Source: a virus. From it: a stretch of DNA of 36,930 nucleotides. The notes below the pieces were generated by a model. The model was not told the origin of the DNA and searched no databases. It saw nothing but the letters and a program-made list of their open reading frames with translations. The stretch covers positions 1 through 36,930 of the IMG/VR virus record IMGVR_UViG_3300047548_000189, one strand, 5' to 3'. The position numbers were made by a program, and so were the translations under genes. The number at the start of each line of letters is the position of its first letter. Within the stretch, counting starts at the first letter, position 1. This document shows positions 1-36,930 of this stretch, piece after piece.

Positions 1-71
1 TGGCATGGGCTGGCAACCTGACTTGCTCGGGTGCTCAGTTCCAAGGTCGTCTGTTCGACACCTCGGCTTAA
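1..71 (+). CDS. Major capsid protein, 3' fragment (duplicate of the gene at 35778)
   Basis: The reading frame entering the window ends in TAA at 69-71 and encodes the same C-terminus as the full gene at 35778-36767. It is an artefact of where the circular genome was cut, not a second capsid gene. Confidence 0.93.
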   Translation, partial: AWAGNLTCSGAQFQGRLFDTSA

Positions 72-107
72 CTGAAACTAGCTCTCCAAGGTGGTGAGCA
101 ACCTTTG

Positions 108-146
108 CACAGGCTTCCAGTAAACCCGGAGGCCTGTGCTCTTTTT
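108..146 (+). terminator. Intrinsic terminator after the capsid gene
   Basis: An 11-bp stem (108-118 with 128-138, one G-T wobble) encloses a 9-base loop and is followed by CTC and five T. It lies 36 bases after the capsid stop codon, immediately before the Shine-Dalgarno of the next gene. The duplicate at 36804-36841 has only four T. It probably reduces read-through from the highly expressed capsid gene into the tail genes. Confidence 0.8.
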
Positions 147-159
147 GGAGGTATGAATC

Positions 160-357
160 ATGGCAGCAACATTTTCTGGATCTGACGCTCCGTCGGTCTA
201 CGACGCAACTGAGTCGCAGCCGCTGGGCGCTGTATCGACCGGTATCGGTCAACCAACTGATGTAACGGACGCGACTGGCACCGCTATCGCAACCGAGCGC
301 ATCGGCGGCACTGACTACAACCTGACCGTGAACAACCCGCTTGTTCCGGCTGCGTAA
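160..357 (+). CDS. Small protein downstream of capsid, unknown function
   Basis: This encodes a 65-residue protein rich in Thr, Ala, Gly and Asp, with no Cys, no membrane segment and no predicted coiled coil. ATG 160 is preceded by GGAGG at 147-151. It lies between the capsid gene and the gene at 415, in the position where many phages encode a decoration or capsid-stabilising protein. That role is inferred only from position and I do not recognise the family. A truncated duplicate of its start is at 36855-36930. Confidence 0.75.
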   Translation: MAATFSGSDAPSVYDATESQPLGAVSTGIGQPTDVTDATGTAIATERIGGTDYNLTVNNPLVPAA

Positions 358-361
358 CCCA

Positions 362-390
362 GAGGGGGCATCCCGCCCCCTCGCTTTACT
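362..390 (+). terminator. Possible weak terminator hairpin
   Basis: GAGGGGGC (362-369) pairs perfectly with GCCCCCTC (375-382) around a 5-base loop. The following GCTTTACTT is only weakly T-rich, so this may be an attenuator or an RNA-stabilising hairpin rather than an efficient terminator. It separates the 65-residue gene from the gene at 415. Confidence 0.5.
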
Positions 391-414
391 TCAATCATAA
401 AAAAGGAAAATTCT

Positions 415-1086
415 ATGAACACCACCTACGAGAATTACGAACCAAGTTTGAACGATCTGCTTAACGATCCGTTCAGCAAAAACATGAACGCCGGCGGCGT
501 GCGTCCCGAAGACGATGGCCGCTTCCAAAACGACAAGAAGCTGCACGTTCGCTTCTTCGTCAAGCCAATGATGAACCGCGCCAAGTCGCGCCAAGCCGGC
601 CGCCCGATCTTTGAAGAGGTCGAAATGGTCGAGATCATGGTGCCCGGCGACAAGCACAGCATTCCGATGCGTCGTGCCCGCGCTCTGGACAAGGCTCGCT
701 TTGCCCGCCAGTACCAAGCATTCAAAGCCGGCAAGGAAGACCAGCAATCCGGCACGCCGCTGAACGTCGTCCCATTCATGACGCCAGCTAAGGCCGAGGA
801 ATACAAGTTCTTCCACATCGTCACGGTCGAGCAACTGGCCGGTGCCGCAGATAGCAGCGCAGCAGCTGGTGCCGTCATGGGCTTCCAGGGCGACAAGCAG
901 AAAGCCGCGGCATACATCGCCATGTCCGAAGGCAACGCACCTGTGCTCCAACTCCAAGAGAAGCTCGAGGAGAAGGATCAGCAGATCGCTGCCATGCAGG
1001 ATCAGATGAATCAGATGAATGCCCGCCTGGCCGAGCTCGCAACGAAGAGCAAGAAGGCACCAGCGGCAGTAACTAACGAAGAGTAA
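415..1086 (+). CDS. Phage structural-region protein with C-terminal coiled coil
   Basis: This encodes 223 residues. The first 150 are mixed and charged and include a basic patch (residues about 50-62). Residues about 180-215 are rich in Gln, Glu, Leu and Met with heptad spacing, which suggests a coiled coil. The tail end is Lys/Ala-rich. AAGGAAA lies just upstream of ATG 415. The gene sits between the capsid and the head-tail adaptor, so a head-completion or assembly role is plausible, but no named family is recognised. Confidence 0.8.
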   Translation: MNTTYENYEPSLNDLLNDPFSKNMNAGGVRPEDDGRFQNDKKLHVRFFVKPMMNRAKSRQAGRPIFEEVEMVEIMVPGDKHSIPMRRARALDKARFARQYQAFKAGKEDQQSGTPLNVVPFMTPAKAEEYKFFHIVTVEQLAGAADSSAAAGAVMGFQGDKQKAAAYIAMSEGNAPVLQLQEKLEEKDQQIAAMQDQMNQMNARLAELATKSKKAPAAVTNEE

Positions 1087-1097
1087 GGAGAACCGGG

Positions 1098-1859
1098 ATG
1101 TCGACCTATCAGATCCAGAACTACGCGACGCTTGCTGACATCGTCAAGTACGTCTCGCGGTTGGTCGGCTATCCCGTTCCTACCGATCCGGCTGGCAGCA
1201 CCGACCCGGCAGTTCAACAGATGATCGCAGCGGCCAACGTCGCCGCTGACGACATGCTGAACCTGTATGACTGGCAGCGACTGATCAAAGACTACGAGAT
1301 CTCGGTTGTTGCCGACTACCCAGGGCAGCTGGAGAAGTCTTTCGATCTGCCGGGCGACTTCTGGCAGTTCATAGATCAGACGCAGTGGAACAAAGACACG
1401 CGCCTCCCGGCGATCGGCCCGGTATCGGCACAGGCTTGGCAGCAGATAAAGATCCGCATGCCGAAGGTGGTGCTCACCTTCCTGTGGCAGATCCGTGACC
1501 AGAAGCTGTGGATCCAGTCGCCGCCGAGCACGCCGCAGGTTTTCTCGTTCTACTACATGAGCCAGGGCTGGTGTATCGACGCCGATGACCCTGACACATA
1601 CAAGAACGAAGCCACGAAGAACGGCGATCGCATCCTGTTCAATGCCTACCTGATGAGGCTCCTCACTCGGGTGAAGTGGCTCGAGATCAAGGGCTTTGAC
1701 TCGTCCGGCGCAATGCGTGACTTCCTGGTGAGCTTCGAGAACCGTAAGGGCGACGAGATTGGCGCCCAGGTGCTCTCAATGGCATCGGCTCCCGGCCTGC
1801 CGTATCTGAACGTCCTGACAAACGCGCCTGACACAGGCTACGGCGGCGCGGGGTTCTAA
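1098..1859 (+). CDS. Head-tail adaptor / tail tubular protein A-like
   Basis: This encodes 253 residues. The early part has a helical segment (residues about 32-60) of the kind found in podovirus adaptor proteins. The later part includes residues about 211-225, with a charged stretch followed by GAQVLS, which resembles the C-terminal region of the gp11/gp4-type connector proteins. In such phages this protein rings the portal base and receives the nozzle protein. The next gene starts 3 bases after its stop and encodes a nozzle-like protein, which supports the call. The start ATG is preceded by AAGGAG at 1085-1090. Confidence 0.7.
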   Translation: MSTYQIQNYATLADIVKYVSRLVGYPVPTDPAGSTDPAVQQMIAAANVAADDMLNLYDWQRLIKDYEISVVADYPGQLEKSFDLPGDFWQFIDQTQWNKDTRLPAIGPVSAQAWQQIKIRMPKVVLTFLWQIRDQKLWIQSPPSTPQVFSFYYMSQGWCIDADDPDTYKNEATKNGDRILFNAYLMRLLTRVKWLEIKGFDSSGAMRDFLVSFENRKGDEIGAQVLSMASAPGLPYLNVLTNAPDTGYGGAGF

Positions 1860-1862
1860 GAC

Positions 1863-3455
1863 ATGCCGCTGGTTCCAGTAAAGAATCACAAGTCGCCGCG
1901 CAGGGTTGCGCAGTCGGCAAACGCCATGGCAACGGCGCTTCTAGCGCCGACGCTTGGCCTTAACTACCGCGACCCGTTCATCACCCTCGGGCCAAAGGAC
2001 GCGGTCGTTCTCGACAACTTCATCGCTCGCCCTACCGGCGTAGCGATTCGTGACGGGTATCAAAAACATGTCACCGGACTCGGCGGTGTGGTTGGTTCTT
2101 TCCTGCCCTACCTGGCGCAGTCAAGCACGGATAGCAAGCTGTTCGCAACCGTCGGCGCAGATATCTTCGACGTCACCGACAGCACAGCCGCACCGGCAGC
2201 CGTAGAGACAACGACATCGAGCGACGGCATCTGGTCGTCGATCATGTTCTCGGCGCCAACGCAGAACTACCTGTGCTGCACTTCGGAATCAGGTGGCTAC
2301 TGGACGTATGACGAGGCCGGTGGCTGGGTAGATCGCTCTGCAAACCTCACCGGCTTCTCTGGTGCGCATGGCTGCATCGCGGCCTGGAAGAACCGCCTCT
2401 TCATAGTTGCCGCTGGCACCAACAAGGTCTACTACCTGCCGGTCAACTCGATCCAGGGCGCAGCCTCTGAACTCGACTTCGGCCCACTGATGAAGCACGG
2501 CGGCCATGTGGTTGCCATCGTCAACTGGACGCTGAACGCCGGCATCGACATCGACGACTACTTTGTCGTCTTTGGCTCGCAGGGAGACATTCTTGTCTAT
2601 CAAGGCACAGATCCAGACGACATTTCCACGTTCGCGCTGAAGGGCATCTGGTACATGGGTCGCCCCCCAGTCGGCGATCGCTTCTTCTGCGAGTACGGCG
2701 GTGAGCTCTTCGTCCTGACCGAGCTTGGCCTGCTGCCGCTCTCGAAGATGGTCAACGGCGAAGTCGCCAACACCTACAACGTCATGTCGGCCAAGATCCA
2801 GCCGGCACTGTCGCCGATGCTGACTCGACTAATCGACACGCCGACATGGGAAGTTCGACTAGCCGAGAACAACGACATTCTTGTCATCTCGCCGCCCCGC
2901 GAAGGCACTGTCTTCCGTCAGTACGTCATGTACATCCAGACCGGCGCCTGGAGCACGTTCTCTGGCATGCCGATCTACGCCATGACGACCTACAACGGCC
3001 AGATGTACTTCGGCGACGAAGATGGCAACGTCTACCTCGGCCTGTACGGCGACAAAGACAACATCAATCGTGACGGCACCGGTGGCGATGACATCGAAGG
3101 TCAAGTGCAGGGCGGCTTTAATGACTACGGCTCGGCCGCCAACCTGAAGCTCTTCAACATGGCTCGCCCGATTCTGATCGCTCCACAGACACCGGCTGTG
3201 CAGGCGCAGATGAATATCGAGTACACGTTCAATCCGATCTACGGCGCACCAAGCTACACCAGCGAAGACAGCGCCCGTTGGAGCGAATCATCTTGGAATG
3301 AAGCCGCCTGGACTGGCGACACGAATACATACGCAGCATGGGTCGGCCTGCAAGGCATGGGCTACTACGGCTCGCTGCGTCTGGCAATCAAAGGACGCCC
3401 GGGCACGATCTACGTCTCGAGCACGGTGCTCTATCAGCCTGGCGGGGTGATGTGA
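1863..3455 (+). CDS. Tail nozzle / tail tubular protein B-like
   Basis: This encodes 530 residues. The protein is beta-rich, with repeated aromatic and Gly-rich segments (for example residues about 150-190 and 360-395) consistent with a beta-propeller-type nozzle, as in podovirus gp12/gp10 proteins. It follows the adaptor directly. Its TGA stop overlaps the next ATG by one base, indicating translational coupling. In short-tailed phages this protein forms the distal tail tube that contacts the envelope. Assignment rests on size, order and general sequence character. Confidence 0.72.
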   Translation: MPLVPVKNHKSPRRVAQSANAMATALLAPTLGLNYRDPFITLGPKDAVVLDNFIARPTGVAIRDGYQKHVTGLGGVVGSFLPYLAQSSTDSKLFATVGADIFDVTDSTAAPAAVETTTSSDGIWSSIMFSAPTQNYLCCTSESGGYWTYDEAGGWVDRSANLTGFSGAHGCIAAWKNRLFIVAAGTNKVYYLPVNSIQGAASELDFGPLMKHGGHVVAIVNWTLNAGIDIDDYFVVFGSQGDILVYQGTDPDDISTFALKGIWYMGRPPVGDRFFCEYGGELFVLTELGLLPLSKMVNGEVANTYNVMSAKIQPALSPMLTRLIDTPTWEVRLAENNDILVISPPREGTVFRQYVMYIQTGAWSTFSGMPIYAMTTYNGQMYFGDEDGNVYLGLYGDKDNINRDGTGGDDIEGQVQGGFNDYGSAANLKLFNMARPILIAPQTPAVQAQMNIEYTFNPIYGAPSYTSEDSARWSESSWNEAAWTGDTNTYAAWVGLQGMGYYGSLRLAIKGRPGTIYVSSTVLYQPGGVM

Positions 3456-3919
3456 TGAGCGACCGCTACGTCCTGTACGACCTGGTCAAGCCGGAATGGT
3501 TTGGCAACGCCCCTGACGGCGTGAACTTCTTCGTTGCCATTGCGCAGTGCTGTCACATCTGGGACGACTTGATCGACAAGGACAAGCCGGTCAGCGACGA
3601 AAAGATCAACGACATGATGCGCGTCGCGCTGGTCTTTCTGCCGCTCAATTCGGTCTACCAAAAGATCAGCCACGCCGCGCCGCACTTCTGGGCAAGCATC
3701 ATCTCTGCCTACGAGACGGCGAACAAATACGAGAAGGACAAGGATGAGAAAGGCCTTGAGATCGGACACAATCTTCGCTATGCGGTCGGGCACCTGATTG
3801 CCTACGCCATGGAAGTCTGCATCGGCACACAAGAGGCACGGAAGCACCTGCCAGACATGTGGAAGTTGATCGTTTTTGAGAACTTTGAGGATTACAAGAA
3901 GGAGCACTTAAATGCCTAG
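3455..3919 (+). CDS. All-helical phage protein with a DDLID motif, unknown function
   Basis: This encodes 154 residues from ATG 3455. The open frame extends upstream to 3338, but ATG 3455 overlaps the previous stop and gives a coupled start. The protein appears mostly helical and begins with a Trp/Tyr-rich N-terminus followed by WDDLIDKDKP at about residues 35-44. That acidic motif recurs in phage proteins beside nozzle genes as I recall them. It superficially resembles the DDxxD motif of class I terpene synthases, but no catalytic role is shown. It overlaps the following gene by 8 bases. Confidence 0.8.
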   Translation: MSDRYVLYDLVKPEWFGNAPDGVNFFVAIAQCCHIWDDLIDKDKPVSDEKINDMMRVALVFLPLNSVYQKISHAAPHFWASIISAYETANKYEKDKDEKGLEIGHNLRYAVGHLIAYAMEVCIGTQEARKHLPDMWKLIVFENFEDYKKEHLNA

Positions 3920-5186
3920 CAATCCGTTTGATAGCCCGGATCCGCCACCAGCACCGGATTACACCGGCGCCGCAAAGGCGCAGGCGCAGTCGTCGAAGGA
4001 AGTAACGAACATCCAGAACTACGCGAACCGTCCGCAACAGAAGACGCCGTTCGGCTCCGTTACCTGGAACACTAAAGCCGTTACCGACCCGGCTACTGGC
4101 CAGAAGGTTACTCAGTGGACACAGAACTACGACTTCAGCCCGACGGTACAGGCCGCGCTCGACTCTCAGCAGCGACTGCAACGGGATCGCAGCCAGCTTG
4201 GCGAAAGTTTCATTAACCGAGTTAGGGATGAGTATGCGCAGCCGTTCAACTGGGGCGGCATGCCGGCGCGTGGCGAAAACGTGCAGGGATCTCAGTTTCA
4301 GTCTCTGCAAGGCAGTGCTCCGCAGTTGCAAACCCAACTCCAGAACGAAGCCAACGGCGCAGAGCGTCAGCGCATCGAGAATGCGTTATTTGAGCGTATG
4401 CAGCCGCAGCACGACCGGCAGCAGTCGGCGCTCGACGTAAAGCTGGCCAATCAAGGCATCACGGCTGGCTCTGAGGCCTACAAGCGTGCCATGCAATCTC
4501 TTGGTGACCAGCAGTCGCGTGAGCGCTTCAATGCTCTTGAGATGGGCGGCCAAGAGATGGCTCGTCTGCAACAGCAGCAGCTGGCTAACGCGCAGTTCGG
4601 CAATACGGCACTCCAGAACCAGCAATCTCTGGATCAAAGCCGTGCTGGCTTCAACAACCAAGTTGAACAAAACGAGTTTGCCCAGGGCATGCAGCAGTCG
4701 CAGTACCAGAACCAACTGCGGCAGGCGGCGATGGCAGAAGAGTTGCAGCGCCGCGGTCTATCTCTGAACGAGATGAACGCACTGCTTACCGGTCAGCAGG
4801 TGAACATGCAGCAGATGCCGCAGTTCAATGCTGCCCAGGCTTCGCAGCCGGTGCAGTACATGCAGGCGGCACAGAACCAGTACCAGGCCAACATAGACGC
4901 CTACAACAACAACAACATGAATCAGAACAGCCAGATGAGCGGCCTGTTCAATCTGGGCTCCAGCCTCGGCACGGCAGCCTTCATGTTCTCCGATTCTCGC
5001 CTCAAGAAAATTGTCGGCAAGGTAGGTGAGAAAAACGGAATCGGTTGGTATCTTTTTAAATATCTCGGCAGCAACGCCCTGTACGAAGGCGCAATCGCGC
5101 AAGAAGTGCAGAAGGTCAAGCCGGAGGCGGTCAAGCAACACGCCAACGGCTTCCTGATGGTGGACTACGCCGCACTGGAGGCTTAA
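3912..5186 (+). CDS. Gln-rich virion protein with C-terminal intramolecular chaperone (peptidase S74-type) domain
   Basis: This encodes 424 residues. Residues about 70-345 are extremely Gln/Asn/Ala/Met-rich and helical. The last 65 residues (360-424) match the intramolecular chaperone of endosialidase-type fibres: SDSRLKK at 360-366, a conserved GxxWYxFKY-like strand, then AIAQEV (395-400) and a closing VDY. In this family the domain trimerises the protein and then cuts itself off before the Ser of the SD.RLK motif, so Ser360 is the expected cleavage point. Its attachment to a helical Gln-rich protein rather than an obvious beta fibre is noteworthy. The location between the nozzle and the transglycosylase suggests a tail-needle or ejection component. 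Confidence 0.82.
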   Translation: MPSNPFDSPDPPPAPDYTGAAKAQAQSSKEVTNIQNYANRPQQKTPFGSVTWNTKAVTDPATGQKVTQWTQNYDFSPTVQAALDSQQRLQRDRSQLGESFINRVRDEYAQPFNWGGMPARGENVQGSQFQSLQGSAPQLQTQLQNEANGAERQRIENALFERMQPQHDRQQSALDVKLANQGITAGSEAYKRAMQSLGDQQSRERFNALEMGGQEMARLQQQQLANAQFGNTALQNQQSLDQSRAGFNNQVEQNEFAQGMQQSQYQNQLRQAAMAEELQRRGLSLNEMNALLTGQQVNMQQMPQFNAAQASQPVQYMQAAQNQYQANIDAYNNNNMNQNSQMSGLFNLGSSLGTAAFMFSDSRLKKIVGKVGEKNGIGWYLFKYLGSNALYEGAIAQEVQKVKPEAVKQHANGFLMVDYAALEA

Positions 5187-5189
5187 GCA

Positions 5190-5603
5190 ATGGACTACAA
5201 CAAGTACATGAACGTCGACGACATCTCGGCAATGGAAGAGATGGCTCGGATCGACGATCCACAAGCACGCATCGACTCAATGCAAGGCCTTCAAGGCCTG
5301 GCCAACGGCATGCGCATGAAGAGCCTGCCAGAGCGCGGCAATGGCCGACTGATCGGTGCAACGAGCGGCCTAGAGGCTCTCGGTGGCATCGCGCAGAACG
5401 TGACTGGCGCAGCAATGCAAAAAGGATTGGCCGACAAATACGGCTCGATCCTCGACCAGAACAACGCCGCCCGCGGCAATGCCGCCAGCAAGATCGGCAG
5501 CAAGTACATGGTCAACGCCCTTCGCCAGAACCAGATCCCAGGCGTCGAGTCTTTTGACTACGGTGCTTACGGCGCCGTCGCTGATCAGATCGATCCGTAC
5601 TAA
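5190..5603 (+). CDS. Small structural-region protein, unknown function
   Basis: This encodes 137 residues rich in Gly, Ala, Met and Gln. A Gly-Leu-rich middle (residues about 50-80) could be weakly amphipathic. It starts 3 bases after the previous stop and its TAA overlaps the next ATG, so it belongs to the same translationally coupled ejection-protein cluster. It may be a small internal virion protein, by analogy of position only. Confidence 0.75.
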   Translation: MDYNKYMNVDDISAMEEMARIDDPQARIDSMQGLQGLANGMRMKSLPERGNGRLIGATSGLEALGGIAQNVTGAAMQKGLADKYGSILDQNNAARGNAASKIGSKYMVNALRQNQIPGVESFDYGAYGAVADQIDPY

Positions 5604-6946
5604 TGAGCCAATACGACCAGCTCCTTCTCGCATCGGCACAGCGCTACGGCGTTGACCCGGACATCGCCCGGCAGGTAATGCGGGTGGAGTCTGGTGGCAA
5701 CCCGAACGCCGTCTCTCCAGCTGGCGCCATCGGGTTGATGCAGCTGATGCCGGGCACCGCACAGGAGCTTGGCGTCGACCCATACGACCCCGCTCAGAAC
5801 ATCGACGGTGGCATGCGCTACCTGTCGCAGCAGATCAAGAAGTACGGCCCACAAGGCGGCTTGGCTGCCTACAACGCCGGGCCTGGGCGCTATGAGCGCT
5901 CCGGCGGCGACCTCTCCAAGCTGCCTCGTGAGACGCAGCAGTACGTCAGCAAGGTGACAGGCATGAATACAGCACTCCCCAGCGCTCGCGCCGCATACGA
6001 CCGGCACGACCCCGCGAGCGTCTACGACTTTCTCTTGCAGAACCAGCAGGACGTCCCGGTTCAGCAACTGACGCCGGAACAGAGAGCCGCCCTGACTGAG
6101 TCGCGCCAACGCCAGGCGGCCATGCTGCCGCTGGCAATCGGTGCCGCGCTGTCTGGCGACAAAAGCATTCGCGCCCTTGGCAGCCAGATGTACAACAACT
6201 CAGTCGGCGCACAGGGCGCTCAGAAGCTCGGCGACTACGGCTGGATGACCGAAGGCGGCGATCTGATCGAGAACCCGCTGCGTGCATCCGATCGCCAAGA
6301 GTCGCGCCGTGATCGCGCCCTGGCGCTGGCCGTGCAAGCAGCAAAGCAACAGCAGGCGCCGGCCGGCTATACCTGGGTCGACGGCCCGAACGGCGAGCCC
6401 TCTCTGACGTTTATCCCTGGCGGCCCGGGTGACCCGAAGGTCAAGCTGACCACCGGCCAGCCGTCTGAAGACGAGCGCAAGTCTGCGGGCTACGCATTGA
6501 GAATCCAGAAAGGGCTTAACACAATCCAAGACGTCACCGGCAAGAACCCTGACGTAGCAAAGCCAGAGCTCACTGCACGAGCCCTCAGCAAGCTGCCCGT
6601 GTTCGGCCAGGATCTGGGCAACTGGGCAACGTCGCAAGATCGTCAGCGCGTCGAAGCAGCGCAGCTGGACATGCTCGACGCTGCTCTGACCTTGAACACC
6701 GGCGCTGCCTACACCCGCGAGCAGCTGCAAGGCCTGTCGAAGTCTTACTTCCCACAGATCGGCGACGGCGAGAAGACGATCGCCGAGAAGAAGGCTCGAC
6801 TCGACGACTTGATCGCTACGGCACGAACTCGAGCAGGCCGTGCTGACACAGGGCCAGCGGCTCCTGCCGCTCCGGCTGCACCTGCCGGCGGTATGCCGTC
6901 AGCTGATGCGATCGCCGCGGAGCTCGCACGCAGAGGAGTGAAGTAA
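5603..6946 (+). CDS. Lytic transglycosylase, virion-associated (SLT domain)
   Basis: This encodes 447 residues. An N-terminal soluble lytic transglycosylase domain occupies residues about 5-115: the catalytic Glu29 sits in RVESGGNP, followed by GAIGLMQLMP (41-50) and AYNAGPGRY (89-97). The enzyme cleaves peptidoglycan glycan strands between MurNAc and GlcNAc. The remainder (120-447) is helical and Gln/Ala-rich with an Ala-Pro linker near residue 420. This fits an internal virion protein that opens the cell wall during DNA ejection. It is coupled by one-base overlaps to both neighbours. Confidence 0.92.
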   Translation: MSQYDQLLLASAQRYGVDPDIARQVMRVESGGNPNAVSPAGAIGLMQLMPGTAQELGVDPYDPAQNIDGGMRYLSQQIKKYGPQGGLAAYNAGPGRYERSGGDLSKLPRETQQYVSKVTGMNTALPSARAAYDRHDPASVYDFLLQNQQDVPVQQLTPEQRAALTESRQRQAAMLPLAIGAALSGDKSIRALGSQMYNNSVGAQGAQKLGDYGWMTEGGDLIENPLRASDRQESRRDRALALAVQAAKQQQAPAGYTWVDGPNGEPSLTFIPGGPGDPKVKLTTGQPSEDERKSAGYALRIQKGLNTIQDVTGKNPDVAKPELTARALSKLPVFGQDLGNWATSQDRQRVEAAQLDMLDAALTLNTGAAYTREQLQGLSKSYFPQIGDGEKTIAEKKARLDDLIATARTRAGRADTGPAAPAAPAAPAGGMPSADAIAAELARRGVK

Positions 6947-8700
6947 TGGATCTGTCGCAACTTTCGACTGAAGACCTGATCGCCATGCGCGGCGGCGACC
7001 TGTCGAAGGTCAGCGTCGACGGCCTCAAGGCTATGCAAGGCATGGCTGCTGCACGAGATCCGATGGCCATCAAGGCAGCACAGCAGAAGCAAAACGCTAA
7101 CACCTACGCCGGCGAAGACGTCGGCACCATGGGCACGATTATGCGTGGCCTGGGCGGTGCAAAGCACGCCTGGGACAAAGCAGCGATGGGTCTCAAAGGT
7201 CTGGTCACTGATCTGACTCCAGAAGACCAGGCGCTGCTCCAGCAGGGCGAAGCATTCTTGAACGAAGGCGGCACGGCTGCCAAGGTTGGCCAGATCGGCG
7301 CAGATGTCGCCATGACGGCCGCCCCGGTAGCTCGTGGCATGCAAGTAGCCAACGCTGGCATTCGCATGCTGCCGAAGGCTGCGCAGTTCATTGGCAAGGG
7401 CGGCATTGCTCCGGCGGCTGTTGCCGGTGGTGCTGTGAGCGCCGCGCTGGATCCAAACGACCGAGCGGGCGCTGCCATGGGTGGCGCTGCTGGTGGTGCT
7501 ATCGGCCAGGGCGTTGGCAACGTGCTGACGAAGGCGCTGGGTGGCGTGGTGTCGAACCGCGTAACACCGGAAGCCCGCCAGCTGATGAATCAGGGCGTAA
7601 ATGTGCCGCTCTGGAAGGGCACCGAATCCAAAATTCTGCGCGACGTCGGCGAGCGTGCAAAGGTGCTGCCCGTTGTCGGCAACATCATCCGCGGCCAGGA
7701 GCGCAGCGCATTCGATGACTTCAACCGCGTCATGGCCGGGCGTGCTACGCCACCGACCCCGGTGCTCGACGATGCAGGCAACGTGCTGCGCTGGGAGACA
7801 GGCTCAAAAGTCTCTGGCACTGGCAGCGAAGCCATCGACGAGCTCGGCAAGCGCTTCAATCAATCCTATGACGCGCTCTACAAAGGGCGGGGCATCCCGG
7901 TCGATGATGCCTATGGCCGCGAAACTGCCAGCATCCTCGAGAGCACCCGCAACTACTTCCCGCGCATCGCTGACGACGTCGAGTCGGCGTCTCGCCAGGC
8001 TGACGACATCCTGCGTCGCGGTACGGAATCCAAGTTTACGCAAAGCCCGATCGTCGATGACGCCGGCAAGCCCTTCGTCAACGAGCAGATGGGTCATGCA
8101 ACGACCCGACCCGAGTCGGTTAAGCAAGCCATCGACGCGCTCGAAACTCGCATAACCAGCGCCTACCAGCGCGGCGATGCAGAGGCAGCAGAGCAGCTGA
8201 AGGCGCTGCGTGCATCGATCGAAGATCTGCGCGGCCGTGGCCTCCCGCCAGAAGTCGCATCGCAGGCCGGTGAAATCAACAAGGCCTACGCAACATTCAA
8301 GCAGCTGCAACGTGCGAACAGCCAGCTGGGCGCTCAGACGTCTGGCGTGACGACACCGCGGCAGATGCTTAGTGCCATCAAGGCAAACGATCGCACGCCG
8401 GGCAAGTCGGCGTTCTCTCGTGGCTCGGCACTCAACCAAGCAGACGTTCTGAATGCAGAGCAGGTGCTTGGCAGTCGTCTGCCAGATGTCGGCCCGGGCA
8501 CCGCAGAGAAGCTGCTGCCCGCGATTGGCTTAGGTCTGCCGATGATGGGCTACGACGCAGGCTTGACCGCACTGCTCGGCACGAAGACTGGGCAGAAATT
8601 CTTGATGGGAGGCCTGCCTGGTCAGGCCGGGATCCGTCAGTACGGAAATCAATATCTGGTGCCGGCGCTTCGCTCGTTCGGCGTCGCTGAAGGCAACTAA
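6946..8700 (+). CDS. Putative internal virion / DNA-ejection protein
   Basis: This encodes 584 residues. Residues about 120-205 contain several Ala/Gly-rich hydrophobic stretches (GAAMGGAAGGAIGQ and neighbours) that could form membrane-inserting helices. Residues 230-480 are charged, helical and coiled-coil-like. The last 70 residues again contain short hydrophobic segments. It follows the transglycosylase with a one-base overlap and precedes the tail fibre, the usual position of the large ejection protein that forms the trans-envelope channel. No enzymatic motif was seen. Confidence 0.72.
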   Translation: MDLSQLSTEDLIAMRGGDLSKVSVDGLKAMQGMAAARDPMAIKAAQQKQNANTYAGEDVGTMGTIMRGLGGAKHAWDKAAMGLKGLVTDLTPEDQALLQQGEAFLNEGGTAAKVGQIGADVAMTAAPVARGMQVANAGIRMLPKAAQFIGKGGIAPAAVAGGAVSAALDPNDRAGAAMGGAAGGAIGQGVGNVLTKALGGVVSNRVTPEARQLMNQGVNVPLWKGTESKILRDVGERAKVLPVVGNIIRGQERSAFDDFNRVMAGRATPPTPVLDDAGNVLRWETGSKVSGTGSEAIDELGKRFNQSYDALYKGRGIPVDDAYGRETASILESTRNYFPRIADDVESASRQADDILRRGTESKFTQSPIVDDAGKPFVNEQMGHATTRPESVKQAIDALETRITSAYQRGDAEAAEQLKALRASIEDLRGRGLPPEVASQAGEINKAYATFKQLQRANSQLGAQTSGVTTPRQMLSAIKANDRTPGKSAFSRGSALNQADVLNAEQVLGSRLPDVGPGTAEKLLPAIGLGLPMMGYDAGLTALLGTKTGQKFLMGGLPGQAGIRQYGNQYLVPALRSFGVAEGN

Positions 8701-8711
8701 GGAGAAGAAGC

Positions 8712-9908
8712 ATGTCTCGCAATAGCTCTGGAACCTACTCGCTACCGACCGGCAACCCGGTTGTATCGGGAACCATTATCGAGGCCTCCTGGGCCAACAG
8801 CACGTTAAGCGACATCGCTTCCGCGCTGACTGACTCGCTCTCGCGTAGCGGCCAGGGAAGCATGTCTGCGGCGCTGCGGATCGTCGACGGCACGGTGTCT
8901 GTGCCCGGCATCGCGTTTGGCAACGAGACCGGATCTGGCGCTTACCGCGCCGCCGCTGGTGATTGGTATCTGACGGTTCTTGGCTCCGGCATCGCTCGTA
9001 TTCGAGCCACTGGCATCGATGTGACTGGCGACCTTGGCGTCAGCGGCACCATCTCTGGCAACCTGACTGGAAACGTAACGGGCAACGCCAGCACGGCAAC
9101 AACTCTTCAAACCGCGAGAACCATCAACGGCACCAGCTTCAACGGTTCGGCAAACATCACGACCGCATCGTGGGGTACGTCCCGCACCGTAACCATTGGC
9201 TCTACCGGAAAGTCTGTTGATGGCTCTGCAAACGTCTCATGGTCGCTTACAGAAATCGGAGCGCCGTCTACGTCAGGCACTGGTGCAACTGGAACCTGGG
9301 GCATCAGCATCTCCGGCAACGCCGGTACGGTGACGGATGGTGTCTATGCGAGCACGACGCAAACCATCAGCGGCGTCAAAGCATTTACAGGTGCATACAC
9401 TGAAATCAAAGGCGTCTCTGGTGCGTACACCGGCACCCTGTACGTTGGCAGCCGTCAGTTAAGAAATGTGACGTCTAGCAACTTGTGGGAGTTCGTCAAC
9501 GCGGCAAACACGGCTGTTATTGCGTCGCTGTCGAATGCAGGCGACCTATCGTTCAACTCCGGCTACGGCTCTGCTGCTACTGCATACGGCTGCCGTGCAT
9601 GGGTAAACTTCAACGGCACTGGTACGGTTGCTATTCGTGCAAGTGGCAATGTTAGTTCAATTACCGATAACGGTGTCGGAGATTATACAGTAAACTTTGC
9701 TACCGCAATGCCAAATAATAACTATGCCATTGTTCAGGGTGTCAATGATGACCCAGGAGCTTTTGGGGTAAACATATTTACAGAACAGGGCAACGGCTCA
9801 AGCTATGGCTCAAAGACGACGACTAGTTCTGTTCGCCTTAGAGCTGGTCAGAATTTGAGTGGTGCGTATGTGGACTGTGGAGTTATCAATCTTGCGTTCT
9901 TCCGCTAA
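8712..9908 (+). CDS. Tail fibre / receptor-binding protein
   Basis: This encodes 398 residues rich in Gly, Ser, Thr and Asn, with short fibre-type repeats such as SGNLTGNVTGNAST (residues about 117-130) and ISGNAGTVT. The N-terminus (1-60) is probably the tail attachment region. The C-terminal about 110 residues form a distinct tip domain beginning near the GYGS segment and ending in VINLAFFR. The DNA of this tip is clearly AT-richer than the rest, a sign of exchange at the receptor-binding end. GGAG at 8701-8704 precedes ATG 8712. Chaperone-like genes follow. Confidence 0.88.
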   Translation: MSRNSSGTYSLPTGNPVVSGTIIEASWANSTLSDIASALTDSLSRSGQGSMSAALRIVDGTVSVPGIAFGNETGSGAYRAAAGDWYLTVLGSGIARIRATGIDVTGDLGVSGTISGNLTGNVTGNASTATTLQTARTINGTSFNGSANITTASWGTSRTVTIGSTGKSVDGSANVSWSLTEIGAPSTSGTGATGTWGISISGNAGTVTDGVYASTTQTISGVKAFTGAYTEIKGVSGAYTGTLYVGSRQLRNVTSSNLWEFVNAANTAVIASLSNAGDLSFNSGYGSAATAYGCRAWVNFNGTGTVAIRASGNVSSITDNGVGDYTVNFATAMPNNNYAIVQGVNDDPGAFGVNIFTEQGNGSSYGSKTTTSSVRLRAGQNLSGAYVDCGVINLAFFR

Positions 9909-9925
9909 TCAAAGGAGCTTAATAA

Positions 9926-10102
9926 ATGACCAAACGAATCATCTATCCGACTCCTGATAGTGGAGTAGCAATCATCATTCCAGCAGAGTCTATTGAACTG
10001 GCTATGAAAGACATCCCAGAGGGCGTTGAATACAAGATCATCGACACCACTGACGTACCGTCAGATCGCACCTTCCGTAACGCTTGGGAGTATCAGGCAT
10101 GA
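9926..10102 (+). CDS. Tail fibre-associated small protein (assembly chaperone-like, N-terminal type)
   Basis: This encodes 58 residues from ATG 9926, with AAAGGAG at 9911-9917. It ends with DVPSDRTFRNAWEYQA, a pattern I recall from phage fibre-assembly proteins in which this part is followed, in the same chain, by a DKAK..HDIRR-type segment. Here that second segment is on separate downstream genes. The stop overlaps the next ATG (ATGA), so the two are translationally coupled. The chaperone role is inferred from family memory and position. Confidence 0.72.
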   Translation: MTKRIIYPTPDSGVAIIIPAESIELAMKDIPEGVEYKIIDTTDVPSDRTFRNAWEYQA

Positions 10103-10275
10103 CTATTGTTATTAACCTAGATAAAGCCAAGGGCATCACGCATGACATTCGTAGGGCCAAGCGAGCTGAAGAGTTCGCCCCTTTGGACATCAAAGCGACT
10201 ATCCCTAGTGAATCTCAGGCTGCTGAAGCTGCGGCCAAAGAAGAGGCTGCACAACAAGAGGAGATCACAGAATGA
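10099..10275 (+). CDS. Small DKAK/HDIRR-type protein, copy 1 of a tandem pair
   Basis: This encodes 58 residues from ATG 10099. An upstream TTG in frame is less likely, because this ATG overlaps the previous stop. It is clearly paralogous to the next gene: both begin with INxDKAK, continue HDIRRA and REFAPLD-like segments, and then an Ala/Glu-rich tail. This copy is shorter, lacking the KIRDKYAVIQQEID-like C-terminus of copy 2. It is coupled by 4-base overlaps on both sides. Confidence 0.75.
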   Translation: MTIVINLDKAKGITHDIRRAKRAEEFAPLDIKATIPSESQAAEAAAKEEAAQQEEITE

Positions 10276-10505
10276 TTACGATCAACATCGACAAGGCCAA
10301 GGCAATCGGCCACGACATTCGCCGTGCAGAGCGCGAGAAAGAGTTCGCGCCGCTCGACGCCGTCATCGCCAAGCAGATCCCTGGCAAAGACGCACAAGCA
10401 GCAGAAGCCGAGCGCCAGAAGATCCGCGACAAGTACGCCGTGATCCAGCAGGAGATCGATGCAGCTGCTACGCCGGAAGAGATCAAAGCCGCCCTTGGCC
10501 TTTGA
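10272..10505 (+). CDS. Small DKAK/HDIRR-type protein, copy 2 of a tandem pair
   Basis: This encodes 77 residues. It shares INIDKAK, HDIRRAER and KEFAPLD with the preceding gene and adds a charged helical C-terminus ending EEIKAALGL. I recall related C-terminal segments fused to the type of protein encoded at 9926, where they are annotated as tail-fibre or tail-assembly chaperones. Start-to-start distances across the three genes are exactly 173 bases twice, though the first gene is not a paralogue of the other two. Confidence 0.78.
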   Translation: MITINIDKAKAIGHDIRRAEREKEFAPLDAVIAKQIPGKDAQAAEAERQKIRDKYAVIQQEIDAAATPEEIKAALGL

Positions 10506-10577
10506 TATTCCCTCGGCATAGAGAAAACCGCAACCATAAAATAAAATAGCAACTCACCACCTACTAGGAGAACAACA

Positions 10578-10739
10578 ATGGAAATCAAACTGACGCTGAC
10601 TGTTGAAGAAGTGAACATTCTGCTGAACCTGATCGGCCAAACGCCGACGTCCTCGGGCCTGTTCCCGCTGGCCGTAAACATCAAGGGTCAGGCAGAGGCT
10701 CAAGTTCCGAAGCAGGAAGAAGAACAAAAGCCGGAGTAA
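10578..10739 (+). CDS. Small protein, unknown function
   Basis: This encodes 53 residues from ATG 10578, with TAGGAG at 10565-10570. The N-terminal half has beta-strand/helix character with a LNLIGQTPTSSG turn. The C-terminal 15 residues are Glu/Gln/Lys-rich and probably disordered. It lies 3 bases before the next gene. I recall similar very short genes between fibre and lysis modules, but I cannot assign a function. Confidence 0.68.
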   Translation: MEIKLTLTVEEVNILLNLIGQTPTSSGLFPLAVNIKGQAEAQVPKQEEEQKPE

Positions 10740-10742
10740 GTC

Positions 10743-11138
10743 ATGCTGGACAAAAAGGGCACGCCTGACGCCGCCGAGTTTCTCGCCATGCTTCTGCATG
10801 GCGTGACGGCGACACACATGCTTCATCTGCTGCGCAAAGGCCCGAAGGCCTACGCACGGCATATCGCACTGGGCGAGCTCTACGACGGGCTCAGTGATCT
10901 AACAGATAGCCTGGCTGAGTCCTACTTCGGCTGCTACGAGTTCATCACGGAGTATCCGGGGATCAAGTTCCCGGACTTCGACACCAACACAGACCCGGTG
11001 GCCTACGTCAAAGAGCTCTACGAATACGTCGAGGACAAGCGCAAGGCGATGGGCGACGAGTCGCACATCCAGAATCAGGTCGACGAGATCTGCTCTCTGC
11101 TCGCCACGGCTCACTACAAACTTCGAGATCTAGGGTGA
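10743..11138 (+). CDS. DUF5856-like small helical protein
   Basis: This encodes 131 residues, predicted all helical. The segments HMLHLLRKGPKAYARHIALG and ELYDGLSDLTDSLAESYFG resemble phage DUF5856 proteins, whose proposed fold is ferritin/Dps-like. Several His and acidic residues sit in the first two helices, but metal binding cannot be judged from sequence alone. It sits between the fibre cluster and the lysis genes. Family assignment is from memory and should be treated as moderate. Confidence 0.68.
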   Translation: MLDKKGTPDAAEFLAMLLHGVTATHMLHLLRKGPKAYARHIALGELYDGLSDLTDSLAESYFGCYEFITEYPGIKFPDFDTNTDPVAYVKELYEYVEDKRKAMGDESHIQNQVDEICSLLATAHYKLRDLG

Positions 11139-11142
11139 GAGC

Positions 11143-11454
11143 ATGCCGGACACTGAACTCGCACTCCTGTCCGTCAAGCTCGAAACCCTCCACGGCGACG
11201 TCGCTGAAATCAAAGGCGCGATGAACGAGCTCACCAAGGCCATCATGAAACTGGCCTTGATCGAAGAGCGCCTAGCGGTTGCAAACAGCGCCCAGGAGCG
11301 TGCCTTTGCGGCGATCTCAAAAATCGAGGCACGGCTTTCTGCTTTGGAGCGTAAGGCGCCGCTTAACGACAAGGCGACCGTCTGGATCGACCGCGGCATC
11401 ACGGCGATCGTCGGCGCAACGCTGATGTTCATCTGGGACAAGGTGACGAAGTGA
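11143..11454 (+). CDS. XhlA-like lysis-associated membrane protein
   Basis: This encodes 103 residues. The first 75 residues are a charged helical, coiled-coil-like region. A single C-terminal membrane segment (about residues 83-99, within WIDRGITAIVGATLMFIWDK) follows a basic/aromatic boundary. That order, cytoplasmic coiled coil followed by one C-terminal TM, is typical of XhlA-type holin partners. Its TGA overlaps the endolysin GTG start by 4 bases, supporting membership of the lysis cassette. Confidence 0.72.
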   Translation: MPDTELALLSVKLETLHGDVAEIKGAMNELTKAIMKLALIEERLAVANSAQERAFAAISKIEARLSALERKAPLNDKATVWIDRGITAIVGATLMFIWDKVTK

Positions 11455-11927
11455 GGTTCGAGGCGGCCTTCGACCTATTGATGAGCCACGAAGGCGGCTT
11501 CTCGAATCACCCTGACGATCCTGGCGGCGCCACGATGTACGGCGTCACCGAGAAGGTGGCTCGAGCCAACGGCTACACCGGGCACATGCGCGACTTCACG
11601 CTCGACCAGGCCAAGGCCATCTACCGCAAGCAATACTGGGACGCCTGCCAGTGCGAGGCCATGCCAGACGCCGTGCGCTACCCGCTATTTGACGCAGCGG
11701 TCAACTCCGGCCCTGTGCAGTCGATCAAGTGGCTCCAGGCTGCGGCCGGCGTCAAAGCCGATGGCGTGATCGGGCCGATGACCCGGCAGGCCGTCAATGT
11801 CCTCGACCCCTATGCGCTCAAGGCGGCCATGCTGGCTCGCCGGCTGCGCTTTATGACTGACCTAAGTAACTGGCCTTCCTTTTCTAAAGGATGGGCACGG
11901 CGTATTGCGTCAGTTCTGGAGATGTAA
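11451..11927 (+). CDS. Endolysin, GH108 N-acetylmuramidase
   Basis: This encodes 158 residues from a GTG start that overlaps the previous stop. The GH108 signature lies at the N-terminus: Glu14 within SHEGGF, followed by HPDDPGGATMYGVT (residues 20-33). Residues about 90-158 match the associated peptidoglycan-binding segment (GVKADGVIGPMT). The enzyme hydrolyses the glycan backbone at the end of the lytic cycle. No signal peptide is visible, so export should depend on the holin. The length is normal for the family. Confidence 0.93.
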   Translation: MRFEAAFDLLMSHEGGFSNHPDDPGGATMYGVTEKVARANGYTGHMRDFTLDQAKAIYRKQYWDACQCEAMPDAVRYPLFDAAVNSGPVQSIKWLQAAAGVKADGVIGPMTRQAVNVLDPYALKAAMLARRLRFMTDLSNWPSFSKGWARRIASVLEM

Positions 11928-12380
11928 ATGGCTTTCGACCCTATAAGCGCCGGCATCGAGTTCGCCGGCAAAGTCGTAGACCGGATCTGGCCTGACGCCA
12001 CTGAGGCTCAGAAGGCCGAGGCCAGCCGGGTCATTGCGGAGATGGCGCACGATGAAACAATGTTCAAAACCGAAGTTGACGATCGCGCCTCTGCCCGGAC
12101 GCGGGAGGCGACGATTGCAACGTCTGATGCAGCGCCCACGCTTAACAAGGTCATCACGCCTCTTCTTGCTATCGGTGTGCTGGTATCTACTGTTGTACTG
12201 TTTGGCGGTGTGGTATTTGGTTCCGGGGTTATTGACGCAAGCCGCAAGGACATTGCAGTTTTCGTCCTTGGCCAACTAGCCGGGATCTGCACCATGGTCA
12301 TCGCCTACTACTTCGGCTCGAGCTCGGGCAGCACGGCAAAGAACCATGTCATCGAGGAACTCATGGCGCAGAAGAAATGA
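11928..12380 (+). CDS. Holin, three-TM (GTA-type) family
   Basis: This encodes 150 residues starting directly after the endolysin stop. The N-terminal segment (DPISAGIEFAGKVVDRIWPD) is characteristic of the GTA_holin_3TM-type phage holins. Two clear hydrophobic segments lie at about residues 76-100 and 106-128; a third is not evident. The C-terminus is Ser/Gly-rich and then charged. It would permeabilise the inner membrane to release the endolysin. The stop is followed immediately by the left integrase-arm repeats of attP. Confidence 0.85.
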   Translation: MAFDPISAGIEFAGKVVDRIWPDATEAQKAEASRVIAEMAHDETMFKTEVDDRASARTREATIATSDAAPTLNKVITPLLAIGVLVSTVVLFGGVVFGSGVIDASRKDIAVFVLGQLAGICTMVIAYYFGSSSGSTAKNHVIEELMAQKK

Positions 12381-12494
12381 TGTGCCGTATTTGTGCCGTA
12401 TTTGTGACTTAAACAGTCAAAAACAGGTCAAATTTGACACTCAATAAATTTGTAACCCATTGTTTTTATTGCTGTTCACCCTACCCTACCCTGT

Positions 12495-12539
12495 CTGTTA
12501 ATCCGTAGGTCCCTGGTTCGAGCCCAGGTCGAGGAGCCA
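12495..12539 (+). other. attP core: 3' portion of a tRNA-Asn gene
   Basis: The 45 bases read as the anticodon loop CTGTTAA (anticodon GTT), the 3' anticodon-stem strand TCCGT, a variable loop, the T arm CCTGG-TTCGAGC-CCAGG, the 3' acceptor strand and GCCA. The 5' half of a tRNA is absent, so this is not a functional tRNA gene on its own. It is the identity segment that would restore the 3' end of the host tRNA-Asn gene after integration. Confidence 0.92.
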
Positions 12540-12547
12540 TATAAATC

Positions 12548-12583
12548 AAGGGGTTAGGTAGTTTTCTGACCTAACCCCTTTTT
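12548..12583 (+). terminator. Strong terminator just after the attP core
   Basis: A perfect 12-bp stem (12548-12559 with 12569-12580) encloses a 9-base loop and runs into TTTTT. It begins 8 bases after the CCA of the tRNA core. In the integrated prophage it would lie directly downstream of the reconstituted tRNA-Asn gene and could terminate that transcript while shielding the lipoprotein gene from tRNA read-through. Confidence 0.85.
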
Positions 12584-12622
12584 CGTTTGTGCCCGATTTG
12601 TGACTTAGATTTTGAGGTGGCT

Positions 12623-12955
12623 ATGAAAAAGGTAGTTTCTTTTGCACTCGGAGCGGTCGTTTTATCTGGGTGCGCAACAGTCAGAGAGAGCTACGCACCA
12701 GACGGTCGAAAGGCCTATGCGCTGAATTGCAGTGGCACTGCTCGAGGCTGGGACAAGTGTTTTTCAGCGGCCGGAGAAATCTGCGGTGCAAATGGTTACG
12801 ACGTCCTAGATCGAAACAGTGAAAGCCAAGTCACTGGCAGCTACGGCAGCAGCGCAAACGTGAACTCTTCCGGTGGATCTGCGTCCAGCGGCGGCTTTAT
12901 TGGCAAAACCAACGAGCGCACCATGCTGGTCGCTTGTAAGCAACCAAAGCAATAA
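12623..12955 (+). CDS. Small outer-membrane-type lipoprotein, probable lysogenic conversion gene
   Basis: This encodes 110 residues from ATG 12623. The frame is open from 12587, but only this start gives a proper signal peptide. Residues 1-16 are a basic-hydrophobic signal ending in a lipobox LSG-Cys17. The mature part has four further Cys and a Ser/Gly-rich stretch, and resembles bacterial lipoproteins with a YALNCSGTARGW-like motif. Sitting between attP and int, it would be the outermost prophage gene, a typical site for a gene expressed during lysogeny. A role in envelope modification or superinfection exclusion is inference. Confidence 0.82.
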   Translation: MKKVVSFALGAVVLSGCATVRESYAPDGRKAYALNCSGTARGWDKCFSAAGEICGANGYDVLDRNSESQVTGSYGSSANVNSSGGSASSGGFIGKTNERTMLVACKQPKQ

Positions 12956-12979
12956 AAAAGGGGCCGAAGCCCCTTGTGG
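12951..12979 (-). terminator. Terminator for int (leftward), facing the lipoprotein gene
   Basis: AAGGGGC (12958-12964) and GCCCCTT (12969-12975) enclose the tetraloop CGAA, which reads TTCG on the minus strand. On the minus strand the stem is followed by TTTTTTATT, a strong U-tract, so it should stop integrase transcription. Rightward it has only a weak T-run (GTGGTTTT) and may act partly on the lipoprotein gene. Confidence 0.82.
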
Positions 12980-12981
12980 TT

Positions 12982-13968
12982 TTAAGCGACGGCTTTTAAT
13001 TTTGGCTTTGAACGGATCGAAATGTTCATTGCCTGACCGATCAAGTGGTCTTGTGAAAGATGGGCGTATCTCTGAAGCATTGCCGCGCTTCTCCATCCTC
13101 CAAGCTCTTGAATGACATGCAACGGCGTCCCGGCCATTGCGTGCCATGAAGCGAAGGTGTGTCGGAGATCGTGCCATCTAAAGGTCTCCGGCACACCAGA
13201 CCTTCTCAACGCAGAAATCCACGACTTTCTTGCCATCGGCCCAGACGGAAAAACAAGCTCGCTTTCGTTGCCCTGCTGGCTCGCAATCGCCGCATGCGCG
13301 TCGTCATTGAGCGGCACAGGAATGGCTCGCTTGGCTTTCGCTTGATCGGGGTGAATCCACGCCATGCGTCGCTCAAGCTCAACCTGATCCCAGCGCAGGC
13401 CATAGATATTTGATTTGCGCAGCCCGGTACTGACGGCGACAACGGCAGCAGATCGATGTGGCTCCGGCAAATTGCGCAAGAGCGAACAGAACTGATCTTC
13501 CGTCAAATAAGCAATGCGCTTGTCAGGCTCAACGTATGTCTGAAAAGCCGGGACTTTGTCGACCCAATCCCAGACATCTCTAGCCCGTCGAAAGATTGCT
13601 CGAAGCAATGCAACGTATCGATTCCTAGTTGCCGGAGTCTTGAACTGCTGCATCAAGTTGGCAATTTGATCTCTGGTGATATCTTGAAGGTCTTCCGTTC
13701 CGATGTTGTTTCGGAAAAACTCAATCTTGGCGATATCGTCCCTAATCGATCGCTTGTAGTCTTTCTCGTCTAGCCAACGCAACGCCGCTTCGTCAAAGGT
13801 GTGCCTTGGCTTTATACCAAGGCGATCTTGCTCCCATGCTTCTGCACAGAGCTTGTCGTGGAGCTCTTGCGCAGCTTTGCGCGAAGTTGTTTCAGCCGAA
13901 CGTCTAATGCGCTGGTACTTCGTTGTGATGTCGATGTACCAGATTTCGCCTCGCTTTTTAATAGGCAT
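12982..13968 (-). CDS. int: Tyrosine-recombinase integrase
   Basis: This encodes 328 residues. An arm-binding/N-terminal domain (1-55), a core-binding SAM-like domain (about 56-140) and a catalytic domain (150-310) are visible. The conserved residues are present: Arg184 in STGLRKSN, a basic hairpin at 211-214, His266 and Arg269 in WHDLRH, Trp292 after GG, and the nucleophile Tyr301 in LQRYAHLS. It would recombine the adjacent attP core with the host tRNA-Asn gene. AAGGAA lies upstream of ATG 13968. The gene overlaps the upstream excisionase-like frame by 157 bases. Confidence 0.95.
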   Translation of the reverse strand: MPIKKRGEIWYIDITTKYQRIRRSAETTSRKAAQELHDKLCAEAWEQDRLGIKPRHTFDEAALRWLDEKDYKRSIRDDIAKIEFFRNNIGTEDLQDITRDQIANLMQQFKTPATRNRYVALLRAIFRRARDVWDWVDKVPAFQTYVEPDKRIAYLTEDQFCSLLRNLPEPHRSAAVVAVSTGLRKSNIYGLRWDQVELERRMAWIHPDQAKAKRAIPVPLNDDAHAAIASQQGNESELVFPSGPMARKSWISALRRSGVPETFRWHDLRHTFASWHAMAGTPLHVIQELGGWRSAAMLQRYAHLSQDHLIGQAMNISIRSKPKLKAVA

Positions 13969-14141
13969 AGTTTGTGTTCCTTTCGTTCGTGTTTGAGTGC
14001 ATCCTTTACCTCGTTAAGATCGAGACGCCATGAACCGGCGACTCGGTAGGCCGGGATCTTCCCGGAGTCGATCAGGCGACGAACCGTGCGGTCAGAAACC
14101 CCAAGTTCTTTCGCCATCTCAGGTATAGATAATAGTGCCAT
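13812..14141 (-). CDS. Excisionase-like helix-turn-helix protein
   Basis: This encodes 109 residues if read to its stop. Residues 1-50 form a MerR/HTH_17-type winged helix (SIPEMAKELGVSDRTVRRLI, then GKIPAYRVAGSWRLD), the usual domain of small phage excisionases. The remaining about 55 residues are Ser/Lys-rich and coincide with the first 157 bases of int in another frame, so that tail may have little function of its own. Placement directly upstream of int supports a role in directing excision. There is no convincing Shine-Dalgarno before ATG 14141. Confidence 0.78.
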   Translation of the reverse strand: MALLSIPEMAKELGVSDRTVRRLIDSGKIPAYRVAGSWRLDLNEVKDALKHERKEHKLCLLKSEAKSGTSTSQRSTSALDVRLKQLRAKLRKSSTTSSVQKHGSKIALV

Positions 14142-14153
14142 GGTGAGAAAATA

Positions 14154-14633
14154 TCAACAGTGTTTCATTAAATAAAGGGCGATTAGGGCCGAATCTGCCC
14201 GCCCGTCGTCCTTGACCCGCTTGAACTCGCCAGCCTTGTCTGGCCAGACTTCCATGGCTCTTTGACGGCTGCCACCCTTGCCCGGGGCGATTCGCATCTG
14301 CTTTGCCCATGTCTGCGGCGGCACGAGCTCGTAGGGTATGCCGAGGCCGGCGAGAACCCCCTCCAGCACGCCAAGGCTGCGTCCGAATCCAAACATTGAG
14401 CTCACCCCTTGGCCGGGGCGTGCGGCGACGCTCTCGACGATTGCACGCGACTGGCCGCAAAACATCTTGAGCTCGTCGGCGATCGCCGCTGGGGCGACCT
14501 TGCGCTTCATGCTCTTGCCGACCTGGACCTCGACTGTCGGCATGTCGAAGACTTGGACGATGTTGCTGCCTCTGTCTAGCACTGTGTAAGCGCCGTCGAG
14601 CCCGGGGTCGAATCCGATGAAAAACTCAGTCAC
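14154..14633 (-). CDS. RuvC-like Holliday-junction resolvase family protein
   Basis: This encodes 159 residues with an RNase H-like fold: GFDPGLDGAYTVLD (Asp9 on the first strand), IVESVAARPGQG (Glu in the central strand), GIPYELVPPQTWAKQM, and the C-terminal DDGRADSALIALYL with two Asp. This is the acidic tetrad pattern of RuvC-type nucleases. It would resolve branched DNA produced during replication and recombination, before packaging. It is the last gene before xis/int in the leftward block and overlaps the upstream small gene by 8 bases. Confidence 0.87.
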   Translation of the reverse strand: MTEFFIGFDPGLDGAYTVLDRGSNIVQVFDMPTVEVQVGKSMKRKVAPAAIADELKMFCGQSRAIVESVAARPGQGVSSMFGFGRSLGVLEGVLAGLGIPYELVPPQTWAKQMRIAPGKGGSRQRAMEVWPDKAGEFKRVKDDGRADSALIALYLMKHC

Positions 14634-14781
14634 GAGTTAGCTCCTCTTTGTGCGCGTCGCTGACTTTTTTGACAAAGTCTTTCAGCACCGCCGCGTCCAT
14701 CAGAAAAATTTTCTCCTCCCGGTTGACGATGTACGGCGCATTTGTCGACAGCGCGATACGCTCGATGTCTTTCTCAGTCAT
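14626..14781 (-). CDS. Small protein, unknown function
   Basis: This encodes 51 residues from ATG 14781. The open frame continues upstream for 126 more residues, but that part is out-of-frame sequence of the neighbouring genes, and the ATG here overlaps the end of the upstream gene. The protein is charged and mixed alpha/beta (IERIALSTNAPYIVN, then a Lys/Asp/Glu-rich helix). It has no membrane segment and no recognised family. Overlaps on both sides (8 bases each) indicate tight coupling. Confidence 0.7.
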   Translation of the reverse strand: MTEKDIERIALSTNAPYIVNREEKIFLMDAAVLKDFVKKVSDAHKEELTRD

Positions 14782-15067
14782 TGCACTCTTCCTCTTTTTT
14801 GAACAATTCTTTCGATGCGACCGGCACTTGTCCGGCCATCCACCGGCAGCCCTCGCAGCCCCAGTCGCTGTGCCACAGGTCGTACTTGCACAGCACGCTC
14901 GTCTGGTGCTGCACGCGGCGCAGGATGGTGTGATAAGTGCCGTCCGGCTTGTAGACGCGATCCGGTGCGAAGTAGCCAGTCGACATCGCCGGCCGGTTGT
15001 GACAGCCATATCGGAAGTCGTCGCCGATCTTTGTCTTCGGGTGTACTGGGTGATCAGCCACGGGCAT
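14774..15067 (-). CDS. Small Cys/His-containing protein, unknown function
   Basis: This encodes 97 residues from ATG 15067, chosen because GGAGG lies 8 bases upstream on the minus strand; a GTG three codons earlier is less well placed. A WGCEGCRWM segment plus earlier Cys and His residues suggests a possible metal site, but the full ligand set is not clear. Trp and Tyr are frequent. It overlaps both neighbours slightly. Confidence 0.72.
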   Translation of the reverse strand: MPVADHPVHPKTKIGDDFRYGCHNRPAMSTGYFAPDRVYKPDGTYHTILRRVQHQTSVLCKYDLWHSDWGCEGCRWMAGQVPVASKELFKKEEECND

Positions 15068-15206
15068 GCTGTGCACCTCCGCAGTCGGCCTTGCGAATGC
15101 CGTGAAAGCTCTCGATCAGCCGAGCGAAGCGAATGGCATGGCCGCCGGACTCTTTCCACAGCGCCAGAATCTGCTCATCGTTTAACGGGGTGTTTTCTGT
15201 CGCCAC
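15054..15206 (-). CDS. Small GTG-started protein, unknown function
   Basis: This encodes 50 residues. The start is GTG 15206, supported by AAGGAGG six bases upstream on the minus strand. The product begins VATENTPLNDEQILALWKES (first residue translated as Met) and looks helical; its ending overlaps the next gene by 14 bases. It was identified from its ribosome-binding site and continuous coding character. No family is recognised. Confidence 0.66.
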   Translation of the reverse strand: MATENTPLNDEQILALWKESGGHAIRFARLIESFHGIRKADCGGAQHARG

Positions 15207-15489
15207 TGACGGCCTCCTTGTTGACGGTGAAGGCCTTGACGCGCTTTCCGTGGTTCTCGATGTAGATGTGGGTCATGATCAGCACGCCCTTATGGGTGAG
15301 CCGCTCGACGATGCGGTAGACCGTCGAGCAGTTCATGTGCAACTCGTCGAGCATCTCTTTGATCGTCCGCGGCTGCGGCTTCCCGTGGATGTACTCGATG
15401 ACCCGGCGCTCCCACTGATTGAACATCTCGGCGTGCTCGTCTGCGGTGATGACGGGCGTCTTGAAGAAGATCTGCATCAGCGGGTGCAT
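15175..15489 (-). CDS. Winged-helix DNA-binding protein
   Basis: This encodes 104 residues from ATG 15489; the longer open frame upstream is overlap with the preceding gene. Residues about 27-95 fit a winged helix-turn-helix: ERRVIEYIHG, then RTIKEMLDELHMNCSTVYRIVERL as the recognition region and a beta wing (GVLIMTHIYIENHGKRVKAF). It is probably a transcriptional regulator of the phage, target unknown. Confidence 0.75.
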   Translation of the reverse strand: MHPLMQIFFKTPVITADEHAEMFNQWERRVIEYIHGKPQPRTIKEMLDELHMNCSTVYRIVERLTHKGVLIMTHIYIENHGKRVKAFTVNKEAVSGDRKHPVKR

Positions 15490-15491
15490 GG

Positions 15492-15698
15492 CTATAGCTC
15501 CAGGAGCAGCTGCATCTCTTCCGCAGCTTTGTCGAGGCCACCCTCGACGTCGTACTTGATCCGCTTTTTCAGCGTGCCAGGCTTGACGTTCAGCCTTTCG
15601 GCGACTGATTTGGCTGCTTCGTTCCATATCTCTGTTGCCTCTCTCTTTGCCTTGTAAAGCTCGGACAGTTCTTCTCGTTGTTTTGGTGGGATGCGCAC
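15492..15698 (-). CDS. Small HTH-type protein
   Basis: This encodes 68 residues, strongly helical and charged. KSVAERLNVKPGTLKKRIKYD (residues 30-50) resembles a helix-turn-helix with a recognition helix. The C-terminus is acidic and Leu-rich and may dimerise. It lies 2 bases upstream of the winged-helix gene and 3 bases downstream of the exonuclease gene, in the same leftward operon. Confidence 0.74.
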   Translation of the reverse strand: MRIPPKQREELSELYKAKREATEIWNEAAKSVAERLNVKPGTLKKRIKYDVEGGLDKAAEEMQLLLEL

Positions 15699-15701
15699 TG
15701 C

Positions 15702-16865
15702 TTACTCCTTGTACTTGGTGTGGCGTTGCTGTTCTACGGCCGCAACGGCTGCCTTTATTTTTTTCTGTTCCTCGGTCAGCTTCGTCGTCGTGTTCTTGTA
15801 AACAATGTCGAGGTCGTCAGTGAGGTCGGCGACAGTGAAGGGCTTCGAGCTAGTCACCTTGGCTCCGAGGAAGTGTTCTTTGATCTCGTCGATGACCTTG
15901 TCGCCAACGAGCGACGGCAAAGTGACGGCAAGCTCATGGCTATTCCAGCCGTAAGGGCTGTTCTTAAACTTCGTGCCGTCAGCCTTCTCGTACTCGACCC
16001 AGTTCTCGCCGCCGTCAATCGGTTTGGCGTAAGGAATCAGCGGCGGGATATACAGGTGAGATACACAGCCGCGCTGGTCTTTGATTTCGTTGCGTTGTTG
16101 GCCGCATGTCCAAGTTCCTTCGGCGGACGGCGACGAGTGAGCACAGGTGCGGCAATTAACGTCAGCGATCTGATCTTGATGGCATAGGCTGTAGTGGTCG
16201 CACCACTTGCACTCGTACCAGCTTGGATCCTCTGACAGTCGCTGCGGTGGCGACGTCATCTCGAGCAGCATCTTTGCGCGGTCGAGGTGCTGCTCAAAGC
16301 AGTCTTTGTCGAAGTGAACCCACTCCGAATAAATCTCGTCGTTATCTTTGTTCTGCGCCAGATACATGGCTCGCTCGATGTCGAGCAGCCCCATGTACAT
16401 CTGCATCTGAACGTAATGCTGAAACTTAGCGGCCCGCACGCCCTCTTTCTGGAGCTTGGCGTAGCTCTTGTTGTTATGTGTTTTGCACTCAATGACAGCC
16501 CACGACTTAGGGGCTTCCACAAAGCCGCGTCCAATGCCGTCAACGCTTCCGGCAAGATGCCCGTCGTGCGCACTGACGGCGATTTGTTTATTCGATTCAC
16601 CGTCTGTTACGAAAATCTCAACACCAATGTCGCGCAAATCTTGAATGAGGCGCTCCTCTTCACGCTGCCCGGTGTTAAATACTCTGAGAATGCGGCCGGG
16701 GAATGCCGGTGCTTTTGCCCAGCGCCATGACAGCCAGATGTGCCGATCGCATGGGTGGCCAATAAGCGAGCAGCCCATGTGCGGGCGGTGCGGCGTATTG
16801 CGTCTATCCCAAATCTTGATGATCTCTTTAGCGGTGCTCTTTGTTGGTTCTGGTAATGCTGTCAT
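15702..16865 (-). CDS. RecB/Cas4-like PD-(D/E)XK exonuclease with Cys clusters
   Basis: This encodes 387 residues. The nuclease core is visible as SVDGIG (Asp109), IECK (Glu126, Lys128) and the following KFQHYVQMQMYM helix (147-158), typical of the RecB/Cas4/lambda-exonuclease group. Cys39 together with Cys219, Cys222 and Cys228 resembles the iron-sulfur cluster arrangement of Cas4/AddB-type nucleases. A second set (Cys238, Cys241, Cys254, Cys267) may bind another metal. It likely resects DNA for the Sak4-like recombination system. An unusual 200-base leader with tandem repeats precedes it. Confidence 0.85.
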   Translation of the reverse strand: MTALPEPTKSTAKEIIKIWDRRNTPHRPHMGCSLIGHPCDRHIWLSWRWAKAPAFPGRILRVFNTGQREEERLIQDLRDIGVEIFVTDGESNKQIAVSAHDGHLAGSVDGIGRGFVEAPKSWAVIECKTHNNKSYAKLQKEGVRAAKFQHYVQMQMYMGLLDIERAMYLAQNKDNDEIYSEWVHFDKDCFEQHLDRAKMLLEMTSPPQRLSEDPSWYECKWCDHYSLCHQDQIADVNCRTCAHSSPSAEGTWTCGQQRNEIKDQRGCVSHLYIPPLIPYAKPIDGGENWVEYEKADGTKFKNSPYGWNSHELAVTLPSLVGDKVIDEIKEHFLGAKVTSSKPFTVADLTDDLDIVYKNTTTKLTEEQKKIKAAVAAVEQQRHTKYKE

Positions 16866-17065
16866 GTCTGTCTCGGTTCTACTAATTTAGTAGGAAATTA
16901 GTAGGAAATTAGTAGAGGTGGGTGGCCGCAGTATCCCGCTGCACGATCCCTCCTGAGCTATTAGGTTGATCTAGCCACCCGTATAAGGTGGGGCTACTTG
17001 CGCACGCCTTTGATGGCCCAAACCCCTTTGGTTAAAAAAATGCGCACGCTTTCGCCCCGTAGAAC
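16866..17065. promoter_or_regulatory. Intergenic leader upstream of the exonuclease gene
   Basis: Near the exonuclease start, TTAGTAGGAAA occurs as two full tandem 11-bp units plus a partial third (16887-16915). Next to it, GGGTGGC and GCCACCC (16920-16926 and 16974-16980) form a 7-bp stem enclosing an inner GCAG/CTGC hairpin and an AGGAGG on the minus strand. TGCGCACGC occurs twice (16999-17007, 17041-17049). No protein gene longer than about 12 codons is seen. The region probably carries regulatory sites and a structured RNA. Confidence 0.55.
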
Positions 17066-17197
17066 TTAGTAGCCGCAGCCACACATCTGTTTGCCGCCGT
17101 AGCCGGGGACGCAGCGATACGGCGCATAGGCCGGACACGATGCAGCGGCAGCCGCTGAGAACAGAACGATGGCAATGGCAAAGATTGCTTTTTTCAT
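17066..17197 (-). CDS. Small exported Cys-containing protein
   Basis: This encodes 43 residues from ATG 17197, with a well-placed AAGGAG on the minus strand. Residues 1-20 form a clear signal peptide (Lys-Lys start, hydrophobic core, Ala-rich end). The predicted mature peptide has only about 23 residues with four Cys (21, 29, 39 and 41), so Cys21 is either at the mature N-terminus or just inside it. It has no typical lipobox. It is likely periplasmic, function unknown, and encoded inside the recombination operon. Confidence 0.72.
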   Translation of the reverse strand: MKKAIFAIAIVLFSAAAAASCPAYAPYRCVPGYGGKQMCGCGY

Positions 17198-17215
17198 GGT
17201 GATCTCCTTAGTTTC

Positions 17216-17701
17216 TTACTTCTGCCAAGGTTTCTTGGCAGCGCCTACGGCAGCAGAAGCGGCGGCCGGCGCTGGCTTTGCTGTCGGTGCTTTGACAGTG
17301 CCGATAGGATTGGCGTACTTGATGCGGTTACGGGTCGGATCATTCTTCTCAAGGCCAACACCCACGGTCACGGCTTTAGCGATGAGCTCGTCGGTGTCCG
17401 AGCAGGACAGCTTGCCCAGCGCGGCAAGGCACAACTTGGCGAATTGCTGCTCGCCGATCTCTTGCGCCTTCGGATTCGGATTGACAAGGTTGTAGTTAGC
17501 CCAGAGCTTGCGGCCATCGTGCTCGCCTTCGTAAACTTGAAACTCGACGCTGACGTAGTAGCCGTTGCCGTTCTTGGTTTCGCGGTAGTCGGCGTCATTG
17601 ATGACGACGTTGTATTCACCGTCTGGTAGCGGTGCGCGATCAAAGCTGTTGTCGTTGAGGGTCGACTCGTCGCCGGTGTATTGGAAGTTCAGAGATGCCA
17701 T
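17216..17701 (-). CDS. DUF669 family protein
   Basis: This encodes 161 residues. The beta-rich core (PLPDGEYNVVINDADYRETKNGNGYYVSVEFQV, then RKLWANYNL) matches phage DUF669 proteins, often encoded beside Sak4-like ATPases and thought to act like single-strand DNA-binding proteins. The C-terminus is an Ala/Pro/Lys-rich flexible tail ending KKPWQK. It lies 36 bases downstream of the Sak4-like gene. Confidence 0.85.
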   Translation of the reverse strand: MASLNFQYTGDESTLNDNSFDRAPLPDGEYNVVINDADYRETKNGNGYYVSVEFQVYEGEHDGRKLWANYNLVNPNPKAQEIGEQQFAKLCLAALGKLSCSDTDELIAKAVTVGVGLEKNDPTRNRIKYANPIGTVKAPTAKPAPAAASAAVGAAKKPWQK

Positions 17702-17737
17702 TTTTTTGAGTTCCTTTTTAGAAAATTGAGAAAATCA

Positions 17738-18487
17738 CTACACTGTATGCAAAGCAGAAAGCTGGTCAGCAATTGCGCTCCACTCCAGAGCGCAGTCTTG
17801 CAATCCAAAACGGTTGCCGCTGGGGTATGCGGGGTGCGCTTCTAGGTGAAGCACACGCTCGCCGGTCTTGTTCGCCTTGACCTCTTTGTTACCGAAGCCG
17901 GCGTCTGTCTTGCGCAGAGTGATCCGGTGAGCAGCGAAGCCAACGATGTCGGCCCACTCCTCCACAAGAGCGGATGCCTTGCTGTGCATCTTCAGCACAT
18001 AGGCGTCGTAGCCTTCATGCGTCGGCGACTCGATGTGCTGCTGCTTAACGTGGCAGATCAGGATGACTGCCATGCCCCGCTCCCGGCGCAAGGCCTCGAA
18101 GCCATCAAGCAAGTTCTTCCACTCTGCGGCGGCGGCAACATACCCTTTGCCGTAGCCCGGGGTCTCGATGTCCTTCCAGCCATTCTGGCGGCAGACATAC
18201 TGATGAACAAGCGGTTCTGTCCAGTCGAGCGAGTCGAGAAAGACGGTGTTGAAGTCGTGCTCTTCAGTAAGCAGGGTTTGGATGGCGGCGTAGACGTCTT
18301 CCAGAGTGGTGGCGAGCGGGAAGGCTTGTGCATCTACGCCGGCCAAGCCGTCTTCAGTGATGATGCCAACTGAGTTCGGGGCGCAAGCGGCAAGCGTGGA
18401 CTTGCCGATCTTTGGCTCGCCAGCCAAGAGGATCTTGGGAGCCTCAAGGCGGCGAGTCTTGCTGATTGAGGTTAAGTCAAATGCCAT
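17738..18487 (-). CDS. Sak4-like phage recombination ATPase
   Basis: This encodes 249 residues with a RecA-like core: Walker A GEPKIGKS (residues 23-30), Walker B hydrophobics ending in Asp85 (TVFLDSLDW), and a later ILICHVKQQ motif. This matches the phage AAA_24/Sak4 group of single-strand annealing or strand-exchange ATPases. Together with the DUF669 and exonuclease genes it forms a complete recombination set. It lies 3 bases after the upstream gene. Confidence 0.86.
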   Translation of the reverse strand: MAFDLTSISKTRRLEAPKILLAGEPKIGKSTLAACAPNSVGIITEDGLAGVDAQAFPLATTLEDVYAAIQTLLTEEHDFNTVFLDSLDWTEPLVHQYVCRQNGWKDIETPGYGKGYVAAAAEWKNLLDGFEALRRERGMAVILICHVKQQHIESPTHEGYDAYVLKMHSKASALVEEWADIVGFAAHRITLRKTDAGFGNKEVKANKTGERVLHLEAHPAYPSGNRFGLQDCALEWSAIADQLSALHTV

Positions 18488-18490
18488 GTG

Positions 18491-18877
18491 TTACTCCTGA
18501 GTGATTGTGACGCTGGTCTTTTGTGGTTTGACCGTCACGGCGTGAGCGATGGAGCGCCACAGATCAGGATGATCCGAGCGAATCTTTTTTAGGCGGGTTT
18601 CGTCCAGCTTGGGGGCCATGTAGGCCGGCTGAATATCAACTGGCCATGCCATGGTCAGCATCAAAAGATCAGTCGGGTCTGCCTTGTATGAAAGCCGTCC
18701 CGTCGTCGTTACCTTGATGCCGTCGCCCAAGTCGGTCGACTGCGAGCCCTCTTCCCTTGCGCCAATGAGTTCGATGAGTGCCTTCTCAATGGCGATGCGC
18801 TGGTTGGTAGCTTCTGTTTCTTTTGCCTTGGCTTCGAGCCAGAGAGTTGATAATGCTTTAACGTCCTGACCCAGCAT
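18491..18877 (-). CDS. Recombination-operon protein, unknown function
   Basis: This encodes 128 residues from ATG 18877. The frame opens at 18892, but GGGAGG precedes this ATG at good spacing and the ATG overlaps the upstream stop by one base (TAATG). Residues 1-45 are helical and charged; the later part is mixed and ends in VKPQKTSVTITQE. I recall similar proteins beside Sak4-like genes but cannot name a family with confidence. Confidence 0.76.
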   Translation of the reverse strand: MLGQDVKALSTLWLEAKAKETEATNQRIAIEKALIELIGAREEGSQSTDLGDGIKVTTTGRLSYKADPTDLLMLTMAWPVDIQPAYMAPKLDETRLKKIRSDHPDLWRSIAHAVTVKPQKTSVTITQE

Positions 18878-19083
18878 TACGCACCTCCCCATGGCAATAC
18901 AAACCAGACGCCAAGACAGGCGGCAACTAAGGTTCCGAGCACTGCAAAGTGCTTGGCATCCTGTCGCAACTTGTTAACGGCGTCGAGCTCGTGTTTCCAC
19001 GGGAGGTTCTTCGCATGATTCGGAAGTGTCCGAGTAAATTCTTGTCGCCGTTCCGCAAAACGGCCGATGATGAGTTTGTCCAT
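18877..19083 (-). CDS. Small C-terminally anchored membrane protein
   Basis: This encodes 68 residues. Residues 1-45 are charged and helical; residues about 46-65 (AVLGTLVAACLGVWFVLP) form one membrane segment, so it is probably a tail-anchored inner-membrane protein. AAGGATAAATAA lies just before ATG 19083. Its stop is coupled to the next gene. Function unknown. Confidence 0.74.
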   Translation of the reverse strand: MDKLIIGRFAERRQEFTRTLPNHAKNLPWKHELDAVNKLRQDAKHFAVLGTLVAACLGVWFVLPWGGA

Positions 19084-19262
19084 TTATTTATCCTTGGTTT
19101 TTTTAATTGCTGTTTCCACGTTTGGTTTTATTGGCAGAGGGTCGCAATGACCTTGTTCCGCGAATCGCTTTGTGTTTCTTGTTCGTGTTTATCGTTCGAT
19201 AGTGTTCTCCCGTTATTGTTAATGCAACGCGTCACGGTAATCGCAACGCGCTGCTCAAAAAA
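19084..19262. promoter_or_regulatory. Gap with AC-rich leader and possible leftward promoter
   Basis: No coding sequence is supported here. On the minus strand TTGCAT and CACTAT stand 17 bases apart and may be a weak promoter. Downstream there is a long A/C-rich leader containing AACACGAAC (plus-strand GTTCGTGTT at 19181-19189). The sequence CGCGTTGC occurs twice on the minus strand near the left end. Confidence 0.4.
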
Positions 19263-19427
19263 TTAGTTACAAGTAGTCAGATTTGGGCCAATGCGCATAC
19301 AGGTAATGGTTTCGCCGTTAGTGCCAGAGAACGTGCGCATGTTTGGGCTGATGTCCATGATAGTGATTTGTGCGTATGCAGAAACCGCAAAACCGGCGGC
19401 CAATAAAGCGACAATCGTTTGTTTCAT
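19263..19427 (-). CDS. Small exported protein with two Cys
   Basis: This encodes 54 residues from ATG 19427; upstream in-frame codons belong to the neighbouring gene in another frame. Residues 1-19 are a classic signal peptide ending AYA, giving a mature protein starting at QITIMD. Two Cys (in ITCMRIG and TTCN) near the C-terminus could form a disulfide in the periplasm. AAGGGG precedes the start. I recall comparable tiny exported proteins in other phages of this kind, function unknown. Confidence 0.74.
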   Translation of the reverse strand: MKQTIVALLAAGFAVSAYAQITIMDISPNMRTFSGTNGETITCMRIGPNLTTCN

Positions 19428-19441
19428 TTTGATCCCCTTAC

Positions 19442-19693
19442 TTAGTTGAATACTTTTTTTGCGAATCCGACATAACCGTCTTTCTGGTTCCACCATGCGA
19501 TGAATGGCCCGTCCTTGATGCATTCATCGTCTTCAAACCGGCGCAGATCGCGATCTTCAACGATGCGATGATGTCCCGGGCAGTGGTAGCAGTAGAGGTC
19601 TTGGAGTAATGCAACAGCGCCCTCCTCGTCTGCCTTGTGCAGAAAAGGTTCGGCGTCGTCGCCGTGAACAAAAAGAATTTCTTCGTATGCCAT
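19442..19693 (-). CDS. Small phage protein, unknown function
   Basis: This encodes 83 residues. It is acidic, with CYHCPGHH (about residues 35-42) forming a compact Cys/His cluster that might bind a metal, and an aromatic segment PFIAWWNQKDGY. An alternative frame over the same bases was rejected because it is Arg/Ser/Thr-rich in the way out-of-frame translations are. It starts 1 base after the upstream gene stop. Confidence 0.7.
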   Translation of the reverse strand: MAYEEILFVHGDDAEPFLHKADEEGAVALLQDLYCYHCPGHHRIVEDRDLRRFEDDECIKDGPFIAWWNQKDGYVGFAKKVFN

Positions 19694-19694
19694 A

Positions 19695-19952
19695 TCAGTA
19701 CCCCGATGGACTAAGTTGTTGATCGGGTACTAGCTTGCCATACGGGATTTGAAGCTGGCCAGCTTCCTGCGCCAGCAAATCCTGATACAAATCCTCGAGG
19801 CCAAGTTGCTCATTCATCCAGTTGCGATACACCCGGAAGTTGTCCCGGCTGTACGTCTTCCAGTAGGCGATCTTGTAACGCACATCTGGATCCTGCTTGG
19901 CGCGGATGAGGCTCAGACCATTGAGGTAGTGGGCAAACTCACGCGGGCTCAT
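19695..19952 (-). CDS. Small phage protein, unknown function
   Basis: This encodes 85 residues from ATG 19952, chosen because GAGGTGG precedes it and the ATG overlaps the upstream stop (ATGA); an in-frame start at 19985 is inside the upstream gene. Helical, with an aromatic-rich middle (IAYWKTYSRDNFRVYRNWMNE). No family is recognised. Confidence 0.72.
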   Translation of the reverse strand: MSPREFAHYLNGLSLIRAKQDPDVRYKIAYWKTYSRDNFRVYRNWMNEQLGLEDLYQDLLAQEAGQLQIPYGKLVPDQQLSPSGY

Positions 19953-20374
19953 GCTGCCACCTCGTTCAGAAACTCGTAGCGGCATGCGGGCTTGGTGTTG
20001 AGCTTAACAACGTAGTCGTGGATGTCGGCCGTCTTCTGCTGGTCGATCTCCTCGCTGTGGCGACGGAACGGGCGGTCGACGATCTCAAGCGTCTTGGGGT
20101 CGAGGACGTAAACGCCGTTGTCGTAGTTGTCGCAGTCGGCGTGGCAGATTTTTTCGCGGTAGATCGACAGCCGGCGATTTGGCTCGGCGAAGAACGGGCG
20201 AATGAATTGTTCTAATTGATCGACGTCGCGCTTCTGCGAGCCGGCGTCGTGGTAGCCAAGATCCTTGGCGGCAGCAAGAAAGCCCTCAACGGACGCACGG
20301 CCGCCATTCCAATGAAGGTAGAGGCAAGGTGCATTCGGGGCGGTGCTGAATGTGATCACTGCGCGGTTTCCCAT
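19949..20374 (-). CDS. Phage protein, unknown function
   Basis: This encodes 141 residues from ATG 20374; the frame is open to 20527, but GGAGAAC lies just upstream of this ATG and the extra residues are Arg/Pro-rich non-coding in character. It begins MGNRAVITFSTAPNAPCLYL and continues with a WNGGRASVEGF segment; I recall similar proteins in many phages without a known function. The mixture of beta and alpha segments suggests a compact soluble protein. Confidence 0.76.
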   Translation of the reverse strand: MGNRAVITFSTAPNAPCLYLHWNGGRASVEGFLAAAKDLGYHDAGSQKRDVDQLEQFIRPFFAEPNRRLSIYREKICHADCDNYDNGVYVLDPKTLEIVDRPFRRHSEEIDQQKTADIHDYVVKLNTKPACRYEFLNEVAA

Positions 20375-20427
20375 GTTAGTTCTCCAGTTTTGTGTTTGTG
20401 TTCGTGTGTCGTGATATTCGCAACGCA

Positions 20428-20601
20428 TCATGCGTGGCAAAGGCCGGCGTCGATCAGGTCGCGTGCGGTGCGACCAAAGAAGCCTTGGAGACGCCATACC
20501 AGACCGGTGTCGATCAGGTGCTGCCAAGCAGCGATGCGTTCCTCTTCGGTTTCAGTTTCAACCCAGCCTTCGGCGATTCCGGTTGCGTCGAATGTGTTCA
20601 T
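20428..20601 (-). CDS. Small DUF7417-like phage protein
   Basis: This encodes 57 residues from ATG 20601, the first gene after the candidate leftward promoter. Its mRNA leader holds AGGAG between two AACACGAAC copies. The sequence (IAAWQHLIDTGLVWRLQGFF, then GRTARDLIDAGLC) matches a family of small phage proteins I recall as DUF7417. Function unknown. It is probably one of the earliest leftward products. Confidence 0.77.
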   Translation of the reverse strand: MNTFDATGIAEGWVETETEEERIAAWQHLIDTGLVWRLQGFFGRTARDLIDAGLCHA

Positions 20602-20625
20602 GTTCGTGTTCTCCTAGTTCGTGTT
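20602..20625 (-). repeat. Two AACACGAAC repeats around a Shine-Dalgarno
   Basis: On the minus strand AACACGAAC occurs at 20617-20625 and again at 20602-20610, separated by TAGGAG and ending one base before ATG 20601. The same or a near-identical 9-mer lies at 13985-13993, 19181-19189 and 20400-20408 (one mismatch), each in the leader of a leftward gene. Confidence 0.65.
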
Positions 20626-20626
20626 A

Positions 20627-20677
20627 GTCAGCACTTGCTGACATTGATCATTTTAGACATGTTTGAGAAAAACGCAA
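20627..20677 (-). promoter_or_regulatory. Candidate leftward early promoter with palindromic start-site element
   Basis: On the minus strand TTGCGT (20672-20677) and TAAAAT (20650-20655) are 16 bases apart. The predicted start near 20643 is followed directly by the perfect 16-bp palindrome GTCAGCACTTGCTGAC (20627-20642). The palindrome could be a repressor operator or a 5'-terminal RNA hairpin. It would drive the leftward operon independently of cI. Confidence 0.6.
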
Positions 20678-20695
20678 CACTTTCTGCACAAAAAG

Positions 20696-20710
20696 TTGAA
20701 AAAATTTCAA
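20696..20710. promoter_or_regulatory. TTGA-N7-TCAA palindrome
   Basis: TTGAAA and TTTCAA flank a 3-base centre. The same TTGA-N7-TCAA outline recurs at 21423-21437 in the cI/cro control region, so both may be sites for a phage repressor. Located just after the cI stop and upstream of the leftward promoter. Confidence 0.45.
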
Positions 20711-20728
20711 TACGTCCTGAAAGCCGCA

Positions 20729-21328
20729 TCAGAACGGCTTGATCCATAGGATTGGCGAGGCCCAGTCAATGCCGGCGTTTTCCACAATCCGGGGCTTGGT
20801 GGCGGTTATGACAAGGTTGTAGGTTCCCTTCTTGTAGCCCTTCTTGATCACCCCGGTCACGACGCCATTGCCGTCAATCTGACAGGCGCAGGCGCGGTCG
20901 AGCATCCGATCCGGTTCGACATGGTCGCCCGAGATGATCATTACCCAGCCGTCATGCGGGCTGGCGTGGTCGCGTACTTGAACAGCATAGGAGCCGCCCG
21001 GTACGTCGGCCGGGGCTTCAATAAACTCAGGCTCACCGGCGGGGATCTCTTCGATCGTGGCCTCTGGCGATAGGTAGCCGGTTAGCCGTACCTTGCGGAC
21101 GTCATCGCGGACGTCCACCCCTGCCCTGCGCAGGATCTCGGTGACGGGTACGGCAAGGAGCGCGGCGATCTGCTGCGCCTCAGTGGCGGTCATCTTTCGA
21201 TCGCCACGGAGCATTAAGGTTACGGCGGCTGGATCTACATTAAGGTGCTTTGCCAGCTTGCGCTGGGACATCTTGATGTCGCCAAGACGGTCTCGAAACC
21301 AGTCTGTGTCGACTATTGGTGTTGCCAT
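20729..21328 (-). CDS. cI: CI-type repressor with degenerate S24 domain
   Basis: This encodes 199 residues from ATG 21328; GGAGAAG precedes it, while the upstream in-frame ATG 21388 adds a basic non-conserved stretch. Residues 10-70 are a helix-turn-helix (SQRKLAKHLNVDPAAVTLML). Residues about 80-199 align by pattern to the LexA/CI S24 domain and end in the usual SPILWIKP. However, the catalytic Ser position (VRGDSM-type) reads VRDHAS with His121, the Lys position (VKRL-type) reads GVIKK with Gly159, and the GYVGAG-type cleavage site reads GYLSPE. Self-cleavage on SOS induction is therefore doubtful. It is divergent from the cro-like gene. Confidence 0.85.
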   Translation of the reverse strand: MATPIVDTDWFRDRLGDIKMSQRKLAKHLNVDPAAVTLMLRGDRKMTATEAQQIAALLAVPVTEILRRAGVDVRDDVRKVRLTGYLSPEATIEEIPAGEPEFIEAPADVPGGSYAVQVRDHASPHDGWVMIISGDHVEPDRMLDRACACQIDGNGVVTGVIKKGYKKGTYNLVITATKPRIVENAGIDWASPILWIKPF

Positions 21329-21392
21329 ATTTTTGCTTCTCCGGTTCTTGTTTGGGTTCGTTGTGCGTTTGTGTTTAGGTTTTCTCATGTCT

Positions 21393-21437
21393 TTGACACC
21401 GCTTTAACAGTGTATAAACTAATTGAGGTTTTATCAA
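21393..21437. promoter_or_regulatory. Divergent cI/cro promoters and operator region
   Basis: Rightward: TTGACA at 21393-21398, with TAAACT at 21415-21420 (16-base spacing) or TATAAA at 21413-21418 (14). Leftward: TTGATA on the minus strand (21432-21437) and TACACT (21409-21414), 17 apart. TTGA-N7-TCAA (21423-21437) overlaps the leftward -35, and a second TATCAA half site lies 11 bases further at 21443-21448. This overlap is the usual arrangement of a lysis/lysogeny switch. Confidence 0.62.
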
Positions 21438-21453
21438 CTCTATATCAAGCGCC

Positions 21454-21687
21454 ATGCGTGAAAATAATTCAATCAAACCCGCAGACTATGTGATCTCGAG
21501 CTTCGGCTCCGGGTCAGAAGTTGCCCGCGTACTGGGCGTCGATAAGTCGACCGTTTCCCGTTGGAAACTACCGAAGGAGCGCAAGGGAACTAACGGCAAC
21601 ATTCCCCAGAAGTATTGGGTTGCCCTGCTCTCCGAGGCGCAGACTCGAAGCATTCGCTTGACGATTAGCGACCTCGCAGGGTTGTGA
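21454..21687 (+). CDS. Cro-like helix-turn-helix protein
   Basis: This encodes 77 residues. ISSFGSGSEVARVLGVDKSTVSRWKLPKERKGTNG contains a helix-turn-helix followed by a short basic loop; the YWVALLSEAQTRSIRLTISDL ending is seen in small phage regulators of the Cro/YdaS-like group (also called the carph-isopro domain). It is the first gene rightward from the switch, facing cI, and is probably the lytic repressor of cI. No strong Shine-Dalgarno precedes ATG 21454. Confidence 0.83.
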   Translation: MRENNSIKPADYVISSFGSGSEVARVLGVDKSTVSRWKLPKERKGTNGNIPQKYWVALLSEAQTRSIRLTISDLAGL

Positions 21688-21717
21688 TTTTCTCAATTTC
21701 GCTGTAGTTTTGTCTTC

Positions 21718-21782
21718 GGCGGCTGGATAGTCTGTGCTGATCCCACGGGCGAAACGCTAGGTCTCCAGCCCCTTCAGCCGCC
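21718..21782 (+). ncRNA. Structured leader element upstream of the primase-helicase
   Basis: GGCGGCTG (21718-21725) and CAGCCGCC (21775-21782) form an 8-bp outer stem. Inside, GGATAG can pair with CTgATCC and GGGC with GCCC, giving a compact branched fold. Alternatively GGCTGGA (21721-21727) pairs with TCCAGCC (21764-21770), which excludes the outer stem. It ends 33 bases before ATG 21816 and has no U-tract, so it is more likely a cis-acting regulatory RNA than a terminator. Confidence 0.5.
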
Positions 21783-21815
21783 ACCTTACACAATAAGAAC
21801 GGAGACCGGGAGAAG

Positions 21816-23795
21816 ATGTTGAATTACCTCACCACCACCACTGCCGACGAAGATCAGGACGTAAACATCAGGTTTTCGATCGGCAAGAACAGGTTTGACG
21901 CGAACCCAAAAACCCTAGAAGTTGGCACGTTTACAGAGTTTCAAGACAAGGTACTGACCACCAGATCGGCCATCAAAGGCCTGTTCTACGTCGCGGCATC
22001 CTTTGGGGATGGTCGCCGGTCGCGGGACAGCGCTGAGCCAACATGCTTTCTGTGCTTCGACTTCGATGGCATCCCCGGCGCGGACGCATTCGCCGAGCTC
22101 TGCATGTACCTGAGCGCCTACCGAGGATTTGGCTACACCACGGCCAGCCACACGCCGGAAGCGCCTCGAGCCCGGGCCATCCTAGCCACCGACCGGGAGA
22201 TGACCCGCGAGGAGCGCATGCGGGTGAGCCAATACCTTGAGCAGTGCATCGCCATGAAGGTCAAAGGCATCAAGTTCGACGCCAGCGTATACCGCCCAGA
22301 GCAGCCCTGCTTCACCCCAGTATTCGAGAGCCAGACCTTCTGCTGGGACGGCGAGCCGGTCAACGTCGACGCCATCCTCACCTTTGCGCCCAAGCTCAAG
22401 GAGGAAGGCCCGACCGCGGCAGAGAACCTGATCGTGCTGTCGACCAACGACCCGATTCTGAATGCCCTGCGCAGCCAAGGCCTGATTAAGCGTGACTTGG
22501 GTGCTGGGAAATTCGCAATACGTTGTCCGTGCGCCAATGAACATAGCGGCCCATCGCCCTCAGAGACCACCACGACCTACTCCCTGCCTCATACCAATGG
22601 CTTCGCCACGGGAAACTTTAGCTGCCTGCATGCCCACTGTGCGGAGCGTCCACAGGCCGAGTTCATTGAGGCGCTTGGCCTAAACGCCAAACAGGCCAAG
22701 GCCGAGCAGACAAAGGTCGAGGTGGATCACAGCGCCCTGATCGAGCGGGCGGCAACAAAGCTGGAAGCTGAGAGAGTCGCCGAAACCGAGCTCCGTAAGC
22801 AGAAGTTTAAGTTTCTGACCCCGGGGCAACTAGTCAAGCAGCAGCGCGTCGGTTGGCGCGTGCTTGATGTGATCCCAAAAAAAGGCCTTGTCGTTATGTG
22901 GGGCGCTCCCGGCTCCGGCAAGAGCTTCGCAGCCTTCGACATAGGGGCGAGCATCGCCCGTGGCATCAAATACCACGGCAAGCGCACAAAACAGGGCTTG
23001 GTGCTCATCATCGCGGCCGAGGGTGATCTGACATCCAGAACCATGGCCTACATGAACGAGCACGGCCTAAAGGATGGCGAGCTCGACAACCTGCTGGTCA
23101 TGCAGCGCTCAGTGAACATGCTCGACCGTGACGCGGACATGCTGGATCTTCTGGAGACGATCAACGAGATTGTCGACAGCACCGGCAAGGAGCTTGCGCT
23201 GTTGGTAGTCGATACGCTGAACCGGGTCATGCCCGGGGGCAACGAGAACGCCTCCGAGGACATGGGCGCGGTCATCAGCAACGCCAAGCTCATCGAGGAC
23301 GCCTTCAAGTGCGCCGTGATGTTCGTGCATCACTCAGGCAAGGACGAAACCAAGGGCTCGCGTGGCCATAGCAGCCTCAAGGGCGCGATGGACGCCGAGA
23401 TCTCGATCATTCGCAACGAGGACATCCGCACCTTCCGCATCGAGAAGCAGAAGGAAGGCATGGACTACTACGACCTGTTCAACTTCAAGCTGAAGACTGT
23501 GGATCTGGGCGCTATGCGTGACTTCGACGAGGATGCAGAGCTCCACGAGCGCCTGACCAGTTGCGTCATCGAGCACACGACTGAAGTGCCGGCCAAGCGT
23601 GAGGTGCAGAACAAGAACAGCGGTTTAATGCAGGCCGCCCTGCTCGCCTCTGGATCGAACAGCAAGGAAGTTGTGCGGCTGAAGTATTACGAGCTTCACA
23701 CAGGCAGCGCTGAAGCGAAGAAAAAAGCATTCCAAAGAGACTGGGCGAAGTACATGAATGACGTCTGTCGGAGCGCTTCTGACGGGGACATTTAG
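21816..23795 (+). CDS. Primase-helicase fusion (AEP-like primase plus RepA/AAA_25 helicase)
   Basis: This encodes 659 residues. The N-terminal domain (about 1-210) has the archaeo-eukaryotic primase pattern: FDFD with Asp82 and Asp84, then TASHTPEAPRARAIL. Residues about 245-285 carry Cys and His residues of a possible zinc site. The C-terminal domain (340-560) is a RepA/RegA-type helicase: Walker A GAPGSGKS (363-370), Walker B ending Asp466, and HHSGKDETKGSRGHSSLKGA. It would prime and unwind phage DNA. The first GGGACA repeat of the candidate origin lies inside its last codons. Confidence 0.9.
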   Translation: MLNYLTTTTADEDQDVNIRFSIGKNRFDANPKTLEVGTFTEFQDKVLTTRSAIKGLFYVAASFGDGRRSRDSAEPTCFLCFDFDGIPGADAFAELCMYLSAYRGFGYTTASHTPEAPRARAILATDREMTREERMRVSQYLEQCIAMKVKGIKFDASVYRPEQPCFTPVFESQTFCWDGEPVNVDAILTFAPKLKEEGPTAAENLIVLSTNDPILNALRSQGLIKRDLGAGKFAIRCPCANEHSGPSPSETTTTYSLPHTNGFATGNFSCLHAHCAERPQAEFIEALGLNAKQAKAEQTKVEVDHSALIERAATKLEAERVAETELRKQKFKFLTPGQLVKQQRVGWRVLDVIPKKGLVVMWGAPGSGKSFAAFDIGASIARGIKYHGKRTKQGLVLIIAAEGDLTSRTMAYMNEHGLKDGELDNLLVMQRSVNMLDRDADMLDLLETINEIVDSTGKELALLVVDTLNRVMPGGNENASEDMGAVISNAKLIEDAFKCAVMFVHHSGKDETKGSRGHSSLKGAMDAEISIIRNEDIRTFRIEKQKEGMDYYDLFNFKLKTVDLGAMRDFDEDAELHERLTSCVIEHTTEVPAKREVQNKNSGLMQAALLASGSNSKEVVRLKYYELHTGSAEAKKKAFQRDWAKYMNDVCRSASDGDI

Positions 23796-23924
23796 GGGGA
23801 CATTTGATGCGGGACATACGGGACATTTCGGGACAAACGGGACATCGGTGTCCCTGCTGTAGCGGGACAAACGGGACATTTGCTTATAAGAGCAATGTCC
23901 TGTCCCGCTGCGAGCACCTGTCCC
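23785..23924. repeat. GGGACA repeat array, candidate replication origin
   Basis: GGGACA starts at 23785, 23797, 23811, 23820, 23830, 23839, 23864 and 23873. The inverse TGTCCC starts at 23849, 23901 and 23919. Several neighbours are 9-10 bp apart, about one helical turn. The array begins in the last codons of the primase-helicase gene and fills the gap to the next gene. Within it, 23861-23884 and 23891-23909 form a long inverted repeat around TATAAG. Iteron-like spacing next to a replication initiator suggests an origin. Confidence 0.68.
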
Positions 23925-23929
23925 GGTGA
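23807..23929 (+). CDS. Possible 40-residue ORF within the repeat array
   Basis: ATG 23807, with AGGGGG just upstream, opens a 40-residue frame through the GGGACA repeats, so that its first part is RDIRDISGQTGH-like and its second part contains CPCC and a further Cys. The coding pattern could simply be a consequence of the repeats. There is no independent support and I list it only because the frame has a plausible ribosome-binding site. Confidence 0.2.
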   Translation: MRDIRDISGQTGHRCPCCSGTNGTFAYKSNVLSRCEHLSR

Positions 23930-23944
23930 AGCTAGGAGGTTGAA

Positions 23945-24469
23945 GTGATTGATTTGAAAAAAACAAGCGAGATTGAAGTTGAAGAGTCAGCGTTGCCCGT
24001 GGAAAGGGAGGCCAAGGGAAATCCGAACTGGAAGCCGGGGATCTCTGCAAATCCCAACGGAAGGCCGAAGGGCGTGCCGAACAAGATCACGCGCTCGATC
24101 CGCGAAGCCATCCTTGCAGCCACTCAGCCCGGTGAATGCCATCCAGAAGGCCTGCAAGGCTGGCTGCGCGAGCGTGCGCAAGGCGGCATAGAAGACCGCA
24201 AGATATTCGGCGCAATGGTTTCGCGTGCGCTGCCGCTTGAGGTGACCGGGGCAGACGGCGGGCCGATCAAGATCGATCTCGGCTGGCTGAGTCAACGGCG
24301 CATCGGATACGGCGACGTCATCGACGTCATCCCCGAAGTCACACATCCGGCACAAAACCCCGCAAACCCTTTGCTGGAGCGGGGATCAACGGATTATCAA
24401 TCCGTCGAGCCGATCGCCGGCCGGTCGGCGGCAGGGTCAGACACCGACAGCGAGGGAGGCGAGGCATGA
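23945..24469 (+). CDS. DUF5681-like protein, possible small terminase subunit
   Basis: This encodes 174 residues from GTG 23945, with AGGAGG at 23934-23939. The N-terminal KGNPNWKPGISANPNGRPKG (residues 24-43) is the hallmark of DUF5681, a phage and prophage family often found before large terminase subunits. A helical region follows (44-95); the last 60 residues are low-complexity and acidic. A packaging recognition role is plausible, but four genes separate it from the large terminase gene. Confidence 0.72.
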   Translation: MIDLKKTSEIEVEESALPVEREAKGNPNWKPGISANPNGRPKGVPNKITRSIREAILAATQPGECHPEGLQGWLRERAQGGIEDRKIFGAMVSRALPLEVTGADGGPIKIDLGWLSQRRIGYGDVIDVIPEVTHPAQNPANPLLERGSTDYQSVEPIAGRSAAGSDTDSEGGEA

Positions 24470-24717
24470 GATATTACCCACAAGATCAAGGACTTAGCGC
24501 GTTCCTGCTCGAGCTCAAGCGCGAGCGCCAGCGCACGGCCGCACCCCCACCCCCTATCGATCGGCAGGTGGGGGTGGGAGCGGAGACAGGGATCCCTTGC
24601 CCACCGGAGCCAATACCACCCCAAAAGTTTTCTGCACTGCAACAAGAAAACAGAGAGCGAGCCATGGCCGCACAGGCCTACCCGTTCCTCCACACCAAGA
24701 AGCTGGGGCAACCATGA
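24466..24717 (+). CDS. Small Pro-rich protein, unknown function
   Basis: This encodes 83 residues starting with a 4-base overlap with the previous gene. A Pro-rich linker (APPPPIDRQ, then PCPPEPIPPQ) joins a charged N-terminus to a Gln/Ala-rich C-terminus. It overlaps the next small gene by 4 bases. No family is recognised. Confidence 0.65.
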   Translation: MRYYPQDQGLSAFLLELKRERQRTAAPPPPIDRQVGVGAETGIPCPPEPIPPQKFSALQQENRERAMAAQAYPFLHTKKLGQP

Positions 24718-24815
24718 GCATGACCGACCTCCTCCACCTCTGGGCGCTCGGCATGTTCCTGACATGCGTGCTGTCAGTCTTCTGGCTCATCGACAACAAC
24801 GACAAACACAAATGA
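24714..24815 (+). CDS. Single-TM microprotein
   Basis: This encodes 33 residues from ATG 24714, overlapping the previous TGA by 4 bases and the next ATG by 4 bases. Residues about 6-26 (LLHLWALGMFLTCVLSVFWLI) form one membrane helix with a charged C-terminus. The precise ATGA overlaps on both sides are the main argument that it is real. Function unknown. Confidence 0.68.
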   Translation: MSMTDLLHLWALGMFLTCVLSVFWLIDNNDKHK

Positions 24816-25006
24816 ACGACCGAACCCTATCCAAAGGCAAAGCCATGTCCCTCGACCAGATCAGCAAGGAGCTCGGCATCACTCGCGAGCGCGTCCGGCA
24901 GATCGAGCGGGACGCCATCAAGAAGCTGCTCACCAAGCTCAAAAACCGCGGCATTACCGAGCCCGGCCACATCCTGCCGGAGCAATTCGAGGAGATGAAG
25001 GCATGA
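24812..25006 (+). CDS. Sigma-70 region 4-like small regulator
   Basis: This encodes 64 residues from ATG 24812. Residues 12-46 (MSLDQISKELGITRERVRQIERDAIKKLLTKLKNR) match the region 4 helix-turn-helix of sigma-70 factors, which contacts the -35 element and the RNA polymerase beta flap. No other sigma regions are present. It lies between replication and packaging genes, where a late-gene activator would be expected. That role is inferred. It is coupled by 4-base overlaps to both neighbours. Confidence 0.82.
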   Translation: MNDRTLSKGKAMSLDQISKELGITRERVRQIERDAIKKLLTKLKNRGITEPGHILPEQFEEMKA

Positions 25007-25596
25007 ACGACCAACAACGAGCAGCCATGCAGATGGCGTTGAGAGATTTAGAACTAATTTGGGAGGACAACCGTCCGTCAATCACCGCCCTGCGTGAAGC
25101 ATTGGCGCAGCCGCAAGGTGAGTGGGTTGATTTGACGGATGATGAAATTGAGGAAGTGTGTGTCGGTCTTTGGGCAGGCTATTGGAGTTATAGCCGGTGG
25201 ATACCATTGGCACAAACATTCATCGCCAAATTCAAAGAGAAGAACACCCCGCCAGTTGTGCCGCAAGAGCCGGTGGCTTGGAGCGACGCAGCCTTACTGT
25301 CTCTTATGAATAGCGTTGGTGATGGCCCGTACGGGGAAGAAGATATTGCTGTGACGCGGCGCTTTATGGAATACGCGGAACAAATTAGGCCAGAACTTAT
25401 CACCACCCCGCCATCCGTTGAAGCCGCAATAGAGGCAACAAAAGAGAAAGCAGCGAAGGTGTTGGGCGAGGTAAGCCTGACTCAAGATGAACTGCAAAGC
25501 ATTGAGTCTGCGTGTTCAACCTCAACTGAGTGCTATCGAGTTGTTGCAAAGGCTTTGAAAGATAAACACGCCGCAGCCATAAGGAGCATGAAGTGA
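25003..25596 (+). CDS. Accessory protein of lower GC, unknown function
   Basis: This encodes 197 residues. An N-terminal helical part resembles phage proteins with LREAL.QP.GEWVDLTDDEI segments, joined by Pro-rich linkers (TPPVVPQEPVAW, TTPPSVEAA) to two further helical modules. Two 60-base lines that I counted in this gene are about 50% GC, against about 66% in one line of the next gene, so it looks recently acquired. It overlaps both neighbours by 4 bases, meaning the insertion kept coupling intact. Confidence 0.75.
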   Translation: MNDQQRAAMQMALRDLELIWEDNRPSITALREALAQPQGEWVDLTDDEIEEVCVGLWAGYWSYSRWIPLAQTFIAKFKEKNTPPVVPQEPVAWSDAALLSLMNSVGDGPYGEEDIAVTRRFMEYAEQIRPELITTPPSVEAAIEATKEKAAKVLGEVSLTQDELQSIESACSTSTECYRVVAKALKDKHAAAIRSMK

Positions 25597-26120
25597 AGCG
25601 CTACCTCACCTTCTCGATCCCGCCGGGCGTCTGCGACGAGATCGTCAAGGTGGCGCGTGAGCACGACAGCATGGACGCCAGGCTGACCGGCGCTGACCCC
25701 TATGTCGATCATGTTGCCCGCAAGACCGAAGTCGTCTGGCTGCCCCATGGCTGGTACGACGGCATCATGACCGAGATCGGCATGTCGGCGAACCTCGAGT
25801 TCGGCTTCGACATCTCCGACGGCGAGGACATCCAGGTCGGCTGGTACGAAGAGGGAGGGCACTACGGCTTCCATTCCGACGTCGACCCGTACAACACGAC
25901 CCGCGGCTACCACCGCAAGGTGACGATCGTTCTCTGCCTTGAGGACGAGTACGAGGGCGGCGAGCTTGAGTTCAACTTTGGCAAGGAAAACGCCACCCTC
26001 AAGCTGAAAAAGGGCGAGGCCGTTGCTTTCCCGTCCTGGCTGCTGCACAAGGTTCACCCGGTGACGAGTGGCACCCGGGCGACTGCGGTGAAGTGGCTCA
26101 CCGGCCCGTTCTGGAGATAA
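25593..26120 (+). CDS. 2-oxoglutarate/Fe(II)-dependent dioxygenase
   Basis: This encodes 175 residues from GTG 25593, with AAGGAG upstream and a 4-base overlap. The iron triad is visible as His94-x-Asp96 (YGFHSDVD) and a distal His152 in PSWLLHKVHPV, with Arg162 of SGTRATAVKW as the 2-oxoglutarate-binding residue. The length fits prolyl-4-hydroxylase/PKHD-type phage oxygenases. The substrate is unknown: phage protein, host protein or DNA base are all possible. It stands next to the large terminase gene. Confidence 0.88.
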   Translation: MKRYLTFSIPPGVCDEIVKVAREHDSMDARLTGADPYVDHVARKTEVVWLPHGWYDGIMTEIGMSANLEFGFDISDGEDIQVGWYEEGGHYGFHSDVDPYNTTRGYHRKVTIVLCLEDEYEGGELEFNFGKENATLKLKKGEAVAFPSWLLHKVHPVTSGTRATAVKWLTGPFWR

Positions 26121-26122
26121 CG

Positions 26123-27469
26123 ATGAAGCTGACCGAATACCGCCCGCGCGACTACTTTCTGCCCCTGCACGAGCGCGACAAGCGCTGGGCCGTGGTGGTT
26201 GCTCACCGCCGAGCCGGAAAAACCGTGGCCATGTGCGTCGAGCTTGTCTTGGCCGCGCTCGAATGTCCGCACCCGCGCCCGCAGGTCTTCTACTTCGCGC
26301 CGTTCCGCGAGCAGGCCAAGCGCATCGCCTGGCAGTACCTCAAAGAGCTCACGCGCGACATCCAGACCAGGAAGCCGAACGAGTCAGAGCTAAAGATCAC
26401 CATCCACAACCACCGCGGGGACGAGAGCACGATCTTCGTGATGGGCGGCGACAACCCCGATTCGGCCCGCGGTCTGTACGCCGACGCGGCCGTGATCGAT
26501 GAAGTCGGCGACTGCCGGCCGTCGCTCTGGTATTCCGTCATCCGTCCGGCGCTTTCTGACCGTCGCGGCTGGTGCATCTTCGCCGGCACGCCGAAGGGCA
26601 AGAATCTGTTCTGGAATCTGAAGGAAGAGGCCCGGCTCAACCCGAACAGCCACCTCCTGCTCGAGCTCCCGGTCACGAAAACGAACGTCTTGCACCCGGA
26701 GGAGCTCCGCGACGCCCAGGTGCAGATGACGGAAGACGCCTACTCGATCGAGTACCTGTGCTCATTCGAGGCCTCGATCCCCGGCGCCTTCTTTGCCCGC
26801 GAAGTCGGCAAGGCACGGGACGAAGGGCGCATCTCCAACTTCACCGCCGACCCCGAACTGCCGATCCACATCGTCGGCGACCTTGGCTTTACCGACTCGT
26901 GCAGCTGGTGGGTGTGGCAGGAAGGGCCGGAGGGCAACCGCGTGGTCGACTTCTACGAGGCCGATGGCCAGCCGATCAGCCACTACATCGACTGGATCAA
27001 GGGTCTGCCCGGCAAGCTCGGCCAGGTCTGGCTGCCGCACGACGCCCGGGCGAAGTCGCTGCAAACCGGCAAGTCGATGGTGGAGCAGTTCATCGCCGCC
27101 GGGATCACACCGCGCCTGGTGCCCGAGCTCAGTCTGCTCGACGGCATCGAAGCCGCCCGGCAGACGCTCGCCTATACATGGTTCAACGAAGAAAAGACAC
27201 GCGACGGTATCGACCACCTGGTCGGGTACTGCCGCGAATGGGACGAGCGCAGCCAGACCTACCGCAGCCGTCCGAAGCACGATCAACACTCTCACGCGGC
27301 AGATGCCTTCCGATATTTGGCTTTGGCTTCAACGCAGAGGATTTTCCCACGCATTGATAGAACCCCGACAGATGATGTAAAACCGCGAGAAGCACAAGGA
27401 GCGCACTACGCGTTTGCGCTCGATGACCTTTGGGATTGCGGCCCGCGGACAAGCAACAGGATCGGATAG
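26123..27469 (+). CDS. terL: Terminase large subunit
   Basis: This encodes 448 residues from ATG 26123; the frame opens at 26093 inside the previous gene. The ATPase domain has Walker A HRRAGKT (28-34) and Walker B VIDEV (Asp126, Glu127). The nuclease domain has Asp253 in VGDLGFTDS and a later HSHAADAFRYL Asp. The protein drives DNA into the prohead and cuts it. A length of about 450 fits the podovirus-type terminases. The portal gene follows after 2 bases. Confidence 0.94.
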   Translation: MKLTEYRPRDYFLPLHERDKRWAVVVAHRRAGKTVAMCVELVLAALECPHPRPQVFYFAPFREQAKRIAWQYLKELTRDIQTRKPNESELKITIHNHRGDESTIFVMGGDNPDSARGLYADAAVIDEVGDCRPSLWYSVIRPALSDRRGWCIFAGTPKGKNLFWNLKEEARLNPNSHLLLELPVTKTNVLHPEELRDAQVQMTEDAYSIEYLCSFEASIPGAFFAREVGKARDEGRISNFTADPELPIHIVGDLGFTDSCSWWVWQEGPEGNRVVDFYEADGQPISHYIDWIKGLPGKLGQVWLPHDARAKSLQTGKSMVEQFIAAGITPRLVPELSLLDGIEAARQTLAYTWFNEEKTRDGIDHLVGYCREWDERSQTYRSRPKHDQHSHAADAFRYLALASTQRIFPRIDRTPTDDVKPREAQGAHYAFALDDLWDCGPRTSNRIG

Positions 27470-27471
27470 TT

Positions 27472-29658
27472 ATGGCAGACGACAGCAACAAGATCGAAAA
27501 GGCGAGCCAGTTCGGCGACGGCCCCCAAGGCAAGTACCGCCTGTGGCTTACCGAGATCGAGGCAAGCCAAAAAGAAAAAGAGAAATTCGACAAGGACGCC
27601 GATCGCATCGTTCGCCGTTACCTCGACAAGCGCGACGCCTACCAAGAGGCCGAGAGCCGCGTCAACATCTTCTGGTCGACCATCGACGTCGTCAAATCGA
27701 GCATTTACGCCCGTCCACCCAAGGCAGACGTCCACCGACTGTACAAAGACTTTGAAGACGATGTGCCCCGCGTGGCGGGCGAGATGCTCGAGCGCCTGCT
27801 CAACAACGAGATCGAGATGGACGGATCGTCCTTCGACTCGAGTTCGCGGCACGGCATCGAAGACTGGCTGATCGTCGGCATGGGCCAGATGTGGAATCGC
27901 TACGAAGCGAAAACAGAGCCCGAAATCATCCCGGCCGAGATCGACCCGATGACGGGCGAGACCCTGGTCGAGGAGCAACAGTACGAGCGACTGGTGTCGG
28001 AAGACGCCATCACCGAGTGGGTCTCGTACAAAGACTTCTTTTGGTCGCCCGCCCGCGTCTGGGAAGAGGTGCGCTGGGTTGCCCGCCGCGTCTACATGAC
28101 CCGCGACCAGCTGACACGCCGGTTCGGCGAAGAGATTGGCAAGAAGGTGCCGCTCCAGACGCAAAAGCCGAAAAAGGCTGCGACGGTTGCCATCGCCACC
28201 CAGAACGAACCCTGGCAGAAGGCCGAGGTGTACGAGATCTGGTGCAAGACGAAGAAGACCGTTTACTGGCTTGCCCGGGGCATGGATGAACTGCTCGACG
28301 AGCGCCCAGATCCGCTCGGCCTGACTGACTTCTTCCCCTGCCCGCCGGCCATCATGGCCAACCTCACGACGAGCAACCTCATGCCTCGCGCCGACTACAT
28401 CATGGCGCAGGATCAGTTCGACGAGCTTGACGAGATCAACACCCGCATCAAGTTCCTGACGAAGGCCGCCAAGGTCGTCGGTGCCTACAACAAGTCTGCC
28501 GGCGACTCCGTCGGTCGAATCCTCCAGCAGGCCGTCGAGAATCAACTCGTGCCCGTCGACAACTGGGCGATGTTCGCCGAAGCCGGCGGCATCAAGGGCC
28601 AGATCGACTGGGTGCCGATCGACCAGGTCGTCAACGCCATCGACAAGCTGCGCGTCTACCGCGGCGACAAGATCCAGCAGATCTACGAAGTGCTCGGCAT
28701 CAGCGACATCATGCGCGGCTCGACGAAGGCATCCGAGACCGCCGCTGCCCAGCAGATCAAGGCGCAATTCGGTAGCACTCGACTGCAACTGAAGCAGTTC
28801 TACGTCGCGCAGTGGATCCAGGCTGGTCTGCGCATCAAGGCTGAAATCATCATGAAGCACTTTCAGCCTGAGACCATCATCATGCGGTCGAACGTTAACT
28901 ACACGCCTGACCGCGACCTGGCGCAGCCTGCTGCCGAGCTTCTCAAGAACACCGAAATCAACCGCTACCGCATCACGGTCGAGGCCGACTCAATGGCGGC
29001 ACTGGACTGGGCTGAAGAGCGCGAGAGCCGCATGGAGTTTTTGAACGGCCTTGGTGCCTTTATCAACGCCATCGGCCCGATCGCCGAGAAGGTGCCGGAG
29101 GCCTCGCCGTTCTTCATGCGCTTGATTCAGTGGGGCATGTCGGCATTCCGTTCGTCGAAGGCTGTCGAGGGCATTCTCGACCAGGCCATCCAGTCGATGG
29201 AGCAAAAGCAAAAGAATCCAGCACCCCCGCCGCAACCGACGCCGATGGAAATGGCCGAGGTCGAAGAGAAGCGTGCCGGTGCCATGGAGCGCCGTGCCCA
29301 GTCGGTCAAGGATCTGGCAGACGCCATCGAGAAGATGGCCATGCTGGGCCAGCCTCTGCCGATCCCTGCCGAGATGATCATCGACGGCGGCCTGCTCAAC
29401 ACCACACCGACCGGCCCGAACAGCGTCGCCGCGCTGGCCGAGAAGATCGATCAACTGGTGCAGATCTCGACCGCGCCGAAGCAAGTCGTGCGCGACCCGA
29501 TGACCGGCAAGGTCGTCGGCGTCCAGCCCGTCCCGCCGCAGCCACCGATGCCGCCGCAGGGCATGCCCGGTGGCCTGCCTGGTGGCACAGCAAACCTTCC
29601 CCAGCCTCAATCACCGATGCCCCCGCAGGGCGCACCTTTAGGAGTACCGAATGCCTAA
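27472..29658 (+). CDS. Portal (head-tail connector) protein
   Basis: This encodes 728 residues from ATG 27472; in-frame codons from 27430 lie in the terminase end. The large, charged, mixed alpha/beta body with central segments such as IMAQDQFDELDEINTRIKFL and ITVEADSMAALDWAEERESR resembles podovirus portals of the P22/BPP-1 type. The C-terminal 140 residues are helical and then Pro/Gln/Met-rich, probably disordered. It forms the dodecameric DNA gate. The next gene starts 8 bases before its stop. Confidence 0.87.
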   Translation: MADDSNKIEKASQFGDGPQGKYRLWLTEIEASQKEKEKFDKDADRIVRRYLDKRDAYQEAESRVNIFWSTIDVVKSSIYARPPKADVHRLYKDFEDDVPRVAGEMLERLLNNEIEMDGSSFDSSSRHGIEDWLIVGMGQMWNRYEAKTEPEIIPAEIDPMTGETLVEEQQYERLVSEDAITEWVSYKDFFWSPARVWEEVRWVARRVYMTRDQLTRRFGEEIGKKVPLQTQKPKKAATVAIATQNEPWQKAEVYEIWCKTKKTVYWLARGMDELLDERPDPLGLTDFFPCPPAIMANLTTSNLMPRADYIMAQDQFDELDEINTRIKFLTKAAKVVGAYNKSAGDSVGRILQQAVENQLVPVDNWAMFAEAGGIKGQIDWVPIDQVVNAIDKLRVYRGDKIQQIYEVLGISDIMRGSTKASETAAAQQIKAQFGSTRLQLKQFYVAQWIQAGLRIKAEIIMKHFQPETIIMRSNVNYTPDRDLAQPAAELLKNTEINRYRITVEADSMAALDWAEERESRMEFLNGLGAFINAIGPIAEKVPEASPFFMRLIQWGMSAFRSSKAVEGILDQAIQSMEQKQKNPAPPPQPTPMEMAEVEEKRAGAMERRAQSVKDLADAIEKMAMLGQPLPIPAEMIIDGGLLNTTPTGPNSVAALAEKIDQLVQISTAPKQVVRDPMTGKVVGVQPVPPQPPMPPQGMPGGLPGGTANLPQPQSPMPPQGAPLGVPNA

Positions 29659-30037
29659 CTACAACACCACAGTTCGCAACGACCGCATGTCGGTCGTGAA
29701 CGTCGCATCCTCGGGTGGCAAGCTCGCCCTGTACTCGGGCACGAAGCCCGCAGGCGGTGGCGCTGTCACCACCAAGCTCGCCGAGTTCAACCTGGCCTCG
29801 CCGGCCGGCGTCGTCTCTGGCGGCGTGCTGACCTTCACCGACCCGTCGAACGCCACCGTGATCGCCAACGGTCAATGTACCTGGGCGCGTATCACCGACT
29901 CTGGCGGCTCCTGGGTTGCTGACTTTACCTGTTCGCAAGTCGGCGGCACGGGTGAGATCCGTCTGACCGAGGACGACCTGACCACCGGCATGACGCTGGA
30001 CATCACCGCCCTGACGATTACCGAAGGCGACGCCTAA
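29651..30037 (+). CDS. Beta-rich head-region protein, unknown function
   Basis: This encodes 128 residues, rich in Thr, Ser, Gly and Val with alternating hydrophobic residues, suggesting a small beta-sandwich. AGGAG at 29640-29644 precedes ATG 29651. I recall similar proteins in other podovirus-like genomes between portal and capsid genes. A head-decoration or fibre-like role is possible; the link is positional. Confidence 0.74.
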   Translation: MPNYNTTVRNDRMSVVNVASSGGKLALYSGTKPAGGGAVTTKLAEFNLASPAGVVSGGVLTFTDPSNATVIANGQCTWARITDSGGSWVADFTCSQVGGTGEIRLTEDDLTTGMTLDITALTITEGDA

Positions 30038-30040
30038 GTC

Positions 30041-30913
30041 ATGACCTTTCCGGCCTTCTGGGGCACAGCAGTATGGGATGACAGTAAGTGGGACACTGTC
30101 ATCATCGAGCTGTCTGGTGACATCACAGAAGGGCCGGATCTCGTCTCGGGCGCGGTAAGCGTCACCAACTACGTCACGGCCGAAGTCACCGAAGGCCAGG
30201 ACATAACGCTCGGCGGCATCGCCATCATCAACCCCATCGGCGGGTTGATGTATGAGAACCAGGACATTGTCAGCGGTGAGATGAGCGTCACCAACTACCT
30301 GGTTGGCGACGTCACCGAAGGCACTGACATCACCGAAGGCGAGATCATCGCCTCTCAAGCTGTCAGTGGCGACATCACCGAGAACCAAGATGTCGTCACC
30401 GGCCAGGTGTCGACCATCAACCTGGTCACGGGTGACATCACCGAAAACCAAGACATCGTCCTTGGCGGGATCAACAACATCTCGCTCGTCGTCGGCAACA
30501 TCACCGAAGGCGCGGACGAAACCTACGGCACTGTCTCGCTGATCTATCCGCTCTTCGGCAATATCACCGAAGGCGAAGACATTGTCAGCAACGACAGCGC
30601 CATCACCATCTACCTGTCGGGCGACATCCTCGACAAGGAAGACATCGCCCGCGGCAACTTCAGCGGCCCGCTTGGCGTCCGCAAGGGTGGTGGCTGGGCG
30701 CCGCAGTTCTACTACGAACGCGAATGGGAGAAGAAGCCCGAGGCCGTGGTCGAGATTGAAGAGATCTACGAGCCGGATCCCGAAGCGCTGTTCATTCCCA
30801 CCGCTTTACCAATCGATCCTGCCGTTGCGAGAATGATCGACACGATCATGCGCGGGCCTGCGCCCGTCGACACTGACGACGACGACATGGAAGCACTGCT
30901 GATGCACCTGTGA
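30041..30913 (+). CDS. Nine-repeat head-region protein
   Basis: This encodes 290 residues. Residues 25-213 are nine tandem units of exactly 21 residues with the outline xGDITEGQDIVxGxxSxxNxV. The Gly-Asp-Ile-Thr-Glu start and the hydrophobic end are best conserved. The regular short period with alternating hydrophobics suggests a beta-solenoid. An aromatic N-terminal cap (FWGTAVWDDSKW) precedes it, and an acidic, Pro-containing C-terminus (about 215-290) follows. No catalytic motif is seen. It starts 3 bases after the previous gene and ends 1 base before the zincin gene. Confidence 0.82.
   Translation: MTFPAFWGTAVWDDSKWDTVIIELSGDITEGPDLVSGAVSVTNYVTAEVTEGQDITLGGIAIINPIGGLMYENQDIVSGEMSVTNYLVGDVTEGTDITEGEIIASQAVSGDITENQDVVTGQVSTINLVTGDITENQDIVLGGINNISLVVGNITEGADETYGTVSLIYPLFGNITEGEDIVSNDSAITIYLSGDILDKEDIARGNFSGPLGVRKGGGWAPQFYYEREWEKKPEAVVEIEEIYEPDPEALFIPTALPIDPAVARMIDTIMRGPAPVDTDDDDMEALLMHL
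30113..30679 (+). repeat. Nine 63-bp coding repeats
   Basis: The coding repeats correspond to the nine 21-residue units of the protein at 30041. Unit length is constant (63 bp) while DNA identity is limited, indicating an old expansion under protein-level selection rather than recent slippage. Units 5 and 6 are the most alike. Confidence 0.8.
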
Positions 30914-30914
30914 G

Positions 30915-32222
30915 ATGAGCATGGACGGATACGGAGAAATCAAAGCCACACCGATTAAGCGCGAATGGGCGATGACCGTCGCCAATGCGCTGCGCAAAGG
31001 GCGTGAGATCGGCAACAAGGTTGAGATCCCCGTGCTCGGCGGTCTGGGTGACACATTCATCGGCCAGGCGCCAGAAGGCTTCGAGCGCGTCGCCTACGAC
31101 GAGCCGCTGACCACCGGTGCTGGCTGGACGACAAAGCTGCGCCCAGAAGCCATCGACATGGGCTTCCTGGCTGCTGACGTTGCGCCGATCGCTCGCTCTG
31201 CCGTGCGTGGCGCATCGAAGGTCGCAACGAAGGGATCCGATCGCCTCGTACAGGCCATCATGAAGAACAAAGACGTCACCGGCATGGACGCCATCAAGGC
31301 CGCCGGTGAGCTTTCGCCTGTGAAGCAGATCTTCGCTGGTCAGAAGTCTGCCGGCGCGAACCTCGAGAAGCTCAAGCAAGCCCAGGCCATGATCCCCGAG
31401 GGCGAAGACATCGCCTCAGATCTGTCGCGCCAGGTCTACAAAGACACCGGCTGGTTCCGCGGCGCTGACGGCCAGTGGCGCTACGAGATCAACGACAAGC
31501 CGGCGTACACCGCCAACGAGCTCGAGAAGGGCAAGTTCAAGAAGGCGCAGCAGGCGTGGTTTGGCGTGAAGGGCGAAGCGAATCAGTTTGCAGATGGGCT
31601 TCGCCAGAACGTCAAGGCCGGAATTATCGACACCGACACGGCGCAAGGTCTTTGGAAAGATCGCTTCGACGAGATTCGACCATTGCAACAAAAGTACGAA
31701 GAAGTCGGCAACGAACTTGGCCAGATGTACAAGATTGGCAACACACAGCGCACGACAGACCTGACTCGGTTCCTGCGCCATCCAGAACTCGAGGATGCCT
31801 ACCGCGGACTGAAGAGCAAAGGAAGCCTCGACTTTGTCACGGCAAACCCGCATGTCAGAACCGGCACGAGCATGGACGGCTACTACCAGCCCGACAACAT
31901 GCACATCAAGATGTCGGCCGGCAACGTCAAGGACGTCAAGAGCGGGCTTATGCACGAGCTCCAACACCACGTTCAAGGTGTCGAGGGCTTTGCCCCAGGC
32001 GGCAGCGTGCAAGAGTTCGTTGATCACCAGATTATGAGCAACGGCGGCCGTGCGGATCTGCACAAAGCATTCAACGACTACCAACGCTTATCCGGTGAGG
32101 CCGAAGCCCGCGCCGTGCAAAAGCGTATGGGCTACTCGCCGAAGCAGCGCCGCGACGTCTTCCCGCTCGACGACTACGACGTCCCACTCGATGAATTGAT
32201 CATCAAGGAAAGAAAGAAATGA
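30915..32222 (+). CDS. Zincin-like (HELQH) polyvalent-type head-region protein
   Basis: This encodes 435 residues. The zinc-protease motif His347-Glu348-Leu-Gln-His351 lies in GLMHELQHHVQGVEGFAPGGS, followed about 45 residues later by SGEAEARAVQKRMGY, which could supply a third ligand. This block resembles zincin-like domains of phage polyvalent proteins. The N-terminal region (about 35-95: LGGLGDTFIGQAPEGFERVAY) resembles segments of phage ejected or virion-linked proteins. Placed between portal and scaffold, it may be packaged and injected. That is inference. The gene at 32219 overlaps its end by 4 bases. Confidence 0.78.
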   Translation: MSMDGYGEIKATPIKREWAMTVANALRKGREIGNKVEIPVLGGLGDTFIGQAPEGFERVAYDEPLTTGAGWTTKLRPEAIDMGFLAADVAPIARSAVRGASKVATKGSDRLVQAIMKNKDVTGMDAIKAAGELSPVKQIFAGQKSAGANLEKLKQAQAMIPEGEDIASDLSRQVYKDTGWFRGADGQWRYEINDKPAYTANELEKGKFKKAQQAWFGVKGEANQFADGLRQNVKAGIIDTDTAQGLWKDRFDEIRPLQQKYEEVGNELGQMYKIGNTQRTTDLTRFLRHPELEDAYRGLKSKGSLDFVTANPHVRTGTSMDGYYQPDNMHIKMSAGNVKDVKSGLMHELQHHVQGVEGFAPGGSVQEFVDHQIMSNGGRADLHKAFNDYQRLSGEAEARAVQKRMGYSPKQRRDVFPLDDYDVPLDELIIKERKK

Positions 32223-32536
32223 CTCGCAAGACGTACATCCAGATCGATGGAAAGCTGGTCGACAAGGACGAGTATTACGCCGGGCGTATCGACAGCCATG
32301 GCATGACCATCATCACCGACGGCCACTATGACGGCCTTCGCGCACCAGACGGCACCGACATCTCGACCCGCTCAAAGCACCAGGCCTACATGAAGCGCAC
32401 AGGCCTGACGACCACAGACGACTTCAAGAGCCAGTGGTCGCAGCAGGCCGAAGCCCGCGCCAAGTACGTTCAACAAGGCGGCTCTATATCGCGCAGCGAT
32501 ATACAGCGTGCCATTGCAAAACTCCAGAGAGGTTAA
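32219..32536 (+). CDS. Small head-region protein, unknown function
   Basis: This encodes 105 residues, overlapping the zincin gene by 4 bases. It has a central GMTIITDGHYDGLRAPDGTDISTRSKHQAYMK segment with an SRSKH motif that I recall from short phage proteins near capsid genes, which usually carry it as a conserved patch. The C-terminus is helical and basic. Possibly an assembly factor, but no function is known to me. Confidence 0.74.
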   Translation: MTRKTYIQIDGKLVDKDEYYAGRIDSHGMTIITDGHYDGLRAPDGTDISTRSKHQAYMKRTGLTTTDDFKSQWSQQAEARAKYVQQGGSISRSDIQRAIAKLQRG

Positions 32537-32538
32537 TC

Positions 32539-34365
32539 ATGGCCGGTCTACGCGCCCTCATCGAAGCAGTCGCCGAACAAGGCGCAAAGAAAGCAGCCAA
32601 GGCGATCGCCGAGGCCGCGCCGAAGGTCGTTGACGACGTCGCAGAAGAGGCGCCGAAGGCCGCCAAGCGTGCCGTCGCAGCACCGAAAGAGGTGGCTGTG
32701 CCGAAGCGCTTCAAAGAAGGCGAGAAGGCCGGCACCTACCGCGGCTCCGAAGCATTCGGCGGCATCAGCCCGCAGAAGCTCGGCCAGATGCGCGTGGACT
32801 ACTTGCGCAAGATGGAAGAGGGCACGCCAGGCCGCATGTGGTACGACGACACATCAAAGGACATCTATCGCCTGACCGGCGAAGACGCCGGAGACGCCGA
32901 CAAGATGGCGAACGCCCTGGCAATCACCTCTGCCGGCACCGGCGTATCACCCAACTTCATGCACGCCGCCAAGGCCTGGAATCAGGGCGCCGTGGGCGAT
33001 GCCGTCAAGGCTGGCCGCTTCCCGAACGACATGGGCAAGCACATCGCCGAAGCATTCGACAACCCGGAGGCCAGCGCCTCGGGTCTGAAGCGCTCGCCGT
33101 TTTCGGCCGGGCTGTCGGTCGAATGGCGTGGCCAAGACTTTGCCAACCGCCCGACGCACGACATCCACGACGTCCGCGCCTGGGGCATCAAAGATCCGAA
33201 GACCGGCGAGGACTGGAAGAAGGGCGTCGGCGAAGCCGGCCACCGCTTCCTCGACGAGCAAGCCGACTTCGTCACCGACCGAGCCAACAAGACGAAACTC
33301 GGCGGCGCTGACGACTGGACGAACTATCGCGCCCAGGCAGCCGCCTGGATTGCACAGAAGGCCGAGAAGGAAGGCAAGTCGATCGAAGAGACTGCCAAAC
33401 ACTACGGCGACTTCATCAACGACCACAGCGCACAGATCACCCGCGAGTGGGTGCCTGGTGACAACACCGGCCACCTGATCGAGGCACTGCGGGCAGACGA
33501 GCCGACCCGTCGCGCATTCTCTGACGACATGGAAAGCATCGTGCGCGGCCCGCAAGGCATCGACATGCTGGCTCGCAAGATGGGCGCATTGTCGGATAAG
33601 GTCGTCGACAATCGCGGCGTCTACGAGGGCGCAACCAACCCGGGCTACGCATCAATCATTCCGTCAGGCAAGGTCGCCGCCGGCAAGGATTACATCACCG
33701 ATCCGGCAAGCGAGAAGCTGCTCGACTCCGTCGCGGCTGCCCATGGCCTGCTCGGTACGCAGAAGCAGTCGGCATGGAATCACCTCACCGGCGACGCACC
33801 GATCAAGAGTGCCGGCGCCTACCAAGTACGCCGTGGCACGCCGTTCTCGGAGGCCGATCTCGCCGACCTTCAGAAGATCACCGATCGCGTCGGCGGCGAC
33901 ATCCCGCAGGTGGATCCCCGTGGCGCTCGCGTGCTCGAGTTCGGCGATGTGGGTTCAGATTCTCGCAATGCGATGGTCAAAGCACTGCGCGAAGCCTACC
34001 CGGACGCAGACGTTGTCCCGCAGGCGCGGAGCGGCAACCTGTTTCCGGTCGATGAGAACTGGAATGCCCCGGAGAAGTACAGCACCAAGCCGTACATCGA
34101 CAAGATCGAAGCCGCCGGCCCGAAGGTCGTCGCAGGCTTTGACGAGGCAATGAAGACTATGGCACCGCAGGCACTGGCGAAGACTCAGGCCTGGGCGCAG
34201 AAGGCTGGCTGGACAGAAGCTCCGTGGTTTGAGACTGCAATGAAGGGTCTTGCCGAGGGCGGTCTGGCTCGCCTCAAAGAACTGCAAGCAGCAGGAGCAG
34301 TACCAGCCGTCTTCCTGACCGACCTGGCGTCGATCATGGGAGAGGAAGAGCCGCAACAACCATAA
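32539..34365 (+). CDS. Large head-region protein, DUF7178-like segment, unknown function
   Basis: This encodes 608 residues from ATG 32539; in-frame codons from 32434 overlap the previous gene. The N-terminal 50 residues are Ala/Lys-rich and helical. Residues about 90-250 contain MWYDDTSKDIYRLTGEDAGD and TSAGTGVSPN, which I recall as a conserved phage segment (DUF7178-like). The rest is mixed and soluble, with no membrane helix or recognised catalytic motif. It stands directly before the scaffold gene and may be an ejected or head-internal protein. Confidence 0.76.
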   Translation: MAGLRALIEAVAEQGAKKAAKAIAEAAPKVVDDVAEEAPKAAKRAVAAPKEVAVPKRFKEGEKAGTYRGSEAFGGISPQKLGQMRVDYLRKMEEGTPGRMWYDDTSKDIYRLTGEDAGDADKMANALAITSAGTGVSPNFMHAAKAWNQGAVGDAVKAGRFPNDMGKHIAEAFDNPEASASGLKRSPFSAGLSVEWRGQDFANRPTHDIHDVRAWGIKDPKTGEDWKKGVGEAGHRFLDEQADFVTDRANKTKLGGADDWTNYRAQAAAWIAQKAEKEGKSIEETAKHYGDFINDHSAQITREWVPGDNTGHLIEALRADEPTRRAFSDDMESIVRGPQGIDMLARKMGALSDKVVDNRGVYEGATNPGYASIIPSGKVAAGKDYITDPASEKLLDSVAAAHGLLGTQKQSAWNHLTGDAPIKSAGAYQVRRGTPFSEADLADLQKITDRVGGDIPQVDPRGARVLEFGDVGSDSRNAMVKALREAYPDADVVPQARSGNLFPVDENWNAPEKYSTKPYIDKIEAAGPKVVAGFDEAMKTMAPQALAKTQAWAQKAGWTEAPWFETAMKGLAEGGLARLKELQAAGAVPAVFLTDLASIMGEEEPQQP

Positions 34366-34374
34366 GGAAAAATC

Positions 34375-35505
34375 ATGTCTGACACCACCTTGAGCATCCG
34401 TGATGCTATCGACGACGCAATGCCCGTCGATGAAAACGAACTAGCAGCGGCACCCGAAGCCGCGGCACCCGAGCCCTCTCCCTCAGAGGCGACCCCGCCG
34501 GCTGACGCGCAAGCGCCTTCAAACGAGCCGTCAACAGCAGAGAGCGCAAACCCCGAGGCTGACCCAAAGCAGCCTCGGGAGGAGCGCCTGCGCGACCAGC
34601 TGGGCAAGTTCGCCAAGAAGGCCGACGAGGGAATGCAAGCCGGCCCGAAGTCAGAGCCGCAGAAGCAAGCCCGCGAAGACCGCGCACCGCAGTCGTGGAA
34701 GCCAGAGACCCGCGAGCACTGGGCAGCCATCCCGGCCGAGGTGAAGTCGGAGATCGTGCGACGCGAGCGTGAGTTCGCCGTGGCCATGCAGGAGACGGCA
34801 GAACAGCGCCGCTTTGCTGACGCCGTCATGAAAACGATCGCGCCCTATGAGATGTTCATCAAGGCCGACAACAGCAACCCGCTCCAGGCCATCGACAACC
34901 TGATGGGCACAGCGGCCAAGCTGCGCACCGGCACCGCGCCGGAGCTCGCCAGCCTGATGTCGAACCTGATCCAGCAGTTCGGTGTCGGGCGCTTCGGCCA
35001 GGGCTTCATTGAGTCGCTCGACCAGGCGCTTGTTGGCCAGGTGCCGCAAGTGGATCCACGAGAGCAGGCCATCCGTCGCCAGCTGGAGCAGGAGATCGCC
35101 CCGGTGCGTCAGTTCATGAGCGAGCTCCAGCAGCAAAAGCAGATGCAAGAGCAGATGCAGCAGCAGGCGGCAGGTAGCGAGGTGCAGGGCTTCCTGGCCA
35201 ATCACGAGTTCGCCATGGACGTCAAAGACGACATGGCAGACCTGATCGAGTTGGCCAGCAAGCGCGGCCGGGAAATGAGTCTCGAGGAGGCCTATGACCG
35301 AGCATGTCGTGCGCACCCAGAGATCGGCAAGATCTTTCAAAAACGTGATCAGGCATCTCAAGCCGCGTCTCGTAACCAGGTTGCACAGAGAGCGCGTGCG
35401 GCCTCAGTCTCTGTCGGCGGCGCACCTACTCCGTCGCCATCGGCTGGACAAGGCGGCGACCTGCGATCTGCACTCGAGAGCGCTTTCTCAGCACAATCGC
35501 GTTAA
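34375..35505 (+). CDS. Capsid scaffolding protein
   Basis: This encodes 376 residues. Residues 20-110 are acidic, Pro/Ala/Glu-rich and disordered; residues 110-300 are helical and include a Gln/Glu-rich coiled coil (about 240-265, QQQKQMQEQMQQQ). The basic Ser/Ala-rich C-terminus probably binds the capsid protein. Composition and position immediately before the capsid gene are typical of scaffolds. A terminator with a TTCG tetraloop follows its stop. Confidence 0.83.
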   Translation: MSDTTLSIRDAIDDAMPVDENELAAAPEAAAPEPSPSEATPPADAQAPSNEPSTAESANPEADPKQPREERLRDQLGKFAKKADEGMQAGPKSEPQKQAREDRAPQSWKPETREHWAAIPAEVKSEIVRREREFAVAMQETAEQRRFADAVMKTIAPYEMFIKADNSNPLQAIDNLMGTAAKLRTGTAPELASLMSNLIQQFGVGRFGQGFIESLDQALVGQVPQVDPREQAIRRQLEQEIAPVRQFMSELQQQKQMQEQMQQQAAGSEVQGFLANHEFAMDVKDDMADLIELASKRGREMSLEEAYDRACRAHPEIGKIFQKRDQASQAASRNQVAQRARAASVSVGGAPTPSPSAGQGGDLRSALESAFSAQSR

Positions 35506-35512
35506 TAAAAAT

Positions 35513-35535
35513 GCCCGGCTTCGGCCGGGCTTTTT
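35513..35535 (+). terminator. Intrinsic terminator after scaffold gene
   Basis: GCCCGGC (35513-35519) and GCCGGGC (35524-35530) flank a TTCG tetraloop and are followed by five T. This is a strong terminator that separates the upstream packaging/head operon from the capsid gene. Confidence 0.92.
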
Positions 35536-35555
35536 GTTGATGGTTTTCCCACCTG

Positions 35556-35584
35556 TTGAAGTGAGCGCAAGCCGCTGATATAAC
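35556..35584 (+). promoter_or_regulatory. Candidate sigma-70 promoter for the capsid gene
   Basis: TTGAAG (35556-35561) and TATAAC (35579-35584) are 17 bases apart, 21 bases downstream of the scaffold terminator. The start would be near 35591, leaving a leader of about 185 bases before the capsid ATG. The leader (35591-35777) has no gene but contains CCGTCG/CGACGG complementarity and ends in AGGAG at 35767-35771. Confidence 0.68.
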
Positions 35585-35777
35585 GAAGCCATTCCGATGC
35601 GAAGCCCATGCGGCCCATCCGTCGGCACTCAGTAGCACCCAAGGTTGTCTAGCAAGAGAGCCACCGCTACGCAGGACTCGCAAAGAGCCACCTGTCGACG
35701 GACTCCCAGAGAAACGACAGCCAAAGAGAACCTGGCGCAAGCCACATCCTTTTTGTCTTTCCCTTTAGGAGTTAATC

Positions 35778-36767
35778 ATGGCCTTTGCCAATCCTTCGGT
35801 TAGCGACATCGTCGCAACGACCATCCAGTCGCGTTCGCGCACCATCGCCGACAACGTGACCAAAAACAACGCCATCCTGGCTCGTCTGAATCAGCGCGGT
35901 AAGGTTCGCACCTTCTCCGGCGGTAACGTCATCCTGGAAGAACTGTCGTTCGCAGAAAACCCGAACGCCGGCTTCTACTCGGGTTACGACCTGTTGCCGG
36001 TTGCAGCTGCTGACGTTATCTCGGCTGCCGAGTTCCAAATCAAGCAGTTCGCCGTGCCTGTCGTGATCTCTGGTCTGGAGCAACTCCAGAACTCGGGCCG
36101 CGAAGCCATGATCGACCTGATGGAAGCTCGCATCAACGTCGCCGAATCGACGATGGCCAACCAGCTGTCGACCTCGATCTACTCGGACGGCACCGGTGAC
36201 GGCGGTAAAGAAGTAACCGGCCTGGACGCAGCTGTTGCTGAAGATCCGACCAGCGGCACCTACGGCGGCATCAACCGCGCCACCTGGAGCTTCTGGCAGA
36301 ACGGCACGTTCGACGCCAACACTGACGGCGGCGCTGCCATCTCCTCGAGCAACATCCAGACGTACATGAACGCACTGTGGGCCAAGCTGGTTCGCGGCAG
36401 CGATCGTCCTGACCTGATCGTGATGGACAACGTCATGTGGTCGTACTACATGGGCTCGCTGCAACCGCAACAGCGTTTCACTGACCCTGCCACTGCAAAC
36501 CTCGGCTTCCCGACCATCAAGTTCATGGACGCTGACGTTGTGCTGGACGGCGGTATCGGTGGTGCATGCCCGGCCAAGACCGCGTTCTTCCTCAACACCA
36601 AGTACATCTCGTGGCGTCCGCACCGTGACCGCAACATGGTCGCACTGTCACCGGATCGCCGTTATGCCATCAACCAGGACGCTGAAGTTCAAATCCTGGC
36701 ATGGGCTGGCAACCTGACTTGCTCGGGTGCTCAGTTCCAAGGTCGTCTGTTCGACACCTCGGCTTAA
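35778..36767 (+). CDS. Major capsid protein
   Basis: This encodes 329 residues, ending at 36767. The pattern (SVSDIVATTIQSRS, then GGNVILEELSF, GFYSGYD, AAEFQIKQFAVPVVISGLEQLQNSG) matches a major capsid family I recall in podovirus-like and related phages, with an HK97-type fold assumed. A conserved NRATWSFWQNG lies mid-protein. It follows its own promoter and is flanked by terminators on both sides, consistent with very high expression. Its last 22 codons are duplicated at 1-71. Confidence 0.9.
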   Translation: MAFANPSVSDIVATTIQSRSRTIADNVTKNNAILARLNQRGKVRTFSGGNVILEELSFAENPNAGFYSGYDLLPVAAADVISAAEFQIKQFAVPVVISGLEQLQNSGREAMIDLMEARINVAESTMANQLSTSIYSDGTGDGGKEVTGLDAAVAEDPTSGTYGGINRATWSFWQNGTFDANTDGGAAISSSNIQTYMNALWAKLVRGSDRPDLIVMDNVMWSYYMGSLQPQQRFTDPATANLGFPTIKFMDADVVLDGGIGGACPAKTAFFLNTKYISWRPHRDRNMVALSPDRRYAINQDAEVQILAWAGNLTCSGAQFQGRLFDTSA

Positions 36768-36803
36768 CTGAAACTAGCTCTCCAAGGTGGTGAGCAACCT
36801 TTG

Positions 36804-36841
36804 CACAGGCTTCCAGTAAACCCGGAGGCCTGTGCTCTTTT
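36804..36841 (+). terminator. Terminator after the capsid gene (second copy)
   Basis: Same hairpin as at 108-146, here with four T. It belongs to the full-length capsid gene ending at 36767. Confidence 0.78.
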
Positions 36842-36854
36842 GGAGGTATGAATC

Positions 36855-36930
36855 ATGGCAGCAACATTTTCTGGATCTGACGCTCCGTCGGTCTACGACG
36901 CAACTGAGTCGCAGCCGCTGGGCGCTGTAT
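36855..36930 (+). CDS. Start of the 65-residue post-capsid protein (truncated duplicate)
   Basis: The first 25 codons of the gene at 160-357 are repeated here and are cut by the window end. It is not a separate gene. Confidence 0.92.
   Translation, partial: MAATFSGSDAPSVYDATESQPLGAV

Follow-up and report, generated by a model that had tools for sequence, protein, structure and literature searches.

The SaPI Rep protein uses its C-terminal domain to recognise a short-iteron origin situated directly past its own gene, Cch2 of SCCmec has a C-terminal domain that in vitro binds its downstream site (PMC7581432), and plasmid replication can be driven by a PICI rep-ori (PMC6092414). In pRN1 the origin is the 3' stem-loop of the ORF904 gene (PMC4234260), and in RSF1010 the RepA helicase, iterons and priming hairpins occur together (PMC4234260, PMC4434180). 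Fusions of a primase, a RepA helicase and a C-terminal winged helix have moreover been catalogued, with the suggestion that the winged helix recognises origins (PMC5862659). For most temperate phages and integrated elements, origins are unknown. Here we analyse a 36,930-bp virus record (hereafter the window, meaning this whole stretch of DNA) in which a GGGACA array with an embedded hairpin adjoins the end of a replication helicase gene, and we conclude that this is very probably the start site of viral DNA copying, since many bacteria have viruses and mobile elements in which such repeats and hairpins recur, the repeat word changing and its place staying constant. A search of open-access papers found no earlier description of the hexamer, the hairpin tip or the helicase link, and this search, directed at GGGACA repeats in phages and at phage origins that combine iterons and stem-loops with a linked helicase, gave no prior report of the array. 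Nucleotide searches against named phages, run with a 6.5-kb region and with the array separately, gave no match, nor did a protein search with the helicase tail.

The repressor, Cro-like, helicase, DUF5681 and terminase genes of the window (Table 1) follow the layout of a temperate tailed phage. A 2OG-Fe(II) oxygenase gene (25593-26120; Pfam 3.4e-16) is also found between the DUF5681 and large terminase genes, and on the minus strand a Cas4-domain exonuclease gene (15702-16865; PHROG 4.9e-96) and an AAA_24 ATPase gene (17738-18487; Pfam 5.4e-44) form a pair that resembles a phage recombination module. The core of the helicase is an AAA_25 domain (residues 338-511; Pfam 2.6e-29). Compared with the PDB, its family profile finds RSF1010 RepA (1g8y, 1.5e-17), and Foldseek with the AF2 model returned RecA-fold proteins, the best target-normalised score being that of the same protein (1olo/1g8y, TMt 0.70), by which measures the enzyme is a RepA-type hexameric helicase. 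Among PHROG families, the N-terminal ~300 residues hit those of primases and helicase-primases; this primase-like part is poorly modelled by AF2, and a PDB sequence search with it returned no relative. At the other end of the protein, a three-helix domain (about residues 600-655) is predicted with pLDDT mostly 77-93, yet a Foldseek search with the isolated domain gave no significant match and Pfam found no HTH in the window's own helicase protein, whereas single tails elsewhere in the family score as HTH or winged-HTH. Because the tail is without a significant fold match and the HTH scores come from other members of the family, we infer, rather than read from its fold, that this domain binds the repeats or DNA in general.

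Table 1. Genes and sequence features at and around the GGGACA array (window coordinates)
Feature	Position	Strand	Details
Repressor gene	20729-21388	-	
Cro-like gene	21454-21687	+	
Replication helicase gene, 659 aa	21816-23795	+	Pfam, PHROG, profile, AF2 and Foldseek evidence
Codons of C-terminal three-helix domain, proposed to bind iterons	23613-23780	+	Helices H600-612, H617-627, H632-655
Left block, six direct GGGACA putative iterons	23785-23844	+	Spacing 12, 14, 9, 10, 9
Inverse putative iteron ending left block	23849-23854	-	Copy at same place after direct block recurs in relatives
Imperfect hairpin	23856-23915		DNA fold z -7.5; 42 distinct homologous hairpins; arm covariation
Hairpin left arm, GGGACA AAC GGGACA	23864, 23873		
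Hairpin tip, TTATAAG	about 23885-23890		
Hairpin right arm, TGTCC and TGTCCC	23896 (TGTCC), 23901 (TGTCCC)		
Outer inverse putative iteron past hairpin	23919-23924	-	Recurs in L004, L006, L007, L008
DUF5681 gene, start of packaging module, outside proposed origin	23945-24469	+	Pfam DUF5681 2.4e-6
Terminase TerL gene	26093-27469		

The preliminary description counted eight direct and three inverse copies of GGGACA within 140 bp, and we find exactly these, the direct copies on the plus strand at 23785, 23797, 23811, 23820, 23830, 23839, 23864 and 23873, and the inverse ones on the minus strand at 23849, 23901 and 23919; an additional inverse AGGACA, one mismatch away from the hexamer, occupies 23896-23901. 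With 11 copies in 140 bp (23785-23924) this is the strongest hexamer cluster across the whole window, and in 100 first-order Markov simulated sequences the maximum was 7 copies per cluster, with AAAAAA, so that 11 was never reached. The 9-10 bp separation described for several copies is confirmed by measured direct spacings of 12, 14, 9, 10 and 9 bp, followed by 9 bp inside the hairpin arm. The array had also been placed partly within the helicase gene, which is true of its first copy (23785-23790) alone: the reading frame stops at 23795 and the remaining copies all lie beyond it, making the array essentially intergenic. Conserved in-frame peptide repeats, which had been named as the finding that would undo an origin reading, are ruled out by the presence of copies on both strands past the stop codon.

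The embedded inverted repeat, originally described as carrying small bulges and a TATAAG loop, is a genuine DNA hairpin. Folded as single-stranded DNA, positions 23855-23915 reach -20.6 kcal/mol against -6.9 ± 1.8 for shuffled sequences (z -7.5), the opposite strand folds with z -6.5, and the structure features a 4-nt AAAC bulge in its left arm and a TTATAAG tip. Two sets of putative iterons are distinguished, outside and inside the hairpin, and the tip is the sole AT-rich stretch seen, with no separate AT-rich unwinding region found at the array. GC skew gave no origin signal and an Rfam search no match.

The association with the helicase gene was evaluated from both directions. A DNA-only scan of viral contigs and bacterial genomes with the pattern GGGACA n3 GGGACA n4 GGGACA, retaining arrays of at least six copies and removing redundancy, gave 102 non-redundant arrays among the matches listed; because the pattern itself fixes the 9- and 10-bp spacing, spacing in these loci is not independent evidence; the pattern made no demand for a hairpin or its tip, for inverse copies or for a link to a helicase. 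A RepA-type helicase reading frame is present in 59 of the 102 loci and within 300 bp of the array in 58, and in 57 of these 58 the array sits at the helicase 3' end (median gap 4 bp), with the other 43 arrays lacking a detected helicase within the retrieved surrounding DNA. When loci were taken solely by helicase protein similarity (47 non-redundant), a repeat cluster, defined as a hexamer present in at least five copies at -30 to +150 of the stop codon, was found in 32 (68%) versus 0.7% of 4839 same-contig control windows, and two apparent exceptions, L021 and L043, feature an eight-copy array about 1 kb downstream. Further neighbours of arrays are DUF3987 proteins, DnaB-N plus AAA_25 proteins and, in Bacteroidales elements, a helicase with a C-terminal HTH (Pfam HTH_23) beside a DUF6371 protein.

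Several loci depart from this arrangement. In one close relative (L004:5917-6204) a small open frame intervenes, leaving about 290 bp between helicase stop and array, the array being at the stop in the other close relatives. L123:2364-2617 packs 23 GGGACA copies in both orientations into 250 bp, with 47 copies over the 5.2-kb locus, where a RepA-type helicase was not found. Symmetric arrays, in which three TGTCCC and three GGGACA copies face each other across a short gap, occur in L171, L180, L194, L206, L221, L231, L257 and L270, and on several contigs of the single genomes JAIRLW, CAMYYB and NZ_JAQBOW; they belong to Bacteroidota and Planctomycetes genomes, show no RepA-type helicase in the retrieved DNA, and may mark either elements that escaped notice or a second role for the GGGACA word.

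The hairpin is likewise conserved. Forty-two distinct GGGACA hairpins share a common anatomy of two direct copies, a short stem, a tip and two inverse copies, and their inner stems differ in sequence yet pair: in strict register, 52% of arm positions form Watson-Crick pairs compared to 27 ± 3.6% when arms are swapped between loci (maximum 40% in 2,000 shuffles). The hairpin is kept by pairing and not by sequence. Its tip conforms to CTW(1-4)AG in 31 of the 42 versus 2.1 expected and at most 7 in 1,000 shuffles, and a hairpin score of at least 8 is reached in 82% of 49 loci against 6.8% of controls, a difference to which the inverted iterons by themselves contribute. This tip also occurs where the repeat word differs or hardly repeats, as with CCCTTTAGGG in CRP-821, CCCCTTTAGGGG in Burkholderia phage BcepGomr and CCCCCTTTAGGGGG in a Polaromonas plasmid. 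Because the hairpin accompanies fused Prim-Pol primases, separate TOPRIM genes and helicases of only 331-440 residues, it probably does not act as the signal of any single primase family; in particular, recognition specific to archaeo-eukaryotic (AEP) primases is doubtful, since similar hairpins serve elements with a TOPRIM-type primase, and a role as helicase entry or melting site is at least as likely as one in priming.

Between families the repeat word itself is replaced. Protein-selected loci carry GGGACA, GTGACA (CGTGACA), GTCTACA, TCCGAA, GGGAAA, GGACAAATGG, TGGACA, CGTTGC or CGTAACG, with GTATAA in Roseobacter phage CRP-821, GCGGAA in Caenibius plasmid p1 and, just past the helicase gene in each case, GTGCGGCA in Klebsiella pKp_Goe_795-4 (L292) and AAAGTGAGG in E. 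coli p1RM9154-C1 (L291). The latter two are satellite-like elements with a RepA-family helicase and a capsid gene, plus an AlpA-type regulator in L291, and have in common CTGTATACA between inverted iterons in place of the CTWWAG tip. A clean word switch is seen in one close group, L004, L006 and L008 versus L007: every array copy is GGGACA in L006 and GTGACA in L007, and the two helicases differ in 9 columns over the first 605 of their alignment and in 20 over the last 75, with NAEAKRKAFNRDWGKYM replaced by NAEAKRQAFNRDWRRYM inside the final helix of the tail. This pattern, a single clean case, looks as it would if a reading domain had co-evolved with the sites it reads; when word change was compared with tail divergence over many pairs, fully different words were met in one close pair only, L007/L008.

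These data bear on the strongest of the competing explanations, namely that the array is an origin whose iterons are read by another protein, be it a host factor or a separate phage initiator, with the helicase merely recruited. In RSF1010 a separate protein, RepC, does read the iterons (PMC4234260), and the C-terminal domain here has no recognised DNA-binding fold. The helicase gene, however, is the one constant neighbour of the array, its tail and the repeat word change together, and some members of its family feature HTH tails, while a host initiator is argued against by the use of one and the same hexamer in elements of many phyla. We thus regard a different reader as unlikely and favour the helicase itself.

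A packaging function, as a cos/pac or small-terminase binding site, is considerably less probable. The array does separate the replication module from the packaging genes, with the DUF5681 gene directly next and TerL further downstream, and in several relatives terminase genes follow at 0.6-1.1 kb; nevertheless, across relatives the site is tied to the helicase 3' end rather than to a terminase, and the downstream genes vary (HNH, Sf6-type TerS, unknowns). That the array goes with the helicase extends to Bacteroidales loci that encode an integrase and an excisionase-like HTH protein, and to bacterial plasmid records, in none of which a terminase adjoins it, which disfavours packaging. We give equally little credence to a transcriptional element, either a repressor/Cro operator or a terminator between the helicase and packaging genes: a hairpin just past a stop codon and many potential binding sites would suit such roles, but promoter and terminator features are absent, with no match to either in the array and no T-run past the hairpin. 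GGGACA is also not enriched near the CI/Cro genes of the window, and the array stands behind helicases in elements with unrelated regulators. Finally, an RNA element titrating CsrA/RsmA through the GGA within GGGACA can be dismissed, as copies occupy both strands, Rfam gave no match and the GGA core is lost in the GTGACA, GTCTACA and GTATAA arrays of sister families.

We thus propose that the array is likely a phage replication origin that combines iterons read by the helicase C-terminal domain with a melting or priming hairpin. An origin or primosome-assembly site next to a replication protein was also the initial suggestion, and the helicase linkage, hairpin covariation and changing repeat word all speak for it. 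In such a scheme the GGGACA copies would serve as iterons, that is, short repeated initiator-binding sites, to which the helicase would bind via its three-helix domain, leading to assembly of the RepA-type hexamer at the end of its own gene. Either the helicase or superhelical tension could then open the palindrome that holds the second iteron pair and the TTATAAG tip, and the opened hairpin would be where the protein's own primase-like N-terminal part enters and/or primes, with synthesis begun by this primase part or by an adjacent primase.

More broadly, we lean slightly toward the view that RepA-type (AAA_25) helicases, whether encoded by phages, satellites or integrative elements, constitute one very widespread class of self-recruiting initiators, whose origin just past their own gene would combine iterons with a covarying hairpin, its tip almost universally CTWWAG-like, the repeat word being read by a fast-evolving C-terminal domain and GGGACA being dominant across many bacterial phyla. 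If true, inspection of the first ~200 bp past a RepA-type helicase gene would suffice to find the origin of whichever element carries it, and elements that occupy one cell without being related might use the same origins or compete for them. A direct test of which helicase acts on which origin would also come within reach, L006 and L007 being a natural pair in which the helicase cores are nearly identical, the tails have diverged and each repeat differs by one base. Incompatibility between origins could then be studied, as could satellites or origin-directed nucleases that take advantage of such sites, as reported for PLE (PMC8263062).

Of the described systems, SaPI/PICI elements and SCCmec Cch2 share with the present locus multiple short iterons in an origin, here a proposed one, directly 3' of the initiator helicase gene (PMC7581432, PMC6092414), a fused or adjacent primase and a repeat sequence that varies between elements; in SaPI/PICI the C-terminal domain reads the origin, as proposed here from a tail that changes with the word in one close group. 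Their helicases, however, are of the DUF927, D5/Primase_Cterm or VirE kinds rather than RecA-type RepA (AAA_25), and whereas PICI iterons flank an AT-rich region, the second set here is within a covarying hairpin with a CTWWAG-like tip. The oriV of RSF1010 (IncQ) offers a homologous RepA-type hexameric helicase, iterons and one or more hairpins, for which a priming role is established there, but distributes RepA, the RepB' primase and the iteron reader RepC over separate proteins where a single polypeptide unites primase-like part, helicase and tail here, and it features ssi hairpins, one per strand, in contrast to 6-bp iteron cores about 9-14 bp apart.

In pRN1, ORF904 is similarly a primase-helicase-DNA-binding protein, and immediately 3' of its gene comes a stem-loop of conserved structure that is required in that plasmid (PMC4234260). 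It differs in its SF3 helicase and in the lack of iterons, compared to a RepA-type helicase, iterons and a smaller hairpin in our case. The phage P4 alpha protein has a helicase of another family than the RepA type and a TOPRIM primase. It is nonetheless a comparable multifunctional primase-helicase, with a winged-helix domain that binds the origin repeats (PMC4234260). The array is accordingly set apart from the SaPI type by its helicase family and from the pRN1 type by its iterons, and by analogy it would work like the SaPI/SCCmec Rep-ori, P4 and pRN1 systems, but with a RecA-type helicase.
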